Assembly: GCF_004795015.1 (NCBI RefSeq)
Contig: NZ_SSBI01000008.1
Location: 1 to 64,000 of the forward strand
Direction of reading: 5' to 3'
Source of the DNA: Streptomyces sp. A1277
Lineage (GTDB): Bacteria > Actinomycetota > Actinomycetes > Streptomycetales > Streptomycetaceae
DNA: 64,000 nt
Part shown: piece after piece, positions 1 to 64,000 of the stretch
Layout of the letters: every line of letters starts with the position of its first letter
Numbering within the stretch: position 1 is the stretch's first letter
The notes under the pieces: model-generated
The model's input: only the letters and a program-made list of their open reading frames with translations
Database searches by the model: none
Told to the model about the DNA's origin: nothing
Translations under genes and position numbers: made by a program

Positions 1-259
1 GGTACTCCAGGACCTCGGGGAAGTTGTGCCCGGTGTCCACGTGCAGCAGGGCGAACGGCACCGGCGCCGGCGCGAACGCCTTGAGCGCCAGGTGCAGCAT
101 CAGGATCGAGTCCTTGCCGCCGGAGAACAGGATCACCGGCCGCTCGAACTCGCCCGCCACCTCGCGGAAGATGTGCACCGCCTCGGACTCCAGCGAGTCC
201 AGGTGGCTGAGTGCGTACGGATTGTCGGTGCCTTCCGACACAGTCGCGACGGTCGTCAC
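1..259 (-). CDS. cysD: Sulfate adenylyltransferase subunit 2 (partial)
   Basis: N-terminal 86 residues of CysD, the ATP-PPi-transferring subunit that with CysN converts sulfate to adenosine 5'-phosphosulfate (APS) in the cytoplasm. The PP-loop SGGKDS lies at about residues 46-51, followed by the family-typical [16 protein letters not shown] stretch where the window ends. The start is GTG at 259, overlapping the cysC stop as GTGA, so translation is probably coupled. It is the last visible gene of the minus-strand cys operon; cysN is expected just outside the window. The identification is secure; the C-terminus is simply cut off by the window edge. Confidence 0.95.
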
Positions 260-801
260 GCTGCACCCCTCTCGCTCAGCAGCGCGTACAGCTCCGCCGC
301 GGACTCCTGCACGGTCTGCCGGTGCGACTCGATCCGCAGATCGGGCGACTCGGGCGCCTCGTAGGGGTCGTCCACCCCGGTCAGCCCGCTGATCTCGCCC
401 GCAGCCTGCTTGGCGTACAGCCCCTTCACATCGCGCTCCGAGCACACCTCGACCGGAGTGGCGACGTGCACCTCCAGATACGCGGTGCCTTCGGCTTGGT
501 GCCGCTTGCGGACCGCGTCGCGGCTGTCCGCGTACGGGGCGATGACCGGGACCAGGACCTTCACGCCGTTGGCCGCCAGCAGTTCGGCGACGAAGCCGAT
601 CCGCTGGACGTTGGTGTGCCGGTCCTCGCGCGAGAAGCCGAGGCCCGCCGAGAGGAACTCGCGGATCTCGTCGCCGTCGAGCACCTCCACCCGGTGGCCC
701 TCGCCGCGCAGCCGCCCGGCGAGTTCGTAGGCGATGGTGGTCTTGCCCGCGCTCGGCAGACCGGTCAGCCAGACGGTGGCTCCCGTCTCCGTCACGCTCA
801 T
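256..801 (-). CDS. cysC: Adenylylsulfate kinase
   Basis: APS kinase of 181 residues that phosphorylates APS to PAPS with ATP. The P-loop GLPSAGKTT is at residues 14-22, followed by [20 protein letters not shown] and the family C-terminal region with DLRIES. I chose the ATG at 801 because AGGAG lies 7 bases upstream; an in-frame ATG at 825 overlaps the cysH stop as ATGA and would add eight residues. It sits between cysH and cysD. Because the neighbouring CysH looks like an APS reductase, CysC here may supply PAPS for sulfation rather than feed reduction; that is inference. Confidence 0.94.
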
Positions 802-824
802 CGAAGTCTCCTGATCAGTCGTCA

Positions 825-1541
825 TCAGCCGTGCAGCCCGCACTCGGTCTTGCCGCGCCCGGCCCAGCGGCCGGCCCGCGCGTCCTCGCCCTCCAGCACC
901 CGGCGGGTGCAGGGCGCGCAGCCCACGGAGGCGTAACCGTCCATCAGCAGCGGGTTGGTGAGCACGCCGTGCTCGGCGACGTACGCGTCGACGTCGTCCT
1001 GGGTCCAGCGGGCGATCGGCGAGACCTTCACCTTCCGGCGCTTCTCGTCCCAGCCGACCACGGGGGTGTTGGCCCGGGTGGGGGACTCGTCGCGGCGCAG
1101 CCCGGTCGCCCAGGCCGTGTAGGAGGTCAGGCCCTCTTCCAGCGGCTTGACCTTGCGCAGCTTGCAGCACAGGTCGGGGTCGCGGTCGTGCAGCTTCGGC
1201 CCGTACTCGGCGTCCTGCTCGGCCACCGTGTGGCGCGGGGTCAGCGTGATGACGTTGACGTCCATCACGGCGTCCACCGCGTCGCGGGTCCCGATGGTCT
1301 CCTCGAAGTGGTAGCCGGTGTCCAGGAACACCACGTCCACCCCGGGCAGCACCCGGGAGGCGAGGTGGGCGACGACCGCGTCCTCCATGGAGGAGGTGAC
1401 GCAGAACCGGGGCCCGAAGGTCTCGGTCGCCCACTTGAGGATGTCGAGCGCGGAGGCGTCCTCCAACTCGCGTCCGGCCTGCTCGGCGAGCTCCCTCAGG
1501 GCCTCGTCGGTGAGCGTGTCGGTTTCCCGAGTGACCGTCAT
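825..1541 (-). CDS. cysH: Assimilatory phosphoadenylyl/adenylyl-sulfate reductase
   Basis: CysH-family reductase, 238 residues, reducing activated sulfate to sulfite with thioredoxin. The C-terminal KTECGLHG carries the catalytic Cys (C234). It also has the CC pair at 125-126 and the CAPC pair at 208/211, the four-cysteine [4Fe-4S] signature that in this family marks APS reductases, as opposed to PAPS reductases lacking the cluster. GYHFEET and the PP-loop fold regions are intact. GTG/ATG usage is normal; the ATG at 1541 has a GGGAGGGG Shine-Dalgarno. The start overlaps the end of the upstream 59-aa gene, indicating tight operon packing. Confidence 0.94.
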   Translation of the reverse strand: MTVTRETDTLTDEALRELAEQAGRELEDASALDILKWATETFGPRFCVTSSMEDAVVAHLASRVLPGVDVVFLDTGYHFEETIGTRDAVDAVMDVNVITLTPRHTVAEQDAEYGPKLHDRDPDLCCKLRKVKPLEEGLTSYTAWATGLRRDESPTRANTPVVGWDEKRRKVKVSPIARWTQDDVDAYVAEHGVLTNPLLMDGYASVGCAPCTRRVLEGEDARAGRWAGRGKTECGLHG

Positions 1542-1717
1542 ATCCCGTCCCCTCCCACGTTGTCGGGCTTCAGTCCCCGGCTCAGCAGCCCCAGGAACTT
1601 CAGCTGGAACGCGCGATTGCAGGAGGCGCATTCCCACGCCCCGTGCCCGGCTTCGTGCGGGCGCAGGTCCTCGTCGCCGCAGTAGGGGCAGTGGAACGGG
1701 GCGGCGCGCTCGCTCAT
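1538..1717 (-). CDS. Small CxxC zinc-ribbon-like protein of the cys operon
   Basis: A 59-residue protein with two CxxC pairs (C10/C13 and C30/C33), the spacing of a small zinc ribbon or rubredoxin-like knuckle. Its start ATG overlaps the sirA stop as ATGA and its stop overlaps the cysH start, so it is locked into the sulfate-reduction operon. I recall a similarly placed small gene between the sulfite reductase and cysH in other streptomycetes. The function is not known to me; a role in metal or electron delivery to the reductases, or as a thiol/zinc sensor, would fit its position but is inference. Confidence 0.85.
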   Translation of the reverse strand: MSERAAPFHCPYCGDEDLRPHEAGHGAWECASCNRAFQLKFLGLLSRGLKPDNVGGDGI

Positions 1718-3411
1718 GACAGCGACTCCGCACTGGCCCGGGCGGCCCAGGTGGCGAAGCGCTCGTTCTCCTCGCGCTCCTCCTGGAACCTGCCGAGGAC
1801 CCGCTCGACGTAGTCGGGCAGTTCGGCCGATGTGACCTTCAGGCCGCGGACCTTGCGGCCGAAGCCGGCCTCCAGGCCGAGGGCGCCGCCCAGGTGGACC
1901 TGGTAGCCCTCCACCTGGTTGCCGTCGTCGTCCAGCACGAGCTGGCCCTTGAGGCCGATGTCCGCGGTCTGGATGCGGGCGCAGGCGTTGGGGCAGCCGT
2001 TGATGTTGATGGTGAGCGGTTCGTCGAAGTCGGGGAGCCTGCGCTCCAGTTCCTCGATGAGGGAGGCGCCGCGCGCCTTCGTCTCGACGATGGCCAGCTT
2101 GCAGTACTCGATGCCGGTGCAGGCCATGGTGCCGCGCCGGAAGGTGGACGGCTTCACCTGGAAGCCGAGCGCTTCCAGGCCGGCGGCCAGGGACTCGGCC
2201 CGGTCCTGCTCCACGTCGAGGATGATCATCTTCTGCTCGACGGTGGTACGCACCCGGCCGGAGCCGTGCTCCTCGGCCAGACCGGCGATCTTGGCGAGGG
2301 TGGAGCCGTCGACCCGGCCGACCCGCGGGGCGAAACCGACGTAGAAACGGCCGTCCTGCTGCTGGTGCACGCCGATGTGGTCGCGCCACCGGCTGCTGGG
2401 CTCCGCGGGTGCGGGACCGTCCAGCAGCGGGCGCTTGAGGTATTCGTCCTCCAGCACCTGGCGGAACTTGGCGACACCCCAGTCGGCGACCAGGAACTTC
2501 AGCCGGGCGCGGTTGCGCAGCCGGCGGTAGCCGTAGTCGCGGAAGATGCCCACGACGCCGGCCCACACGTCCGCGACCTCGTCCAGCGGTACCCAGGCGC
2601 CCAGGCGTTCGGCCAGCCGGGGGTTGGTGGAGAGTCCGCCGCCGACCCAGAGGTCGAAGCCGGGGCCGTGCTCGGGGTGTTCGACACCGACGAAGGCGAT
2701 GTCGTTGATCTCGTGCACCACGTCCTGCACGGGGGAGCCGGAGATCGCGGTCTTGAACTTGCGGGGGAGGTTGGAGAATTCGGGGCTGCCGATGTAGCGG
2801 GCGTGGATCTCCTCCAGCGCCGGCGTGCCGTCGATGATCTCGTCGGCGGCGATGCCCGCCACCGGGGAGCCGATCATGGTGCGGGGGCAGTCGCCGCACG
2901 CCTCGGTGGTGGAGAGCCCGACGGCTTCCAGCTTCTCCCAGATCGCCGGGACGTCCTCGATGCGGATCCAGTGCATCTGGACGTTCTGCCGGTCGGTGAT
3001 GTCCGCGCTGCCGCGTGCGTACTCCTGGGAGATCTCGCCGATGACGCGCAGCTGCCGGGTGGTCAGCTTCCCGCCGTCGATGCGGACCCGCATCATGAAG
3101 TACTTGTCCTCAAGCTCCTCGGGCTCCAGAACGGCCGTCTTGCCGCCGTCGATGCCGGCCCGGCGCTGGGTGTAGAGCCCCCACCAACGCATGCGTCCGC
3201 GAAGGTCGTTGGGGTCGATCGAGTCGAATCCGCGCTTGGAGTAGATCGTCTCAATGCGTGTCCGCACATTGAGACTGTCGTCGTCCTTCTTGAGCTGCTC
3301 GTTCCCGTTGAGAGGCGTGTGGTGTCCCATGGCCCACTGGCCCTCACCACGATGGCGCCCGGCCTTGCGGCGGGGCGTCGCGGTAGCGGTCTTCTCCGGG
3401 CTGGAGGCCAT
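1714..3411 (-). CDS. sirA: Sulfite reductase (ferredoxin-type, siroheme)
   Basis: A 565-residue siroheme/[4Fe-4S] nitrite/sulfite reductase family enzyme reducing sulfite to sulfide. The two cluster/siroheme cysteine pairs are visible as CTGIEYC and NGCPNAC, and both ferredoxin-like half domains are present (WWGLYTQ.., MMRVRIDGGKL.., then HIGVHQQQDGRFYVGF). It is the first structural gene of the cys operon, starting at ATG 3411 with AAGGA about 10 bases upstream. The 116 bases before it separate it from a leader peptide with a Cys codon. Context (cysH, cysC, cysD downstream) supports sulfite rather than nitrite as substrate. Confidence 0.93.
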   Translation of the reverse strand: MASSPEKTATATPRRKAGRHRGEGQWAMGHHTPLNGNEQLKKDDDSLNVRTRIETIYSKRGFDSIDPNDLRGRMRWWGLYTQRRAGIDGGKTAVLEPEELEDKYFMMRVRIDGGKLTTRQLRVIGEISQEYARGSADITDRQNVQMHWIRIEDVPAIWEKLEAVGLSTTEACGDCPRTMIGSPVAGIAADEIIDGTPALEEIHARYIGSPEFSNLPRKFKTAISGSPVQDVVHEINDIAFVGVEHPEHGPGFDLWVGGGLSTNPRLAERLGAWVPLDEVADVWAGVVGIFRDYGYRRLRNRARLKFLVADWGVAKFRQVLEDEYLKRPLLDGPAPAEPSSRWRDHIGVHQQQDGRFYVGFAPRVGRVDGSTLAKIAGLAEEHGSGRVRTTVEQKMIILDVEQDRAESLAAGLEALGFQVKPSTFRRGTMACTGIEYCKLAIVETKARGASLIEELERRLPDFDEPLTININGCPNACARIQTADIGLKGQLVLDDDGNQVEGYQVHLGGALGLEAGFGRKVRGLKVTSAELPDYVERVLGRFQEEREENERFATWAARASAESLS

Positions 3412-3452
3412 GGCAAATACGTCCTTCGGGACTGCAGGAGGGCGGCTCTGAA

Positions 3453-3485
3453 CTGCACACTCGCGTCTGGCGCGGCGGTGCGCAG
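3453..3485 (-). promoter_or_regulatory. Candidate attenuator hairpin between leader peptide and sirA
   Basis: On the minus strand CTGCGCAC pairs with GTGTGCAG (8 bp with one G-U) around a 17-base loop, placed between the leader peptide stop and the sirA ribosome-binding site. It could be one state of an attenuator. No U-tract follows, so a translational mechanism is as likely as a transcriptional one. Weak evidence alone. Confidence 0.3.
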
Positions 3486-3526
3486 GGCTGAACTGAAGTA
3501 AGAAGATCTCGGCGGTGCTGGGACTC

Positions 3527-3610
3527 TCAGCTCGCCGGACAGATGGCGCTGGACATGCGGCCGAGGTCGACGTGGCGTCGACTCACCAAGGCAATTCCAG
3601 TTCCGGACAT
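3527..3610 (-). CDS. Putative regulatory leader peptide upstream of sirA
   Basis: A 27-codon ORF from ATG 3610 (or a 19-codon form from GTG 3586) ending RRHVDLGRMSSAICPAS then TGA. The RHVDLGR..SAIC core matches what I remember of the short actinobacterial 'putative leader peptides' found ahead of sulfur and other metabolic operons. The single Cys codon three residues before the last codon suits ribosome-stalling attenuation when cysteinyl-tRNA is scarce. It lies 116 bases ahead of sirA on the same strand. Too short for ordinary gene calling. Function is inferred from position and family resemblance. Confidence 0.72.
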   Translation of the reverse strand: MSGTGIALVSRRHVDLGRMSSAICPAS

Positions 3611-3669
3611 GACGGAAGCGTGTCATGGGGATCTCGGAGCAGTCCACCACTATCCATGATGTGGACGAG

Positions 3670-3692
3670 ACTGTCCCGGTATATAAGACAGT
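3670..3692. promoter_or_regulatory. Inverted repeat, candidate operator of the cys operon
   Basis: A perfect 6-bp inverted repeat ACTGTC-N11-GACAGT with an AT-rich core (GGTATATAAG) in otherwise GC-rich DNA, 60 bases ahead of the leader peptide start. The AT-rich centre may also hold the minus-strand -10 region. The size suits a dimeric repressor such as an Rrf2/CymR-type sulfur regulator, but the binding protein is unknown. Confidence 0.45.
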
Positions 3693-3694
3693 GT

Positions 3695-3722
3695 GGCGCC
3701 CGTCACGCGAGTGACGGGCGCC
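3695..3722. terminator. Hairpin terminator after the GNAT gene
   Basis: A perfect 12-bp stem (GGCGCCCGTCAC / GTGACGGGCGCC) around GCGA. It lies downstream of the minus-strand GNAT gene and just upstream of the cys promoter region, insulating the two units. Confidence 0.8.
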
Positions 3723-3759
3723 GGGGCGGAGCGTAAAACCGGACAAGCACGGGGAATTG

Positions 3760-4368
3760 CTATGGAAGCAGCTCGCGGCCCGAGCCCGGCCAAGGGCCGG
3801 GGGTGGTCACCGGTTCCTCCAACTCCGTGCGGGTGTCGAAGAGCCGGAAGCCGCGCCGGAGGTAGTTGTCCATCGCGTGTGGACCGTCCTTCGAGCAGGT
3901 GTGCAGCCACACCCGCTTCGTCACCGGGCGCCCCGGCCACCGCTCGGCCAGGTCCCAGGCGCGGGCCGTGCCGTACGACAGCAGATGACCGCCGATCCGC
4001 CGGCCCCGGAAGACCGGGATCAGCCCGAAGTACATGACCTCGACCACGCCGTCGTCCTGCGGGTCCAGCTCGATGTATCCGGCCGGGGTCCCGTTCGCGT
4101 AGGCGACCCAGGTCTCCGCACCCGGCCGGTCCAGGGCCTCCTGCCACTGCGCGTAGCTCATCGCCAGCCGGTCCGTCCACCGGATGTCCCCGCCGACCGC
4201 CGTGTACAGGAAGCGGCTGAACTCGGGCAGCGGCACCTCGGAACGCACGATCCGGACGTCCGCGTCCGGCACGGCGGCCGGCCGCAGATCCCCGGGCGAG
4301 GTCTGCTCCAGCGACCAGATGGTCACCTCGTCGACGGCGGGACCTGCGGGGCGCACGGGGTTGCTCAT
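3760..4368 (-). CDS. GNAT family N-acetyltransferase
   Basis: A 202-residue acetyltransferase. The central region YIELDPQDDGVVEVMYFGLIPVFRGRRIGGHLLSYGTARAW is the acetyl-CoA-binding motif A (the pyrophosphate loop is the RGRRIGG segment), followed by VWLHTCSKDGPHAMDNYLRRGFRLF, the usual motif-B end. The substrate cannot be read from sequence. It sits alone between the cys operon and a GAF regulator, with its own strong terminator, so it is probably monocistronic. Confidence 0.88.
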   Translation of the reverse strand: MSNPVRPAGPAVDEVTIWSLEQTSPGDLRPAAVPDADVRIVRSEVPLPEFSRFLYTAVGGDIRWTDRLAMSYAQWQEALDRPGAETWVAYANGTPAGYIELDPQDDGVVEVMYFGLIPVFRGRRIGGHLLSYGTARAWDLAERWPGRPVTKRVWLHTCSKDGPHAMDNYLRRGFRLFDTRTELEEPVTTPGPWPGSGRELLP

Positions 4369-4456
4369 GGCTGCCAGACAACCATGCCCCGCCGCCCGCC
4401 CCCAAGCCGGGTCCCGTGCCGCCGCCGGCGCCCGGGGCCTGCCCGGACACCCCCGC

Positions 4457-5737
4457 TCAGGAGGCGCCGCGCGCCGCCACGACCACCGGGGCCTTCGAAC
4501 GCGGCAGCAGATCCGCCGGGTCCTCCGGATGGATCACCTCCACCTCCACGCCCTCACCGAAGCGGTACGGGCGGTGAGCCAGCACCTCGGCGAGGTGGCG
4601 CCGCAGCCGCGAGATCTCCGCCCGCACCGTCACCGTCCGGGTCGCGTCCCCGAAGAGGTCCTGCGCCAGCTCCGACGCCGTACTGCCCTCGCGCCGCACC
4701 GCCAGCGCGAACAGCAGCTCGGCGTGGCGCGGGGAGAGCCGCTGCGTCCACGTCCCCACCGGGCTCACCACGTTCACCGCCAGCGTGCGCGGCCGGCTCA
4801 GATCGAGGACCACCCGGCGCGGCGGGCTGTCCATCGCCCCGTCCGCCACCTGCACCAGCCAGCCGCCCGGCAGCGGCTCCACCCGGCACATTCCCAGCGA
4901 CGGCAGCCACACCCGGCCCGGCTCCAGCGACTTCGGCAGCGGCAGCCGGTCCACCGGCGGCATCCCCGTCACCGCCGCCGTCCAGCCGTGCCCGTCCACC
5001 GCCAGGGCCCGCCCGCCCAGCCGGCACAGGATCGGCGCCGCCACCGCCCGCAGCCGGTCGATCGCCTCCAGATGCCGGACCCGGATCTCGCTCTCCGCCA
5101 GCCGGGCCACCGAACCCACCAGGGCCAGCGTCGTCGGGTGGAACGTGGACGCGGGACCGCTGATGTCGACGATCCCCATCAGCCGGCCGTCCCGCGGATC
5201 ACGCACCGGCGCCGCCGCGCACGTCCACCCGTGCAGACTGCGCACGAAGTGCTCCGCCGAGTGCACCCGCACCGGGGCGCGCGAGGCCAGCGCCGTACCG
5301 ATCGCGTTGGTGCCGGTGCTCTCCTCCGACCACGCCGCGCCCTCCGCGAGGCAGATGCCGTCGGCCCGGCGCAGCACCCCCGTGTGGCCCTGGCGCCACA
5401 GCACCCGGCCCTCCACATCGGTGACCACCATGATCTGCTGCGAGGCGTCCGCGATGCTCGCCAGGCCGTCGCTGAGCAGCGGCATCACCTCGCCCAGCGC
5501 GGAACTGCGGCGCCGGTGCTCGATCTCGTCCGCCTCCAGCAGCCGGCTCTGCGTCGTCTGCTCGGGATCGATGCCGCTGCGCAGCATCCGGTCCCACGAG
5601 GCACCGATCTCCGCCCGGGGCGCGGCGGGCATGCGCTCGCCCGCCATCCGCGCCTCCCGGGTCCGGTGCACCAGGCGCCTGGCCTGCGCGGTCTCCTGGG
5701 CCGTCAGCCGCGCCACCGCGGCCGAAGTCGTCTCCAC
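4457..5737 (-). CDS. GAF-domain transcriptional regulator (AcoR-like N-terminus)
   Basis: A 426-residue protein from GTG 5737 with an AGGGGGA Shine-Dalgarno. Residues ~95-240 form a GAF sensory domain resembling that of AcoR-type acetoin regulators (LLSDGLASIADASQQIMVVTD..., GICLAEGAAWSEESTGTNAIGTAL). There is no AAA+ sigma-54 domain; instead the C-terminal ~100 residues (LSPRHAELLFALAVRREGSTASELAQDLFG...VRAEISRLRRHLAEVL) look like a winged-helix DNA-binding domain. The ligand is unknown; the gene lies downstream of an acyl-CoA dehydrogenase on the same strand, which may be a target. Confidence 0.85.
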   Translation of the reverse strand: METTSAAVARLTAQETAQARRLVHRTREARMAGERMPAAPRAEIGASWDRMLRSGIDPEQTTQSRLLEADEIEHRRRSSALGEVMPLLSDGLASIADASQQIMVVTDVEGRVLWRQGHTGVLRRADGICLAEGAAWSEESTGTNAIGTALASRAPVRVHSAEHFVRSLHGWTCAAAPVRDPRDGRLMGIVDISGPASTFHPTTLALVGSVARLAESEIRVRHLEAIDRLRAVAAPILCRLGGRALAVDGHGWTAAVTGMPPVDRLPLPKSLEPGRVWLPSLGMCRVEPLPGGWLVQVADGAMDSPPRRVVLDLSRPRTLAVNVVSPVGTWTQRLSPRHAELLFALAVRREGSTASELAQDLFGDATRTVTVRAEISRLRRHLAEVLAHRPYRFGEGVEVEVIHPEDPADLLPRSKAPVVVAARGAS

Positions 5738-5832
5738 GCCGGTTCCCCCTCACACCCTGCCCGGCCCGTACGCGGGACCGTGCCACCCATCCTGCCGCCA
5801 CGCAGCGCCCGAAACCGCAACTCCGCACAATG

Positions 5833-5850
5833 GTTGCAACCCTCTGCAAC
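5833..5850. promoter_or_regulatory. Inverted repeat upstream of the GAF regulator
   Basis: GTTGCA-N6-TGCAAC, a perfect 6-bp inverted repeat about 100 bases ahead of the GAF regulator start, with further GTTGC copies on the minus strand beside it. It may be an autoregulatory operator; no direct evidence. Confidence 0.35.
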
Positions 5851-5932
5851 TCTGGCGAGGGCCCCGGGCCCGTACAAGAGTGGCGGTACACCGCACGGCA
5901 GGGCTCCGCCCCGAGTCCGGTGTGTACAGCAT

Positions 5933-5966
5933 GGGGGTGGTGCCGTGTCGGCGCAGCACCACCCCC
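5933..5966. terminator. Hairpin terminator after the acyl-CoA dehydrogenase
   Basis: A perfect 11-bp stem GGGGGTGGTGC / GCACCACCCCC with a 12-base loop immediately downstream of the minus-strand dehydrogenase stop codon. Confidence 0.75.
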
Positions 5967-5979
5967 TGTTGCTGCCCGG

Positions 5980-7617
5980 TCAGTGATCCACCGGCCGGGC
6001 CCGGGCCACGACCGACGCCAGATCCAGGGTGTGCGGCAGGGTCCCGAACGCCGCGCCCCCGTCCCCGCCCAGGCGCGACGCGCAGAAGGCGTCCGCCACC
6101 TCCGGCGGCGCCCAGCGCACCAGCAGCGAGCCCTGGAGCACCAGCGCGACGCGCTCCACCACCCGGCGGGCCCGCGCCTCGATCCCCGCCAGATCGGCGA
6201 GCTCCGTCAGCAGGCCCCTGATCGCCGCGTCGAGCCGGTGATCGGCGCCCCGGGCCCGCCCGACCTCCTGGAGGAACGCGTTCAGCGCGAGCGGTTCGCG
6301 CTGGAGCGCCCGCAGCACGTCCAGCGCCTGGACGTTCCCCGAGCCCTCCCAGATCGAGTTGAGCGGCGCCTCGCGCAGCAGCCGGGGCATGCCCGACTCC
6401 TCCACGTAGCCGTTGCCGCCCAGGCACTCCAGCGCCTCGCCCACCACGGGCGTGCTCCGCTTGGTCACCCAGTACTTCGCCGCCGGCACCGCGATCCGCA
6501 GGAACGCCGACTCGCTCTCGCCCCCGTCGTCGTAGGCCGCCGCCAACCGCATCGCCAGCACGGTCGCCGCCTCCGACTCCAGCGCCAGATCGGCCAGCAC
6601 ATTGCGCATCAGCGGCTTGTCCACGAGCGGCCCGCCGAACGCGGAGCGGTACGTCGTGTGGTGCACCGCCTGCGCCACCGCCTGCCGCATCAGCGCGGCC
6701 GAGCCCGTCACACAGTCCAGCCGGGTCGCCGCCACCATGTCGATGATCGTGCGCATCCCGCGCCCCTCCTCACCGATCCGGCGCGCCCACGTCCCGTCGA
6801 ACTCGACCTCCGCCGAGGCGTTGGACCGGTTGCCCAGCTTGTCCTTGAGCCGCTGGATCGCGAACGGGTTGCGCGTGCCGTCCGGCAGCACCCGGGGCAG
6901 CAGGAAACAGGTCAGCCCGCCCGGAGCCTGGGCCAGCACCAGGAAACCGTCGGACATCGGCGCCGAGCAGAACCACTTGTGCCCGGTCAGCAGATACTCG
7001 CCCTCCCCGGACAGCGGCTCGGCGCGCGTCGTGCCCGCCCGTACGTCCGAGCCGCCCTGCTTCTCCGTCATCGCCATGCCCAGCAGCGCCCCGGCCTTCC
7101 GCCCGGCCGGCCGCAGCCCCTGCTCGTAGACCCGCGAGGTCAGCAGCGGCTCCCACTCGGCGGCCACCGCGGGCTCGGCGCGCAGGGCCGGCACCGCCGC
7201 GTGCGTCATCGACAGCGGGCAGCCGTGCCCCGCCTCGGCCTGCGTCCACACCAGGAAGCCCGCCGCCCGGCGCACATGCCCGCCCGGCCGGTCCCAGGCC
7301 CCGGTCAGACCCGAGCCGACGGCGTGGCCCAGCAGCCGGTGCCAGGCCGGGTGGAACTCCACCTCGTCGATGCGGTGCCCGTACCGGTCATGGGTGCGCA
7401 GCCTCGGCGGGTTCTCGTTCGCCTGCGCCCCCCAGGTCACCGCCTGGGCGGAGCCGGCGGACTGCCCGAGCCGGGCCAGCCCCTCCCTGGCCTCGTCCAG
7501 CACCTCGGCCGGAAGGTGGCGTTCGACGGCCTCGCCGAGCACCCGGTCCGCGCCGAACACGTCGTAGCCGAGCAGGGGAGGGGGCTGATTGGACACAGTG
7601 TGGGTGGTGGCTGCCAT
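5980..7617 (-). CDS. Acyl-CoA dehydrogenase, AidB-like
   Basis: A 545-residue FAD flavoprotein resembling AidB (isovaleryl-CoA dehydrogenase-like, alkylation-induced in E. coli). Family features include GMAMTEKQGGSDVRAGTTRAEP, LTGHKWFCSAPMSDGFLVLAQA, and CLGGNGYVEESGMPRLLREAPLNSIWEGSGNVQALDVLRAL, the AidB-type C-terminal signature. The length also suits AidB better than the ~390-residue classical acyl-CoA dehydrogenases. I chose the ATG at 7617 (MAATTHTV) over an upstream in-frame start that would overlap the divergent gene. Only 17 bases separate it from the divergent BrkB gene, and no clear Shine-Dalgarno is present, so a leaderless transcript is possible. Confidence 0.9.
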   Translation of the reverse strand: MAATTHTVSNQPPPLLGYDVFGADRVLGEAVERHLPAEVLDEAREGLARLGQSAGSAQAVTWGAQANENPPRLRTHDRYGHRIDEVEFHPAWHRLLGHAVGSGLTGAWDRPGGHVRRAAGFLVWTQAEAGHGCPLSMTHAAVPALRAEPAVAAEWEPLLTSRVYEQGLRPAGRKAGALLGMAMTEKQGGSDVRAGTTRAEPLSGEGEYLLTGHKWFCSAPMSDGFLVLAQAPGGLTCFLLPRVLPDGTRNPFAIQRLKDKLGNRSNASAEVEFDGTWARRIGEEGRGMRTIIDMVAATRLDCVTGSAALMRQAVAQAVHHTTYRSAFGGPLVDKPLMRNVLADLALESEAATVLAMRLAAAYDDGGESESAFLRIAVPAAKYWVTKRSTPVVGEALECLGGNGYVEESGMPRLLREAPLNSIWEGSGNVQALDVLRALQREPLALNAFLQEVGRARGADHRLDAAIRGLLTELADLAGIEARARRVVERVALVLQGSLLVRWAPPEVADAFCASRLGGDGGAAFGTLPHTLDLASVVARARPVDH

Positions 7618-7634
7618 GCCGATACGGTAAGGAC

Positions 7635-8831
7635 GTGCAGGCAGCAAACGAAACACCCGAGCGGCCACCGGGCCGGCTCCACCGGGCCCGAGTGCTCTAC
7701 CGCAACGTCTCCAAGCGGCAGCTCGCCTGGCAGTTGCTCAAGGACACGGTCAACTCGTGCATGGAGTACCGCATCCTGGGACTCGCCGCCGAGGCGGCGT
7801 TCTTCACCCTGCTGTCCCTGCCCCCGCTGCTCCTCGGCCTGATCGGCCTGCTCGGTTACGTGGACGAGTGGACCAGCACCACCACGGTCGCCTCCATCGA
7901 GCGCAACATCCTCAGCGCGGCGCACACCGTGCTCTCCGAGCGCGGCGTCAACGACTTCGCCAAGCCGCTCCTGGCGGACGTCACCACCGGCGCCCGGCCC
8001 GACGTCATCTCCATCGGCTTCGCCATCGCCCTGTGGTCCGGCTCCCGCGCGGTCAACGTCTTCATCGACACCATCACCGTGATGTACGGGCTCGACGGCC
8101 AGCGCGGCATCGTCAAGACCCGGATGCTCGCCTTCCTGCTGTACGTGGTGGCGCTGCTGCTCGGCGCGGTGGTCCTGCCGCTGCTCGTGGTCGGCCCCGA
8201 CCGGGTCGTGGAGCTCATACCGTGGGGCACCGAGGTCATAAGCGTCCTGTACTGGCCCCTGGTGATACTCCTGTCGGTCGCCTTCCTCACGACCCTCTAC
8301 CACGTGTCCGTGCCCGTGCGTTCGCCGTGGATCGAGGACATGCCGGGCGCCCTGATGGCGCTGGCGATGTGGGTGGTCGGCAGCTTCCTGTTGCGGATCT
8401 ACCTCACCAGTACGGTCGAGGGCCCCACCATCTACGGATCGCTCGCCGCCCCCATCGCCGTACTGCTGTGGATCGGCGTCTCCGCCTTCGCGGTCCTGGT
8501 GGGCGCCGCCGTGAACGCGGCCATCGACCGGGTCTGGCCCTCGGTCGCGACGGCCGCCGCCCGCGCCGCCAACGACCGGGTGCGCGCCGCCCAGGCCGCC
8601 GAGTTCGTGGCCCGCACCCAGGCGGCGAGCTGGCACGGCGGACCGCAGAACGACGACGAGGACGAGGACGAGGAGGACGACGACGACGAGGGCGACGTGG
8701 GCGACAGCCCGTACATGCCGTCCGAGTTCCCCGAGCGCTGGTCGCGGTTCCTGCCGCCGGACGACGTGAAGTCACGGCTCCAGCCCAGCCGCGAGAAGGA
8801 CGCGGAGAAGCCGCACCCCTACGACGAGTGA
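7635..8831 (+). CDS. YihY/virulence factor BrkB family membrane protein
   Basis: A 398-residue inner-membrane protein from GTG 7635 with AAGGA close upstream. It has about six hydrophobic segments (AAFFTLLSLPPLLLGLIGLLGYV, IGFAIALWSGSRAVNVFI, LAFLLYVVALLLGAVVLPLLVV, WPLVILLSVAFLTTLYHV, ALMALAMWVVGSFLL, LAAPIAVLLWIGVSAFAVLVGAAV), matching the YihY/BrkB family of uncertain function. The C-terminal cytoplasmic tail has an unusual run of about 18 mostly Asp/Glu residues (NDDEDEDEEDDDDEGD). It is transcribed divergently from the AidB-like dehydrogenase. Confidence 0.9.
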   Translation: MQAANETPERPPGRLHRARVLYRNVSKRQLAWQLLKDTVNSCMEYRILGLAAEAAFFTLLSLPPLLLGLIGLLGYVDEWTSTTTVASIERNILSAAHTVLSERGVNDFAKPLLADVTTGARPDVISIGFAIALWSGSRAVNVFIDTITVMYGLDGQRGIVKTRMLAFLLYVVALLLGAVVLPLLVVGPDRVVELIPWGTEVISVLYWPLVILLSVAFLTTLYHVSVPVRSPWIEDMPGALMALAMWVVGSFLLRIYLTSTVEGPTIYGSLAAPIAVLLWIGVSAFAVLVGAAVNAAIDRVWPSVATAAARAANDRVRAAQAAEFVARTQAASWHGGPQNDDEDEDEEDDDDEGDVGDSPYMPSEFPERWSRFLPPDDVKSRLQPSREKDAEKPHPYDE

Positions 8832-8907
8832 GTGACGGGCGCCGGCGGCCCGGGCCTGCGGTCCCGCTCCTTCGCCCCCGGCAGCCGCTTACGCACCCGC
8901 CGCGTCC

Positions 8908-9087
8908 GTGGACGACACCGGCGGCATGGGCGACAGCTACGAAGAGCGCGCGTCCCGGCTGGACGGCGCGAAGGTCTGGACCCTGACCGTGCCACCGGGC
9001 ACGGCCCACCCGGTGCTGCCCGACGGCTGCATGGACCTGCGGTGGAGCGGGGACCGGCTGCTCGTCGCGGGACCGGACACGCACGCC
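8908..9087 (+). pseudogene. AraC-family regulator, N-terminal fragment (DUF6597-type)
   Basis: From GTG 8908 or ATG 8926 the reading frame encodes SYEERASRL...[25 protein letters not shown], the start of the N-terminal domain of a streptomycete AraC-type regulator. Homology stops after about 60 residues, near 9087. The remaining ~200 residues, including both helix-turn-helix motifs, are absent. Immediately after the break, sequence belongs to a VOC gene on the opposite strand. The fragment cannot bind DNA and is best read as a deletion remnant. Confidence 0.75.
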
Positions 9088-9095
9088 GGTCCCCG

Positions 9096-9331
9096 CCGGA
9101 CGGCGGGGCCCAGTCGGGGTCGTACGAGCGGACGGTGTCCTCGGTGTCCCACAGCAGGCGCCCGCCGCCCGGCAGGGTCACCTCGACATGGGGTGCGGAT
9201 TCCGCGCCGGCCGGGACGTCGAGGCCGAGCCGGCGGTAGAAGGCGAGCGATGCGGGAAGATCGGCGGTGGTGATGCCGATCGCGTCGAGTCGTGGAGTCG
9301 TGCCCCGACCGTAGGCAGGGCCCCGGCCCAC
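9096..9331 (-). pseudogene. VOC (glyoxalase/bleomycin-resistance) N-terminal fragment
   Basis: On the minus strand the frame reads [29 protein letters not shown]...[22 protein letters not shown] then PPSGG, the first ~70 residues of a VOC-fold protein; the second beta-alpha-beta-beta-beta module is missing. The expected start (M before TPRL) reads ACG, so initiation is also in doubt; the nearest start in frame is GTG 9331. It abuts the AraC fragment tail to tail, so one deletion removed the 3' ends of both genes. Confidence 0.72.
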
Positions 9332-9349
9332 GGTCTTGTACGAATCCGG

Positions 9350-10912
9350 TCATGGCCCCGCAGGAGCGCGGTGCACGTCCGCCGGGGAGGTGCCCGGGTC
9401 CGTCAGCGCCAGACCCAGCGCGGCCCGCTCGGTGACCCAGCGGGTGGGGCGGTGGCGCGGGTCGCCGGTCGTGGCGTACAGCGCCCGGTGCAGCTGAAGC
9501 ATGCGGGCCGCCCCGATCCGCTCGCCCCAGGCCAGCGGCCCCACCGGGTAGCCGAGCCCGGTCGTCACGGCCACGTCGATGTCGGCCGGGGCGGCGAGCG
9601 AACGCTCCGCGATGGACGCCGCGACCGACACGATCGAGGCGAGCAGCCGCTGCGCGACCGACCCCGCCGTGTCCCGGACCACCGACACCGCGTGCGGCTC
9701 GCCGCCGTCCGCCGCCCGGGTCAGCACCGCGCGAGCATCCCGGGCCGCCGCCGGATCCGCCGCCGGGGTCACCGCCAGCACCCGCCGCCGCCCGGCCGCC
9801 GGCAGCGGGTCCACGCCGAAGGTGCGGGCGGCCGGCAGCCCGTGCGCGGCCACCGCCGAAGCGACCGTCGTGCCCCAGACCGGGACCAGGACCAGCGCCC
9901 CGCCGGACGGCCGCTGCCCGCTCCCGACCGTCGCGCCCGCCGAGGCCAGCGCCTCCCGGAGCGCCGCCGCGTCCGCCTCCCGCGCCGGGTCCGGGGCGAA
10001 GACGTGCACCGGGCGGTCCGCGTCCCCGGTGACCGGCGGCTCGGGCGCGGGGCCGGGCGCCTCGGGACCGTACGCGTACCAGCCGCGTCCGGTCTTGCGG
10101 CCGTGCAGGCCGGCCGCCACCCGGTTCGGGGTCAGGTAGGAGGGGCGCAGCCGGTCCTCGTGGCGGAAGCCCTCCCAGATCGAGTCGATGACGGCGGCGG
10201 TCACATCGAGCCCGGTGAGGTCCATCAGCTCGAACGGGCCCATCCGCAGCCCGAGCACGTCCCGCGCGATCCGGTCGATGTCCGACGGCTCGCCGACGCC
10301 CTCCTCCAGCAGCGCCAGCGCCTCCGTCACCAGTCCGCGCCCGGCGTGGTTGACGAGGAAGCCCGGGGTGTCCGCGACCGTCACCGCGCGGTGGCCGCAG
10401 CTCTCCACGAGCGAGGTCAGCAGCGGCGGGATGTCCGGCCGGGTGGCGGCGCCCGGCACCACCTCCACGATCCGCATCAGCGGCACCGGGTTGAAGAAGT
10501 GCAGCCCCGCCAGGCGCGCCGGGTCCTTCAGCGCGGCGGCGATCCGGGTCACGGACAGCGAGGAGGTGTTGGTCGCGAAGACGGCGGAGGCGGGCAGGGC
10601 CCGCTCCAGCCGGCCGAACACCTCGGTCTTGGTGGCCAGGTCCTCGCGCACCGCCTCGATCACCAGCTCGACGTCCGGGCCCGCCGCCCACGGATCGTCC
10701 AGCGGGACCAGCCGCTCCAGCGCGGACGCCGCGTCCCCGGCGGACATCCGGCCCTTGGCCACGGCCCGCTCCAGCATGGACCCGACGAAGGCGACCGCGT
10801 CCGTCACCGCCTCGGTGCGTACGTCGCACAGCTCGACGGTGTGTCCGGCCGAGGCCGCCCACTGGGCGATGCCGCGGCCCATGGCTCCGGCGCCGACGAT
10901 CCTGATACGCAT
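9350..10912 (-). CDS. 3-hydroxyacyl-CoA dehydrogenase
   Basis: A 520-residue NAD-dependent dehydrogenase. The N-terminal Rossmann motif IVGAGAMGRGIAQWAA is followed by TNTSSLSVTRIAAAL, GLHFFNPVPLMRIVEVV (the catalytic His region) and the C-terminal dimerisation domains PGFLVNHAGRGLVTEAL and a second degenerate repeat (YPVGPLAWGERIGAARML). This is the PaaH/FadB2-like arrangement with two C-terminal domains. Neighbours (CoA-transferase pair upstream, thiolase nearby) suggest it works in beta-oxidation-like breakdown of an aromatic or dicarboxylic acid to acetyl-CoA and succinyl-CoA. An in-frame GTG at 10921 is an alternative start. Confidence 0.9.
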   Translation of the reverse strand: MRIRIVGAGAMGRGIAQWAASAGHTVELCDVRTEAVTDAVAFVGSMLERAVAKGRMSAGDAASALERLVPLDDPWAAGPDVELVIEAVREDLATKTEVFGRLERALPASAVFATNTSSLSVTRIAAALKDPARLAGLHFFNPVPLMRIVEVVPGAATRPDIPPLLTSLVESCGHRAVTVADTPGFLVNHAGRGLVTEALALLEEGVGEPSDIDRIARDVLGLRMGPFELMDLTGLDVTAAVIDSIWEGFRHEDRLRPSYLTPNRVAAGLHGRKTGRGWYAYGPEAPGPAPEPPVTGDADRPVHVFAPDPAREADAAALREALASAGATVGSGQRPSGGALVLVPVWGTTVASAVAAHGLPAARTFGVDPLPAAGRRRVLAVTPAADPAAARDARAVLTRAADGGEPHAVSVVRDTAGSVAQRLLASIVSVAASIAERSLAAPADIDVAVTTGLGYPVGPLAWGERIGAARMLQLHRALYATTGDPRHRPTRWVTERAALGLALTDPGTSPADVHRAPAGP

Positions 10913-10956
10913 GCGGGTCACGGTCCTCTCGATGGGGCGGGGTCGGGCGTGGGGGT

Positions 10957-11715
10957 TCAGCGCAGGTAGACGCGGCCCGGGTCGACATCCTCGCGCAGCA
11001 GCCGCAGCTCGTCCCGGGTCGGGGGCGCCACCTCGTCCACCGTGCCGGCGACCCGGAGGTCCCAGCCGGTGGCGGCCCGGACCCGCTCGACGGTGACCCC
11101 GGGCTGGACGGCCTCCAGCCGCAGCTCGTCGCCGACGCCCTCGCGGGCCAGGATGCCCAGCTCCGTGATGACCCGGGTGACACCCGCGCCCAGCGGGCGG
11201 ATGCCGTCGGCCAGGGCGCGGTCCGGGCCCGGCGTGGTGCAGAAGTCGAGCTCCGCGGTGAAGGAGCGGGGGTGGTGGCGGCGCATCACCACGAAGACCT
11301 CGCGGGAGTTGGCCATCACCTCGACCCCACCGCCCGAACCGGGCAGCCGCACCGACGGAGCGGCCCAGTCGCCGATCACCGACGTGTTGAGGCTGCCCCG
11401 GCGGTCGATCTGCGCGGCCCCCAGGAAGCCCACGTCGATATGGCCGCCCTGGAGCACCGAGCCGAACAGCATCGGCATCGGCACGACCGCCTCCGCGCCC
11501 GTGACCAGGACCGCGTCGGCGATGGTCTCCGGCAGATGCGAGGGGTGGGCGCCGCACACCCCGGACTCGTACACCACCTCCAGCTCCGGGGCGACCGTCA
11601 GCCGGGCCAGCTCGGTGGCGAGCGTCGGCAGCCCGATCCCGGCGAACACCGTGCTGCGCCCGGCCAGTTCGCGGGCGGCGACGACGGAGAGCAGCTCGGA
11701 GGAGGTGACCGTCAT
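10957..11715 (-). CDS. CoA-transferase subunit B
   Basis: A 252-residue class I CoA-transferase beta subunit (CatJ/PcaJ-like). The family SENG-type catalytic segment appears here as YESGVCGAHPSHLPETI, with GGHIDVGFLGAAQIDRRGSLNTSVIG and the C-terminal GVTRVITELGIL...LRLEAVQPGVTVERVRAATGWDL typical of the family. Subunit A ends overlapping this start (ATGA), so the two are translationally coupled as a heteromer. The family transfers CoA from succinyl-CoA to 3-oxoacids such as 3-oxoadipate; the actual acid is not known. The catalytic Glu position reads E in YESGVCG. Confidence 0.9.
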   Translation of the reverse strand: MTVTSSELLSVVAARELAGRSTVFAGIGLPTLATELARLTVAPELEVVYESGVCGAHPSHLPETIADAVLVTGAEAVVPMPMLFGSVLQGGHIDVGFLGAAQIDRRGSLNTSVIGDWAAPSVRLPGSGGGVEVMANSREVFVVMRRHHPRSFTAELDFCTTPGPDRALADGIRPLGAGVTRVITELGILAREGVGDELRLEAVQPGVTVERVRAATGWDLRVAGTVDEVAPPTRDELRLLREDVDPGRVYLR

Positions 11716-12653
11716 GACAGCCGCCGTCCGTAGTCCACCGGCGTACTCGGCGCCTCGCCGACCGCGAGCCCCGCCCAGTGCTCCTCGCCGAGCCCGGCCA
11801 CGTACTGGGCGTGGTCCGCCGTGCCGTACACCCACGTGTCCAGCCACTCCCGGAGCCGCTGCGGGTCCTTGCTGATGTGCGACCAGGCCCGGTAGAAGGC
11901 GTTGTCCCGGTCGTAGTAGCCCTGGGCGAACGACGGATGCGCGCCGCGCGGGCAGTGGACGACGGCGTCGACCGCGTGCGCGGGGACGAGCGTGCGGTTG
12001 GGGTCCGAGCGGATCACCTCGTCCGCCACGATCTCCTCCACCACGACGACCGCCCTGTCCGCCGCGTACACCGCCTCGGCCTGCACTCCGGTCAGCCCCC
12101 ACATCTGGGTGTTGCCGCGCCGGTCGGCGCGCTGGGCGTGGATGATCGTCACGTCCGGGTTGACGGGCGGTACGACGTAGATCTGCTCGGGTTCGCCGTC
12201 CGGGCCGGGGTACGGCGAGGTCACCTTGCGCAGGGCGGGGTTGACGGACGGCAGGTCGCTGCCGCCGTAACTGCGCAGGGGGTAGAACGGCAGCCGCTGC
12301 GCGCCGGCGAGGTAGCGGCAGACCATCCCGTAGTGGCTGTACTCCTCGAAGATGAGCGGCGCCGGGTCCGCGCGCTCCACCCGGCGGCGCAGCTCCCCGA
12401 GCGAGCCGGCCGATGAGTTGCCCACGAACGAGGAGACCAGCCGGGTCACACAGCCCGCCGCGATCATCTGGTCCACCACGATGTCCGCGGTCATCCGCAC
12501 GACCGTGAGGTCCCGGCGGCCCTGGCGGATGATCTCGTGCCCGGCGGCGACCGGGATGAGGTGGGTGAAGCCTTCGAGGCAGACGGTGGCGCCGTCGTGG
12601 ACGAACGCCGCGACGGCCGCGCTCATCGACATCGTCTTGTCCTTGCGGGCCAC
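11712..12653 (-). CDS. CoA-transferase subunit A
   Basis: A 313-residue class I CoA-transferase alpha subunit (CatI/GctA-like): MSMSAAVAAFVHDGATVCLEGFTHLIPVAAGHEIIRQGRRDLTVVR, PPVNPDVTIIHAQRADRRGNTQMWGLTG and a long C-terminal extension ending in a CDHE-type region (ISKDPQRLREWLDTWVYG). GTG 12653 has GGAGGA five bases upstream and is preferred over the internal ATG. It heads an A-B-dehydrogenase operon read away from the divergent LysR gene, which probably regulates it. Confidence 0.9.
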   Translation of the reverse strand: MARKDKTMSMSAAVAAFVHDGATVCLEGFTHLIPVAAGHEIIRQGRRDLTVVRMTADIVVDQMIAAGCVTRLVSSFVGNSSAGSLGELRRRVERADPAPLIFEEYSHYGMVCRYLAGAQRLPFYPLRSYGGSDLPSVNPALRKVTSPYPGPDGEPEQIYVVPPVNPDVTIIHAQRADRRGNTQMWGLTGVQAEAVYAADRAVVVVEEIVADEVIRSDPNRTLVPAHAVDAVVHCPRGAHPSFAQGYYDRDNAFYRAWSHISKDPQRLREWLDTWVYGTADHAQYVAGLGEEHWAGLAVGEAPSTPVDYGRRLS

Positions 12654-12709
12654 GGTGCTCCTCCGTCCGCGCGGGCTCCGCACCACCGTGCCAGCAGCCA
12701 TTGAGGAGT

Positions 12710-12736
12710 GTCCAATACCGAATTAAGGTCGGATCA
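12710..12736. promoter_or_regulatory. Candidate LysR operator upstream of the CoA-transferase operon
   Basis: The 132-base divergent gap holds GTCCAATA (12710-12717) and GGTCGGATCA (12727-12736) inside an AT-rich stretch. Both words recur before the thiolase gene (TATTGGAC at 13711, GGTCGGATCA at 13741). The repetition suggests that one regulator, probably the adjacent LysR protein, binds both promoters. Confidence 0.45.
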
Positions 12737-12785
12737 AGACGCTGGACGAATCAATGGCGTCGGTGGACCGACAGGAAGGACCGGC

Positions 12786-13694
12786 GTGGAGCTGCGCCAT
12801 CTCTCCGCGTTCCTCGCCGTGGCGGAGGAACTGCACTTCGGCCGGGCCGCCAAGCGGCTCCAGATGGCACAGCCGCCGCTGAGCCAGCAGATCCGGCAGC
12901 TGGAGAAGGAACTCGGCGTCCAGCTCTTCGAGCGCAGCACCCGCTCGGTGCGGCTCACCAGCGCGGGCGAGTCGTTCCTCCAGCCGGTGCGGACCGTGCT
13001 GGACGACCTGGACACGGCGGTACGGGCGGCGAGGGCGGCCGGGCGGGGCGAGTACGGGCGCGTCGGCATCGGCTTCGCGGGCGCATCCAGCCACGAGACG
13101 CTGCCGCTGCTCACTCGGGCGGTGCGGGCCGCCCACCCCGCGATCGAGCTGGTCATGACCGGCCAGACCTACGCCAACGTGGCGCTCGCCCGGGTCGCGG
13201 ACGGCTCCCTGGACCTGGGCTTCGTCCGGCTGCCGGTGACCCAGCCGGGCGTGGTCTGCCGGGTGATCGACGAGGAGGTGCTGGTGTGCGCGCTGCCCTT
13301 CGATCATCCGCTCGCCGCCCGCGAGGAGATCCCCCTCGGCGCGCTGGCCGGGGAGCCGTTCGTCTCGTTCCCCGCGAACACCGGCTCCACCGTGCGCGAC
13401 GCGATGGTGGAGGCGTGCGAGTCCGCCGGGTTCCACCCGAGGGTGGTGCAGGAGGCGCCCGACTCGTACACCATCCTGGCGCTGGTCGCGGCGGGCGTCG
13501 GGGTGACCCTGACCGTCACCTCCGTCCAGCACATCCAGCAGAACGGCCTCGTCTACCGGCCCCTCGCCGGGCCGCCGATCCGGCGGCAGGCGGCGCTGGC
13601 CTGGCGGGCGGACAACCCTTCGGCCGCCCTGCGCGCCGTGCTCGCCGTCGCCGAGACGGCCCTGCCCACCCCATTGAGACGCGACGCGTCTTGA
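12786..13694 (+). CDS. LysR family transcriptional regulator
   Basis: A 302-residue LysR regulator. The winged helix-turn-helix is at residues 1-60 (ELRHLSAFLAVAEELHFGRAAKRLQMAQPPLSQQIRQLEKELGVQLFERS), followed by a periplasmic-binding-protein-like effector domain. The start GTG 12786 has GAAGGA at ideal distance and begins exactly where family members begin; longer forms read through the operator region. It is divergent from the CoA-transferase operon and upstream of the thiolase, the typical CatR/BenM-like control position. The effector is unknown. Confidence 0.92.
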   Translation: MELRHLSAFLAVAEELHFGRAAKRLQMAQPPLSQQIRQLEKELGVQLFERSTRSVRLTSAGESFLQPVRTVLDDLDTAVRAARAAGRGEYGRVGIGFAGASSHETLPLLTRAVRAAHPAIELVMTGQTYANVALARVADGSLDLGFVRLPVTQPGVVCRVIDEEVLVCALPFDHPLAAREEIPLGALAGEPFVSFPANTGSTVRDAMVEACESAGFHPRVVQEAPDSYTILALVAAGVGVTLTVTSVQHIQQNGLVYRPLAGPPIRRQAALAWRADNPSAALRAVLAVAETALPTPLRRDAS

Positions 13695-13710
13695 ATCAGG
13701 GCGAACTGGA

Positions 13711-13750
13711 TATTGGACCGACTCAGCCACCGGGTGCGAGGGTCGGATCA
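13711..13750. promoter_or_regulatory. Candidate LysR operator before the thiolase gene
   Basis: Contains TATTGGAC (13711-13718) and GGTCGGATCA (13741-13750), the same two words as in the lysR/CoA-transferase divergent gap. It lies 42 bases ahead of the thiolase start. Confidence 0.4.
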
Positions 13751-13791
13751 CCCCCTTGTCTCCTGCCACCACACCCTGGAAAGGCCCCGCC

Positions 13792-15018
13792 GTGCCGGAC
13801 CCCCTCGACGTAGTGATCTGCGAACCCCTGCGCACCCCCATCGGCCGCTTCGGCGGGGTGTTCGCCGGGCAGCGGCCGGCCGCCCTCGCCGCCCGCGTCA
13901 TCGCCGAGGTCGTCGCCCGTACCGGCATCGACCCGGACCGGGTGGACGAGGTGATCCTCGGCCACTCCTACCCCTCGGCCGAAGCCCCCGCCATCGGCCG
14001 GGTCGCCGCCCTGGACGCCGGGCTTCCGCAGACGGTCACCGGCGTCCAGACCGACCGCCGCTGCGGCTCCGGGCTCCAGGCGGTCCTGGACGCGGCCATG
14101 CAGATCCGCGCCGGATTCAGCGAGGTCGTCATCGCGGGCGGCGTCGACGTGATGAGCGCCGCCCCCTACTACACGCACGACGGGCGCTGGGGCATCAAGG
14201 GACCCGGCCTCCAGCTCCACGACGCGCTCGCCCGGGGCCGGGTCACCGCGGGCGGCGTCCACCACCCCGTGCCCGGCGGGATGATCGAGACCGCCGAGAA
14301 CCTGCGCCGCGCGTACGGCATCAGCCGCGCCGACCAGGACGCGCTGGCCCTGCGCTCGCAGCGGCGGGCCGGCCGGGCGGCGGCCGAGGGGCGGTACGAG
14401 GCGGAGACCGTCCCGGTCACGGTGCGGACCAGGAAGGCCGAGACGGTGGTCACCGCCGACGAGCACCCCCGCCCCGACACCACCGCCGAACAGCTCGCCG
14501 CCCTGCGCCCGGTCATGGCCGAGACCGACCCGGAGGCCACCGTCACCGCGGGCAACGCCAGCGGCCAGAACGACGCGGCGGCCGCCTGCCTGGTCACGAG
14601 CGCCGCCACCGCCGAACGCCTCGGCCTCACCCCGCTGGTGCGGCTGGTCTCCTTCGCCCGGGCCGGAGTCCCCGCCGCCACCATGGGCCTCGGCCCCGTC
14701 CCCGCCACCCGCACCGCGCTCGGCCGCGCCGGCCTCACCCTCGCCGACCTCGACCTGATCGAGCTCAACGAGGCGTTCGCCGCCCAGGTGCTCGCCTGCA
14801 CCCGGGAGCTGGGCCTCGGCGAGAAGGACCACGAGGAGCGGATCAACGTGAACGGCTCCGGCGTCTCGCTCGGCCACCCCGTCGGCGCCACCGGAGCCCG
14901 CATCCTCGCCACCCTCACCCGGGAACTGCACCGCCGCGAGGCGCGCTACGGCCTGGAGACCATGTGCATCGGCGGCGGCCAGGGCCTCGCCGCGGTCTTC
15001 GAGCGCGTCGCGGCCTGA
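13792..15018 (+). CDS. Acetyl-CoA acyltransferase (thiolase)
   Basis: A 408-residue degradative thiolase from GTG 13792 with GGAAAGG upstream. The nucleophilic Cys lies in TDRRCGSGLQAVLDAAMQI; GNASGQNDAAAA, the active-site His region NVNGSGVSLGHPVGATGARI and the second catalytic Cys in METMCIGGGQG-type ending (LETMCIGGGQGLAAVFE) are all present. In context with the CoA-transferase and 3-hydroxyacyl-CoA dehydrogenase it would cleave a 3-oxoacyl-CoA such as 3-oxoadipyl-CoA into acetyl-CoA and succinyl-CoA (PcaF-like). The substrate assignment is inference. Confidence 0.92.
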   Translation: MPDPLDVVICEPLRTPIGRFGGVFAGQRPAALAARVIAEVVARTGIDPDRVDEVILGHSYPSAEAPAIGRVAALDAGLPQTVTGVQTDRRCGSGLQAVLDAAMQIRAGFSEVVIAGGVDVMSAAPYYTHDGRWGIKGPGLQLHDALARGRVTAGGVHHPVPGGMIETAENLRRAYGISRADQDALALRSQRRAGRAAAEGRYEAETVPVTVRTRKAETVVTADEHPRPDTTAEQLAALRPVMAETDPEATVTAGNASGQNDAAAACLVTSAATAERLGLTPLVRLVSFARAGVPAATMGLGPVPATRTALGRAGLTLADLDLIELNEAFAAQVLACTRELGLGEKDHEERINVNGSGVSLGHPVGATGARILATLTRELHRREARYGLETMCIGGGQGLAAVFERVAA

Positions 15019-15029
15019 AACCGCCGCAA

Positions 15030-15057
15030 CGCTGCCGGGAGCACGGCCCCGGCAGCG
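15030..15057. terminator. Bidirectional terminator between thiolase and nanT
   Basis: A perfect 9-bp stem CGCTGCCGG / CCGGCAGCG with a 10-base loop between two convergent genes. Confidence 0.7.
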
Positions 15058-15074
15058 CTACGGACCGGCCGGTC

Positions 15075-16532
15075 CTACCGCTTCACGGCGACCGGCTCGT
15101 CCGCCACCGGCCCCGCCGCCAGGTGGTCGTCCTGGGCGTCCGGGTCGGCCAGCCGGTTCAGCCGGGCCGGTACGTCGAGGCCCACCAGCAGGACCACGAT
15201 CACCGTGCCGGCGAACGTCAGCACGGCCAGCGCCTGGCCCAGGTCCATGCCGGAGGCGAGATGCGCCCCGAGCACCGGGGCGACCGCCCCGCCGAGGGCG
15301 CCCACGTTGTACGTGAAGCCGAGCGCGGCGCCCCGGCTGCGGGTCGGGAAGTGGCCGCCGATGTAGCGGGGGAGCAGGCCGGAGATGCCGAAGCTGGTCG
15401 CCTGGAGCAGGAAGAGCAGGATGCCGAGCAGCAGCAGGTTGTCCTCCACCGCGAAGACCGGGTAGACGAAGGCGAGCGAGGCCAGCAGCGTCAGCGCGTA
15501 CGCCTTCTTCGTACCGATCCAGTCGCCGAGGAAGCCGGCCGTCCAGCAGCCGGCCATGGTGCCGAAGCCAGCGAAGTACAGCACGTCGGTGACCTGGCCC
15601 GTCGTGTAGCCCAGCTCCGTCTTCAGGTACGTAGGCAGCAGGGCCTGGATCGGCCAGGAGTACAGGAACGCGAAGAACAGCGTCACGATCATCGACAGGT
15701 ACAGCACCCAGCCGCGCTTCCCGCCCAGCTGCACCGCGAGCGCGGCGAGCGAGAGTCCGGCGACCACCGAGAGCACCGGCACCATGCCGGCGCCGCCCGG
15801 GGTGAAGACGAGGAACAGCGAGAGCGTGGCGACGACCACCAGGACCGTGTTGGCGGTGGCCAGGCGCGGCGTCAGGAACAGCGGCCGGAACGGGTTGGGC
15901 TTGGCACCCTCGTCCGCGACGGACTCCGTCCACTCCTCCGCCTCCGGCAGCGCCCTGCGCATCCACAGCGCGATGGCGATCGGGATCAGGCCGAGGTAGA
16001 ACATCCAGCGCCAGCCGAGCGAGGGCACCACCCAGTCGTAGACCTGGGCGGCCAGCACCGAGCCCACCGAGAAACCGGAGATCAGGAAGCCACTGGCCCG
16101 GTTGCGCAGGGCGGGGGGCCAGCTCTCCATGACGTACGTGGAGCTGGCGCTGTACTCACCGGCCATGCCCATGCCGATGGCCAGCCGGGCGGCGAACAGG
16201 CTGGTGTAGTTCCACGCGAACCCGCAGGCGAAGGTGCCCACCGAGTACAGCAGGATGCTCGCCACCATCGACAGCTTGCGTCCGTAGCGGTCGCCGAGGG
16301 CGCCGAGCACGGCACCGCCGAGCCAGCGGGTGATGAACGCACCGGAGATCAGGCTGGCCGCCTGCATCGTGCTCAGCCCGAAATCGTCACTGATCTCGGT
16401 CAGGACCAGGGTGATCAGCACGAAGTCGAAGCCGTCGAGAACGTAGCCGATCCAGGCGGCGAAGAACGACTTCCACTGGGTGCGGCTCACCTGGCGGTAC
16501 CAGGGGAGCGTGGGGGGTGTGGTGGTGTGCAC
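15075..16532 (-). CDS. nanT: MFS sialate:proton symporter
   Basis: A 485-residue MFS transporter strongly resembling E. coli NanT as I remember it: PWYRQVSRTQWKSFFAAWIGYVLDGFDFVLITLVLTEI, MQAASLISGAFITRWLGG, LGDRYGRKLSMV, ARLAIGMGMAGEYSASSTYVMESWP and ASGFLISGFSVGSVLAAQVYDWVVP. About 12-14 membrane spans are visible, the extra central pair being a NanT feature. It is the last gene of the minus-strand nanA-nanK-nanE-nanT unit, 60 bases after nanE. It would import N-acetylneuraminate with protons, giving the cluster a second uptake route beside the ABC importer. Confidence 0.9.
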   Translation of the reverse strand: MHTTTPPTLPWYRQVSRTQWKSFFAAWIGYVLDGFDFVLITLVLTEISDDFGLSTMQAASLISGAFITRWLGGAVLGALGDRYGRKLSMVASILLYSVGTFACGFAWNYTSLFAARLAIGMGMAGEYSASSTYVMESWPPALRNRASGFLISGFSVGSVLAAQVYDWVVPSLGWRWMFYLGLIPIAIALWMRRALPEAEEWTESVADEGAKPNPFRPLFLTPRLATANTVLVVVATLSLFLVFTPGGAGMVPVLSVVAGLSLAALAVQLGGKRGWVLYLSMIVTLFFAFLYSWPIQALLPTYLKTELGYTTGQVTDVLYFAGFGTMAGCWTAGFLGDWIGTKKAYALTLLASLAFVYPVFAVEDNLLLLGILLFLLQATSFGISGLLPRYIGGHFPTRSRGAALGFTYNVGALGGAVAPVLGAHLASGMDLGQALAVLTFAGTVIVVLLVGLDVPARLNRLADPDAQDDHLAAGPVADEPVAVKR

Positions 16533-16592
16533 GGTGACTCCAGGATGCGGGACGGCGCTCGTCGTTGAACAGCCGCCCCGCGTGGTGGGGGA

Positions 16593-17273
16593 TCAGGGCC
16601 GGGCGATACCCGCGACGAAACGGGCGGTCAGGGCCGTGGGAGCGGTGATGGCGGTGCCGACGACGACACTGTGCGCGCCGCGCGCCAGGGCCTCGGCCGC
16701 GTCCTCGGGGGTGTTGACGCGGCCCTCGGCGACGACGGGCACGTCGATGGCGGCGGCGAGGGCGGCGACCAGGTCGAGGTCGGGGCCGGTCTGCTTCGGT
16801 TGTCCCGGCACATAGCCGGACAGGGTCGTGGAGACGAAGTCCGCGCCCAGCCCGGCGGCGGTGACGCCCTCGGCGAGGGTGGAGACGTCGGCCATCACGA
16901 GGGCGCCGGCCGCGTGGACCGCATCGACCAGCTCGGCGAAGGTCGAGCCGTCGGGGCGCGGCCGGTCGGTGGCGTCCGCGGCGACCACGGCCGCGCCCGC
17001 CTCGGCGACCGCCAGGGCGTGCCGGACGGTCGGCGTGATGTACACCCCGACGTCGCCGTCCTTCCACAGGCCGATGACCGGCAGGTCCACGGCGGCCGTG
17101 ATCGCGGCGACGACCTCCGGCTCGTTGGCGCGGATCGCCGCGCCGCCGCCGGCGACGGCCGACTGCGCGAGCCGCACCAGGGTGGCGGTCTCCCGCATCG
17201 GATCGCCGGGGGGCGCCTGGCAGGACACGATCAGCTTGCCCTGGAGAGTGGTGGCCAGTTCCTGTGCGCTCAT
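16593..17273 (-). CDS. nanE: N-acetylmannosamine-6-phosphate 2-epimerase
   Basis: A 226-residue TIM-barrel epimerase converting ManNAc-6-phosphate to GlcNAc-6-phosphate. Recognisable family blocks are KLIVSCQAPPGDPM, LPVIGLWKDGDVGVYITPTV, AGAAVVAADATDRPRPDG, GADFVSTTLSGY and DVPVVAEGRVNTPEDAAEALARGAHSVVVGTAIT. The start ATG overlaps the nanK stop as ATGA. It acts after NanA and NanK in the sialic-acid route. Confidence 0.93.
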   Translation of the reverse strand: MSAQELATTLQGKLIVSCQAPPGDPMRETATLVRLAQSAVAGGGAAIRANEPEVVAAITAAVDLPVIGLWKDGDVGVYITPTVRHALAVAEAGAAVVAADATDRPRPDGSTFAELVDAVHAAGALVMADVSTLAEGVTAAGLGADFVSTTLSGYVPGQPKQTGPDLDLVAALAAAIDVPVVAEGRVNTPEDAAEALARGAHSVVVGTAITAPTALTARFVAGIARP

Positions 17274-18220
17274 CGGAGAGCTCCCGGGTGGTGGAGGGGA
17301 AGAGTGGTGGTGAGGGCGGCCGCGCCGAGCACGGCGGCGTCGTGGCCGAACAGCGGGGCGCGCGGGACGAGCCCGCGCAGCGGCCCCATCAGCTCCGCGG
17401 CGAACGCGGCCCGCAGCGCGTCCTCGTACAGCGGGCCGATGCGCGGGACGCCGCCGCCGACGACGACCCGGTCGGGGCCGAGCGCGTTGGCGAGCCCGCC
17501 GAGGACGTGGCCGGCGGCCGCCGCGCCGGTGGTGATGGCGGTGACGGCGTCGGCGTCGCCCTGGGCGGCGCGCGCGGCGACGGTCTCCAGGCGGTCCACC
17601 GGGGCGCCGGTCAGCCGGGCGTAGTGGGCGGCGATGCCGGGTCCGGAGGCGATGACCTCCAGATGGCCGGCGGCCCCGCAGGTGCAGGGCAGCCCGGCCG
17701 CCTCGGGGCTCGGCAGATGGCCGAGGTGCCCGGCGATGCCGGACGCGCCGTGCAGCATCCGCCCGTCGACGGCGATCGCGCCGCCGACCCCGGTGCCGAT
17801 GGCCGCGAACAGCAGCGAGGCGTGCTCGTTCCCCTCGGCGCGCAGCGCGTCGAGTTCGGGGCCGGCGGTGGCGCGCACGTCGTTGTCGCAGGCCACCGCG
17901 TAACCCGTGCGGTTGGCGAGGCCGACGCCCAGCGGGGTGCCCGCCCAGCCGTGGAGGGAGTCCGTGGCGCTGGTGACCATGCCGGTACGGGGGTCGATCA
18001 CCCCGGCCGCCGCGATGCCGAGCACGGCGGCGCCGCGGTCCGGGTCCACTTCGGCGGCGGCCGCCGCGAGCGCGTCGAGCACCGCCGCGGCGCCCTCCCG
18101 GGCCGGGGTGGGCCGGCTGTGCCGGGCCACCACCGCGCCGTCCGCGCCGAACAGCGCGGCGGCGATCTTCGTACCGCCCAGGTCGAGGCCGACGACGGGG
18201 CGCTGTGCCGGACGCGTCAT
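17270..18220 (-). CDS. nanK: ROK family N-acetylmannosamine kinase
   Basis: A 316-residue ROK sugar kinase: N-terminal ATP site GLDLGGTKIAAALF, AIGTGVGGAIAVDGRML, the catalytic/zinc region GIAGHLGHLPSPEAAGLPCTCGAAGHLEVIASGPGI (His plus CxCGxxGxLE zinc ligands), and ALGPDRVVVGGGV. Position between nanA and nanE with 4-base overlaps on both sides makes ManNAc the obvious substrate. ATG 18220 is the family start. Confidence 0.92.
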   Translation of the reverse strand: MTRPAQRPVVGLDLGGTKIAAALFGADGAVVARHSRPTPAREGAAAVLDALAAAAAEVDPDRGAAVLGIAAAGVIDPRTGMVTSATDSLHGWAGTPLGVGLANRTGYAVACDNDVRATAGPELDALRAEGNEHASLLFAAIGTGVGGAIAVDGRMLHGASGIAGHLGHLPSPEAAGLPCTCGAAGHLEVIASGPGIAAHYARLTGAPVDRLETVAARAAQGDADAVTAITTGAAAAGHVLGGLANALGPDRVVVGGGVPRIGPLYEDALRAAFAAELMGPLRGLVPRAPLFGHDAAVLGAAALTTTLPLHHPGALR

Positions 18221-19176
18221 CGGACCGGCGGCAGACCGGCGTCGCGCAGCCGTCCCGAGACGAGCGCGACGGACTCCGCGGACAGCTGGATCTGCGGGAA
18301 GACGGTGTCGCCGCACGCGATGATCCCGAGCAGCTGGAGCGCCGCCTTGAACGAGCCGAGCGCCGACGAGCTGCGGCCCATGTCCGCCTCCGGCCCGGCG
18401 TCGACCATCGCGAACAGCTCGATCAGCCGCTCCTGCTCCTTGGCGGCCAGCGTCCAGTCCCCGGCGCGCGCGGCGTCGTAGAGCCGTACGTAACCGGCCG
18501 GGTCCACATTGCCGATGCCGGGCACGACCCCGTCGGCGCCGGCCAGCAGGGCCGCGTCCACGGTCAGTTCGGAACCGGTGAGGATGCTGAAGTCCGGGAC
18601 CGGGCCGTGCGCGCGGCCCTCGCGGCCGCCGAGCTCGACCACGAGCCGGCGCAGCCCGCCCTCGTCGCCGCTGCTGTCCTTGAGGCCGGCCAGCGTGCCG
18701 TCCTCGGCCAGCTCGCGGACGAGGGCCGCCGAGAGCTTGCTGTGCACGGCGACCGGGATGTCGTACGCGAACAGCGGCAGGTCCACCTCGGCGCGCAGCC
18801 GGCGGAAGTGGGCGGCGATCTCCTTGGGGTGGGTGCGGGTGTAGAACGGCGCGGTCGCGACCAGGGCGTCGGCGCCGAGCGCGGCGGCGGCCCGGGCGTG
18901 CTCGGCGACCCGGGCGGTGGTGGTGTCGATGACTCCGGCCAGGACCGGGACGCGGCCGTCCGTGGCGTTGACGACGGTCTCCAGGACCGTGGCGCGCTGC
19001 TCGTCGGTGAGGTAGGCGACCTCGCTGGTGGACCCGAGCGCGAACAGACCGTGCACGCCTCCGCCGATGAGGTGCTCGACGAGCCGGGCGAGGGAGGTGG
19101 TGTCGACCTCCCCGTGGGAGTCGAGCGGGGTGCAGACCGGCGGGACGACGCCGCGCAGCGGTGCGGTCAGAGACAT
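18217..19176 (-). CDS. nanA: NanA-like lyase (dihydrodipicolinate synthase family)
   Basis: A 319-residue class I aldolase of the DapA/NanA superfamily. GLFALGSTSEVAYL, the catalytic Tyr in FAYDIPVAVHSKL and the Schiff-base Lys in GLKDSSGD are visible. First gene of the nanA-nanK-nanE-nanT unit, so N-acetylneuraminate lyase (to ManNAc and pyruvate) is the most likely activity. A close paralogue sits at 30638-31573. Both share FYTRTH and VHSKL blocks not seen in ordinary DapA, so a specialised substrate (for example an O-acetylated or other nonulosonate) is possible. A palindromic operator lies upstream. Confidence 0.82.
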   Translation of the reverse strand: MSLTAPLRGVVPPVCTPLDSHGEVDTTSLARLVEHLIGGGVHGLFALGSTSEVAYLTDEQRATVLETVVNATDGRVPVLAGVIDTTTARVAEHARAAAALGADALVATAPFYTRTHPKEIAAHFRRLRAEVDLPLFAYDIPVAVHSKLSAALVRELAEDGTLAGLKDSSGDEGGLRRLVVELGGREGRAHGPVPDFSILTGSELTVDAALLAGADGVVPGIGNVDPAGYVRLYDAARAGDWTLAAKEQERLIELFAMVDAGPEADMGRSSSALGSFKAALQLLGIIACGDTVFPQIQLSAESVALVSGRLRDAGLPPVR

Positions 19177-19242
19177 GGTGGAAGGCTCCAGCTGATCGGG
19201 ATGCCGCTCCGGGGCCGAACGGCTACCCGGATCGAGACGTGA

Positions 19243-19255
19243 GACGTAAGATGTC
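19243..19255. promoter_or_regulatory. Candidate sialic-acid regulator operator 1
   Basis: GACGTAAGATGTC in the divergent nanA/regulator gap, one mismatch from GACGTCAGATGTC found before the CE7 esterase and (reverse strand) before the ABC importer. An extra GAGACGT precedes it. Expected to bind one of the two FadR-type regulators of the cluster. Confidence 0.6.
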
Positions 19256-19326
19256 CTATGTCTGCTTCACCTTAATCAGATGCTCCTGTGACCGGTCAAG
19301 GGGCAACGGCACCTCAGGAGGACGTT

Positions 19327-20013
19327 GTGGCGCGGCCCACCATGGCTCAGGACATCGAGCGCAGGATCAAGGAGCTCATCCTGGAGCGCCGCCTCGCGCC
19401 GGGCGACGCCCTGCCCACGGAGAGCGAGCTGATGGACCTCTTCGAGGCCGGCCGGGTCTCCGTGCGCGAGGCCCTGAAGTCGCTCCAGGCGGTCAACGTC
19501 GTGGAGATCCGCCGGGGCTACGGCACCTTCGTGGGCTCGCTCTCCCTGTCGCCGTTCGCCGAAGGGCTCGCCTTCCGCGCAGCCGTCCGCCACCGCCAGG
19601 GCGAGCCGGGGATCGCCGAGCTGATGAAGGTGCGCGAGGCGCTGGAGGCCGGGCTCGTCGGGTCCGTCGCGGCCGGCGTCCCGGACGAGGACATCGAGGT
19701 GCTGCGCGCGCTCGTCGCCAAGATGGAGGCGGAGGCCGGCGGCGGCCGCGTCGCGCGCGCCACCGACCGGGCCTTCCACCTCGCGCTCTACGCCTCGCTC
19801 GACAACCACCTGCTCAGCGAGGTGCTCGACGCGTTCTGGGCCGCGATGGACCGGGTGCGCGAGGACTTCGACGACGGCCACCAGGACCCCTCGGTCACCT
19901 GCTCCCAGCACCGGGAGATCGTGGAAGCGGTCGCGGCGGCCGACGGCGAACGCGCGGTACGGGCCATGCGCACCCACTTTGACGGCATCCGCGACCGGCT
20001 CGAAGCCGGCTGA
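19327..20013 (+). CDS. GntR/FadR-family regulator of the sialic-acid cluster (1)
   Basis: A 228-residue GntR regulator with an N-terminal winged helix (MAQDIERRIKELILERRLAPGDALPTESELMDLFEAGRVSVREALKSLQAVNVVEIRRGYGTFVG) and a C-terminal FCD effector domain (ELMKVREALEAGLV..., ATDRAFHLALYASLDNHLL, SQHREIVEAVAAADGERA). GTG 19327 with AGGAGG five bases upstream is the start. Divergent from nanA across a shared operator; likely an autoregulated repressor relieved by a sialic-acid pathway sugar, by analogy to NanR. Confidence 0.88.
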   Translation: MARPTMAQDIERRIKELILERRLAPGDALPTESELMDLFEAGRVSVREALKSLQAVNVVEIRRGYGTFVGSLSLSPFAEGLAFRAAVRHRQGEPGIAELMKVREALEAGLVGSVAAGVPDEDIEVLRALVAKMEAEAGGGRVARATDRAFHLALYASLDNHLLSEVLDAFWAAMDRVREDFDDGHQDPSVTCSQHREIVEAVAAADGERAVRAMRTHFDGIRDRLEAG

Positions 20014-20030
20014 GGGCCACCTGAACGGGG

Positions 20031-20066
20031 CGGGTCCGTGCGCCGCCCCGGCGGCACACGGACCCG
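20031..20066. terminator. Terminator between convergent regulator and sialidase
   Basis: A 10-bp stem CGGGTCCGTG / CACGGACCCG with an inner GCCG/CGGC pair, in the 68-base gap between two convergent genes. Confidence 0.7.
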
Positions 20067-20081
20067 TCCCTCCCCTCCCGG

Positions 20082-21518
20082 TTACGGAGTGACCGTCACC
20101 GTCCTGCTGCCCGACGCCGTCTTGCCGTCCGACCGGAACGTCGCGGTCAGCTTCGCGTCGCCCGACGCGCCGGCCGGGATCGTGACCGGCACCTTGATGT
20201 TGGCCCCCTGGCCCGGACGCGTCGCCGGGAACGCCACCTGCTTCGTCGTCCAGCCGCTCGGCACGGTCAGCTCGACCGTGCCGGCGCTGCGGGTGACGTC
20301 CATCCGGTTGACGACCCGGACGGTGACCTCCGCTGTGGTGCCGGCCTTCAGGGTGGCCGGCGGGGTGATGGTGATGTCCGCGCAGGTGCCGCCGAGCCAC
20401 TTCAGGTCGAAGGAGTCGTACGTGATGTGCTCGGCGTTGCCCCGCTCGTACAGCAGGCCGAGCCGGCCGTCCGGCAGCCGGGTCAGCGTCGAGTAGGCCG
20501 CGGCGCCCGCGTCGACCACCTTCCTGATCGGCCAGGTCTTCCCGTTGTCGCAGGACATCTTGACCGTGAGGTTCTTCCGCGACGTGGCCTCGGTGTTGCT
20601 GAACAGCAGCCAGGAGGACTGGGGGTTCGAGGCCGGCGCGTCGGGGGCGTAGCGCACGATCGAGCCGTTGTTCGCCGGGTCGGGGAGCTGGGTGTCCTGG
20701 ACGAACGGGGTGTAGGTGGCCCCGCCGTCCGAGGAGTAGGCGATCGTCCGGTAGGGCGCCGAGCGGTTGTTGAGCATGATCCTGCCGTCGTTCAGCTCGA
20801 CGGTCTTGTTCTCGTCGCCGCCCGGACCGACCGGCGTGCCCGTCCTCCAGGTCTCGCCGTGGTCGTCGCTGTACGCGCTGACCGCGTAGTTGGCCCCGTT
20901 GTCGCGGATGGCGTACTGCTGGATCAGCCGGCCCTTGTGCGGCCCGTTGCGCAGCTGGATGCCCTCGCCCGACGCGGCGAACATGCCGCCCCAGGCCGGG
21001 TTCTTGATCTGCTTGGTGATCCGGCGGTGGGTCCAGGTCAGCCCGTCGTCGTCGGAGTAGCTGTAGTCGGCCTGCAGGACGTTCGGGTCGCTCTCGTCGT
21101 TGCCGGTGGCCGAGCCGAAGAAACCCTGGTTCTCGCCGGCCGCGTAGAACAGGAAGATCCGGCCGGTGGTGCGGTCGACCAGCAGGCTCGGGTCGCCGAA
21201 GCCCTTGGGTGCGGCGTCCGAGCGGACCACCTTCTGCTCCTGCCAGGTGGTACCGCCGTCGGTGCTGCGCCGCAGCACGACACTGATGTGGGACGGCAGG
21301 TCGCCCAGGGTGGGGCGGGCGTCGTACGCGGCGAGCAGGGTGCCCTTGTTCGACGTGGTCAGGGCGGGGATGCGGTAGTGGGGGGAGCCGACTCCGTCGA
21401 CGGTCAGGTCCTGGGACGTGAGCGTGCCGGGGGCGGGCGTGGCGGCCTGCGCGGTACCGGTCGCGGCGACCACCATCAGGGTGGCGCCGATCAGTGCGAC
21501 TGGGACGGTTCGCTGCAT
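20082..21518 (-). CDS. nanH: Secreted exo-alpha-sialidase (GH33)
   Basis: A 478-residue sialidase with a Sec signal peptide (residues 1-26, MQRTVPVALIGATLMVVAATGTAQA). The catalytic domain has the YRIPAL arginine motif and several Asp boxes: STDGGTTW, SDDDGLTW, SDDHGETW, SSDGGATY and a degenerate CDNGKTW. The late Tyr/Glu region (LYERGNAEHITYDSF) is present. A C-terminal beta-sandwich of about 95 residues (PPATLKAGTTAEVTVRVVNRM...) resembles the NPCBM-associated NEW3 module of Micromonospora sialidase. It releases terminal sialic acid outside the cell and so supplies the importers encoded nearby. Confidence 0.93.
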   Translation of the reverse strand: MQRTVPVALIGATLMVVAATGTAQAATPAPGTLTSQDLTVDGVGSPHYRIPALTTSNKGTLLAAYDARPTLGDLPSHISVVLRRSTDGGTTWQEQKVVRSDAAPKGFGDPSLLVDRTTGRIFLFYAAGENQGFFGSATGNDESDPNVLQADYSYSDDDGLTWTHRRITKQIKNPAWGGMFAASGEGIQLRNGPHKGRLIQQYAIRDNGANYAVSAYSDDHGETWRTGTPVGPGGDENKTVELNDGRIMLNNRSAPYRTIAYSSDGGATYTPFVQDTQLPDPANNGSIVRYAPDAPASNPQSSWLLFSNTEATSRKNLTVKMSCDNGKTWPIRKVVDAGAAAYSTLTRLPDGRLGLLYERGNAEHITYDSFDLKWLGGTCADITITPPATLKAGTTAEVTVRVVNRMDVTRSAGTVELTVPSGWTTKQVAFPATRPGQGANIKVPVTIPAGASGDAKLTATFRSDGKTASGSRTVTVTP

Positions 21519-21591
21519 GGACGATCTCTCTTCTCGGAAGGTTGCTGCTTCTCGAAGGGTGGGAGATTGCTGGAGGCGGGCGGTCGCCGGA

Positions 21592-22890
21592 CTACGGGAT
21601 GTGAAGGGAGCAGACCCGGCTGTCCGCCTCGAAGATCCGCAACGCCTTGATCATCTTCAGGACGATGCGGTGGTGGCCCCGCTCGTTGGGGTGGAGCCCG
21701 TCGCTGAGCAGGGACAGGGGGACCTGGCCGCCGTTGCCGGCCAGCCAGTCGTTGTAGTGGTCGATGAAGACCGCGTTCTGCTGGGCCGCGACCTCGCCCA
21801 TCACCCGTGCGTAGCCGGAGAGTTCCACCCGCCCCGGCCACTTCGCCGGATCGACGGGGTTGGGGGCCTGGAGCACCGGCACCGGCGAGCCGGGCAGCGC
21901 GCGCACCGAGCGCACCAGCGAGACGAGGTTGGACCGGTAGGTGTCGAGGCCGAGGCCCGCCGTCGCGATGTCATTCGTGCCGATCATGATCGAGACGACC
22001 TGCGGCGAGAAGGCGGTGACCCGCTGGGCGAACTGCGCGACGAGTTCGGCGCTGGTCGCCCCGCTCACCCCGGAGTCGATCACGAAGTCCCGGTTCTTCG
22101 GCTTGCCCAGCTCCCAGCGGACGCGCTCCGTCCAGTGCTCGGGGTAGCTGCGCCAGCCGTTGGTGTGCAGGGCGCCGTGCGTGATGCTGTCGCCGGTGAC
22201 GACCCAGGTGGCCGGGGTGTCGCTGTTGAGGATGACGGAGATCCTGCCCTGGTCCGCGAGGTCGGGGCGCGGGCACTGCGCGACGAGTTCGCTCTCGCTC
22301 AGCACCCGGTCCCAGACCGCGGCCCGCTCGATGGTGCCGGTGCAGAACCACTCGCCGCCGGGGTGGTCGCTGTCGGTGTTGCGGCCGAGCGACAGGGAGG
22401 TGAGCTTCGAGACGCTGCCGAAGAAGGGGTGCGAGGCCGTCTCGAAGACCGTACGGCCCCCGGCGTGCAGGCGGGTGCCCGAGGCGTCCACGGTGACGGC
22501 GACGGTGTGGAGCTCTCCGTCGTCGTATCGTGTCCGGGTCATGACATTCACGAGGACGGCGCCCTTCTCGCGCACGGAGAACTGAAGGGCGCCGCCGCTC
22601 AGGTTGAGCGTGATGTTGGAGGAGGGGGCGGTCGGGTCCGAGGCGCTGATCAGCGTCATCGCCTGGTTGTGGCTGGTGGTGCGGAAGGTGACGACGATGG
22701 TTCCCGCGGCGAGCGGGGCGAGTACGCCGGTCCGGTTCGACAGGTCGACGTACTCGCTGCCGTCCAGGTCCACCGGGGTGGTGTGGTCCAGGATCGGACC
22801 GCCGCCCTGGGCAGCGGCGAAGGCGCGGCCGCCGAGCTGGGTGCTCAGCGCTGCCGCACCCGCGGCGAAAAGCATGGATCGTCTGCGCAC
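21592..22890 (-). CDS. Secreted LamG-like + SGNH/GDSL hydrolase
   Basis: A 432-residue protein from GTG 22890 with a twin-arginine-like signal (MRRRSMLFAAGAAALS). Residues ~35-215 form a concanavalin-type (LamG/sialidase-leader) lectin domain (YVDLSNRTGVLAPLAAGTIVVTFRT...). The C-terminal ~220 residues are an SGNH esterase with block I GDSITHG, block III GTND and block V DGLHPNERGHH. Its place between the sialidase and the CE7 esterase suggests sialate or glycan O-deacetylation outside the cell. The lectin part resembles the domain often found in front of sialidase catalytic domains. Substrate is inferred. Confidence 0.88.
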   Translation of the reverse strand: MRRRSMLFAAGAAALSTQLGGRAFAAAQGGGPILDHTTPVDLDGSEYVDLSNRTGVLAPLAAGTIVVTFRTTSHNQAMTLISASDPTAPSSNITLNLSGGALQFSVREKGAVLVNVMTRTRYDDGELHTVAVTVDASGTRLHAGGRTVFETASHPFFGSVSKLTSLSLGRNTDSDHPGGEWFCTGTIERAAVWDRVLSESELVAQCPRPDLADQGRISVILNSDTPATWVVTGDSITHGALHTNGWRSYPEHWTERVRWELGKPKNRDFVIDSGVSGATSAELVAQFAQRVTAFSPQVVSIMIGTNDIATAGLGLDTYRSNLVSLVRSVRALPGSPVPVLQAPNPVDPAKWPGRVELSGYARVMGEVAAQQNAVFIDHYNDWLAGNGGQVPLSLLSDGLHPNERGHHRIVLKMIKALRIFEADSRVCSLHIP

Positions 22891-22905
22891 GGAAGGTGCC
22901 TCCGG

Positions 22906-23907
22906 TCAGGAGTGGCCGGCCTGCCCCGATGACAGGCCCGCGAACAAGGAGGCCACCCAGGCCAGTTGCTCCCGCTGCTGGTATTCCGCGCCGCCCTCGT
23001 GCCCGTTGAACGCGTAGACCCGTACGTCCTTGGGGCCGGCGTAGCCGTTGTAGGCGGTGAAGCACGTGGAGGGCGGGCAGATGTCGTCCATCATCGCGAT
23101 GGAGAACAGCGCGGGGGCCGTCGCCCGGGTGGCGAGCAGTGCGGCGTCGAAGTACGCGAGGGTGGCGAAGACCGACTCGGTGCGGTCCCGGTGCAGCTTG
23201 AGGTATTCGGCGATCTCGGTGTACGGCGGGCGGCCCGCGATCAGGGCGCCCCGGGGGATGTTGCACAGGAACGGCACGTCCGGCATGACCCCGGCGAGTC
23301 CCGGCACGAGTCCGGCGACGGCCAGGGTGATGCCGCCGCCCTGGCTGACGCCGGTCACCACGACGCGGTCCGGGTCGATCTCCGGGTGCTCGCGCGCCGC
23401 GTCCACGCAGCGCACGGCGTCGGCGTACAGCCGCCGGTAGTAGTACGTCTCGGGGCTCTCGATGCCCCGGGTCAGGAAGCCGGGTACGACCCCGGAGGCG
23501 CCACCGTGCGGATCGGCGGTGGCCCCGCCGGCCGCCGACCAGCCCTGGCCGCGGGTGTCCATCAGCAGGTGCGCGTAGCCGGCCGATGCCCACAGCAGGT
23601 TCTCGTGCGCCAGGCCCCGGCCGCGGCCGTAGCCCAGGAACTCCACCACGCAGCCGAGCGGTTCGGTGGCTCCGGCCGGCATCCGCAGCCAGCCGCGCAC
23701 CGGCTGCCCGGCGAACCCGGGGATCGTCACGTCATAGGTGCGGACCTGGGTGAGCCCGGTCTCCACCTCGGTGAACACGGGCTTCTCCGACGCGCAGGAG
23801 CGGGCCTCCTCCAGCGTCCGGGACCAGAAGGCGTCGAAGTCCGCGGGAACGGGCAACGGCGGCAGATAGTCGCGGCATTCGTCGAGCGAGAGGTCCGTCA
23901 ACGGCAT
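22906..23907 (-). CDS. CE7 acetylxylan/cephalosporin-C deacetylase family esterase
   Basis: A 333-residue alpha/beta-hydrolase of carbohydrate esterase family 7: N-terminal MPLTDLSLDECRDYLPPLPVPADFDAFW, the nucleophile motif GVSQGGG, RGxxDTRGQGWS-type block (LMDTRGQGWSAAGG), the acid in MMDDICPPSTCFTAYNGY and the His in FNGHEGG. No signal peptide, so it acts on imported acetylated sugars. In this cluster a role in removing O-acetyl groups from sialic acids is plausible. An operator copy lies 70 bases upstream. Confidence 0.9.
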   Translation of the reverse strand: MPLTDLSLDECRDYLPPLPVPADFDAFWSRTLEEARSCASEKPVFTEVETGLTQVRTYDVTIPGFAGQPVRGWLRMPAGATEPLGCVVEFLGYGRGRGLAHENLLWASAGYAHLLMDTRGQGWSAAGGATADPHGGASGVVPGFLTRGIESPETYYYRRLYADAVRCVDAAREHPEIDPDRVVVTGVSQGGGITLAVAGLVPGLAGVMPDVPFLCNIPRGALIAGRPPYTEIAEYLKLHRDRTESVFATLAYFDAALLATRATAPALFSIAMMDDICPPSTCFTAYNGYAGPKDVRVYAFNGHEGGAEYQQREQLAWVASLFAGLSSGQAGHS

Positions 23908-23976
23908 GGAGGTGCCCTCCTGGGGGCGCGGCGGGAGTGCCGTGTGCGAGGTCGTGCACCGGATCATCAGACGGAT

Positions 23977-23989
23977 GACGTCAGATGTC
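23977..23989. promoter_or_regulatory. Candidate sialic-acid regulator operator 2
   Basis: GACGTCAGATGTC, 70 bases ahead of the CE7 esterase start; exact reverse complement of the copy at 24878-24890. Flanked by ATCAGACGG and CTGTC, extending the similarity. It would control the esterase-SGNH-sialidase unit. Confidence 0.62.
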
Positions 23990-24090
23990 CTGTCGGCACA
24001 CGGACCCTAGGCACCGCCTGTGGCGGCCGTCAAGGGGCGCTCCAGGGTCCGTCCGCGGGCTCCGCCGGCCGCGAGCGGCGGCTCGGCGGC

Positions 24091-24810
24091 TCAGCGCCGG
24101 GCGCGGGCCTCGGAGATCCGGCGCCGCACGGGCGCGTAGTGCTCTCCGAGCGCCTTCATGAACCCGGCGATGTCACCGGCCCGGGCGGCGTCCACGATGT
24201 TCTGGTGGGCGGTGATCGTCTCGGTCTCGTCGGCCTGCGTGAACCCGTCCAGGTGCGGTGCGACGATCGTGTACACGTCCCAGAAGGCCATCGAGAGCTG
24301 GCCGATCAGCTCGTTGCCCAGCGGGGCGACGAGCAGGGCGTGGAAGGCGCGGTCGGCGTCGACGAAGCCGTGGCCCTCCTGGGCGCCCGTCTCGCGCATG
24401 GTGGCCACCAGGGCGTCCAGCGCGTCCAGCTGCTCGGCGCTGAGCTGCGAGACGATCCGGTCGGCCATCCCGCGCTCGAAGAGTTCGCGTACGTCGACCA
24501 GGTCGGCCATCACCTGGAAGTCGTCGTCGGGGGAGAGCAGGCCCCGGAAGGTCAGGCTCTCCACCAGGGCCGACAGGCTCAGCCGGCCGACGTAGGTGCC
24601 GTGGCCGTGGCGGACCTCCACGATGTCCAGCGCGTTGAGGATCTTGACGGCCTCGCGGACGCTGGAGCGGCTGGCGCCGAGCGCCTCGCACAGGGCGGGC
24701 TCGGTGGGCAGCGGGTCCCCGGGACGGAGCCGTTCTTCGAGGATGTACCGCTTGATGCCGTCGACGACTTCCTGCCGGAGCAGCTGCCGGCCGGGCCTCG
24801 TTCCGGACAT
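24091..24810 (-). CDS. GntR/FadR-family regulator of the sialic-acid cluster (2)
   Basis: A 239-residue FadR-type regulator: winged helix LRQEVVDGIKRYILEERLRPGDPLPTEPALCEALGASRSSVREAVKILNALDIVEVRHGHGTYVG followed by an FCD domain (DLVDVRELFERGMADRIV, DADRAFHALLVAPLGNELI, HQNIVDAARAGDIAGFM). ATG 24810 has GGGGAG upstream. Divergent from the ABC importer across a perfect operator palindrome. It is related to the regulator at 19327 but clearly not identical, so the cluster has two FadR-type controllers, possibly for different ligands or with overlapping sites. Confidence 0.88.
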   Translation of the reverse strand: MSGTRPGRQLLRQEVVDGIKRYILEERLRPGDPLPTEPALCEALGASRSSVREAVKILNALDIVEVRHGHGTYVGRLSLSALVESLTFRGLLSPDDDFQVMADLVDVRELFERGMADRIVSQLSAEQLDALDALVATMRETGAQEGHGFVDADRAFHALLVAPLGNELIGQLSMAFWDVYTIVAPHLDGFTQADETETITAHQNIVDAARAGDIAGFMKALGEHYAPVRRRISEARARR

Positions 24811-24872
24811 ATGTGAACTCCCCACCTCTTGACCCCTCTCGATTGTCAAGCTACGTTCCCACGCTATCAAGG

Positions 24873-24895
24873 CATCAGACATCTGACGTCTGATG
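24873..24895. promoter_or_regulatory. Candidate sialic-acid regulator operator 3 (palindrome)
   Basis: Perfect inverted repeat CATCAGAC-N7-GTCTGATG whose core, GACATCTGACGTC (24878-24890), is the reverse complement of operator 2. Located between the divergent FadR regulator and the ABC importer operon, overlapping the probable importer promoter. Confidence 0.68.
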
Positions 24896-24979
24896 CTCCA
24901 GGTACCGCGGCCCCCCGTGAACCTGCGCCAGCCCCCCTTTCCCATCCACGACGCCCCACCTCAAGTCCCTGGAGGACCC

Positions 24980-26575
24980 GTGCCCGAGCTGAGATCAGCC
25001 GGTGTCGAGCGCCGCACCTTCCTGCGTTACACCGGTGCCATCGGTGCCGCGGCCGCCATCACGGCCGGCCTGTCCGCGTGTGGCGGACCGTCCTCGACCA
25101 CCAACGGCTCGACGGACAAGGGCAGCGGCAGCGACCTCATCGAGGCCGGTCTGTCCTACCCCCTGTCGACCGGCTTCGACCCGATGATCACCTCGGGCGC
25201 GACCCCGTACGCCGCCAATATGCACATCTTCGAGGGCCTGGTGGATCTCGATCCGGCAACGCTCGTGGCACGGCCTGCTCTCGCCACCGAGATGCCGAAG
25301 AAGATCAACGCCACCACCTACCGCGCCACCCTGCGCAAGGGCGCGACCTTCCACGACGGATCGGACGTCACCGCCGACGACGTCGTGTTCAGCTTCGAAC
25401 GCATCCTGGACCCGAAGAACGCCTCCCTCATGGCGCAGTTCGTGCCCTTCATCGACACCGTCAAGGCCGTCGACGCCTCCACGGTCGAGTTCAAGCTCAA
25501 GTACCCCTTCGCGCTCTTCCCGTCCCGCATCGCCGTGGCCCGGATCGTGCCGAAGAAGATCGTCGAGGCGGACGTCAAGGGCTTCGACGCCAAGCCGGTC
25601 GGCTCGGGCCCGTACAAGTTCGTCTCGGCGACCCGCGAGGACAAGATCGTCTTCGAGAAGTACGACAAGTACAACGGCTCGCACCCCGCCAAGGCCAAGA
25701 AGATGATCTGGCGCCTGATATCGGACCAGTCGGCCCGGGTCAGCGCCATGCAGTCGGGCCGCGTCCAGGCCATCGAGGACGTCCCGTACATCGACGTCAA
25801 GGGGCTCTCGGGCTCGGCGAAGACCGAGTCCGTGCAGTCCTTCGGCCTGCTCTTCCTGATGTTCAACACCGCCGACAAGCGGTTCGCCGACAAGCGGGTC
25901 CGCCAGGCCCTGCACTACGCGCTGGACACCGAGAAGATCATCAAGACCGCCATGGTCGGGAACGCGACGGCCGCCACGGGCTACGTCCCGACGACGCACC
26001 CCGACTACCAGAAGGCCGCCACCGTCTACACGCACGACGTGGCCAAGGCGAAGAAGCTGCTCGCCGAAGCGGGGGTGAAGAACCTCAAGTTCACCGTCCT
26101 GACCGTGGACACCGGCTGGGTCAAGGACATCGCCCCGCTGATCAAGGAGAGCTGGGCCGCCGCCGGCATCGAGGCCACCCTCGGCATCGCCCAGTCCGCC
26201 GCCCAGTACGCCAAGGTCGACAAGGGCGACTTCGAGGTCCTCGTCGCCCCCGGCGACCCCTCGGTCTTCGGCAACGACGTCGACCTGCTGCTGCGCTGGT
26301 TCTACTACGGCTTCTGGCCGGAGAACCGTTACGGCTGGTCCAAGACCGCCGAGTACAAGAAGGTCAAGCAGCTCCTCGACAAGGCCGCCCAGGCCGCCGA
26401 CGAGGCAGACCGCAAGCAGCTGTGGGGCCAGACCACCGACCTCCTCTCCGACGAGGTCCCGCTCTACCCGATCCTCCACCGCAAGCTGCCCACGGCCTGG
26501 AACGAGAAGGCGCTCCCCGGCTTCAAGCCGCTGCCCACCACCGGCCTGTCCTTCCTGGACGTCAGCCGCGCCTGA
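24980..26575 (+). CDS. ABC importer substrate-binding lipoprotein (family 5), sialic-acid type
   Basis: A 531-residue family-5 extracellular binding protein from GTG 24980 (GGAGG four bases upstream). The signal combines twin arginines (RRTFLRYTG) with a lipobox LSAC, so it is probably a Tat-exported lipoprotein. The mature part shows the DppA/OppA layout ([58 protein letters not shown]). Family 5 usually binds peptides, but in this cluster it matches the SatA/SiaE type that binds sialic acid. A strong hairpin follows its stop. Confidence 0.88.
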
Positions 26576-26643
26576 CCGGCGCCCGGCCGGCGGCCGCCGC
26601 ACCCCGGCCACCCGAACGGCGCGGCCCGCCCGCGCCCCACACC

Positions 26644-26682
26644 CCGGTCCGGGACACCGACCACCCCGGTGTCCCGGACCGG
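26644..26682 (+). terminator. Intercistronic hairpin after the binding-protein gene
   Basis: A perfect 16-bp stem (CCGGTCCGGGACACCG / CGGTGTCCCGGACCGG) with a 7-base loop between the binding protein and permease genes. No T-tract, so it may be a partial terminator or an mRNA 3'-end stabiliser that keeps binding protein in excess of permease. Confidence 0.75.
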
Positions 26683-26711
26683 ACGACCGCCCAACCGCAA
26701 GGAACCCGACG

Positions 26712-27662
26712 ATGGTTGCTTTTCTCCGGCTCGCGCTGCGCCGCGTCGCGATGATGCCGGTGATGATCCTCGGTATCGCGTTGCTCGTCTTCGTGGTGCT
26801 GCAGTTCTCGCCGGTCGACCCGGCCTACAACGCGCTCGGGGAGAGCGCCGGCCCGGAGGCCCGGGAGGCATTCGCCGAGGCCAACGGGCTCAACGACCCG
26901 CTGCCCGTACGCTACTTCCACTTCCTCGGCCAGCTGATCCACCTGGACCTCGGCTCGACCGTCCCACCGAGCCAGCCCGTGGTCGACCGGATCACCGCCG
27001 CCTTCCCGCTCACCCTCCAGCTCACCATTCTCGGGCTCGTCATCGCCATCGTCCTCGCCGTCATCGGCGGCGTCCTGGGCGCGATGTACCGCGACCGCTG
27101 GCCCGACCAGCTCTTCCGGGTCCTGTCCATGGCCGGGGTCGCCGTCCCGTCCTTCTGGCTCGGCGTCCTGCTCATCCAGCAGTTCGCCCTGAACAGCCAG
27201 ATCTTCCCGACGGGCGGATACACCAACATCGCCGACTCGTTCGGCGGCTGGCTCCGGACGATGTTCCTGCCCGCCGTCTCGCTCGCCGTGCCCGTCGCCG
27301 CGTCGCTCGCCCGCCTCATCCGCACCGCGATGGTCACCGAACTCGACCGGGACTACGTGCGCACCGCCCAGGGCAACGGCCTGCCGGTCTTCCTGGTCAT
27401 CCGCTCGGTGCTGCGCAACGCCCTGGTCACCCCGCTCACCGTGCTCGGGGTCAAGGTCGGCTACCTGCTCAGCGGCGCCGTCGTCATCGAAGCGATCTTC
27501 GACCTGCCCGGCATGGGCAAACTCATCCTCGAAGGTGTCACCGGAGGCGACATCGCCCTGGTCCAGGGCACCGTACTGACCATCGCCATCGCGTTCCTGG
27601 TGGTCAACGTCATCGTCGACCTGCTCTACCTGCTGGTCAACCCGCGCATCAGGACGGTGTGA
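26712..27662 (+). CDS. ABC transporter permease (DppB-like)
   Basis: A 316-residue inner-membrane permease with six spans and the family EAA-type loop (LDRDYVRTAQGNGLPVFLVIRSVLRNALVTPLTVLG). N-terminal LALRRVAMMPVMILGIALLVFVVLQFSPVDPAYNALG is typical of DppB/OppB. It follows the binding protein and precedes the fused permease-ATPase; the gene order binding protein, permease, permease-ATPase, ATPase equals that of the Corynebacterium glutamicum siaEFGI importer. Confidence 0.92.
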   Translation: MVAFLRLALRRVAMMPVMILGIALLVFVVLQFSPVDPAYNALGESAGPEAREAFAEANGLNDPLPVRYFHFLGQLIHLDLGSTVPPSQPVVDRITAAFPLTLQLTILGLVIAIVLAVIGGVLGAMYRDRWPDQLFRVLSMAGVAVPSFWLGVLLIQQFALNSQIFPTGGYTNIADSFGGWLRTMFLPAVSLAVPVAASLARLIRTAMVTELDRDYVRTAQGNGLPVFLVIRSVLRNALVTPLTVLGVKVGYLLSGAVVIEAIFDLPGMGKLILEGVTGGDIALVQGTVLTIAIAFLVVNVIVDLLYLLVNPRIRTV

Positions 27663-27663
27663 C

Positions 27664-29633
27664 ATGTTCGCCACGGGCCGTCTGGCCAAGAAGCTCTCCC
27701 GACCGGGCGTCGCCTTCCGCGCCCTCCCGGTAACCTCCCGCGTCGCCCTCGGCGTCCTGATCCTCGTCCTCCTCGGCGCCGTACTGGCCCCCCTGCTCAC
27801 CCAGGACCCGCTGGCCACGGGCAACCCCGTCCAGGCCCCGAGCGGCGCGCACTGGTTCGGCACCGACCGGGCAGGCCGCGACGTGTTCGCCCGCGTCATG
27901 CACGGCTCGCGCTACTCGCTGATCATCGGCCTCGGCTCGACCGCCTGCGCCCTGGTCGCCGGAGCCGTCCTCGGCTCGCTCGCCGCCACCTCGCGCAAGC
28001 TCGGCGACGAGTCCGTCATGCGCACCCTCGACGTCATCATGTCGTTCCCGCCGATCGCGCTCGCGGCCGTCCTGGTCGCCGTGTTCGGCACCAGCATCCC
28101 GGTGATCATCTTCACGATCGCCTTCGTCTACACCCCCTCGCTGGCCCGCGTGGTCCGCGCCAACGTCCTCTCCCAGTACGGCGAGGACTACGTCGCCGCC
28201 GAGAAGGTCATCGGCGCCCGGCGCGCCTACATCATCCTGCGCCACGTCGCCGTCAACTGCATGGCTCCGGTCATGGTGTTCGCCACCGTCATGGTCGCCG
28301 AGGCGATCATCTTCGAGGCGAGCCTCTCCTTCATCGGCGCCGGTGTGCAGGACCCCGACCCCAGCTGGGGCAGCGTCCTCGCCTACGGCCGGCAGATCCT
28401 CCTGGCGGGCGGCTGGTGGGCCACCTTCTTCCCCGGCCTCGCCCTGCTGATCACCGTCCTCGCGCTCAACATCCTCTCCGAAGGGCTCACCGACGCCTCC
28501 GCGGCGCCCAAGAGCGCCCGCGCCGCCGTCGACCCCACGGCCGCCACCGCACCGGACCCGGTCGAGGCCGCCGCCACCGTCGACATCGACGCCGCCCTCG
28601 CCAAGCTCGCCCGGCACGTCAACGCCACCGAGCCCACCATCACACCGGTACGCGAGGACGCCGCCGAACTCCTCGTCGTCCGCGACCTCGCGATCCGCTT
28701 CCCGGACCGCTACGGCGAGATCCCCGTCGTCGACAGGCTGAACTTCACCGTCCACGAGGGCGAGACCCTCGGCCTGGTCGGCGAGTCCGGCTGCGGCAAG
28801 TCCATCACCAGCCTCGCCGTCATGGGCCTCCTCGCCCGCAACGCCGAGGTCAGCGGCGAGATCATGTACCGCGGCCGGGACCTGCTGAAGCTCCCGCCCA
28901 AGGAACGCCGCGCCCTGATGGGCCCCGAGATCGCGATGGTCTACCAGGACGCGCTGTCCTCCCTCAACCCCTCCGTGCTCGTGGGCACCCAGCTCAAGCA
29001 GCTGACCTCGCGCGGCGGAACGAAGACCCCCGCCGAGCTCCTGGAGCTCGTCGGCCTCTCGCCCGAGCGCACCCTGCGCAGCTACCCGCACGAGCTCTCC
29101 GGCGGCCAGCGCCAGCGCGTCCTCATCGCCATGGCCCTCTCCCGCAGCCCCCGCCTCCTGATCGCGGACGAGCCGACCACCGCCCTCGACGTCACCGTCC
29201 AGGCCCAGGTCGTCGAACTCCTCATCCGGCTCCGCGACGAGCTCGGCTTCGCCATGGTGCTGGTCTCGCACGACCTCGCCCTCGTCGGCGACCTCTCGCA
29301 CCGGGTCGCCGTGATGTACGCGGGACGGCTCGCCGAGGTCGGCGACACCCGGGCGGTCCTCACCGACCCCGCCCACCACTACAGCCGCGGCCTCCTCGGC
29401 TCCGTCGTCTCCCTGGAGGCCGGCGCCGAGCGGCTCCACCAGATCCGCGGCGTCGTCCCCGCACCCCAGGGCTTCGGCGCGGGCTGCCGCTTCGCCGGCC
29501 GCTGCGGTGCGGCGACCGACCTCTGCCGCACCACCACCCCCGTCATCACCGGGCGCGGCGACACGAAGGACCACGGCTTCGCGTGCCACCACCCGGCCGG
29601 TGCCACCGCGAAGAAGCTCGAAGGGAGCGCCCT

Positions 29634-29637
<4 letters not shown>
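27664..29637 (+). CDS. Fused ABC permease-ATPase (DppC-DppD type)
   Basis: A 657-residue fusion. Residues ~1-280 are a DppC-like permease (TSRVALGVLILVLLGAVLAPLLTQDPLATG, FGTDRAGRDVFARVMHGSRYSLIIGL, EAA loop YGEDYVAAEKVIGARRAYIILRHV). A linker rich in Ala/Pro/Asp (~285-335) leads to an ATPase with Walker A GESGCGKS near 375, Q-loop, signature LSGGQRQR near 478 and Walker B LLIADEPT near 497, then a C-terminal oligopeptide-type cysteine region (CRFAGRCGAATDLC) that may bind an Fe-S cluster. The fusion fixes 1:1 stoichiometry. Starts 1 base after the preceding stop. Confidence 0.92.
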
Positions 29638-30637
<1,000 letters not shown>

Positions 30638-30641
<4 letters not shown>

Positions 30642-31573
30642 CCGCCCGAACCCCCCGCTACACGGGAGTCATCCCGCCCGTCGTCACCCCGCTCACCGCG
30701 GACGGCGAGCTCGACATCCCCTCGCTGGAGCGGGTCGTGGGGCACCTGATCGACGGCGGCGTCACCGGGCTCTTCGCCCTCGGCAGCTCCGGCGAGACCG
30801 CCTACCTCACCCCCGGACAGCAGGACCGGGTCATCAGGGCCATCACCGCCGCGGCCGGCGGCCAGGTGCCGGTCCTCGTCGGCGCTATCGAGACCACCAC
30901 CAACCGGGCGATCGAGCGCGCCCGCCGCGCCGCGGAGCTCGGTGCCGACGCCGTCGTCGTCACCGCGCCCTTCTACACCCGCACCCACGACACGGAGATC
31001 GACCGGCACTTCCGGGACGTCGCCGCCGCCCTCGACCTGCCGGTCCTGGCCTACGACGTGCCGGTCTGCGTCCACAGCAAGCTCGACCCGGAACTGCTGC
31101 TCCCGCTCGCCGCCGACGGCGTGCTGGCCGGTGTGAAGGACTCCAGCGGCGACGACGGCTCGTTCCGGCGGCTGGCCATCGGGGCCCGCGAGCTCCCGGA
31201 GTTCTCCGTGCTCACCGGCCACGAGCTGGTCGTCGACGCGATGATGCTGGGTGGCGCCGACGGGTCGGTGCCGGGGCTCGGCAACGTGGACCCGCACGGG
31301 TACGTACGCCTCCACGAGGCCGCGGTGCGCGGCGACTGGGCCGCCGCCCGGGCCGAACAGGACCGCCTCGTCGCACTGTTCGACATCATCCGCGCCGCCC
31401 GCCCCGGCACGGCATCCGCCACGGCGGCCGGGCTCGGCGCGTTCAAGACCGCGCTGATGCTGCGCGGCGTCATCGCCACCAACGTGATGAGCCCGCCGAT
31501 GCGCCGGCTCGACGCCGAGGAGACGGCGACGATCGCCGCCTGCCTGGAGCGCGCGGGCATCGCCGCGGTCTGA
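30638..31573 (+). CDS. nanA: Second NanA-like lyase (dihydrodipicolinate synthase family)
   Basis: A 311-residue class I aldolase paralogous to the enzyme at 18217: GLFALGSSGETAYL, LAYDVPVCVHSKL with the catalytic Tyr, and GVKDSSGDDG with the Schiff-base Lys. Translationally coupled to the importer ATPase. It could cleave the sialic acid brought in by the ABC importer, while the other copy works with NanT. A division of labour by substrate or by inducer is possible but not shown. Confidence 0.85.
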
Positions 31574-31596
31574 CACGGCGGCAGCACCGGACACCG

Positions 31597-31638
31597 AAAG
31601 GTCCGGCCCGACAGCGAAGGCTGTCGGGCCGGACCTTT
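31597..31638. terminator. Strong bidirectional terminator
   Basis: A perfect 19-bp stem (AAAGGTCCGGCCCGACAGC and its complement) with a GAAG loop, flanked by A and T residues so it works both ways. It ends the importer-lyase operon and the oppositely read long chaplin gene. Confidence 0.9.
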
Positions 31639-31659
31639 GGTGCGTGGGGGAGCGTCAGC

Positions 31660-32490
31660 TCACTTCTGCGCGGCGCGGGCGCGGCGCATCAGCAGGCCGC
31701 CACCGAGCACCATCGCGGCGCTGGCGCCACCGGCGATGCCCAGCTTGTCGTTGGTGCCGGTGTGCGCCATCTGCGGCGGCTTGTGGTGCTTGGGGGTGTG
31801 GTGCCAGGTGTGGGCCGGCGGGTTGTGCGGGTGCCACGCGTGGGTCGGCGGGTTGTGCGTGGGCGGGTTGTGCGTCGGGGGCTTGTGGTGCGTCGGCGGC
31901 TTGTGGTGCGGCGGCTTGTGGTGCACCGGCGGGGCCGGCGGCTTGTGGTGGTGTCCCGGAGGGCAGTTGTCGTCGTGGTGGTGCGGCGGCTTGTGCGTCG
32001 GGGGCTTGTGGTGCGGCGGCTTGTGCGGGGGGTTGTGGTGCGGCGGGTTCTCGACCTCGCCGCCACTGTTCTCGCACTCGTTGCCGGCGGCCGGGTTCAG
32101 CAGACCGACCACGTTGACACTGTTGCCGCAGACGTTGACCGGGATGTCGACCGGGGCCTGCACGACGTTGCCCGAGAGCACGCCGGGGGAACCGACGGCC
32201 ACTCCCTCGGCACTCGCGCCCTGGGTGTCGCCGGGGGCCGCGTCGCCGCCCTCGTTCTCGCACTCGTTGCCGAAGGCGGGGTTCAGCGCGCCGATCACGT
32301 TGACGGTGTTGCCGCAGATGTTGACCGGGACGTGCACCGGGACCTGCACGACGTTGCCCGACCCGACGCCGGGCGAACCGACAGCGGCGCCGTCGGCCGA
32401 GGCGTCGGCGAAGGCGTAGCCGCCGGAGGCGGTCAGGATGCCTGACGCCGCCGCCATGACGAGCACGCTTTTACTCAAGGCTTTTCGCAT
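31660..32490 (-). CDS. Long chaplin with two chaplin domains and sortase signal
   Basis: A 276-residue secreted hydrophobin-like coat protein. Signal peptide residues 1-29. Two chaplin domains follow (each with SPGVxSGNVVQxPVxxPVNxCGNxVNVxGxLNPAxGNECEN). Then comes an extreme His/Pro-rich linker of about 100 residues (PPHHKPPTHKPP-type repeats with a lone Cys in DDNCPPGHHH) and a C-terminal sorting signal MAHTG, hydrophobic stretch and RRARAAQK tail. Streptomyces long chaplins normally carry LAXTG for class E sortase; here the Leu is Met. It anchors to the cell wall and nucleates the aerial coat. ATG 32490 has GGAAGG. Confidence 0.93.
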   Translation of the reverse strand: MRKALSKSVLVMAAASGILTASGGYAFADASADGAAVGSPGVGSGNVVQVPVHVPVNICGNTVNVIGALNPAFGNECENEGGDAAPGDTQGASAEGVAVGSPGVLSGNVVQAPVDIPVNVCGNSVNVVGLLNPAAGNECENSGGEVENPPHHNPPHKPPHHKPPTHKPPHHHDDNCPPGHHHKPPAPPVHHKPPHHKPPTHHKPPTHNPPTHNPPTHAWHPHNPPAHTWHHTPKHHKPPQMAHTGTNDKLGIAGGASAAMVLGGGLLMRRARAAQK

Positions 32491-32760
32491 TGGGGCCCTT
32501 CCTTGGGACATTTCTCGCGAACGCGCGGCCGCAGTTCGTTCGTCAGGCGGTGCAGCAGCCGTCAGTTCCGACCGTGATGCTTGGGGGAGCCTCCCGGCGG
32601 GCGAGCTTGACGACACCCATAACGACGCCTGCGTGCGCGAGAAACGTGAAACCAGTGAATTTTCTGTGATCACCCGTACGGGCTACGCGTAAGGGAGACG
32701 CTGTCGATTTCCGTCAGTATGTCCCGATCGCTTTCGCACGGGCGTCCGCCACTTCCTGGC
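32491..32760. other. Divergent promoter region between long chaplin and first rodlin
   Basis: 358 bases separate the two divergent genes; this is the part outside the rodlin promoter module. No protein-coding feature is convincing. On the minus strand CGGAAC-N16-GCCTGA is a weak match to a sigma-BldN-type promoter for the chaplin. The rest is unassigned. Confidence 0.4.
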
Positions 32761-32814
32761 ATTCGGGTGAATGGTGATAACCAAACGTCCGGGGACGAGT
32801 TGGGCAGGGCGCTC
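32761..32814 (+). promoter_or_regulatory. Rodlin promoter module 1 (sigma-BldN-like)
   Basis: ATTCGGGTGA, then GATAAC (32776-32781), 16 bases, and AGTTGG (32798-32803). The hexamers resemble the sigma-BldN consensus as I recall it (CGTAAC-N16-CGTTGA), known to drive rodlin and chaplin genes in Streptomyces venezuelae. The TTCGGGTG element starts 36 bases ahead of the -10-like hexamer, exactly as in modules 2 and 3. Confidence 0.6.
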
Positions 32815-32848
32815 CGGTACGGGGCTCCCAGTACGAGAAGGGTTCATC

Positions 32849-33250
32849 GTGATCAAGAAGGTCCTGGCTACGGGTGCTGTCGCCGCCTCCATCCTCGGGC
32901 TCGGCGCCGCGCAGGCGATGGCCATCGGCAACGACGGCGGCACGACCTCCGTGAACGGCAACGGCGCCTCGCAGTCCTTCGGCAACGCCGTGACGCACGG
33001 CGATGGCAGCCCGCAGTTCGACCTGGTCCAGGGCTCGCTGAACAAGCCCTGCGTCGGCCTGCCGCTCAAGGCCAACGTCGGTTCACTCATCGGTGTCGTC
33101 CCGATTACGGTCCAGGACGTCAACGTCCTGTCCAACCCGCAGAACCAGCAGTGCACCGAGAACTCCACCCAGGCCAAGGGCGACGAGCCGCTGTCGCACA
33201 TCCTGGACAACATCCCGGTCCTGTCGGGCAACGGCGCCGGCAACCGCTGA
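32849..33250 (+). CDS. Rodlin protein (1)
   Basis: A 133-residue secreted rodlin, component of the paired-rodlet layer on aerial hyphae and spores. Signal peptide residues 1-25 (VIKKVLATGAVAASILGLGAAQAMA). The mature part has the diagnostic IGNDGGTTSVNGNGASQSFGN, LVQGSLNKPCVGLPLKANVGSLIGVVPITVQDVNVLSNPQNQQC and ENSTQAKGDEPLSHILDNIPVLSGNG blocks with two conserved Cys. GTG 32849 is preceded by GAAGGG. One of three rodlin genes here; S. coelicolor has two. Confidence 0.93.
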   Translation: MIKKVLATGAVAASILGLGAAQAMAIGNDGGTTSVNGNGASQSFGNAVTHGDGSPQFDLVQGSLNKPCVGLPLKANVGSLIGVVPITVQDVNVLSNPQNQQCTENSTQAKGDEPLSHILDNIPVLSGNGAGNR

Positions 33251-33263
33251 TCCGGCCGTCACC

Positions 33264-33306
33264 AGGCCCGGGCCGCCGGCGTTCCTCCTCCGAGCGGCCC
33301 GGGCCT
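33264..33306 (+). terminator. Terminator after rodlin 1
   Basis: A perfect 13-bp stem AGGCCCGGGCCGC / GCGGCCCGGGCCT with a 17-base loop just after the rodlin stop. Confidence 0.75.
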
Positions 33307-33536
33307 GCTGCTGCCCCACACGTCCGGCCGGAATCGAATGATTCCAGCGGGAACGTCGGCCGCTGACTGGAACTGCATCATTCGGGCGGTCTTCGAAGAA
33401 TCTTCTGGTTGAAGAGTTTCGCTTACCGTCCGAAATCGTTACGAATGACAACGGCGGGGTCACGAGCGATCAGGTCCGCGCTCGTGCGGCACGAAAGCCG
33501 TGGCCGCTCCGGACTCCGCCGAAGAAAGGGTTTCAC

Positions 33537-33770
33537 GTGAAGTACACCAAGATCGCCGCCGTCGCCGCCGGTACCCTCATGGCCATGGGTGCCGCTGCCC
33601 CGGCCTTCGCCGACTCCGGCGCCGAGGGTGCCGCCGTCAACTCCCCGGGCGTCCTGTCCGGCAACGTCGTCCAGGTTCCGATTCACATCCCGGTGAACGT
33701 CTGCGGCAACACCATCGACATCATCGGCCTGCTGAACCCGGCCTTCGGCAACGTCTGCGCCAACGACTGA
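33537..33770 (+). CDS. Short chaplin
   Basis: A 77-residue short chaplin: signal peptide 1-25 (MKYTKIAAVAAGTLMAMGAAAPAFA) and one chaplin domain DSGAEGAAVNSPGVLSGNVVQVPIHIPVNVCGNTIDIIGLLNPAFGNVCAND with the two Cys found in ChpF-H types. It self-assembles into amyloid-like fibrils at air-water interfaces and is organised by rodlins. Monocistronic, with its own terminator. GTG/ATG start ATG? The codon read is GTG-preceded ATG-equivalent at 33537 (GTGAAGTAC), following GAAAGGG. Confidence 0.94.
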   Translation: MKYTKIAAVAAGTLMAMGAAAPAFADSGAEGAAVNSPGVLSGNVVQVPIHIPVNVCGNTIDIIGLLNPAFGNVCAND

Positions 33771-33800
33771 TTCACCCCCGCCGAATTCTTCTCGGCACCG

Positions 33801-33837
33801 AAGGCCCCGGAGCGCACTCCCCGCGTTCCGGGGCTTT
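33801..33837 (+). terminator. Terminator after the short chaplin
   Basis: A 15-bp stem (AAGGCCCCGGAGCGC with GCGTTCCGGGGCTTT, including G-T pairs) about 30 bases after the stop codon, ending in TTT. Confidence 0.75.
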
Positions 33838-34005
33838 CCCGTGCGCTCCGGAACCCGGGATTTCGAGAAAGGCCGCGCCGTCCAGTTGCCCGGCCGCATT
33901 CGGGTCGTTAGTCAGGGGGAAAGCGGCAGAAGTCACGGCTAAAGAAGGCTCGTGCGGCGCGGGGACGCGACCGAAACAGACGCCGCTGCAGAAGGGAACC
34001 CGAAA

Positions 34006-34296
34006 GTGAAGTACGCGAAGACCGCCGCGCTCGTTGCCGGTTCCGTGGTTGCGCTCGGCACGGCTGCCCCCGCCTTCGCCGTCACCACCGCCACGGCCCC
34101 CAGCTTCAGCCTCGACGGAGGCGTCAACCAGGTGGTGGCGGCCGCTCCGCAGGCGGTCGACCCGGTCCTCGACACCGTCAGCGGCGCCGCCGACAACCTG
34201 CACGAGAACGGAACCGTCACCGAGGTCGCCGACCAGGCCACCGGAGCGGTGAAGGGTGCGGCGCCCCTGCTGGGCGGCCTCCCGCTCGCCCGCTGA
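34006..34296 (+). CDS. Small secreted protein with chaplin-like signal peptide
   Basis: A 96-residue protein from GTG 34006. The first 25 residues (VKYAKTAALVAGSVVALGTAAPAFA) closely resemble the signal of the adjacent short chaplin, but the mature 71 residues (VTTATAPSFSLDGGVNQVVAAAPQAVDPVLDTVSGAADNLHENG...) contain no chaplin domain, no Cys and are predicted largely helical and Ala/Val/Asp-rich. Located among chaplin and rodlin genes, so it may be another coat-associated protein. Function unknown. Confidence 0.82.
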   Translation: MKYAKTAALVAGSVVALGTAAPAFAVTTATAPSFSLDGGVNQVVAAAPQAVDPVLDTVSGAADNLHENGTVTEVADQATGAVKGAAPLLGGLPLAR

Positions 34297-34325
34297 CCTC
34301 GCACCGGCGGCGTGGCCCCCGCGCC

Positions 34326-34372
34326 GTTCGAGTGCGTACGCACCTTTCGAGTGTGCGCGCACCTTTCGGGTG
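34326..34372 (+). repeat. Three TTCGRGTG repeats at 19-bp spacing
   Basis: GTTCGAGTG (34326), TTTCGAGTG (34345) and TTTCGGGTG (34364) recur with a 19-bp period, close to two helical turns. The last copy is the conserved element of the rodlin 2 promoter. Looks like a multi-copy binding site for an activator. Confidence 0.6.
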
Positions 34373-34417
34373 AAGTGCCACAACCATTCCCGTCACGCCG
34401 AGTTGATCAGTGCGCTC
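34364..34417 (+). promoter_or_regulatory. Rodlin promoter module 2 (sigma-BldN-like)
   Basis: TTTCGGGTGAA, then CACAAC (34379-34384), 16 bases, AGTTGA (34401-34406), continuing TCAGTGCGCTC. Same element spacing as modules 1 and 3. Transcript would lead to rodlin 2 about 50 bases on. Confidence 0.65.
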
Positions 34418-34459
34418 GGCACCGGCGGGCATCACAGAGAAAACCAGAAGGGCAGTTTC

Positions 34460-34870
34460 ATGATCAAGAAGATGATGGCCTCGGCAGCCGTCGCCGCATC
34501 GATCGTCGGCGTCTCCGCCGCCGTCGCCCCGGGGGCCATGGCCATCGGCAACGACCAGGGCACCACGACGGTCAACGGCAACGGCGCCATGCAGTCGTAC
34601 GGCAACTCCGCCACCCACGGTGACTGGAGCCCGCAGTTCGCGCTCATCCAGGGCTCGCTCAACAAGCCCTGCATCGCCCTGCCGGCCAAGGCCAACGTCG
34701 GTTCCCTGCTCGGGGTCGTCCCGGTCACGGTCCAGGACGTCAACGTCCTGTCCTCGCCGCAGAACCAGCAGTGCACCGAGAACTCCACCCAGGCCAAGGG
34801 CGACGAGGCCCTGTCGCACATCCTGGACGACATCCCGATCCTCTCGGGCAACGGTGCCGCCAACGACTGA
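34460..34870 (+). CDS. Rodlin protein (2)
   Basis: A 136-residue rodlin: signal peptide MIKKMMASAAVAASIVGVSAAVAPGAMA, then IGNDQGTTTVNGNGAMQSYGN, LIQGSLNKPCIALPAKANVGSLLGVVPVTVQDVNVLSSPQNQQC and DEALSHILDDIPILSGNGAAND. ATG 34460 with GAAGGG. Differs from rodlin 1 mainly in the signal and in the GDWSPQFA stretch. Confidence 0.93.
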   Translation: MIKKMMASAAVAASIVGVSAAVAPGAMAIGNDQGTTTVNGNGAMQSYGNSATHGDWSPQFALIQGSLNKPCIALPAKANVGSLLGVVPVTVQDVNVLSSPQNQQCTENSTQAKGDEALSHILDDIPILSGNGAAND

Positions 34871-34938
34871 GCGGCTCCTGAACGGGTCCTGACACACGGG
34901 TAGTTCCCGGAGCGCCTCGTCCTTCCTGACGCACCTGT

Positions 34939-34992
34939 GGGGCCGGTGGGCCCGGGCAGCCGCATTGCCGGCCGCCCGGACCCGCCGGCCCC
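34939..34992 (+). terminator. Terminator after rodlin 2
   Basis: A long GC stem of 19 bases per arm with one mismatch (GGGGCCGGTGGGCCCGGGC / GCCCGGACCCGCCGGCCCC). Confidence 0.7.
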
Positions 34993-35108
34993 ATGTGCGT
35001 GTCCGGGGCGGGTGCGCACGCCCGTCCGCTCGCTCGAACGGGCGGCCCGCTGGGCCGGTTGCCGTAGCCGGGGCGGCGGGATTCCGCCGTAACGGGTAGG
35101 GCCTCCTC

Positions 35109-35288
35109 ATGGACCAGTACGACAGTCGGCACCCGGAAAGCGCCACCCCGATCTACGACCGGCTCCTCGCCGAGTGGCAGGCCGCGCGGGCCGACCCGGT
35201 CCCGGCCGAGCCCGCGGCGCCCGGCCCCTGTCGCACGGGCGGGTTCGTGCCCGCGGCGCGGAGCTCGGGCGAGGCCGGCCGGGGCTGA
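35109..35288 (+). CDS. Small conserved-looking protein (TPIYDRLLAEW motif)
   Basis: A 59-residue ORF from ATG 35109: MDQYDSRHPESATPIYDRLLAEWQAARADPVPAEPA... The TPIYDRL(L)xEW segment recurs, as I recall, in small streptomycete proteins of unknown function. Coding bias is right (G/C third positions) and the frame ends cleanly before the rodlin 3 promoter. No signal peptide. Function unknown. Confidence 0.6.
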   Translation: MDQYDSRHPESATPIYDRLLAEWQAARADPVPAEPAAPGPCRTGGFVPAARSSGEAGRG

Positions 35289-35322
35289 CGGCGGCCCGTC
35301 GAACTCATGCGGCATCCAACCC

Positions 35323-35376
35323 ATTCGGGTGGATCAGCGGAACCGAAACCTCCGCACGGTGTTGATCAGTACGTTC
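35323..35376 (+). promoter_or_regulatory. Rodlin promoter module 3 (sigma-BldN-like)
   Basis: ATTCGGGTGGA, then CGGAAC (35338-35343), 16 bases, TGTTGA (35360-35365), continuing TCAGTACGTTC. Element spacing identical to modules 1 and 2. Confidence 0.65.
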
Positions 35377-35404
35377 CAGAACGGAACGCTCCGAAAGGTG
35401 AAGC

Positions 35405-35815
35405 GTGATGAAGAAGATGATGGCCGGCGCGGCAGTAGCCGTGTCCCTGGTCGGCCTGTCGGCCGCCGCGGCCCCCTCGGCCATGGCGATCGGTAACGAC
35501 GGGGGCACGACGTCGGTCAACGGCAACGGCGCCGCCAGCTCGTTCGGCAACAGCGTGACCCGGGGCGACGGCAGCCCGCAGGCCCAGCTCATCCAGGGCT
35601 CGCTGAACAAGCTGTGCGTGGGTGCCCCGGTCAAGGCCAACCTGGGTTCGCTCGTCGGTCTCGTCCCGGTTACGGTCCAGGACGTCAACGTCCTGTCCAA
35701 CCCGCAGAACCAGCAGTGCGCCGAGAACTCCACCCAGGCCAAGGGCGACGAGTCCCTGTCGCACCTGGTGGACGACATCCCGGTCCTCTCCGGGAACGGC
35801 ATCGGCAACAACTGA
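35405..35815 (+). CDS. Rodlin protein (3)
   Basis: A 136-residue rodlin: signal VMKKMMAGAAVAVSLVGLSAAAAPSAMA, then IGNDGGTTSVNGNGAASSFGN, LIQGSLNKLCVGAPVKANLGSLVGLVPVTVQDVNVLSNPQNQQC and DESLSHLVDDIPVLSGNGIGNN. The GTG at 35405 aligns with the first codon of the other two; the ATG at 35408 is an alternative. Cys positions are conserved. Confidence 0.93.
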   Translation: MMKKMMAGAAVAVSLVGLSAAAAPSAMAIGNDGGTTSVNGNGAASSFGNSVTRGDGSPQAQLIQGSLNKLCVGAPVKANLGSLVGLVPVTVQDVNVLSNPQNQQCAENSTQAKGDESLSHLVDDIPVLSGNGIGNN

Positions 35816-35829
35816 TTCCGTGCACCGAC

Positions 35830-35860
35830 GGCGGGCGGTCCGGCCTCCGGGCCGCCCGCC
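35830..35860 (+). terminator. Terminator after rodlin 3
   Basis: GGCGGGCGG / CCGCCCGCC stem continuing inward through CCGG/CCGG, starting 14 bases after the stop. Confidence 0.65.
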
Positions 35861-35905
35861 GTGCGTCGTCCGTCCTGTGCGACGCGTGTGTACGCACGGC
35901 ATGAC

Positions 35906-35940
35906 CGAGGCCCACCACCCTCCGCGGGTGGTGGGCCTCG
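35906..35940. terminator. Bidirectional terminator between rodlin 3 and DUF5949 gene
   Basis: A perfect 15-bp stem CGAGGCCCACCACCC / GGGTGGTGGGCCTCG with a 5-base loop between convergent genes. Confidence 0.85.
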
Positions 35941-35959
35941 CCGTTGAGGGCCGGGGAGG

Positions 35960-36460
35960 TCAGCCGAGGCTTCGGACCGGAAGCACGCAGTGGGCCGAGG
36001 TCGCGATGACCTCGGGGTCACCGGCGAAGGCCCGCAGCTCCGCCTCGCCGATGGGGAGCCCCGGGGCGCCCTGCGGCCACGGGCGGGTGGCGAACATCGC
36101 GTGGACCTCGCCCTGTTCGCGCGCCGCCGCCAGCCACTCGGGCGGCACCGGGTACTGGGCGGTGAAGTGAGGCAGCGTCAGGACGGCCTGGCCGGCCTGG
36201 ACGAGGAGCTTCACGGGGAGCCCCGGCGTCTCGTCGGCGCGCACCGGGGCGCCGCCGACGGTGAGTCCGCTGCGCTGCAACGCGAGGCGCATGGCGTGCT
36301 CGCCGGCCGCCGGGCCGTCCGATCCGTCGCCCAGCGAGTAGGCGAGCAGGAAGGCGGCGTCGCGGCCGCTCTGCTGGTACTCGCCGCTCCAGCCGATCAG
36401 GATGAGGGTGCCCAACTGGGCCTGCGTGAACGTGCCGGTGGCTGTCTGAGGGGAGGTCAT
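35960..36460 (-). CDS. DUF5949 family protein
   Basis: A 166-residue cytoplasmic protein with the blocks I associate with DUF5949: AQLGTLILIGWSGEYQQSGRDAAFLLAYSLGDGSDGP, LPVKLLVQAGQAVLTLPHFTAQYPVPPEWLAAAREQGEVHAMFATRPWPQGAPG and RAFAGDPEVIATSAHCVLPVRSL. Function unknown; restricted to actinomycetes as far as I know. ATG 36460 has GGGGAGG directly upstream. Read towards the rodlins and separated by a terminator. Confidence 0.85.
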   Translation of the reverse strand: MTSPQTATGTFTQAQLGTLILIGWSGEYQQSGRDAAFLLAYSLGDGSDGPAAGEHAMRLALQRSGLTVGGAPVRADETPGLPVKLLVQAGQAVLTLPHFTAQYPVPPEWLAAAREQGEVHAMFATRPWPQGAPGLPIGEAELRAFAGDPEVIATSAHCVLPVRSLG

Positions 36461-36630
36461 GTCCGGCACCCTAACCGTCCGCGACCGGTCGAACTCCATG
36501 CGTATCACCCGATCGGGGGACGACTGGTGGCAAGTCGAGCCGGGCCGAATAATGCGTTGGCCGCCGGAGCACCGGGGGCTATGGTGTGGGACGAGACGGA
36601 CGGCGGACAGGCTGCCGGTGCCGGACACGG

Positions 36631-36726
36631 ATGAGTGCGGAGGTGAGGACATTGGCGACGGTCGTTGTGATGGGCGCTGCCCACGAGCCGAAGTTCCTCG
36701 TTCCCGCCCCCGTGGCCACCGGCTGA
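36631..36726 (+). CDS. Possible 31-aa ORF upstream of rsgA
   Basis: ATG 36631 opens a 31-codon frame ending EPKFLVPAPVATG, 63 bases before the rsgA start. It might be a short upstream peptide, but there is no clear Shine-Dalgarno and no family resemblance that I recognise. Listed only because of its position in an otherwise empty divergent gap. Confidence 0.2.
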   Translation: MSAEVRTLATVVVMGAAHEPKFLVPAPVATG

Positions 36727-36789
36727 CCTCCTTCAGGACTTTCCGCGCCGACGCGCGCACCGCCGGGGCCACCCTGTGAAGGGTTTCCC

Positions 36790-37974
36790 TTGTCTTTCCC
36801 GTCTTCATCCCTTTCCTCCTTCTCTTCCCTCTCCTCCTCTTCCGCCGCCGCGCACCCGCTGGCCGCGTACGGCTGGGACGACGACTGGGCGGCCGAGTTC
36901 GCCCCGTACGCCGCCCAGGGGCTGGTGCCCGGCCGTGTGGTGCGGGTGGACCGGGGCCGGTGCGACATCGCCACTCCGCAGGGCACGGTCTGGGCGGACA
37001 CCGCGTTCGTCGTGCCCCGCGACCCGATGCGGATCATCTGCACCGGCGACTGGGCCGCCGTCGACGCCGACGGCGACCCGCGGTTCGTCCGTACGCTGCT
37101 GCCGCGGCGCACCGCGTTCGTCCGCTCCACCTCGTCCAAGCGCTCCGAGGGCCAGGTGCTCGCCACCAACGTCGACCACATCGCGATCTGCGTCTCGCTG
37201 GCCGTGGAGCTCGACCTGGGCCGGGTCGAGCGCTTCCTCGCCCTGGCCATGTCCAGCGCCGGCGGCGACGCGCTGCTCGGCGACGCCGCCGCTGGGGCCG
37301 GGGAGCGGGCCGCCGAACCGCTCGTCGTCCTCACCAAGGCCGACCTGGTCCCGGACGCGGCCGTCCTCTCCCACCTCGTCCAGGACATCGAACACATCGC
37401 CCCCGGGGTGCAGGTGCTGCCGGTCAGCTCCGCCACCGGCGAGGGCATCGACGTGTTCGCGGCGATCGTCTCCGGCGGTACGAGCGTGCTCCTCGGGGCC
37501 TCCGGCGCGGGCAAGTCCACCCTCGCCAACACGCTGCTCGGCAGGGAGGTGATGGAGGTCCAGGCCGCCCGCGATGTCGACGGCAAGGGCCGGCACACCA
37601 CCACCACCCGCAACCTGCTGGTCCTGCCCTCGGGCGGGGTCCTGATCGACACCCCCGGCCTGCGCGGGGTCGGCCTCTGGGACGCCGGGGTCGGCGTAGA
37701 GCAGGTGTTCTCCGAGATCGAGGACCTGGCCGAGGGCTGCCGGTTCCACGACTGCGTCCACGAGGCGGAGCCCGGCTGCGCGGTGCTGGCCGCGATCGAG
37801 GACGGCACACTGCCCCAGCGTCGCTTCGACAGCTACCGCAAGCTGCTCCGCGAGAACGAGCGCATCGTCGCCAAGACCGACGCCCGCGTCCGGGCCGAGA
37901 TCCGGCGGGACTGGAAGCGCAAGGGCGCCGAGGGCCGGGCCGCGATGGAGGCCAAGCGCGGCCGGATCCGGTAG
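36790..37974 (+). CDS. rsgA: Ribosome small subunit-dependent GTPase A
   Basis: A 394-residue circularly permuted GTPase acting in 30S subunit maturation. An OB-fold (GRVVRVDRGRCDIATPQGTVWADT), G4 LTKADLV, G5 VSSATGEG, G1 GASGAGKSTL, G3 DTPGLRG and the C-terminal zinc knuckle CRFHDCVHEAEPGC are in permuted order as expected. The start is TTG 36790 with GAAGGG seven bases upstream; the first 20 residues are Ser-rich and not conserved. Monocistronic. Confidence 0.94.
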   Translation: MSFPSSSLSSFSSLSSSSAAAHPLAAYGWDDDWAAEFAPYAAQGLVPGRVVRVDRGRCDIATPQGTVWADTAFVVPRDPMRIICTGDWAAVDADGDPRFVRTLLPRRTAFVRSTSSKRSEGQVLATNVDHIAICVSLAVELDLGRVERFLALAMSSAGGDALLGDAAAGAGERAAEPLVVLTKADLVPDAAVLSHLVQDIEHIAPGVQVLPVSSATGEGIDVFAAIVSGGTSVLLGASGAGKSTLANTLLGREVMEVQAARDVDGKGRHTTTTRNLLVLPSGGVLIDTPGLRGVGLWDAGVGVEQVFSEIEDLAEGCRFHDCVHEAEPGCAVLAAIEDGTLPQRRFDSYRKLLRENERIVAKTDARVRAEIRRDWKRKGAEGRAAMEAKRGRIR

Positions 37975-38056
37975 CCGTGCCGTAGCCGCGGCGCCCTGGT
38001 CGACGTCCGAATACCGCGAGTGCGGGTGCCCGAGGGGGCGCACACTGGACGGTGTG

Positions 38057-39490
38057 ATGGACGAAGAGACCAGGTACGAGGCGGTGAGCAGCCGCGACGC
38101 GCGTTTCGACGGCGAGTTCTTCTTCGCCGTCGAAACGACCGGCATCTACTGCCGGCCGAGCTGCCCCGCCGTCACCCCCAAGCGGAAGAACGTCCGCTTC
38201 TACCCGACGGCGGCGGCCGCCCAGACCAACGGTTTCCGGGCGTGCCGCCGCTGCCGCCCGGACGCCGTCCCCGGCTCCGCCGCGTGGAACGTGCGGGCCG
38301 ATGTCGTCGGGCGCGCCATGCGCATGATCGGCGACGGTGTGGTGGACCGGGAAGGCGTCCCCGGTCTCGCCCACCGGCTCGGCTACAGCTCCCGCCAGGT
38401 GCAGCGCCAGCTCAACGCCGAACTGGGCGCGGGGCCCGTCGCCCTGGCCCGCGCGCAGCGCGCGCACACCGCCCGGATCCTGCTCCAGACCACCTTGCTG
38501 CCCGTCACCGAGATCGCCTTCGCGGCCGGTTTCAGCAGCGTGCGCCAGTTCAACGACACCGTCCGGCAGATCTACGCCCGCACCCCGAGCGCCCTGCGCG
38601 CCGAGGCCGGCACCGGGCTCGGCGCGGCGGTCCGGGAGGCCCGCACCACCGGCATCCCGCTCCGCCTCGCCCACCGGGGCCCGTACGCGGCCGGTGACGT
38701 CTTCGACCTGCTCGCCGCCCATACGGTCGCCCGGGTCGAGGAGGTCAGCGGGGAACCGGGCGCCCGCACCCACCGGCGCACGCTGCGCCTCCCGTACGGC
38801 ACCGCCATCGCCGCCGTGGACGAGCGCTCCGCAGGCAACTGGCTGGACGCCCGCCTCCACCTCACCGATCTGCGCGACCTGACCACGGCGGTGCAGCGGC
38901 TGCGCCGCCTCTTCGACCTGGACGCCGACCCGTACGCCGTGGACGAGCTGCTGGCCGCCGATCCGCGGCTCGCCCCGGACGTCGCCGCCCGGCCCGGCGT
39001 GCGCTCGCCGGGGGCGGCGGACGCGGAGGAGTTCGCCGTACGGGCCCTGGTCGGCCACCCGGCCGCCGGAGAACTCGTCGCCGCGTACGGCAAGGCCCTG
39101 GACGTGCCGTGCGGCGGGCTGACCCATGTCTTCCCCGAGCCGGACGTGCTCGCCGACGCGGACGTCGACCCGTCGCTGCGGGCGCTCGCGGCCGCGCTCG
39201 CCGACGGCGGCGTACGGCTCGACGCGGGCGCCGACCGGGACGAGGCCGAACAGGCCCTCCTGCGGCTGCCCGGCATCGGCCCCGCGACCGCCGCGCTGAT
39301 CCGGATGCGCGCCCTGGGCGACCCCGACGTGGACCCGTACGGCACACCCGGCGCGCACCGCTGGCGGCCGTGGCGCTCCTACGGCGTGCGCCGGGCACGG
39401 CGGCGGCAGGACGGTCAGCCCCAGACCACCGCGCCCAGCCACGCCCCCGTCACCAGCAGGCACGCGAAGAGTTCGGCCAGCACCGAGTAA
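38057..39490 (+). CDS. Ada-type methylphosphotriester/AraC regulator fused to AlkA-like glycosylase, C-terminus aberrant
   Basis: A 477-residue three-part protein. Residues ~1-80: Ada zinc/methyl-acceptor domain (GIYCRPSCPA ... GFRACRRCRPD, four Cys). ~85-185: AraC helix-turn-helix. ~195-425: AlkA-type N domain and HhH motif LPGIGPATAALIRMRALGDPDV. After that point the family segment with the catalytic Asp (E. coli DVFLPDDYL...) is missing: DPDV runs straight into a short DPYGTPGAH and RWRPWRSYG, then an Arg-rich run-on. The frame continues 76 bases into the convergent DUF456 gene. The Ada/regulator part looks intact; the glycosylase is probably inactive. GTG 38054 is an alternative start. 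Confidence 0.85.
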   Translation: MDEETRYEAVSSRDARFDGEFFFAVETTGIYCRPSCPAVTPKRKNVRFYPTAAAAQTNGFRACRRCRPDAVPGSAAWNVRADVVGRAMRMIGDGVVDREGVPGLAHRLGYSSRQVQRQLNAELGAGPVALARAQRAHTARILLQTTLLPVTEIAFAAGFSSVRQFNDTVRQIYARTPSALRAEAGTGLGAAVREARTTGIPLRLAHRGPYAAGDVFDLLAAHTVARVEEVSGEPGARTHRRTLRLPYGTAIAAVDERSAGNWLDARLHLTDLRDLTTAVQRLRRLFDLDADPYAVDELLAADPRLAPDVAARPGVRSPGAADAEEFAVRALVGHPAAGELVAAYGKALDVPCGGLTHVFPEPDVLADADVDPSLRALAAALADGGVRLDAGADRDEAEQALLRLPGIGPATAALIRMRALGDPDVDPYGTPGAHRWRPWRSYGVRRARRRQDGQPQTTAPSHAPVTSRHAKSSASTE

Positions 39491-39897
39491 CCGGTCGCCC
39501 GCATCACCGAGCGGACCGACGCCCAGCCCGCCCCCCGGCTGCCGAGGCGCAGCCGCTCCGCCCCGTAGATCACGCCGACGTACCCGATGACCGCGCCGAC
39601 GACCGGGACGACGAAGAAGCCGGTGATCGCGCCGAGCCCGCCCCGCAGCAGCGTCCGGCGCGGCGCCCCCGACTCACGGGGCCGGCGCAGCGGCAGCAAG
39701 GCCTTGAGCGCCTGGTTGAGCAGGAGGAGCGCCGTCGCCCCGATCAGGACGCCCCAGGCGACCGGCGTCCTCTCGGTGAGCGCCCACCACAGGACGGCGG
39801 CCCAGACGATCGCCTGCCCGGGCACACCCGGCGCCAGCACACCGATCAGGCCGAGCAGCATGACCAGACCGACGGCGACGAGCTGCCACACACTCAT
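39415..39897 (-). CDS. DUF456 family membrane protein
   Basis: A 160-residue membrane protein of the DUF456 family: VAVGLVMLLGLIGVLAPGVPGQAIVWAAVLWWAL, GVLIGATALLLL, GLGAITGFFVVPVVGAVIGYVGVIYGAERLRLG and a final hydrophobic segment. Glycine-zipper-like central region. Function unknown. Its 3' end overlaps that of the convergent ada-alkA gene, an unusual arrangement probably caused by damage to the latter. Confidence 0.88.
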   Translation of the reverse strand: MSVWQLVAVGLVMLLGLIGVLAPGVPGQAIVWAAVLWWALTERTPVAWGVLIGATALLLLNQALKALLPLRRPRESGAPRRTLLRGGLGAITGFFVVPVVGAVIGYVGVIYGAERLRLGSRGAGWASVRSVMRATGYSVLAELFACLLVTGAWLGAVVWG

Positions 39898-39979
39898 CTG
39901 ACCAGCCTGCCGGAGAGCGACCGCTCCCGCCCGTTCGCGGAGCCGTACCGGGGGCCGTCGGCGCAGCTCAGAGGCTGTT

Positions 39980-40028
39980 ACGGCGACGAGCGCGCAGCCC
40001 AGACGCCGCGGTCACGGCGACGAGCGCG
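39980..40028. repeat. 15-bp direct repeat at the 3' end of the TrmB-like gene
   Basis: ACGGCGACGAGCGCG occurs at 39980-39994 and 40014-40028, the second copy covering the last codons and stop of the regulator gene. A small local duplication. Confidence 0.7.
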
Positions 40029-41013
40029 TGCGGGGTTCGCGGGCGACCCAGCCCCGCTCGTAGGCGTGCCAGCCGAGCTGGAGGCGGGTCGAGACGCCGG
40101 TCAGCTCCATCAGGCCCTTGACCCGGCGCTGCACGGTCCGCAGCCCCAGGTCCAGCTGTTTGGCCACGCTCGCGTCGGTCAGGCCGGCCAGCAGCAGCGA
40201 CAGGATCTCCAGGTCCGTCGGGTCCGGGCCGCCCGCCTCCGCCAGGACCGCCCCGCTCTCGCCGAGCCGCAACGGCATGGCCTCGCGCCACACCGCCTCG
40301 AACAGCCCCGTCAGCGACTCCAGCAGCCCCGAGCCGTGCACGACCAGCGCCGCGGGCTCCGCGCCCCGGCCGGTCAGCGGCACCATGGCCAGCACCGCGT
40401 CGGCGATCACCAGCTTCGTGGGGACCCGGTCGACGACCCGGCACTGCTCGTCACGGCTGAGCGCCGCCGACAGTTCGAGGATTCCGGATTCCAGGCCCAG
40501 CACCTCGCGCTCGATCACCACCCGGAACGAGACCCCGCGCGTGGCCGCCTGCTCCTCCGACTCGTTGTCCAGACCGCTGACCGCGATCGGCTTGCCCGTG
40601 ACCAGGGCGCACACCTCGCTCGTCGCCCCCAGCTGGAGCTGGTGGAAGCGGTGCGCGACCGCGCTCGCCCCGGTGACCACCTCGACCAGGTCGTGGACGG
40701 CCGGTTCGGCGGCGTCCGCCCGGTACTCCTCGGCCAGCAGCGCCGCCGCGAGCTCCGCCTGCTCCAAGTGGTGGCGCTGCTGGGTGAGCAGCGCGCCCAG
40801 CGCGACCCCGGGCGGCGCCGCGACCCACCGGCCCGTGCGGGCGGAGGACTGGGCGGCCAGGCCGTGCTGCTCCAGCCTGCGCAGCGCCCGTTCCGTGTCC
40901 CGTTCGGGCAGCGCCAGCCGGTGCGAGAGGTCGGACACCTCGGCCGCCCCCAGCGCCACGAGCGCGCGGTAGGCCGACTCCTGCCTCTCGTCGAGACCTA
41001 TGGCTCCCAGCAT
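40012..41013 (-). CDS. TrmB/LuxR-type helix-turn-helix regulator
   Basis: A 333-residue regulator. The N-terminal ~65 residues (LGAIGLDERQESAYRALVALGAAEVSDLSHRLALPERDTERALRRLEQHGLA) form a TrmB-like winged helix; the middle is a ligand-binding or phospholipase-D-like sensory region, and the C-terminal ~60 (DPTDLEILSLLLAGLTDASVAKQLDLGLRTVQRRVKGLMELTGVSTRLQLGWHAYERGW) is a LuxR-type helix-turn-helix. Two DNA-binding motifs at opposite ends characterise a streptomycete-rich family often near secondary metabolism or development genes. No obvious target operon beside it. Confidence 0.87.
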   Translation of the reverse strand: MLGAIGLDERQESAYRALVALGAAEVSDLSHRLALPERDTERALRRLEQHGLAAQSSARTGRWVAAPPGVALGALLTQQRHHLEQAELAAALLAEEYRADAAEPAVHDLVEVVTGASAVAHRFHQLQLGATSEVCALVTGKPIAVSGLDNESEEQAATRGVSFRVVIEREVLGLESGILELSAALSRDEQCRVVDRVPTKLVIADAVLAMVPLTGRGAEPAALVVHGSGLLESLTGLFEAVWREAMPLRLGESGAVLAEAGGPDPTDLEILSLLLAGLTDASVAKQLDLGLRTVQRRVKGLMELTGVSTRLQLGWHAYERGWVAREPRTRSSP

Positions 41014-41381
41014 CCGCGAACCCTCCCCGGGCGCAGTGTTCCCGTGCGATGGCGTGCCTCTCGGCCGGTCGGCCGTGGCGGAAAACGGCCACGGCGCAAA
41101 CCCGCCGTGGACATCATCCCCGTACCGCACGTCACTCTGCCAAGGTGGCGGCACAGTGGCCTCGACAACCCCGGAACGCGTACGTTTGCGCCCGCCTCGG
41201 GCGGTATCGGCGGGGGAGGCCGATACGTCCGTCCGGTCCGGCGCCGCTGCTTGCGCCGGGTGCTGACGCCGGCTCAACCGACCGGTCCGCCGGGCGTCCT
41301 TCCCGTGGGGGGTGGGGTCGCCCGGCGGACCATTTTCCCGATGCCCGTTTTCGCGCGGCCCCCGCGGTGGACAATAAGGGC
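41014..41381. other. Divergent gap with one hairpin
   Basis: 368 bases between the TrmB-like regulator and the PP2C-like gene. No credible ORF. It contains a stem GTATCGGC (41204-41211) / GCCGATAC (41219-41226) with a 7-base loop, which could be a regulator site or mRNA structure. Confidence 0.4.
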
Positions 41382-42899
41382 ATGAGTCAGCAGGGGGAGA
41401 GGCCCGCAGCCCACGAGGACGACTGGTGGCGCCGGCTGTATGACGAATCCGCCCCGGACGCCGGGGCGAGCCAGGCGGCCGACAGTCTCGACGACCGCTT
41501 CGACTCGGCATCCGACACGGTGGCGCCCGACAGCCGCCCGGCCTACGAGACGGCCCCGGAGGTGCCGGAACCGAGGGAGGTGCCGGAACCGAGAGAGGCA
41601 CCGGCGCCGAGGGCGACCCCCGGTCGGGGGGTGGCGCCACCGCCGGCCGTCACCCGGATGGCGGGCGGCTCGCCGCCGGAGCCCGGGCGCGCGCCGTGGG
41701 AGCCGCCGGCCGGCCCGGCGAAGCCGCGTACGTTCCCCGGACCGCCGCCACCCCCCGAGCCGGAACCGGAACCCGATCCTCCCGCCGCCGACCCCCGTGT
41801 CGCCGGGACCCGCCCGCTGCCCAGGCGCCCCGTCGCCGACCGGCCGGCGACGGGACGGCAGCCCGCCGAGACGGAGGCGGCCGACGACGGGCCGGCCGCC
41901 GAGGAGATCCCCGTCCCCCGGCCCGTCGTCGCCCATGTGGGCCCTCGGCCACCCACCTACGAGGCCGAGCCCACGGCGCTGCCCGACACCGACCCGTACG
42001 AGCTCGACAGCCTGGTGCCCGACACGGTGCTGGACGGCGCCCGGTACGGGACGTACACCCTGCGGGCCGCCTCCGTGCGCGGTGACTCCGCCCGGTTCCG
42101 GGGCGAGCCGCGCCGCGACGCGCTGCTGACGGTGCGCTTCGGGACCGGGGACGACGCCCTCGTCCTCGTGGCCGTCGCCGGCGCCGCCCGGGGCGCGGAG
42201 GGCGTGCACACGGCCGCGGCCGACGCCTGCCGCTGGATCGGCGAAGCCGTCGGACGCAGCCACGCCCGGCTCTCCGACGACATAAGGGCGGGGCGTCGTG
42301 CCGACCTCAAGTCCGGGCTGCACCGGCTCACCGACCGGGGCTACGGCAAGCTGCGCACCCGTGCCGCCGAACTCGGCCTGGAGCCGGACGCGTACACCGC
42401 GAGCCTGCGCTGCCTGCTGCTGTCCGCCGACCCCGAGTGCCGCACCCGGGTCTTCTTCGGCATCGGCGACGGCGGGCTCTTCCGGCTGCGGGACGGCAGC
42501 TGGCAGGACCTCGAACCGGATGTGCCTGCGGCGCGGCTCACCGGGGAACCCGTGGTCGGTTTCGGCTCGTCCGCGCCCGAGAGCGGGCCCGAAGGCGACC
42601 GGCTGACCATGGACCTGGGGATCACGACCGGCCCGGCCCCGTACGTCGAGGACCCGCTCCCGCCACCTGCCGAACCGTTCCGCTTCCGCGCCTCCGTCGC
42701 CCGGCCGGGCGACACCCTGCTGCTGTGCGGCACGGGGCTCGCCGAGCCGCTGCGCGGCGAACCCGCCCTGGCCGACGAGCTCGCCGCGCGCTGGTCGCCG
42801 GTGGCGGCGCCCGGCCTCGGGGCGTTCCTCGCGGACACCCAGATCCGGGTCACGGGGTACGCCGACGACCGGACGGCGGTCGGCGTCTGGGAGGCGTAA
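41382..42899 (+). CDS. PP2C-like protein phosphatase domain protein
   Basis: A 505-residue protein. Residues 1-~210 are low complexity, Pro/Glu/Arg-rich (PEVPEPREVPEPREAPAPRATPGRG...PPPPPEPEPEPDPP). The rest resembles the atypical streptomycete PP2C-like domain: YGTYTLRAASVRGDSARFRGEPRRDALLTVRFGTGDDALVLVAVAGAARGAEGVHTAAADACRWIGEAV..., FFGIGDGGLFRLRDGSW, RPGDTLLLCGTGLAEPL. Canonical RxxxxD and DGxxG metal motifs are degenerate, so catalytic activity is doubtful. Probably cytoplasmic signalling. Confidence 0.78.
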   Translation: MSQQGERPAAHEDDWWRRLYDESAPDAGASQAADSLDDRFDSASDTVAPDSRPAYETAPEVPEPREVPEPREAPAPRATPGRGVAPPPAVTRMAGGSPPEPGRAPWEPPAGPAKPRTFPGPPPPPEPEPEPDPPAADPRVAGTRPLPRRPVADRPATGRQPAETEAADDGPAAEEIPVPRPVVAHVGPRPPTYEAEPTALPDTDPYELDSLVPDTVLDGARYGTYTLRAASVRGDSARFRGEPRRDALLTVRFGTGDDALVLVAVAGAARGAEGVHTAAADACRWIGEAVGRSHARLSDDIRAGRRADLKSGLHRLTDRGYGKLRTRAAELGLEPDAYTASLRCLLLSADPECRTRVFFGIGDGGLFRLRDGSWQDLEPDVPAARLTGEPVVGFGSSAPESGPEGDRLTMDLGITTGPAPYVEDPLPPPAEPFRFRASVARPGDTLLLCGTGLAEPLRGEPALADELAARWSPVAAPGLGAFLADTQIRVTGYADDRTAVGVWEA

Positions 42900-43011
42900 C
42901 GGCGCACGCCATGGGTTGATGGACTCCGAAGACCCGTCCGGCCGGGTTTCGCGCCCCGCGTCCCGGACAGCCGAACGTACACGGAGCCCAGGCAGAGGGA
43001 GTGCGACACCC

Positions 43012-44754
43012 ATGGCCAAGCAGAACGTGTCGGAGCAGTTCGTCGACATCCTCGCCCGGGCGGGCGTCAAACGCCTGTACGGGGTCGTCGGCGACAGCCT
43101 CAACCCGGTCGTCGACGCCATCCGGCGTCGCGCGGGCATGGAGTGGATCCAGGTCAGGCACGAGGAGACGGCCGCGTTCGCGGCCGGCGCGGAGGCGCAG
43201 ATCACCGGCACGCTGGCGGCCTGCGCCGGGTCCTGCGGCCCGGGCAACCTGCACCTCATCAACGGCCTCTACGACGCCCACCGCTCCATGGCCCCCGTGC
43301 TCGCGCTCGCCTCGCACATCCCGTCGAGCGAGATCGGCCTCAACTACTTCCAGGCGACCCACCCCGAGCTGCTCTTCCAGGAGTGCAGCCACTACAACGA
43401 GATGATCTCCAACCCGCAGCAGATGCCCCGGCTGCTCCAGACCGCCATCCAGCACGCGATCGGCCAGGGCGGAGTCAGCGTCGTCTCCATGCCGGGTGAC
43501 GTGGCCTCGCAGCCCGCACCGGAGAAGTCCATCGAACACGCCCTGGTCACCTCGCGGCCCACCGTGCGGCCGGGGGACGGCGAGATCGAGAAGCTCTGCC
43601 GGATGGTGGACGAGGCCAAACGGGTGACGCTGTTCTGCGGCAGCGGCACGGCCGGCGCGCACGCCGAGGTCATGGAGTTCGCCGAGCGGGTGAAGGCCCC
43701 GGTCGGGCACGCCCTGCGCGGCAAGGAGTGGATCCAGTACGACAACCCGTTCGACGTCGGCATGAGCGGCCTGCTCGGCTACGGGGCCGCCTACGAGGCC
43801 ACCCACGAGTGCGATCTGCTGATCCTGCTCGGCACGGACTTCCCGTACAACGCCTTCCTGCCCGACGACGTGAAGATCGTGCAGGTCGATGTGCGCCCCG
43901 AACACCTCGGGCGGCGGTCCAAGCTGGACCTGGCCGTCTGGGGCGACGTCCGTGAGACGCTGCGCTGTCTGACGCCCCGGGTCAAGGCCAAGAGCGACCG
44001 CAAGTTCCTCGACCGGATGCTCAAGAAGCACGCCGACGCCTTGGAGGGCGTGGTCAAGGCGTACACCCGCAAGGTCGACAAGCACATCCCGATCCACCCC
44101 GAGTACGTGGCTTCGGTACTGGACGAACTCGCCGACGACGACGCCGTGTTCACCGTGGACACCGGCATGTGCAACGTGTGGGCGGCCCGCTATCTGTCGC
44201 CCAACGGCAAGCGGCGGGTGATCGGTTCGTTCAGCCACGGCTCGATGGCCAACGCGCTGCCGCAGGCGATCGGCGCACAGTTCACGGACCGCGACCGGCA
44301 GGTCGTCTCGATGTCGGGCGACGGCGGATTCACCATGCTGATGGGCGACTTCCTGACCCTCGTCCAGTACAACCTGCCGGTCAAGGTCGTGCTGTTCAAC
44401 AACTCCTCGCTGGGCATGGTCGAACTGGAGATGCTGGTCGGGGGCCTGCCGTCCTTCGGTACGACCAACAAGAACCCGGACTTCGCCGCCGTCGCGCGCG
44501 CGGCCGGGGCGTACGGCGTGCGCGTCGAGAAGCCCAAGGAGCTGACGAGCGCCCTCAAGGACGCCTTCAAACACAAGGGCCCGGCGCTCGTGGACGTCGT
44601 CACCGACCCCAACGCCCTCTCCATCCCGCCCAAGATCAGCGCGGACATGGTGACCGGCTTCGCCCTCTCCGCCAGCAAGATCGTCCTGGACGGCGGAGTG
44701 GGCCGGATGGTCCAGATGGCCCGCTCCAACCTCCGCAACGTGCCCCGGCCCTAG
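43012..44754 (+). CDS. poxB: Pyruvate dehydrogenase (thiamine-dependent, PoxB type)
   Basis: A 580-residue ThDP enzyme. The N-terminal catalytic Glu is in RHEETAAFAAGAEAQITG; FAD/central domain VTLFCGSGTAGAHAEVMEFAERVKAPVGHALRGKEWIQYDNPFDVGMSGLLGYGAAYEA; ThDP-Mg motif MSGDGGFTMLMGDFLTLVQYNLPVKVVLFNNSSLGMVELE. The C-terminal stretch matches PoxB, which oxidises pyruvate to acetate and CO2 at the membrane. ATG 43012, GAGGGAG ten bases upstream. Monocistronic by position. Confidence 0.92.
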   Translation: MAKQNVSEQFVDILARAGVKRLYGVVGDSLNPVVDAIRRRAGMEWIQVRHEETAAFAAGAEAQITGTLAACAGSCGPGNLHLINGLYDAHRSMAPVLALASHIPSSEIGLNYFQATHPELLFQECSHYNEMISNPQQMPRLLQTAIQHAIGQGGVSVVSMPGDVASQPAPEKSIEHALVTSRPTVRPGDGEIEKLCRMVDEAKRVTLFCGSGTAGAHAEVMEFAERVKAPVGHALRGKEWIQYDNPFDVGMSGLLGYGAAYEATHECDLLILLGTDFPYNAFLPDDVKIVQVDVRPEHLGRRSKLDLAVWGDVRETLRCLTPRVKAKSDRKFLDRMLKKHADALEGVVKAYTRKVDKHIPIHPEYVASVLDELADDDAVFTVDTGMCNVWAARYLSPNGKRRVIGSFSHGSMANALPQAIGAQFTDRDRQVVSMSGDGGFTMLMGDFLTLVQYNLPVKVVLFNNSSLGMVELEMLVGGLPSFGTTNKNPDFAAVARAAGAYGVRVEKPKELTSALKDAFKHKGPALVDVVTDPNALSIPPKISADMVTGFALSASKIVLDGGVGRMVQMARSNLRNVPRP

Positions 44755-44903
44755 GTGTGCCTCTCCTCCAGTGACCAGCGGCCGCGGGGGGAAGGGCGGT
44801 CAGCTGGCTGACGGGGCATCAATAAGGGTCGGGATCAGCGGGGATTGGCGACACGCTATCGAAACGACAGCGTGAAACGCGGCGCAGTTCCGGTTGTGAC
44901 GAG

Positions 44904-44957
44904 GTGTCATACATGTTCTGTAGGCGGCCCCTTGGCACCCTCTGCGCCATGTGACAT
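44904..44957 (+). promoter_or_regulatory. Candidate operator region of the hydroxyproline operon
   Basis: Contains GTGTCATACATG (44904-44915) and ATGTGACAT (44949-44957), the second only 9 bases ahead of the first start codon. GTGACAT recurs upstream of the operon's GntR gene (50376) and of the collagenase gene (51298). Confidence 0.5.
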
Positions 44958-44966
44958 ATTACTGAC

Positions 44967-46202
44967 GTGTTCACGAGACAGCCCCTGGATGTTGTCGTCG
45001 TCGGAGCCGGTGTGGTCGGCGCCGCCTGCGCGTACTACACCACCCGGTCCGGACTCTCGGTCGCGGTGGTGGACAGCGGACCGGTCGCCGGTGGCACCAC
45101 GGGGGCGGGGGAGGGCAATCTCCTGGTCTCCGACAAACCGCCCGGCCCCGAACTCTCCCTCGCGCTCCTCTCCGCCTCGCTCTGGCGTGAGCTGTCCGAA
45201 GTCCTGCCCGAAACGGTCGAGTTCGAGCAGAAGGGCGGACTGGTCGTCGCGGCGGACGAGGCGTCCCTCGCCACCCTGACCGCGACCGCCGAAGGGCAGG
45301 CGCAGGCAGGGGTACGCACCACGGCCGTCGCCCCGCACGAACTGCCCGAGGTCGAACCGCACCTCGCGCCCGGGCTGGCCGGTGGCGTCCTCTACCCGCA
45401 GGACGCCCAGGTACAACCCGCCCTCGCCGCGGCCCACTTGATCCGGGCCGCCCGGGACGCCGGGGCGCGCCTGCACCTCGGCACACCGGTCACCGCCGTG
45501 CTCACCGGCCCGACGGGCGCGGTGCGAGGCGTACGCACCGGGGCTGGGGATCTGCTTGCGCCCGCCGTGGTCAACGCGACCGGTGTGCGGGGCGGGGAGT
45601 TCGCCGCACTGGCCGGGGTGGAACTTCCGGTGCTGCCCCGGCGCGGCTTCGTCCTGGTGACCGAGCCCCTGCCGCCCCTGATCCGGCACAAGGTGTACGC
45701 GGCGGAGTACGTGGCCGACGTGGCGAGCGCCTCGGCCGCCCTCCAGACGTCACCGGTCGTGGAGGGCACCCCCTCGGGGCCCGTCCTGGTCGGGGCCAGC
45801 CGGGAGCGGGTCGGCTTCGACCGCACCCTGTCCGTGCCGGTGGTCAGCAGACTGGCCGCTGCGGCGGCCGCGCTCTTCCCGGTCCTCGGTGACACCCGGG
45901 TGCTGCGCGCCTACCAGGGCTTCCGCCCCTACCTGCCCGACCACCTCCCCGCGATCGGCCCCGACCACCGCGTCCCCGGCCTCTTCCACGCCTGCGGCCA
46001 CGAGGGCGCGGGCATCGGACTCGCCCCCGCGACGGCGGCCCTGGTCACGGCGGCGATCCGGGGCGAGGAACCGCCCCTCGACCCGAAGCCGTTCAGCCCG
46101 GACCGATTCGGCGAGGCGGCCGGGGGCGCGGCCGGGGCTGGAGCCGGAGCCGGGCCCGAGACCGGGTCCGGGACCGGGTCCGGGCCGCAGGCCCCGGGGT
46201 GA
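44967..46202 (+). CDS. FAD-dependent D-amino-acid/D-hydroxyproline dehydrogenase, beta subunit type
   Basis: A 411-residue flavoprotein of the DAO family: Rossmann dinucleotide motif VVVGAGVVGAACAYYTTRSGLSVAVVD, GGTTGAGEGNLLVSD, and C-terminal GFRPYLPDHLPAIGPDHRVPGLFHACGHEGAGIGLAPATAALV. With the next two genes it forms the three-subunit cis-4-hydroxy-D-proline dehydrogenase, which oxidises epimerised hydroxyproline to pyrroline-4-hydroxy-2-carboxylate. GTG 44967 lacks a Shine-Dalgarno, suggesting a leaderless message. The C-terminal ~25 residues are a Gly/Ala/Thr-rich low-complexity tail not expected in the family. Confidence 0.86.
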   Translation: MFTRQPLDVVVVGAGVVGAACAYYTTRSGLSVAVVDSGPVAGGTTGAGEGNLLVSDKPPGPELSLALLSASLWRELSEVLPETVEFEQKGGLVVAADEASLATLTATAEGQAQAGVRTTAVAPHELPEVEPHLAPGLAGGVLYPQDAQVQPALAAAHLIRAARDAGARLHLGTPVTAVLTGPTGAVRGVRTGAGDLLAPAVVNATGVRGGEFAALAGVELPVLPRRGFVLVTEPLPPLIRHKVYAAEYVADVASASAALQTSPVVEGTPSGPVLVGASRERVGFDRTLSVPVVSRLAAAAAALFPVLGDTRVLRAYQGFRPYLPDHLPAIGPDHRVPGLFHACGHEGAGIGLAPATAALVTAAIRGEEPPLDPKPFSPDRFGEAAGGAAGAGAGAGPETGSGTGSGPQAPG

Positions 46203-46244
46203 GCCGCCCGGTGCGCAGCCTCGCCACCCGCCTGCCTGCTCGGG

Positions 46245-46350
46245 CCCCCTCCCGCACAGCCCGCCTCCCCGCACGGCCCCCTCCCGCACAGCCCGCCCGG
46301 CCGCACAGCCCTTCCTCCCGCACAGCCCTTCCTCCCGCTCAGCCCCCTCC
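46245..46350 (+). repeat. Degenerate CCCGCACAGCCC repeats
   Basis: About five imperfect copies of a ~12-17-base unit containing CCGCACAGCCC and CCCCCTCC in the 180-base gap between the first two dehydrogenase genes. No coding function is visible. Confidence 0.65.
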
Positions 46351-46383
46351 CCGTACCGCGTGACAGACCAGACAGGAGCCCCG

Positions 46384-46722
46384 GTGAGACGAGCACGCCG
46401 ACGCGACCCCGCACGCACCCCGGCCGCTCTGGCCGGTGCCGAGCCCGGGCCGGGGTTCGAGATCACCTTCGACGGCCGGCCGGTCACCGCCCTGCCCGGC
46501 CAGAGCGTCGCGGCCGCGCTGTGGGGTGCCTCCGTCCTCAGCTGGCGCACCACCCGGGTCAACGGCCGCCCCAGGGGCGCCTTCTGCGGCATCGGCTCCT
46601 GCTTCGACTGCCTGGCCACCGTCAATGGGGAGCCCGGCCTGCGCGCCTGTCTGGTGCCCGCCCGCCCGGGTGACGCCGTCACCACCCAGGAGGGGACTGG
46701 GCATGCCGCTCCCCGTCCCTGA
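46384..46722 (+). CDS. (2Fe-2S)-binding subunit of D-hydroxyproline dehydrogenase
   Basis: A 112-residue small ferredoxin-like subunit: FEITFDGRPVTALPGQSVAAALWGASVLSWRTTRVNGRPRGAFCGIGSCFDCLATVNGEPGLRACLVPARPGDAVTTQEG. The CGIGSCFDC cluster and later Cys match the gamma subunit of octopine/hydroxyproline-type dehydrogenases. GTG 46384 with AGGAG; the 3' end overlaps the next gene by 20 bases. Confidence 0.9.
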   Translation: MRRARRRDPARTPAALAGAEPGPGFEITFDGRPVTALPGQSVAAALWGASVLSWRTTRVNGRPRGAFCGIGSCFDCLATVNGEPGLRACLVPARPGDAVTTQEGTGHAAPRP

Positions 46723-48142
46723 ACGCGCCGGGCTCGCGGTGGTGGGGGCCGGGCCCGCCGGGCTCGCGGCCGCCGTGACCGCCGCCGACGGAGGGCTTGA
46801 CGTGGTCCTGATCGACGCGGCGGACGCCCCCGGCGGCCAGTTCTACCGCGCGCCCGCCCCCGGCCTCGGCGCCACCCGGCCGGAGGCCCTGCACCACGGC
46901 TGGGCGGCCTTCACCAGTCTCACCGCGCGCCTCGCGCGGCACCGGGAGTCCGGGCGCCTGTGCCATGCCACAGGTCACCAGGTATGGGCGGCGCGGCGGA
47001 CCGGCGAGGACTGGACCCTGCACGCGGTCACCGGACCCGACGGCCGTGACGGTGATGTCGCCGTTCGTGCCCGCCGGCTCGTCATCGCGACCGGCGCCCA
47101 CGAACGCCAACTGCCCTTCCCCGGCTGGACCCTGCCGGGCGTGGTGGGCGCGGCCGGGGCGCAGGCCATGCTCAAGTCCGGGCTCGTGCTGCCGGGCCGG
47201 CGCGTCGTCGTCGCCGGGAGCGGGCCGCTGCTCCAGGCCGTCGCCCTCTCGCTGGCCCGGGCCGGGGCCCAGGTGCCCGCGCTGGTGGAGGCCGCCGGGT
47301 ACGGGGCGTACGCCCGCGCGCCCCTGGTCCTGGCCGCGAACCCGGACCGGCTCGCGGAGGGCGTGCGCCACCGCGCGGGCCTCGCCCGGCACGGGGTGCG
47401 GATGCTCACGCACCGCGCCGTCACCGCCGTCCACGGCACCGAGCGCGTGGAAGGTGTCACCGTCAGCCGGCTCGACCGCGCCTGGCGCCCGGTGCCGGGG
47501 ACCGGGCGGCGCATCGACTGCGACACCCTCGCCGTCGGGCACGGCCTCGTCCCGCAACTGGACCTCGCCCTCGGCCTCGGCTGCGCCACCCGGCCCGGCA
47601 CGGACGGTTCGGCCGCGCTGGAACTGGACGAGGAGCTGCGCACCACCGTGCCAGGCGTCTGGGCCGCCGGCGAGACCGGAGGCATCGGCGGCGTGCATCT
47701 CGCCCTGGCGGAAGGCGAACTGGCCGCCCTCTCGGTGATCGCGGACGCCCGGGACGGCCGCCCCGGCCGGAGCGGCGCGCGCGTGGCCGCGCTCCGCCGG
47801 GGCCGCCGCCGGATGCGCCGGTTCGCCGGGCTGATGGGGGCCGTGCACCGGCCGGGACCGGGGTGGACCGGGTGGCTCGCGCCGGACACCGAGGTCTGCC
47901 GGTGCGAAGAGGTCACCGCCGGGGCCGTCCGCACCGCAGTGGACGAGCTCGGCGCCGGCGACAGCCGTACGGCCAAGCTCCTCACCCGCGCCGGCATGGG
48001 CTGGTGCCAGGGCCGCACGTGCGGCTTCGCCGTCCGGGAACTCGCCGGCCGGGCCGAGGCGGGCGCTCCCGACCGCCGCCCGCTCGCCTGCCCCGTACCC
48101 CTCTCCACGCTCGCCCGGGCCGCCCGGCCCGAGGACGAGTGA
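46703..48142 (+). CDS. NAD(P)/FAD-dependent oxidoreductase, alpha subunit of D-hydroxyproline dehydrogenase
   Basis: A 479-residue flavoprotein: N-terminal FAD motif VVGAGPAGLAAAVTAADGGLDVVLID, APGGQFYR, second dinucleotide site VVVAGSGPLLQAVALSLARAG, GVWAAGETGGIGG, and a C-terminal BFD-like [2Fe-2S] domain with CRCEEVTAGAV...GMGWCQGRTCG. This is the layout of the alpha subunit of multi-component opine/hydroxyproline dehydrogenases (OoxA/HcnB-like). ATG 46703 with AGGAGGGG. Confidence 0.9.
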   Translation: MPLPVPERAGLAVVGAGPAGLAAAVTAADGGLDVVLIDAADAPGGQFYRAPAPGLGATRPEALHHGWAAFTSLTARLARHRESGRLCHATGHQVWAARRTGEDWTLHAVTGPDGRDGDVAVRARRLVIATGAHERQLPFPGWTLPGVVGAAGAQAMLKSGLVLPGRRVVVAGSGPLLQAVALSLARAGAQVPALVEAAGYGAYARAPLVLAANPDRLAEGVRHRAGLARHGVRMLTHRAVTAVHGTERVEGVTVSRLDRAWRPVPGTGRRIDCDTLAVGHGLVPQLDLALGLGCATRPGTDGSAALELDEELRTTVPGVWAAGETGGIGGVHLALAEGELAALSVIADARDGRPGRSGARVAALRRGRRRMRRFAGLMGAVHRPGPGWTGWLAPDTEVCRCEEVTAGAVRTAVDELGAGDSRTAKLLTRAGMGWCQGRTCGFAVRELAGRAEAGAPDRRPLACPVPLSTLARAARPEDE

Positions 48143-48197
48143 GCACGTACACCACCCGCACCGGCACCCACCCGCACCCACCTTTCAAGGAGCCCTC

Positions 48198-49286
48198 ATG
48201 ACGACCGACTCCACCGGAACCGACACCGGCACCGGAACCGGCACCGGAACCGACACCGGCACCGGAACCGGCACCGGAACCGACACCGGAACCGGCACCG
48301 GAACCGACGCCGGAACCGGCACCGGAACCGACGCCGGAACCGGCACCGGAACCGACGCCGGAACCGGCACCGGAACCGACGCCGACACCGACACCGGCAA
48401 CACGGCCCCTTGGCGGGGCGTCATGGTCGCCACCCCGCTCACCCTGCGCGAGGACCGGTCCATCGACTTCGACGCGTACGCCGCACACGTCCGCGATCTC
48501 ATCGCCGCCGGCTGCGACGGCGTGGTGCCCAACGGGTCGCTGGGGGAGTACCAGACCCTCAGTGACCGCGAACGCCGGGACGTGGTGCGCGTCGCCGTCG
48601 AGGCGGCCGGGGACGGGGCCAGGGTGATGCCCGGGGTCTCCTCGTACGACAGCGCCCAGTCGCGCCGCCGTGCCGAGGAGGCCGCCGACGCAGGGGCCGG
48701 TTCCGTCCTGCTGCTGCCGCCCAACGGCTACTCCTGCGAGGACGCGGCCGTCCGCGCCCACTACGCCGAGGTCGCCGGGGCGGGCCTGCCGGTCGTCGCG
48801 TACAACAACCCGTACGACACCAAGGTGGACCTGACGCCCCGGCTGCTCGGCCGGCTCCACGCGGAGGGATCGATCGTGGCCGTCAAGGAGTTCAGCGGCG
48901 ACGTCCGCAGGGCGTACGAGATCGCCGAGGAGGCGCCAGGGCTCGACCTGCTCGTCGGTGCCGACGACGTCCTGCTGGAACTCGCCCTGGCCGGGGCAGT
49001 CGGCTGGATCGCCGGCTGCCCCAACATGCTTCCGGCCGGCTGCGTCACCCTGTACCGGGCGGCGGTGTCCGGGGACCTGGAGGCCGCCCTGCCGCTGTAC
49101 CGGCGGCTGCACCCGTTGTTGCGCTGGGACTCCAAGCCGGAGTTCGTCCAGGCGATCAAGGCGTCCATGGACATCGTCGGGCGGCACGGCGGACCCACCC
49201 GGCCCCCGCGCCTGCCGCTCGACGCCGAGGCCCTGGCCGCCGTACGCGCCGCCACCGAGAAGGCGCTCGCCGAGGGCCTGGACTGA
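48198..49286 (+). CDS. Pyrroline-4-hydroxy-2-carboxylate deaminase-like (DapA family) with Thr-Gly repeat extension
   Basis: A 362-residue DHDPS-family enzyme. The conserved part begins at TAPWRGVMVATPLTLREDRSIDFDAY (~residue 70) and contains GVVPNGSLGEYQTLSD, VVAYNNPYDTKV (Tyr) and IVAVKEFSGDVR (Schiff-base Lys). In this operon it should deaminate pyrroline-4-hydroxy-2-carboxylate to alpha-ketoglutarate semialdehyde. Residues ~6-66 are an unusual Thr/Gly/Asp repeat (TGTGTGTD units) encoded by a hexanucleotide tandem array between the start and the conserved domain. ATG 48198 has AGGAG upstream, so the extension is probably translated. Confidence 0.87.
   Translation: MTTDSTGTDTGTGTGTGTDTGTGTGTGTDTGTGTGTDAGTGTGTDAGTGTGTDAGTGTGTDADTDTGNTAPWRGVMVATPLTLREDRSIDFDAYAAHVRDLIAAGCDGVVPNGSLGEYQTLSDRERRDVVRVAVEAAGDGARVMPGVSSYDSAQSRRRAEEAADAGAGSVLLLPPNGYSCEDAAVRAHYAEVAGAGLPVVAYNNPYDTKVDLTPRLLGRLHAEGSIVAVKEFSGDVRRAYEIAEEAPGLDLLVGADDVLLELALAGAVGWIAGCPNMLPAGCVTLYRAAVSGDLEAALPLYRRLHPLLRWDSKPEFVQAIKASMDIVGRHGGPTRPPRLPLDAEALAAVRAATEKALAEGLD
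48213..48400 (+). repeat. In-frame ACCGGN/ACCGRC tandem repeat inside the deaminase gene
   Basis: About 30 near-identical hexamers (ACCGGA, ACCGGC, ACCGAC, GCCGGA variants) in higher-order 18-36-base units. Encodes alternating Thr-Gly and Thr-Asp/Ala-Gly. Length changes in multiples of six keep the frame open. Confidence 0.95.
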
Positions 49287-49322
49287 ACCCGCAGACTCCC
49301 GACGAAGTTGCAGGAGGACCCC

Positions 49323-50327
49323 TTGCGCAGCCGCCACATCTTCCACGCCGTCGACTCGCACACCGAGGGCATGCCCACCCGCGTGATCACCGGCGGGATC
49401 GGCACGCTCCCCGGCGCCACCATGGCCGAGCGCCGCACCCACTTCATGGCGCACCGGGACGCGGTGCGCACCCTGCTGATGTACGAGCCGCGCGGCCACG
49501 CCGCGATGAGCGGTGCCGTCCTCCAGCCGCCGACCCGGCCGGACGCCGACTTCGGGGTCCTGTTCATGGAGGTCTCCGGCTGCCTGCCGATGTGCGGGCA
49601 CGGCACCATCGGGGTGGCCACCGTGCTGGTGGAGACCGGCATGGTGACGGTCACCGAACCGGTCACGACCGTACGGCTCGACACCCCCGCCGGGCTGGTC
49701 ACGGTCGACGTACGCGTGGAGGCCGGCGCCGCCACCTCCGTCACCTTCACCAACGTCCCGGCCTTCAGCGCCGGGCTCGGGCTCACCGCGAAGGTCCCCG
49801 GACACGGCGCCGTGCCCTACGACCTGGCCTACGGGGGCAACTTCTACGCGATGGTGCGGCTGGAGGACCTGGGCCTGCCGTTCGACCGGTCACGGAAGGA
49901 CGAACTTCTGGCCGCGGGGCTGGCGTTGATGGAGGAGGTCAACGCGTCCGACGACCGGCCGGTCCACCCGCTGGACCCGGCCATCCACGGGCTCAAGCAC
50001 GTCCAGCTGATCGCGCCCGGCTCCGACGCGGCCCACTCGCGGCACGCCATGGCCATCCACCCCGGCTGGTTCGACCGCTCGCCGTGCGGCACCGGCACCT
50101 CCGCGCGCATGGCGCAGCTGCACGCCCGGGGGGAACTTCCCCTGGACCGGGACTTCGTCAACGAGTCCTTCATCGGCACCCGGTTCACCGGCCGGCTGGT
50201 CGGGGAGACGATGGTGGGCACACTGCCGGCGGTCGTCCCGACGGTCACGGGGCGCGCCTGGATCACCGGGACCGCGCAGTACTTCCTGGACCCGGCGGAC
50301 CCCTTCCCGGAGGGGTTCCTGCTGTGA
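49323..50327 (+). CDS. 4-hydroxyproline 2-epimerase (proline racemase family)
   Basis: A 334-residue proline racemase superfamily enzyme. Both catalytic Cys are present: CLPMCGHGTIGVA and RSPCGTGTSARMA, the pair expected for 4-hydroxyproline epimerase rather than the Cys/Thr dehydratases. VDSHTEGMPTRVITGG is the conserved N-terminus. TTG 49323 with AGGAGG five bases upstream is preferred over a TTG at 49308. It converts trans-4-hydroxy-L-proline to cis-4-hydroxy-D-proline, the first step of the pathway. Confidence 0.92.
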   Translation: MRSRHIFHAVDSHTEGMPTRVITGGIGTLPGATMAERRTHFMAHRDAVRTLLMYEPRGHAAMSGAVLQPPTRPDADFGVLFMEVSGCLPMCGHGTIGVATVLVETGMVTVTEPVTTVRLDTPAGLVTVDVRVEAGAATSVTFTNVPAFSAGLGLTAKVPGHGAVPYDLAYGGNFYAMVRLEDLGLPFDRSRKDELLAAGLALMEEVNASDDRPVHPLDPAIHGLKHVQLIAPGSDAAHSRHAMAIHPGWFDRSPCGTGTSARMAQLHARGELPLDRDFVNESFIGTRFTGRLVGETMVGTLPAVVPTVTGRAWITGTAQYFLDPADPFPEGFLL

Positions 50328-50375
50328 ACCCGCGCCTGCGGCCGGCAGCAGTGCACAACCCCGGTCACGGGCAAC

Positions 50376-50389
50376 GTGACATTGTAGTC
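50376..50389 (+). promoter_or_regulatory. Candidate operator before the hydroxyproline GntR gene
   Basis: GTGACATTGTAGTC, 32 bases ahead of the regulator start; shares GTGACAT and CATTGTA with the collagenase upstream region. Confidence 0.45.
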
Positions 50390-50420
50390 TGGGACTCCGC
50401 ACGGTGCTGGAGGAACAGAC

Positions 50421-51146
50421 ATGGCCCGCCTGACGTCGCTCAACACGATCTCGGCGCAGGAGCACCTGCGCGACCAGGTGGCGCACGCACTGCGGGCGGC
50501 GCTCATCTCGGGCGAGCTGCAGCCGGGCACGGTCTACTCGGCGCCAGCGCTCGCCGCCGAGTTCGGTGTCTCCGCGACGCCCGTCCGTGAGGCGATGCTC
50601 GACCTGGCCCGCGAGGGCCTGGTCGAGGCCGTCCGCAACAAGGGCTTCCGCATCACCGAGCTGACCGAGCAGGACCTGGACGACTTCACCGAGCTGCGCG
50701 CGATGATCGAGGTCCCCACCGTCGGCCGGATCGCGCGGATGGGGCTGAGGCGCGAACTGGAGGCGCTGCGGCCCGTCGCGGTGGAGATCGTCGAGGCCGC
50801 GCGGCAGCAGGACATCCTGGCGTACCTGGAGGCCGACCGGCGCTTCCACCTCGCCCTGCTGGGGCTGGCCGGCAACCGCCGGCTGGTCGAGCAGGTCGGC
50901 GAACTGCGCAAGCGCTCCCGCCTCTTCGGGCTCAACCGCCTGGCGGAGTCGGGGCAGTTGATCGCATCGGCCGAGGAGCACGTGGAGCTGCTCGATCTGG
51001 TGGTCGCCGGTGACGTCGAGGGCGCCGAGGCGTGCATGCTCGCCCACATGTCACACGTCCGCTCCCTCTGGGCCGGCAGCACCCCGAGCGGCGTACCCGG
51101 TCAGCTCAAGGTCGAACGGGCGACGACTCCGGCCGGTCAGGCGTAG
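50421..51146 (+). CDS. GntR-family (FCD) regulator of hydroxyproline catabolism
   Basis: A 241-residue GntR/FCD regulator: winged helix LRDQVAHALRAALISGELQPGTVYSAPALAAEFGVSATPVREAMLDLAREGLVEAVRNKGFRI and effector domain (ELRAMIEVPTVGRIA..., EADRRFHLALLGLAGNRRLVEQV, EEHVELLDLVVAGDVEGAEACMLAHM). Last gene after the epimerase, preceded by its own operator-like motif, so a local regulator of the hyp operon, analogous in position to rhizobial HypR. Followed by a strong terminator. Confidence 0.9.
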   Translation: MARLTSLNTISAQEHLRDQVAHALRAALISGELQPGTVYSAPALAAEFGVSATPVREAMLDLAREGLVEAVRNKGFRITELTEQDLDDFTELRAMIEVPTVGRIARMGLRRELEALRPVAVEIVEAARQQDILAYLEADRRFHLALLGLAGNRRLVEQVGELRKRSRLFGLNRLAESGQLIASAEEHVELLDLVVAGDVEGAEACMLAHMSHVRSLWAGSTPSGVPGQLKVERATTPAGQA

Positions 51147-51179
51147 GGCAGGCCCGCTCCGAAGGAACCCGGCTTACGG

Positions 51180-51214
51180 CTTACGGGCCCGCGTCCTGGA
51201 CGCGGGCCCGTAAG
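51180..51214 (+). terminator. Terminator after the GntR gene
   Basis: A perfect 16-bp stem CTTACGGGCCCGCGTC / GACGCGGGCCCGTAAG with loop CTG, separating the hyp operon from the collagenase. Confidence 0.85.
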
Positions 51215-51296
51215 CGTGTGCCGGGCTGTCATGCGCTCGCAGTGAGCGCGGAGTTGGCGGGCGAATGAATGTGCGTGCCGCACCTTCCTAAGAACA

Positions 51297-51317
51297 TGTG
51301 ACATGTGCCATTGTACA
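51297..51317 (+). promoter_or_regulatory. Candidate operator upstream of the collagenase gene
   Basis: Begins ATGTGACAT and ends CATTGTAC, combining both words seen before the GntR gene. About 130 bases ahead of the collagenase start. Confidence 0.45.
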
Positions 51318-51443
51318 GACGGTCGCCGTTGAGGTCGTGTTCATGTCAGGCCGCTAGGTCGGTCATCCCGCCCGGCCCCACCGCGCACCATCCCCCACCG
51401 CCGCGCAGCGTCGCGCGGCCACCACACCGCTGGGAGGCGGCAC

Positions 51444-53834
51444 GTGAAGAACCGTACGGTCCGACAGAGATTCACCGGACTATCCACCGCGGCCCTGGCG
51501 GCCTGCCTGGGTGTCGGCATGCTCGCCGCACCGGCCCGGGCCGCCGAACCCCGGCCCTCCGCCCCGGCGGCCGCGACCGCGACCGCCTTCGCGCACCGGG
51601 CGGCCGACGCCGCGTCGCCCGAGCCCGGCGGCCCCGCGGCGCAGGCCCTCACCGCACCCGTCCAGGACGCCGCCCACCTGGGCGACACGGCCCTCAGCCC
51701 CGCCGAACGGGCCCCACTCAGCGCCTCGAAGGACGCGCTGAAACGCGACTACGACGACCCCCGCGCCGCCGCACCGAGCCACCCCGCCCCCTCCATGAAG
51801 GCGAAGTCCCGCACCGCGGCGAAGGCGACGGGGAGCACCGCCGCCTGCTCCGTCGCCGACTTCACCAGCCGCACCGGCAGCGCCCTCGTCCAGCAGATCA
51901 AGTCCTCGACCACCGACTGCGTCAACACCCTGTTCTCCGTCAAGGGCGACGACGGCTACCTGGCCTTCCGCGAGGCGCAGATGGTCAGCGTCGCCAACGC
52001 CCTGCGCGACGGATCGGCCGCCTACCCCGGCAACAGCAGCACCGGCATGCCGCAACTGGTGCTCTTCCTGCGGGCCGGCTACTACGTGCAGTACTACGAC
52101 CCCGGCACCGTCGGCAGCTACGGGGCGCCGCTGCGCACCGCCATCCAGGGCGGCCTGGACGCCTTCTTCGCCTCGGCGCACTCGCGTGACGTCACGGACG
52201 CCAACGGCGAGACCCTGGCCGAGGCCGTCACCCTCATCGACAGCGCCGAGCAGAACGCCCGCTACCTGAACGTCCTGAAGCGGCTGCTGGCCGGCTACAA
52301 CTCCTCGTACAACAGCTCCTGGTACATGCTCAACGCGGTCAACAACGTCTACACCGTGACCTTCCGCGGCCACCAACTGCCCGCGTTCGTCAGCGCCGTC
52401 GAGGCCGATCCGAGCCTGCTCGACGCGCTCGCCGGCTTCGCCCGCGACCACCTCGACCTGCTGGGCACGGACCAGTCGTACCTGACCTCCAACGCCGGCC
52501 GCGAACTCGCCCGCTTCCTCCAGGAGGGCACCCTGCGGCCCAAGGCCCGGCCGCTGGTCACCGACCTCCTCGGCCGCAGCTCCCTGACCGGGCGCACCGC
52601 GCCGCTGTGGGTCGGCCTCGCGGAGATGGCCGACTACTACGACAGCGCCAACTGCGCGACGTACGGCACCTGTGACCTGGCCGCACGCCTCAAGAGCGCC
52701 GTCCTGCCGGTCTCGTACACGTGCAGCGACAGCATCCGCATCCTCGCCCAGCAGATGTCATCGGCCGACCTGACGAAGGCATGCACCAGCCTGCGCGGCC
52801 AGGACGCCTACTTCCACCAGGTGGCCAAGGACAACGGGCCCGTCGCCAACGACCACAACACCACCATCGAGGTGGTCGTCTTCGACTCCAGCACCGACTA
52901 CCAGACCTACGCCGGAGCCATCTACGGCATCGACACCAACAACGGCGGCATGTACCTGGAGGGCGACCCGGCGGCAGTCGGCAACCAGCCGCGCTTCATC
53001 GCCTACGAGGCCGAGTGGGTCCGGCCGGACTTCCAGATATGGAACCTCAACCACGAGTACACGCACTACCTCGACGGCCGGTTCGACATGGCGGGCGACT
53101 TCGAGGCCGGTGTCACCACCCCGACGATCTGGTGGGTCGAGGGCTTCGCGGAGTACGTCTCCTACTCCTACCGAGGTGTCACCTACGACGACGCGGTCAC
53201 CCAGGCCGCCGCGCACACCTACACCCTGCGCACGCTGTTCGACACCACCTACGAGAACGCCGACCAGACCCGCATCTACAACTGGGGCTACCTGGCCGTC
53301 CGTTACATGCTCCAGTCGCACCGCGCCGACACGGACAAGCTCCTGGGCCTCTACCGCGCCGGTGACTGGAACGGCGCCCGCACCCTGCTCACCTCCACCA
53401 TCGGCAGCCGCTACGACTCCGACTGGAACACCTGGCTGACGGCGTGCGCGGCCGGCAGTTGCGGCACCACGACCAACCCGCCCACCGACCCCACCGACCC
53501 CGCCACCCGGTGCACCGGCGCCGACGACCGCGAGCTCGGCCAGGACTGCGCCCGCGACGGCCGGCAGGCCACCCGGGGCAACTACGCCTACCTCTACCTC
53601 TACATACCCGCCGGCACCGCCCGGCTGACCATCACCAGCAGCGGCGGCACCGGCGACGCCGACCTCTACTACAGCGCGGACGGCTGGGCGACCACCGGTT
53701 CGTACACCGCGCGGTCCACCGGCAGCGGCAACGCGCACACGCTCACGGTCGACCACCCGGCGGCAGGCGTTCACTACATCAGCCTGTACGCGGTGCAGGA
53801 CTTCGGCCAGGTGAGCGTCTCCACGCGGTACTGA
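51444..53834 (+). CDS. Secreted M9 family collagenase
   Basis: A 796-residue metalloprotease. Signal peptide residues 1-33 (ends ARAAEP). After a prodomain-like ~100 residues comes the collagenase unit: activator-type helical domain (DFTSRTGSALVQQIKSSTTDCVNTLFSVKGDDGYLAFREAQM...) and peptidase domain with HEYTH at 537-541 and the third ligand E566 in WWVEGFAEYVSY. C-terminal PPC (pre-peptidase) domain from ~690 (NYAYLYLYIPAGTARLTITSSGGTGDADLYYS). All catalytic residues are present. Neighbouring hydroxyproline genes fit collagen as the substrate, because collagen is the main natural source of trans-4-hydroxyproline. Confidence 0.94.
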   Translation: MKNRTVRQRFTGLSTAALAACLGVGMLAAPARAAEPRPSAPAAATATAFAHRAADAASPEPGGPAAQALTAPVQDAAHLGDTALSPAERAPLSASKDALKRDYDDPRAAAPSHPAPSMKAKSRTAAKATGSTAACSVADFTSRTGSALVQQIKSSTTDCVNTLFSVKGDDGYLAFREAQMVSVANALRDGSAAYPGNSSTGMPQLVLFLRAGYYVQYYDPGTVGSYGAPLRTAIQGGLDAFFASAHSRDVTDANGETLAEAVTLIDSAEQNARYLNVLKRLLAGYNSSYNSSWYMLNAVNNVYTVTFRGHQLPAFVSAVEADPSLLDALAGFARDHLDLLGTDQSYLTSNAGRELARFLQEGTLRPKARPLVTDLLGRSSLTGRTAPLWVGLAEMADYYDSANCATYGTCDLAARLKSAVLPVSYTCSDSIRILAQQMSSADLTKACTSLRGQDAYFHQVAKDNGPVANDHNTTIEVVVFDSSTDYQTYAGAIYGIDTNNGGMYLEGDPAAVGNQPRFIAYEAEWVRPDFQIWNLNHEYTHYLDGRFDMAGDFEAGVTTPTIWWVEGFAEYVSYSYRGVTYDDAVTQAAAHTYTLRTLFDTTYENADQTRIYNWGYLAVRYMLQSHRADTDKLLGLYRAGDWNGARTLLTSTIGSRYDSDWNTWLTACAAGSCGTTTNPPTDPTDPATRCTGADDRELGQDCARDGRQATRGNYAYLYLYIPAGTARLTITSSGGTGDADLYYSADGWATTGSYTARSTGSGNAHTLTVDHPAAGVHYISLYAVQDFGQVSVSTRY

Positions 53835-53855
53835 CCCGGCCGGGCGGTACGGCCC

Positions 53856-53900
53856 CGCGCCCGGGCACGTCTCAGCGCAGACGCAGCGTGCCCGGGCGCG
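53856..53900. terminator. Terminator between collagenase and barstar
   Basis: A perfect 14-bp stem CGCGCCCGGGCACG / CGTGCCCGGGCGCG with a 17-base loop, overlapping the last barstar codons between convergent genes. Confidence 0.8.
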
Positions 53901-54261
53901 TCCGGTCCCGGATGATCTCCACCAGCCGGTCGAAGAGGGTCGGACCGAGCCCAGCAGCCGCCTGCGCGGATTCCTCGCGCAGGCGGCTCCGGTTGCTCTC
54001 ATGGGCGCGGCCGGCCAGCCCGTCCAGGTACCGGGCGGTCTCCTCGTGCCCCAGCGCACGGGCCGACAGGGCGTGGTCGCGCCACTCGATGACGTAATCG
54101 CCGTCGTCCGGCGTGCCCATGCCGCCGCCCAGGCAGTCCGCGAAGGCGTCGAGATTCCGGCCGAAGTAGCCGCCCGGCCCGTTCACCGCCTCGCCGATCA
54201 CGGTCCAGAAGCTCTCCGGACCGGTGACCCGGGAACCCTCGATCACATAGGTCACGGTCAT
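53872..54261 (-). CDS. Barstar family ribonuclease inhibitor
   Basis: A 129-residue barstar-like protein: VTYVIEGSRVTGPESFWTVIGEAVNGPGGYFGRNLDAFADCLGGGMGTPDDGDYVIEWRDHALSAR has the YFGRNLDAFxDCL helix that plugs guanyl-RNase active sites, including the acidic residues used by barstar. It lies 82 bases downstream of an RNase Sa-type gene on the same strand, so it is very likely the cognate cytoplasmic inhibitor. ATG 54261 chosen; no strong Shine-Dalgarno. Confidence 0.9.
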   Translation of the reverse strand: MTVTYVIEGSRVTGPESFWTVIGEAVNGPGGYFGRNLDAFADCLGGGMGTPDDGDYVIEWRDHALSARALGHEETARYLDGLAGRAHESNRSRLREESAQAAAGLGPTLFDRLVEIIRDRTRPGTLRLR

Positions 54262-54343
54262 GGGGCGAGCGTACAAGCCGGACGGTCCGGTGATCCGCGC
54301 CGCAGGTGGGGGACTGCGGCGCGGACCGGACCGGGGAAACGGG

Positions 54344-54742
54344 TCAGCAGTCGTGGTCGACCAGGTCGAACGTCTCGTAGTGGTCGGCGGTGTAGTAGTC
54401 CTCCTGGCTCTCCTCGCCCGTGACGATGCGCCGCGCGCCGCGCGTCGAGGAGCCGGGGGTGATCACGGTGTACTCGTGGTAGTAGCCGGTGCTCTGCGAG
54501 GGCAGCACGCCCTCGCGGTTCTGGAAGACGGTGCCGTCCTGGTCGTACGGGAACGGCCCGCCGGCGTCGATGAGGTCGAGGGTGTCGTGGGCCTGGGAGG
54601 GCAGGTCCGAATAGCAGATGCTGCCGACCGAGGTGGCCGAGGCGGTGGCGGTCGCCGTGAGGGGGCCGCCGACGAAGAGAGCGGACAGGAGGGCGGCGGT
54701 GCCGCCGAGCGTGGTGATCCGTGGGGGGATTCGCATACTCAT
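54344..54742 (-). CDS. Secreted guanyl-specific ribonuclease (RNase Sa type)
   Basis: A 132-residue exported RNase. Signal peptide ~1-36. The mature enzyme ICYSDLPSQAHDTLDLIDAGGPFPYDQDGTVFQNREGVLPSQSTGYYHEYTVITPG... is plainly RNase Sa-like, with the catalytic Glu (HEY), Arg (TRGARRI) and His (DHYETFDLVDHDC) all present and the terminal disulfide Cys pair. It cleaves RNA after guanosine outside the cell. Start codons cluster (ATG ATG AGT ATG); 54742 is a middle choice. Barstar follows. Confidence 0.94.
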   Translation of the reverse strand: MSMRIPPRITTLGGTAALLSALFVGGPLTATATASATSVGSICYSDLPSQAHDTLDLIDAGGPFPYDQDGTVFQNREGVLPSQSTGYYHEYTVITPGSSTRGARRIVTGEESQEDYYTADHYETFDLVDHDC

Positions 54743-54805
54743 CATGATGACGCGCGTAGACAGCGCCGCGTCAACGCCAACCCGGGTGAAATGTGTGAGA
54801 GTTGA

Positions 54806-54835
54806 CCGGGGAGAGGGAACACATCCCTCTCCCGG
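54806..54835. terminator. Hairpin between the TetR fragment and the RNase gene
   Basis: CCGGGGAGAGGGA pairs with TCCCTCTCCCGG (12 bp, one bulged G) around ACACA. Confidence 0.7.
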
Positions 54836-54888
54836 GGGTGGTGTGGTCCCACGCAGGTGCGGCGCTCGAACGGCAGTCCGAGGTGTGC

Positions 54889-55258
54889 TCACGGGCTGAC
54901 GGAACGCCAGATGTGGTACGGGACCGTGCGGGCGGCCTCCTCGATGTCGATGTCCCCGACGGAGAGCCAGCGGCGCGCGATGCCCGTCACCGGACCCAGT
55001 ATCAGGGACTCCAGGACGGGCAGCGGGAGCGGGACGAGTGCGCCCGACTGCTGGTGGGCGCGGAGCCGGGCGGCGAGCGGGGCGGGCCGGGCCTCCTGGG
55101 CGCCGCGGATCTGCCGGGCGTGCTCGGTGATCTCGCGGTCCGCGGTGACCGAGTGCATGAGCCGGGCCGCGTCGGGATGCTCCTGGACGAAGCGGAGGTA
55201 GGCGCGGGTCACCGCGTGGACCCCGCCGCGCGCGTCCTCCAGCAGTCGCCTGAATATC
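54889..55258 (-). pseudogene. TetR-family regulator, C-terminal fragment
   Basis: The frame reads EDARGGVHAVTRAYLRFVQEHPDAARLMHSVTADREITEHARQIRGAQEARPAPLAARLRAHQQSGALVPLPLPVLESLILGPVTGIARRWLSVGDIDIEEAARTVPYHIWRSVSP, the C-terminal ligand-binding half of a TetR regulator. The N-terminal DNA-binding helix-turn-helix is absent; upstream sequence changes abruptly near 55258 to the 3' end of an unrelated plus-strand gene. Probably a deletion remnant. Confidence 0.7.
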
Positions 55259-55390
55259 GGCGCCGCCAAGCTCGCCGGCCCCAATCCGGGTTACCGCTGC
55301 GGCCAGATGGATCCGTCCTGCTCCGTCATCAACGGCGGTGGCATCCAGCACAACGTCAGCGGGTTCGACCACTACTACAAGCGGGCCTGA
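55250..55390 (+). pseudogene. 3' end of an unrecognised gene
   Basis: A plus-strand frame reads LNIGAAKLAGPNPGYRCGQMDPSCSVINGGGIQHNVSGFDHYYKRA then TGA. The composition (Gly, Asn, Cys pair, Tyr) looks like the C-terminus of a small secreted protein. No start codon or upstream part remains because the opposite-strand TetR fragment begins there. I do not recognise the family. Confidence 0.45.
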
Positions 55391-55486
55391 GCCGCACCGG
55401 ATTCACCCCTGTTCGCGGGGTTCCGCAAGCGTGACAGCCCGTAGGCGGGGCATGCATTGCGTGAGCACCTTCGAGGCAGGGGGCGA

Positions 55487-55912
55487 ATGGCCGTGTGGGC
55501 GGGGGAAACGATGGAGCGTCACGAAGTGGCCCGGATGCACCGCAGGGTGGACCGGTCCGATCTGGCCGCTGTGGGTGAAGTGCGAGGCGCGGTGCGGGAG
55601 TTACTGCGCCATCGGTGGAAGGAGGAGCCGGCGCAGGTGGCCGAGCTGCTGCTCAGCGAGCTGGTGACCAACGCCCTGGTGCACACGGACGACGGCGCGG
55701 TCGTCGCCGTGAGCGTGGCCCCGCGGCGTCTGCGTGTCGAGGTGCGGGACTTCGTCACGGGCATGCCGCCCGAGTCGCACGCACCGCCCGCCGACGACGG
55801 TACGCACGGCCGTGGGCTGATCCTGGTGGAGAGCCTCGCCGACTCCTGGGGGGTCAGTCCGCGCGCCCTGGGCAAGGTGGTCTGGTTCGAGCTGGACGGC
55901 GAACGGCCCTGA
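55487..55912 (+). CDS. ATP-binding anti-sigma-factor-like protein (HATPase)
   Basis: A 141-residue SpoIIAB/RsbW-type GHKL ATPase: VAELLLSELVTNALVHTDDGAVVAVSV (N-box), VEVRDFVTG (G1, DxxG partly altered), THGRGLILVESLADSWGV (G2). ATG 55487 with AGGGGG is preferred. Such orphan HATPase proteins abound in Streptomyces and modulate sigma factors or anti-sigma antagonists; the partner is unknown. Confidence 0.87.
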   Translation: MAVWAGETMERHEVARMHRRVDRSDLAAVGEVRGAVRELLRHRWKEEPAQVAELLLSELVTNALVHTDDGAVVAVSVAPRRLRVEVRDFVTGMPPESHAPPADDGTHGRGLILVESLADSWGVSPRALGKVVWFELDGERP

Positions 55913-55964
55913 CAATCCTTCCGGACCGCCAGGGCCGTTTCCCGCGCAACCGCCGTCCCGCCTG

Positions 55965-57041
55965 TCAGCCGAACTGCTGCTCCAGGTCCTTCAGCTTCTG
56001 CTCCAGCGAATCGAGCCGGGGCAGGGCCCGGGTGTCGTCCTCGGCGGTGAGATCGACCGCCTGCGGTTCACTCGCGCCCAGTTCAGGGACGCTCGCCGAG
56101 TTCGAGTGGTTCACGGCTTGCAGGGATGGCCGGGGCCGCAGGGGCAGCTGACCCGGCTCGGATATGGCGGGCTCCGCGACGGACTGCGAGGAGCCCGGCG
56201 CGAGCGCCTGCACGTCCACCGAGGGGCCGCCGCCCCGGCCCACCCGGCTCCAGGCCCGGTTCTGCCGGTTCAGGGCCTTGATGTGCGCCCGGTCCAGCTT
56301 CTCCTGGTCCCTTCTTCGGAGACGGTTCTGCTCCTTCTCACGGCGGTCCTCGCGTACCTCGTCGACCGCCTCGTCCAGCGTGCGTACGCCTTCGAGGAGC
56401 ATCAGCGACCAGGCGCCGAAGGTCTCCCGGGGCGCGCGCAGCCAGCGCACGATCCGGATCTGCGGCAGCGGCCGGGGCACCAGGCCCTGTTCGCGCAGCG
56501 CGGCCCGGCGGGTCTGCTTCAGCGCCCGGTCGAAGAGCACGGCGGCCGAGAGGGACATCCCCGCGAAGAAGTGCGGGGCGCCCGCGTGGTCCACGCCGCG
56601 CGGTGCGTGCACCCAGTTGAACCAGGCGGCGGCACCGGCGAAGGTCCACACCAGCAGCCGGGAGCCGAGCGCCGCGTCCCCGTGGCTGGCCTCCCGTACG
56701 GCGAGGACCGAGCAGAACATCGCCGCCCCGTCCAGGCCGAACGGCACCAGGTACTCCCAGCCGTTCGAGAGGCCGAGGTTCTGCTCGCCGAAGCCGACGA
56801 GCCCGTGGAAGGAGAGCGCGGCGGCGACCGCGGCACAGCAGAACAGCAGAACGTACGAAGCGGTGGCGTAGAGCGTTTCCTTGCGCCGGCGCCGCTCCTC
56901 GCTGCGTTCCCAGGAGTCGTCGGCCGCGGATGTGCCGGAGGCGCGCTTGCCGCGCGCGACGACCGCCACCGCCGCCATGACCCCCACGAGCAGCACGGCG
57001 CCCGGAAGCAGCCAGTCAAGCGATATGTCGGTCAGTCTCAT
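55965..57041 (-). CDS. DUF2637 domain membrane protein
   Basis: A 358-residue protein with an N-terminal membrane span (WLLPGAVLLVGVMAAVAVVA), then three or four further spans (YVLLFCCAAVAAALSFHGLVGF, YLVPFGLDGAAMFCSVLAV, LLVWTFAGAAAWFNWVHAPRG, AGMSLSAAVLFDRALK) forming the DUF2637 domain, a basic coiled-coil-like region (DRREKEQNRLRRRDQEKLDRAHIKALNRQNRAW) and a disordered tail ending in a short coiled coil (LDSLEQKLKDLEQQF). DUF2637 also occurs in plasmid transfer/spread proteins, but no other plasmid genes are here. Function unknown. Confidence 0.83.
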   Translation of the reverse strand: MRLTDISLDWLLPGAVLLVGVMAAVAVVARGKRASGTSAADDSWERSEERRRRKETLYATASYVLLFCCAAVAAALSFHGLVGFGEQNLGLSNGWEYLVPFGLDGAAMFCSVLAVREASHGDAALGSRLLVWTFAGAAAWFNWVHAPRGVDHAGAPHFFAGMSLSAAVLFDRALKQTRRAALREQGLVPRPLPQIRIVRWLRAPRETFGAWSLMLLEGVRTLDEAVDEVREDRREKEQNRLRRRDQEKLDRAHIKALNRQNRAWSRVGRGGGPSVDVQALAPGSSQSVAEPAISEPGQLPLRPRPSLQAVNHSNSASVPELGASEPQAVDLTAEDDTRALPRLDSLEQKLKDLEQQFG

Positions 57042-57204
57042 GCGCGGTCCCTTGCGTCGCGTAGGGCGTTTTCCGCGCCATCGTGGCGGAGATCCCCTCA
57101 CGTCCAGGCGGTTTCGGGGCAAGAGAACGCCAACGGGGTGGCTGAGTCCGCCGATATCCGCGATCTGGTCGAACACTCCTCAGTGGGCCGCGCAATGTGT
57201 TCGA

Positions 57205-57232
57205 ATCCAAGCCACCCTTTCGGGTGGTGTGG
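57205..57232 (-). terminator. Terminator after the FhuF-like gene
   Basis: CCACCC-TTTC-GGGTGG with an outer ATCC/GGAT pair, directly after the minus-strand stop codon. Confidence 0.55.
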
Positions 57233-57233
57233 A

Positions 57234-58082
57234 TCAGGGAGCGGGCGTCAGCTTGCGGATCCGCTCCTCGTCGCAGGTGCGCGGGCAGGTGACACAGGTG
57301 TCCTCGGGGCGCAGCGTGTAGAACAGGCAGCAGCTCGCCCGGTCGCGGGTGGGCAGCGACTCGCCGTTCGGACCGGTCAGTTCGCGGAAGCCCGCCGTGC
57401 CGACGTACGGCTTGGTGGTGCCCGGCAGGAGCGCCTCCAGCTCCGTCATGGCGCGCTGCTCCTCGCCCAGCAGGTGGGCGATGTACCAGAGGCCCTCGAC
57501 GATCTCGTCGGTCGCCATGCCCCACAGGGCCCGCTTGCCGCGCCGCATGCGCGGCCGGAAGCCGTCGAGCACCGGGCCGAGGTGTTCGGCCACCGCGTCG
57601 AGCACCTCGGCGCGCAGCGCCGCCTCGTCGGCCACCACGCGCGCGCCCGGCAGCGCCGCCGCCGGATCGCCGGGCAGGCACGCGAACTCCCGCACCCGCA
57701 GCGTCAGGTGTCCCAGCGCCCGCTGGAACGAGACGTCCTCGGCCGGGATGCGCGGCACCCGGCGGTGCAGGAACCACGGAACCGTCACGAGCAGGCAGGC
57801 CGGCCACGCGTAGCGGTGCAGGCCGAAGCTGGCGATCACGTCCGGGCGGGCCTGCTGCCCGTAGTCCCGCTGGACCTGGGCGTCGTCGTAGGAGAGGAAG
57901 GTGTCCAGGGCCTCGCCGCCGGCCGCGAGCTCGTGCGCGCCCACCCAGCCGGGACCGCCGGGGGCGCTCTGGCCGTCCGCGAGGATCTCGGCGCGCATCC
58001 CGGGGAAGACCTCGGTCAGGCGCGCGTACGCGTCGGCCACGGCGGAGGCCGTCGCTGCGGGGAGCAGGGCGGGCAGGGTCAT
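57234..58082 (-). CDS. (2Fe-2S) ferric-siderophore reductase, FhuF-like
   Basis: A 282-residue reductase with the FhuF C-terminal cluster motif RASCCLFYTLRPEDTCVTCPRTC (CC-x10-C-x2-C). N-terminal region fits the IucA/FhuF-like family used to release iron from ferrioxamine-type siderophores in the cytoplasm. A DmdR-like iron box lies 30-50 bases upstream, so it should be derepressed in iron starvation. Monocistronic. Confidence 0.9.
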   Translation of the reverse strand: MTLPALLPAATASAVADAYARLTEVFPGMRAEILADGQSAPGGPGWVGAHELAAGGEALDTFLSYDDAQVQRDYGQQARPDVIASFGLHRYAWPACLLVTVPWFLHRRVPRIPAEDVSFQRALGHLTLRVREFACLPGDPAAALPGARVVADEAALRAEVLDAVAEHLGPVLDGFRPRMRRGKRALWGMATDEIVEGLWYIAHLLGEEQRAMTELEALLPGTTKPYVGTAGFRELTGPNGESLPTRDRASCCLFYTLRPEDTCVTCPRTCDEERIRKLTPAP

Positions 58083-58111
58083 GCGGGGACCACCGAATCA
58101 CGATCGTCAGC

Positions 58112-58130
58112 AGGTAAGCCTTACCTTACC
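58112..58130. promoter_or_regulatory. Iron box (DmdR-type)
   Basis: AGGTAAGCCTTACCTTACC, close to the streptomycete DmdR1 iron box (reverse of TTAGGTTAGGCTCACCTAA type), in the promoter of the FhuF-like gene. It lies in the divergent gap, so it might also touch the GntR gene at 58229. Confidence 0.75.
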
Positions 58131-58228
58131 CGACCGGATCGATGTTTGAACTGAGGTCTCCTGCGCATATCGTGCACACAGGGCGCGAGACGCGCGAGCC
58201 GTGCCCGTGGCCGGCCGAGGAGGTGCCC

Positions 58229-58996
58229 GTGGAGCGGGGCAGAGCACGTGAGGAGGTGCGGCCGCCGTACGGGGCCGCCGCAGCCGTGCCCGCCGCCTCG
58301 TCCATGCGGGTGCCCGAGCAGGCCCGCGGTGAGCACACCCACGGCGAGGAACCGCCCGTCGCCCCCCGGGCCCAGGTCCGCCGGCACTCGGTGCGCGGCC
58401 AGATCCTGGACGCCCTGCGCGCCGCCCTCGTCGACGGCGATCTGGCCCCGGGCCAGGTCTACTCCGCCCCCGTGCTCGGCGCCCGCTTCGGGGTCTCCGC
58501 GACGCCCGTGCGCGAGGCGATGCAGCAGCTGGCCGTCGAAGGAGCCGTGGAAGTCGTGCCGAACCGCGGCTTCCGGGTCGCCGAACGCGGACCGCGCGAG
58601 CTGGCCGAGCTGGCCGAGGTACGGGCCCTGATCGAAGTCCCCGTCATGCTGCGGCTCGCCCGCACCGTCCCGCCCGCCCGCTGGTGCGCGCTGCGCCCGC
58701 TGGCCGACGCCACCGTGGCCGCGGCGGCGGTCGGCGACCGGGCGAGCTACGCGGAGGCGGACCGGGCCTTCCACGGTGCGGTCCTCGCGCTCGCCGGGAA
58801 CGGCCGGCTCGTCATGGTCGCCGACGACCTGCACCGCCGCTCCCAGTGGCCCCTGGTGGACAACCCGGTCACCCGCCGCGCCGACCTGCTGGCCGACGCC
58901 TCCGAGCACACCGCACTGCTCGACGCCCTGATCGCCCAGGACGTGACCGTCGTGCAGTCGCTGGTGCGGGAGCACTTCGCGGGCGCCGACGGCTGA
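58229..58996 (+). CDS. GntR-family (FCD) regulator
   Basis: A 255-residue GntR/FCD protein: VRGQILDALRAALVDGDLAPGQVYSAPVLGARFGVSATPVREAMQQLAVEGAVEVVPNRGFRV and an FCD domain. GTG 58229 has AGGAGG five bases upstream. It resembles the hydroxyproline regulator at 50421 (same APxLxAxFGVSATPVREAM helix-turn-helix, same domain spacing), so the two are paralogues. A Pro/Glu-rich ~45-residue N-terminal extension precedes the DNA-binding domain. Target unknown; the divergent gene is an iron reductase. Confidence 0.87.
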   Translation: MERGRAREEVRPPYGAAAAVPAASSMRVPEQARGEHTHGEEPPVAPRAQVRRHSVRGQILDALRAALVDGDLAPGQVYSAPVLGARFGVSATPVREAMQQLAVEGAVEVVPNRGFRVAERGPRELAELAEVRALIEVPVMLRLARTVPPARWCALRPLADATVAAAAVGDRASYAEADRAFHGAVLALAGNGRLVMVADDLHRRSQWPLVDNPVTRRADLLADASEHTALLDALIAQDVTVVQSLVREHFAGADG

Positions 58997-59027
58997 CCCG
59001 GTACGGGTTTCGGGCCGGCGCCCGGTC

Positions 59028-59828
59028 TCAGTTCGCCTCGACGGTCTGGGGCGGCGGCGGGTCCAGATGCGGGCCCAGCCAGGTCGGCACACCGCCCAGC
59101 AGCCGGAAGAGCCGGCCCGCCTCGGCCCGCAGCCGGGTCGCCGTCTCGGGCTCGGACTCGGCGTCGGCCAGCGCGATGAGCGCCGGAGCCGTACCGACCA
59201 GGTAGCCCAGCTCCTCCCTTATCCGCAGGGACTCCGCGAAGCCGTGCCGGGCCTCCGCGAGCTCGCCCTCGCGCAGGGCGATCAACGCCAGATGGCGCCA
59301 GGTGGAGGAGAGCAGCAGCGCGTCGTTCTGGGCGGTGGCGCCGGCATGGGCCCGGCGGTAGGCGGCGCGGGCGGCCTGCGGGGAGTCGGCGATGTTCTGC
59401 GCGATCAGGCCCCGCCGGAAGTCGAGCAGCGGCCGGCCCGGGGCGGCGGGGGAGAGCAGGGCGGCGGCCCGGCTCAGCGCCACCCGCGCCTCGTCGGCCC
59501 GGTCCCGCACTCCGAGCAGGGTCGAGGCGTACGCGAGATAGCCGCGTTCGCAGGCGGCCGCGCCGCGCTCCGCGTCGTCGTGGGCCATGGCCTCGGCGGT
59601 GCGCAGGGCGTCCTCGGCGTCGGTCCAGCCCTGCCCGGTGTACAGGCACCGCTCGGTCAGCAGGGCCGTCCGCTGGAGGGCCGCCGCCGGGTCCGTGGCG
59701 GCGTCGTGTTCGAGCAGAGCCGCGGCGTCCGTCCAGCAGGCGCGTGAGCGCAGCCGCCATACCGCGGTCTGGAGCGGCGGATCGTCATCGGCTGTCGTTC
59801 CGGAACCAGACATGGCGGTTTGCGCCAC
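59028..59828 (-). CDS. Tetratricopeptide-repeat protein
   Basis: A 266-residue all-helical protein with about five TPR-like helical pairs (ALQRTALLTERCLYTGQGWTDAEDALRTAEAMAHDDAERGAAACERGYLAYASTLLG..., LLLSSTWRHLALIALREGELAEARHGFAESLRIREELGYLVGTAPALIALADAE). GTG 59828 with GGAGGG is preferred over ATG 59813. Acts as a protein-interaction scaffold, partner unknown; resembles the C-terminal part of some ATPase regulators. Confidence 0.78.
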   Translation of the reverse strand: MAQTAMSGSGTTADDDPPLQTAVWRLRSRACWTDAAALLEHDAATDPAAALQRTALLTERCLYTGQGWTDAEDALRTAEAMAHDDAERGAAACERGYLAYASTLLGVRDRADEARVALSRAAALLSPAAPGRPLLDFRRGLIAQNIADSPQAARAAYRRAHAGATAQNDALLLSSTWRHLALIALREGELAEARHGFAESLRIREELGYLVGTAPALIALADAESEPETATRLRAEAGRLFRLLGGVPTWLGPHLDPPPPQTVEAN

Positions 59829-59977
59829 ATTGCCCTCCCCGAGCGCGCCATCGAGCTGTTGAGTATGGCCCGCATCACAGCACGGAATGGCACGCCGGGC
59901 CAAGAGGGCGAGGCAATGTCAGGTGAAACTTTTCACAATCAAGTGGGAGGACGCGGGGGCCCGGCCGGGCCCGGAGT

Positions 59978-61711
59978 TCAGCTCATACGCAGGGCGAGGA
60001 AGAAATCGAGCTTGTCCTCCAGGCGCGCGAGATCACGCCCCGTCAACTGCTCGATTCGCCCGACCCGGTAGCGCAGCGTGTTGACGTGGAGGTGCAGCCG
60101 GGCCGCGCAGCGGGTCCACGAACCGTCGCAGTCCAGGAACGCCTCCAGGGTCGGGATCAGCTCCGCGCGGTGGCGCCGGTCGTACTCGCGCAGCGGGTCG
60201 AGCAGCCGTGCGGTGAACGCCCGGCGCACGTCGTCCGGGACGAACGGCAGCAGCAGTACGTGCGAGGCCAGCTCGTGGTGCCCGGCCGCGCAGACCCGGC
60301 CCGGGCGGGCCGCCGCGACCCGGCGGGCGTGCCGGGCCTCCTCCAGGGCGCCGCGCAGCCCTTCGGCCGAGTGCACCGAGGCGCTGACACCCAGTGTCAG
60401 GCGGCCGTCGTCGGCGAGGCCCGCGGAGAGCGGGGCGCGGACGGCGGTCAGCAGCGCGTCGGCGTGCAGGGCCGGCCCATCCTGCGGGGCATCCGCCTCC
60501 GGCCCGTCCGCGGTCCCCTCCGCGCCGGCCGGCCGGGCCGGTGCGGCGGGCAGCGGCACCAGGGCGATGGCCTCGTCACCCGTATGGGCGACGGCGATCC
60601 GGTCCGCCGAGTCGGGGCCCGTCACGGCCGGGTCGACCAGGATCTCCTCCAGCAGCGCCTGGGCGACCGGGCCGCCAGCCACCGGGGAGCCGGCGTTGCC
60701 GGGCGCGGCGCCCCCCTCCCACTCGACGCGGGCCACCACCACCTGCCAGTGCGGGGCCGTGCCCAGGCCGGGGAGCAGGACCGGGGTGGCGACGCGCAGC
60801 CGGGCGGCGATCTCGGCGGGCGCGGCGCCGGCCTGGACCAGTTCCAGGACCTCCTGGGCGAGCCGGCGGCGCACCGTGCGGGCCGCGTCGCGCCGGTCGC
60901 GCTCCACGGCGATCAGCTGGGTGACGCCCTGGAGCAGGTCGAGCCGTTCGGCCGGCCAGTCGCCCGCGTCGGCCTCCACGGCCAGCAGCCAGTCGGAGAG
61001 CACCGACTCCCGCACATCGCGGGAGGCCGGTGCGGCGCCCCTGCCGTTGTTCCGGATCGGGAAGAGCGAATACGTGGTCCCGGCGAGCGCGGCCCGGTGC
61101 GGGGCGCGGCGACCGGAGCGGACCGCGGCCAGATGCAGCCCGGCCAGCTCGGCCCCGGCGGCCGCGGACAGCGGGGCGCCCGCGCCCGCGATCTGCCGGC
61201 CGGTGGGGGAGAGCACCCAGGCGTGCAGGTCCAGGTCGGAGCCGAGCAGGTCGAGGACCACCTCCGGGCCGCCGCCCGCCGGACCCGAGGTCATCAGCCT
61301 GCGGTGCCGGTCCACCACCGCCGCCAGATCGCCGGCCCGTTCGCCGGAGACCTGACGGACCACGTACTCGGTGATCATTGCGAATGCGACGGTCTCGTGG
61401 ACGGCGAACAGCGGCAGCCGGTGCCGGCGGCACGCCTCGACGAGATCGTCCGGGATGGCGCCGAGCTCCGCCTCGCCCACCGCGAGCCCCGCCACCCCGG
61501 CGCCCGCCAGGATGCGGACGAACGGCTCCGAGTCCTGGGCGTCCCGGCGCCAGACCAGACCGGTCAGGACCAGCTCGCCGCCCGTGAGGTAGCGGCTGGG
61601 GTCGCGCAGGTCGGTGGTCATCACGCCGCGGACCGACCGGTCCAGCTCCTCGTCGCCGCCGAGCAGCCGCAGGCCCAGCGCGTCGTTCTCCAGCAGTGCG
61701 CGCAGCCGCAT
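59978..61711 (-). CDS. PucR family transcriptional regulator
   Basis: A 577-residue regulator: N-terminal PucR domain (~1-130, VMTTDLRDPSRYLTGGELVLTGL...LFAVHETVAFAMITEYVV), a middle GGDEF-like/CdaR region, and a C-terminal PucR helix-turn-helix (LEAFLDCDGSWTRCAARLHLHVNTLRYRVGRIEQLTGRDLARLEDKLDFFLALRM). Divergent from the xanthine-dehydrogenase operon, the arrangement seen for purine-catabolism regulators in Bacillus and Streptomyces. Likely controls that operon in response to nitrogen or purine status. Confidence 0.91.
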   Translation of the reverse strand: MRLRALLENDALGLRLLGGDEELDRSVRGVMTTDLRDPSRYLTGGELVLTGLVWRRDAQDSEPFVRILAGAGVAGLAVGEAELGAIPDDLVEACRRHRLPLFAVHETVAFAMITEYVVRQVSGERAGDLAAVVDRHRRLMTSGPAGGGPEVVLDLLGSDLDLHAWVLSPTGRQIAGAGAPLSAAAGAELAGLHLAAVRSGRRAPHRAALAGTTYSLFPIRNNGRGAAPASRDVRESVLSDWLLAVEADAGDWPAERLDLLQGVTQLIAVERDRRDAARTVRRRLAQEVLELVQAGAAPAEIAARLRVATPVLLPGLGTAPHWQVVVARVEWEGGAAPGNAGSPVAGGPVAQALLEEILVDPAVTGPDSADRIAVAHTGDEAIALVPLPAAPARPAGAEGTADGPEADAPQDGPALHADALLTAVRAPLSAGLADDGRLTLGVSASVHSAEGLRGALEEARHARRVAAARPGRVCAAGHHELASHVLLLPFVPDDVRRAFTARLLDPLREYDRRHRAELIPTLEAFLDCDGSWTRCAARLHLHVNTLRYRVGRIEQLTGRDLARLEDKLDFFLALRMS

Positions 61712-61967
61712 CTCGTCGCCGCCGATCTCTTTCGTTGGTACGGGGGAGTCCTGGGTGTTGCGGTGAGGTTGTCGCTCCCCGCCATTCGTTCGAATCTACA
61801 AGACGTGAGCGGAGAGCAGCCAACTCCTTCATGGGTTCGGTGACTGCACCAGGTGGAGCAGGGCTTGTGTACTGGGCCGCACAGCGCGTGAACAAGTCAT
61901 GAACGAGTTCGAGGGCCGGCCGTCACCCAGCCCCGGCGCACAACCCGATGAGAAGAAGAGAGCCAGC

Positions 61968-62858
61968 ATGGACTTCCTTCGCCCCGCAAGCTGGGAGGAG
62001 GCGCTCGCCGCCAAGGCCGAGCACCCGACGGCTGTTCCCATCGCCGGAGGCACCGATGTGATGGTCGAGATCAACTTCGACCACCGGCGGCCCGAGTACC
62101 TCCTCGACCTGAACCGCATCGGTGACCTCACCGAGTGGGAGGTGGGCCAGGAGAGCGTCCGGCTCGGCGCCTCGGTCCCGTACAGCCGGATCATGGAGCA
62201 CCTGCGCGCGGAGCTGCCCGGTCTCGCGCTCGCCTCGCACACCGTCGCCTCGCCGCAGATCCGCAACCGGGGCGGCATCGGCGGCAACCTGGGCACCGCG
62301 TCCCCCGCCGGTGACGCCCACCCCGCCCTGCTCGCCGCCGGCGCCGAGGTGGAGGCCGAGTCCGTACGCGGCACCCGGCTCATCCCCATCGACGCCTTCT
62401 ACACCGGCGTCAAGCGCAACGCACTCGAACCGGACGAGCTGATCCGGGCCGTGCACATCAAGAAGGCCGACGGGCCCCAGCAGTACTCCAAGGTCGGCAC
62501 CCGCAACGCGATGGTCATCGCCGTCTGCGCCTTCGGCCTGGCCCTGCACCCCGAGACCCGCACGGTCCGCACCGGCATCGGATCGGCCGCCCCGACACCC
62601 GTACGGGCGAAGGAGGCCGAGGAGTTCCTGAACGCCGCCCTGGAGGAGGGCGGGTTCTGGGACAGCCGCACCATCATCACGCCGTCCGTCGCCCAGCAGT
62701 TCGCCACCCTCGCCGCCGGCGCCTGCAACCCGATCGACGACGTGCGCGGCACCGCGAGCTACCGCAGGCACGCGGTGGGGATCATGGCCCGCCGGACCCT
62801 CGGCTGGGCCTGGGAGTCGTACCGCGGCAACGGCCGCAGCACCGAAGGAGCCGCCTGA
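61968..62858 (+). CDS. Xanthine dehydrogenase-type FAD-binding subunit
   Basis: A 296-residue FAD subunit of the molybdenum hydroxylase family: PIAGGTDVMVEINF, SVPYSRIMEHL, ASPQIRNRGGIGGNLGTASPAGD (FAD pyrophosphate loop) and CO dehydrogenase flavoprotein C-terminal domain. First gene of a three-subunit enzyme oxidising hypoxanthine/xanthine or a related purine. ATG 61968 follows AAGAGAG; starts further upstream lack conservation. Confidence 0.91.
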   Translation: MDFLRPASWEEALAAKAEHPTAVPIAGGTDVMVEINFDHRRPEYLLDLNRIGDLTEWEVGQESVRLGASVPYSRIMEHLRAELPGLALASHTVASPQIRNRGGIGGNLGTASPAGDAHPALLAAGAEVEAESVRGTRLIPIDAFYTGVKRNALEPDELIRAVHIKKADGPQQYSKVGTRNAMVIAVCAFGLALHPETRTVRTGIGSAAPTPVRAKEAEEFLNAALEEGGFWDSRTIITPSVAQQFATLAAGACNPIDDVRGTASYRRHAVGIMARRTLGWAWESYRGNGRSTEGAA

Positions 62859-62860
62859 TC

Positions 62861-63454
62861 ATGCGCGTCAATTTCACGGTCAACGGCCGCCGCCACGAGG
62901 CCGACGACGTCTGGGAGGGCGAGTCCCTCCTCTACGTCCTGCGCGAGCGCATGGGGCTGCCCGGCTCCAAGAACGCCTGCGAGCAGGGCGAGTGCGGCTC
63001 CTGCACGGTCCGCCTCGACGGCGTGCCCGTCTGCTCCTGCCTGGTGGCCGCCGGCCAGGTCGAGGGACGCGACGTCGTCACCGTCGAAGGGCTCGCCGAC
63101 TTCGCCGCCCACCGCGCCGACGCCCACCCCGGCACCGGCTGCGCCTCCGGCGCCTGCGGCACCGCGCTCGACAAGGCCCGGCGCTGGAAGGCCGAGCCGG
63201 CCGGCGAGGAGACCCGCGACACCGGGGAGCTCTCCCCGATCCAGCAGGCGTTCATCGACGCCGGAGCCGTCCAGTGCGGCTTCTGCACCCCCGGCCTGCT
63301 GGTCGCGGCCGACGAGCTCCTGGAGCGCACCCCGCAGCCGTCCGACGCGGACATCCGCGAGGCGCTCTCCGGCAACCTCTGCCGCTGCACCGGCTACGAG
63401 AAGATCCTCGACGCGGTCCGCCTCGCGGCCGCCCGCGCGGAAGAAACGGTCTAG
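62861..63454 (+). CDS. Xanthine dehydrogenase-type (2Fe-2S) subunit
   Basis: A 197-residue iron-sulfur subunit. N-terminal plant-type [2Fe-2S] with C40, C45, C48, C60 (ACEQGECGSCTV...CSC) and the second cluster with QCGFCTPG and NLCRCTGY. Between the two domains residues ~82-125 are an insertion with an extra CASGAC pair not found in standard family members. It starts 2 bases after the FAD subunit and ends 3 bases before the molybdopterin subunit. Confidence 0.92.
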   Translation: MRVNFTVNGRRHEADDVWEGESLLYVLRERMGLPGSKNACEQGECGSCTVRLDGVPVCSCLVAAGQVEGRDVVTVEGLADFAAHRADAHPGTGCASGACGTALDKARRWKAEPAGEETRDTGELSPIQQAFIDAGAVQCGFCTPGLLVAADELLERTPQPSDADIREALSGNLCRCTGYEKILDAVRLAAARAEETV

Positions 63455-63457
63455 ACG

Positions 63458-64000
63458 ATGGGCGTTACCGGTTCCCCCACCAACATCAACCAGGGCACCC
63501 GAACCAAGGGCGGCATCGGCGAGTCCACGCTGCGCCCCGACGGAATCCTGAAGGTCACCGGCGAGTTCGCGTACTCCTCGGACATGTGGCACGAGGACAT
63601 GCTCTGGGGTCACACCCTGCGCTCCACCGTCGCGCACGCGGAGATCGTCTCGATCGACGTCTCCGAGGCGCTGGCCACCTCCGGCGTCTACGCGGTGCTC
63701 ACCTACGACGACCTGCCGGCCGCGATGAAGAACTACGGCCTGGAGATCCAGGACACCCCCGTCCTCGCCCACGGCCGGGTCCGCCACCACGGCGAGCCCG
63801 TCGCGCTCGTCGCCGCCGACCACCCGGAGACGGCCCGCCGCGCCGCCGCCAAGATCAGGATCGACTACCGCGAACTGCCCGTCGTCACCGACGAAGCCTC
63901 CGCGACCGCGCCCGGCGCCCCCCTCATCCACGAGGGCCGCGACGACCACCACATCGGTCACGTGCCGCACCCCAACATCGTCCACCGCCAGCCGATCGTC
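63458..64000 (+). CDS. Xanthine dehydrogenase-type molybdopterin subunit (partial)
   Basis: First 181 residues of the large molybdenum-cofactor subunit: GIGESTLRPDGILKVTGEFAYSSDMWHEDMLWGHTLRSTVAHAEIVSIDVSEA, GVYAVLTYDDLPA, VRHHGEPVALVAADHPETARRAAAKIRIDYRELPVVTD. These are the standard aldehyde oxidase/xanthine dehydrogenase a/b hammerhead and start of the Mo-binding domain. Continues beyond the window end. Confidence 0.93.
   Translation, partial: MGVTGSPTNINQGTRTKGGIGESTLRPDGILKVTGEFAYSSDMWHEDMLWGHTLRSTVAHAEIVSIDVSEALATSGVYAVLTYDDLPAAMKNYGLEIQDTPVLAHGRVRHHGEPVALVAADHPETARRAAAKIRIDYRELPVVTDEASATAPGAPLIHEGRDDHHIGHVPHPNIVHRQPIV

What the first reader, a model, noticed from the sequence alone, without database searches (positions are those of the whole stretch)
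32761..35376. Fixed-spacing bipartite promoter module upstream of all three rodlin genes
Each rodlin gene has TTCGGGTG, an xxxAAC hexamer 14 bases after it starts, exactly 16 bases, then an (A/T)GTTG(A/G) hexamer. TTCGGGTG to the second hexamer is 36 bases in all three (32762/32798, 34365/34401, 35324/35360). The hexamers fit a sigma-BldN promoter. TTCGGGTG is an additional conserved element, tripled at a 19-bp period before rodlin 2, so it looks like the site of an unidentified activator of the rodlin regulon.
Basis: partly seen in the sequence, partly recalled or inferred. Interest (0 to 1): 0.72.

Follow-up and report, generated by a model that had tools for sequence, protein, structure and literature searches.

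The report
BldM-type box on rodlin promoters
All three rodlet-coat (rodlin) genes of this Streptomyces carry the same short DNA box at a fixed distance in front of a predicted sigma-BldN promoter; in other Streptomyces the pair of box and promoter turns up almost only before coat-protein genes, and its sequence suggests that the box is likely bound by BldM, a developmental regulator that sigma-BldN is itself reported to switch on.

Summary
TTCGGGTG-N9-AAC-N17-GTTG occurs three times in the 7.33-Mb genome, each time at a rodlin (about 0.003 expected). The octamer is one form of a wider box. In an even 61-genome sample, 110 of 125 rodlin upstreams anchor to a sigma-BldN-like promoter; 85 of 110 have GRGTGR exactly 11 bases before the -35 hexamer, 13 the exact octamer. 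The relaxed module (CGRGTGA plus hexamers) matches 33 times, reversed control 4; 31 lie at rodlins and 2 at chaplins. The box fits the published BldM site and, genus-wide, the BldM-WhiI site (PMC4125116): the TGnnCCG half lies at the predicted register (2.93 of 5, shuffles 1.51, 0 of 5000), though its outer TG is not evident among near relatives. The divergent long chaplin carries a fuller BldM-type palindrome. The "unidentified activator" is thus probably BldM, with WhiI or as homodimer. The 19-bp triplication is local (2 of 200 promoters, window included). Binding and activation are untested; published BldM target tables could not be read here.

The parts
32755..32770 (+). rodlin 1 box, CCTGGCATTCGGGTGA, in the 16-bp BldM register (octamer at 32762-32769)
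   Evidence: 9 of 14 Group I and 8 of 12 Group II consensus positions
32776..32781 (+). rodlin 1 predicted -35 hexamer GATAAC
32798..32803 (+). rodlin 1 predicted -10 hexamer AGTTGG
32849..33250 (+). rodlin 1 gene (GTG start)
   Evidence: NCBIfam rodlin_AB, E 2.8e-63
34327..34353 (+). two extra upstream TTCGAGTG copies (34327, 34346), 19-bp period, local to this lineage
   Evidence: present in 2 of 200 promoters (window and L004)
34358..34373 (+). rodlin 2 box, CGCACCTTTCGGGTGA (octamer at 34365-34372)
   Evidence: 9 of 14 Group I, 10 of 12 Group II
34379..34384 (+). rodlin 2 predicted -35 hexamer CACAAC
34401..34406 (+). rodlin 2 predicted -10 hexamer AGTTGA
34460..34870 (+). rodlin 2 gene
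   Evidence: NCBIfam rodlin_AB, E 2.7e-69
35317..35332 (+). rodlin 3 box, CAACCCATTCGGGTGG (octamer at 35324-35331)
   Evidence: 10 of 14 Group I, 8 of 12 Group II
35338..35343 (+). rodlin 3 predicted -35 hexamer CGGAAC
35360..35365 (+). rodlin 3 predicted -10 hexamer TGTTGA
35408..35815 (+). rodlin 3 gene (ATG; GTG at 35405 also possible)
   Evidence: NCBIfam rodlin_AB, E 2.3e-64
32670..32685 (-). BldM-type palindrome TAGCCCGTACGGGTGA upstream of the divergent long chaplin
   Evidence: 12 of 14 Group I positions; a site of this kind found by pattern in 37 of 61 long-chaplin hits
31660..32490 (-). long chaplin gene, divergent from rodlin 1
   Evidence: Pfam ChpA-C, E 1.8e-54

Best explanation
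The conserved box sits at a fixed distance upstream of the predicted sigma-BldN promoter of every rodlin gene in the window and is likely a binding site for the response regulator BldM, probably paired with WhiI, which would activate rodlin transcription together with sigma-BldN RNA polymerase. Shown here: the box, its fixed spacing, the near-exclusive occurrence of box plus promoter at coat-protein genes, and the fit in register to the published BldM and BldM-WhiI consensus. Inferred: the promoter-proximal half (CGRGTGA) holds BldM five bases from the -35 hexamer, where it could touch the polymerase, and the distal half (TGnnCCG) holds the partner. Because bldM itself lies behind a promoter of the sigma-BldN type, this would make a feed-forward circuit: sigma-BldN makes BldM, and both are then needed at the rodlins. 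Untested: binding, activation, transcription starts, and homodimer against heterodimer.
For: Exact module 3 times in the genome, all rodlins, 0 for the reversed pattern. Even sample: GRGTGR at one offset in 85 of 110 promoter-anchored rodlin upstreams (59 of 80 sequence clusters), at all other offsets together 9. Anchoring did not use the box; shuffled upstreams anchor in 5.25 of 125 on average (at most 9), with the box at that offset 0.05 times on average. Relaxed module: 33 matches against 4 for the reversed control; 31 at rodlins, 2 at Pfam ChpA-C chaplins. Fit to the BldM consensus at one register only: Group I mean 8.26 of 14 against at most 5.0 at other offsets, Group II 8.22 of 12 against at most 4.29. 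Distal half TGnnCCG in the 59 clusters with the box: 2.93 of 5 against 1.51, sd 0.13, 0 of 5000 within-sequence shuffles; TG at the predicted place in 17 of 59, at most 7 at any other offset; TC (Group I) in 2 of 59. In the proximal half, the bases that vary (Y and R of YGRGTGA) are those printed lower case in the published site TCACcCgnncGgGTGA (PMC4125116, passages). The divergent long chaplin has a similar column profile as a fuller BldM palindrome; best match 12 or 13 of 14 in 25 of 61 long-chaplin upstreams, reached by about 0.4% of shuffles. bldM, divergent from a WhiB-like (whiD-type) gene, follows CGTAAC-16-CGTTGA. Weak independent hints: in S. venezuelae without bldC, bldM falls, whiI rises about 20-fold and chp and rdl genes are not activated; they are given as an example among genes many of which are not direct BldC targets (PMC6428758, section 10 and passages). 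In S. coelicolor without mtrA, rdl induction is blocked (PMC5650626, passages), and MtrA activates bldM and whiI in S. venezuelae (PMC13189361, passages).
Against: PMC4125116 mentions rodlins three times in its main text, once in the introduction as sigma-BldN targets and twice in the reference list, not as BldM targets; its Tables S1 and S2 could not be read. The distal half is weak: the window's own boxes reach 8, 10 and 8 of 12 Group II positions, and in the nearer set of 54 clusters G at the second place of TG is at background (15 of 54), although T at the first is raised (20 of 54). BldM alone did not footprint the two Group II promoters tested in that paper (passage), so a poor partner half matters. 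The box has conserved bases outside the consensus (T or A at the central n positions, A after GTGA). 25 of 110 anchored promoters lack GRGTGR at the offset, and 15 of 125 upstreams have no anchored promoter. PMC6428758 says rdl genes come on at the onset of development, which fits the early homodimer group better than the late heterodimer group. The bldC and mtrA results can also be explained through sigma-BldN levels.
Confidence: 0.6

Rival explanations
1. The box is bound by a different regulator with a similar half-site (another NarL-type response regulator, such as RamR/AmfR, or an unknown one).
For: Conserved central T/A and a trailing A are not in the BldM consensus; the outer TG is not evident among near relatives. 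RamR sites could not be compared: the one search held no paper.
Against: The published BldM-WhiI distal half appears genus-wide in exactly the predicted place, which an unrelated regulator would not predict; the long-chaplin version of the box is a fuller BldM palindrome.
Confidence: 0.25
2. The box is an extended part of the sigma-BldN promoter itself, read by the sigma factor or polymerase.
For: Its spacing to the -35 hexamer is fixed, and it is missing together with the promoter in at least 15 rodlin 2 copies of what I call the S. griseus group.
Against: The bldM p1-type promoter of this genome has no such box at that place. Of 15 matches of CGNAAC-N17-GTTGA in the genome (6 for the reversed control, so several are chance) only rodlin 3 and one other carry GRGTGR there. 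The long chaplin has the box with no sigma-BldN-like pattern in 330 bases upstream in 61 of 61 hits.
Confidence: 0.08
3. The box is a BldD half-site through which BldD represses rodlins in vegetative growth.
For: GRGTGA fits the right half of the BldD consensus TNACNCWGNGTNA (consensus recalled, not from a call).
Against: In the register that would use GRGTGA (offset -18) the mean is 4.21 of 9, and the best BldD score lies elsewhere (4.82 of 9 at offset -8); the long-chaplin palindrome has its axis where the BldM site has it.
Confidence: 0.04
4. The sameness is only shared ancestry of duplicated rodlin genes, without function.
For: Rodlins are paralogues, and clusters of related sequences are not fully independent.
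Against: In 80 clusters across the genus the core columns (-11 to -5) hold 0.8 to 1.8 bits while the columns between box and hexamer hold 0.3 or less; two module matches lie before chaplins, not rodlins.
Confidence: 0.03

Closest known systems
BldM-WhiI (Group II) sites of Streptomyces venezuelae (PMC4125116)
   Same: CGGGTGA half-site, 16-bp register, TGnnCCG distal half at the predicted place in the genus-wide sample.
   Different: Distal half weak, and weaker still near the window; fixed to a sigma-BldN-type promoter 5 bases away; rodlins not named as targets in the main text passages read.
BldM homodimer (Group I) sites, TCACcCgnncGgGTGA (PMC4125116)
   Same: Promoter-proximal half; near-complete palindrome at the divergent long chaplin.
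   Different: The outer TC of the distal half is not enriched at rodlins (2 of 59 clusters).
Sigma-BldN promoters of rodlins, chaplins and bldM (Bibb 2012, paper not held; stated in PMC4125116)
   Same: xxxAAC-16-nGTTGR hexamers, as at the bldM p1-type promoter of this genome (CGTAAC-16-CGTTGA).
   Different: An added upstream box; transcription starts not mapped here.

Membership tests
BldM-WhiI Group II binding site | BldM half CGGGTGA | tested here: met
   GRGTG at the offset in 85 of 110 promoters; window rodlins 1 and 2 have CGGGTGA, rodlin 3 CGGGTGG
BldM-WhiI Group II binding site | distal half TGnnCCG at fixed register | tested here: inconclusive
   Met as a group genus-wide: 2.93 of 5 against 1.51, 0 of 5000 shuffles. 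Weak in the window's three boxes (8, 10, 8 of 12 overall) and outer TG not evident in the nearer 54 clusters
BldM-WhiI Group II binding site | bound by BldM and WhiI in vivo; expression lost in bldM and whiI mutants | not testable with these tools
   needs ChIP or mutants; tables of PMC4125116 not readable here
BldM Group I (homodimer) site | palindrome TCACCCG-nn-CGGGTGA | tested here: not met
   At rodlins TC at the outer place in 2 of 59 clusters; window rodlins 9, 9, 10 of 14. The divergent long chaplin comes near: 12 of 14
Sigma-BldN promoter | xxxAAC-16-nGTTGR hexamers | tested here: met
   all three rodlins; 110 of 125 genus-sample upstreams anchored with 15-17 spacing allowed, against 5.25 in shuffles
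Sigma-BldN promoter | transcription start and sigma-BldN dependence | not testable with these tools
   stated for rodlins of S. venezuelae in PMC4125116, not tested here
BldD site | palindrome TNACNCWGNGTNA (recalled) | tested here: not met
   4.21 of 9 in the matching register, best 4.82 elsewhere

The most novel reading that the evidence does not exclude
The rodlin promoter is a genus-wide AND gate dedicated to the spore and hyphal coat: sigma-BldN polymerase fires only when a BldM-WhiI heterodimer, locked five bases upstream of the -35 hexamer, is also present. The rodlet layer would then be a point where the bld and whi pathways meet on one promoter.
Probability: 0.28. Interest if true: 0.7.

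Novelty: new variant of a known kind. Interest (0 to 1): 0.52.

Why it matters
Rodlins and chaplins are described as direct sigma-BldN targets, with bldM as a separate target of the same sigma factor (PMC4125116, passage). A BldM-type site fixed to the rodlin promoters would make the coat genes a feed-forward circuit, and could explain why rdlA and rdlB peak late in S. coelicolor, like chpA and chpD (PMC5650626, passages). It turns "unidentified activator" into a named candidate that existing BldM ChIP-seq data can test at once.

Tried and rejected
A dyad inside the box (TTC-GGGT-GAA; CATTC-GGGT-GAATG in rodlin 1) looked attractive but is not kept: relatives with AAC before the core and GAA after it are seen (not counted). 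The literal octamer as the conserved unit was rejected (13 of 110). The 19-bp array as a general feature was rejected (2 of 200). BldM-type sites (11 or more of 14) were not above control upstream of the short chaplin chpH (1 of 81; 2.7% of shuffles) and only slightly upstream of the small gene at 34006 (5 of 58; 3.7% of shuffles); not pursued. The one further relaxed match in the own genome (C54:16839, L082) lies before an HMG-CoA-reductase-like reading frame (my reading of the translation) and was not pursued. Flanks of 24 of the 25 BldM-type palindromes found in the own genome were looked at: 18 of 24 lay outside long reading frames; I did not recognise whiB or ssgR among the neighbours, so that positive control is open. 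Paper searches: rodlin+promoter+BldN (43 papers, 25 listed), BldM+rodlin+chaplin+ChIP (14 papers), bldM+rdlA, rodlin+motif+sigma BldN, 'bldM mutant'+chaplin, rodlin+whiI+whiG (10 listed), CGGGTGA with rodlin or Streptomyces (159 held two of three terms, 8 listed). Passages or sections were seen in 12 papers only, and none of those seen says that BldM binds rodlin promoters; Bibb 2012 is not held.
Full report
The window lies on contig C104 of a 7.33-Mb genome, of the genus Streptomyces by its relatives. It holds a coat-protein cluster: a long chaplin on the minus strand (31660-32490), rodlin 1, a short chaplin (33537-33770), a small secreted-looking protein (34006-34296, no Pfam or NCBIfam family), and rodlins 2 and 3.

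Check of the observation. The octamer alone is not remarkable in the window (6 found, 2.56 expected), but the complete module occurs exactly three times in the genome, each time before a rodlin, with none for the reversed pattern; about 0.003 are expected from the window's base composition. With the degenerate core GRGTGR there are four matches, three of them the rodlins.

What is conserved. I took 78 related loci (the tool kept the best 80 of 371 relatives) and the window, found 224 rodlin stretches, kept 220, and placed the best sigma-BldN-like hexamer pair without looking at the box. 200 of 220 were anchored. GRGTGR stands 11 bases before the -35 hexamer in 179 of 200 (46 of 54 sequence clusters), the exact octamer 14 bases before it in 63 of 200. 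Because these loci are near relatives, I repeated this on an even sample of 61 genomes, own included, 44 of which have rodlins. Of 125 upstreams from the other genomes 110 were anchored (shuffled upstreams: 5.25 on average, at most 9). GRGTGR is at the same offset in 85 of 110 and the exact octamer in 13. Over 80 clusters the core columns (-11 to -5) hold 0.8 to 1.8 bits, while the four columns between box and hexamer hold 0.3 or less and those from -25 to -17 at most 0.43. So the box appears to be under selection, and it is wider and looser than TTCGGGTG: C-R-n-n-Y-G-R-G-T-G-A-A.

Specificity. The pattern CGRGTGA-N8-AAC-N17-GTTGR was searched in 61 genomes: 33 matches, 4 for the reversed control. 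31 of 33 are within 200 bases upstream of a rodlin, one of these a broken copy. The other two are in genomes (G027, G045) where one search found no rodlin, and both precede chaplins (Pfam ChpA-C, E 1.1e-44 and, weakly, 7.4e-05). All 33 are therefore at coat-protein genes.

Which regulator. PMC4125116 (abstract, passages, Results part 1 of 2, sections 18 and 30 read) reports the BldM homodimer site TCACcCgnncGgGTGA and the BldM-WhiI heterodimer site TGnnCCGnnCGGGTGA. The rodlin box fits both at one register only. In the genus sample the half that tells them apart favours the heterodimer: TG at the predicted place in 17 of 59 box-bearing clusters, TC in 2 of 59; the whole distal half scores 2.93 of 5 against 1.51 in shuffles, 0 of 5000 reaching it. 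The consensus came from the paper, not from these data, so this is a fair test, though the clusters are not fully independent. Against it, in the nearer set (54 clusters, the window among them) G at the second place is at background (15 of 54) while T at the first is raised (20 of 54).

The divergent long chaplin. Its upstream region in the window carries a BldM-type palindrome (32670-32685, minus strand, 12 of 14 Group I positions). Among 61 long-chaplin hits in the related loci, 25 have a best match of 12 or 13 of 14 (about 0.4% of shuffles reach 12), and 37 have a site of this kind by pattern, with a column profile close to the rodlin box; in some species it reads like a rodlin box, e.g. 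CCATTCGAGTGA in L024. Downstream lies a conserved promoter-like pair that is not of the xxxAAC type. The short chaplin has no such site above control.

BldM in this genome. A 203-residue response regulator gene, closest to NarL-type models and divergent from a WhiB-like gene as bldM is from whiD in S. venezuelae (PMC13189361, passages), lies behind CGTAAC-16-CGTTGA. That it is BldM rests on this neighbourhood and on recall of the sequence. Its promoter has no box at the rodlin offset.

Mechanism. I commit to BldM at the promoter-proximal half-site, probably with WhiI on the distal half, acting next to sigma-BldN polymerase. Shown: sequence, spacing, conservation, specificity of the module, consensus fit. 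Inferred: binding, activation, heterodimer. Hints from papers: in an S. venezuelae bldC deletion bldM is down, whiI up about 20-fold, and chp and rdl genes are not activated (PMC6428758, section 10 and passages); in S. coelicolor without mtrA the rdl genes are not induced (PMC5650626, passages). Changed sigma-BldN levels could explain both. Against the heterodimer: PMC6428758 says rdl genes come on at the onset of development. For a late role: in S. coelicolor rdlA and rdlB peak at the last time points, like chpA and chpD (PMC5650626, passages).

Limits. The BldM target tables and Bibb 2012 could not be read, so rodlins may already be listed there; then this would be a rediscovery with new comparative support. 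Transcription starts are not mapped. The window's own three boxes are modest matches singly; the case rests on the group.

Noticed in passing
G000 contig C23:135471-135498 (L110, L222): The bldM p1-type promoter has TTCGAGTGA between its -35 and -10 hexamers, in a BldM-like register (TAACTCTTTCGAGTGA); it could serve BldM autorepression.
   Followed up: no
window 32619-32645, minus strand: The long chaplin has a conserved GTTTCC/T-N15-16-CGTTAT promoter-like pair, unlike the sigma-BldN pattern, suggesting another sigma factor.
   Followed up: partly
L014, L016, L017, L033 and others of the S. griseus group (my label), rodlin 2: At least 15 rodlin 2 copies have lost both box and promoter; in L016 the gene starts about 70 bases after the small gene ends, as if cotranscribed with it.
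   Followed up: partly
window 34006-34296: Small predicted secreted protein without Pfam or NCBIfam family; 58 hits in the 79 sequences searched, all fetched around rodlins, so its link to the cluster is by construction.
   Followed up: partly
G000:C54:16839-16877 (L082): A sigma-BldN-like promoter with GAGTGG at the box position lies before an HMG-CoA-reductase-like reading frame.
   Followed up: no
window 36505-36520: A BldM-type palindrome with one mismatch (TCACCCGATCGGGGGA) lies within 1 kb downstream of rodlin 3; its flanks were not examined.
   Followed up: no
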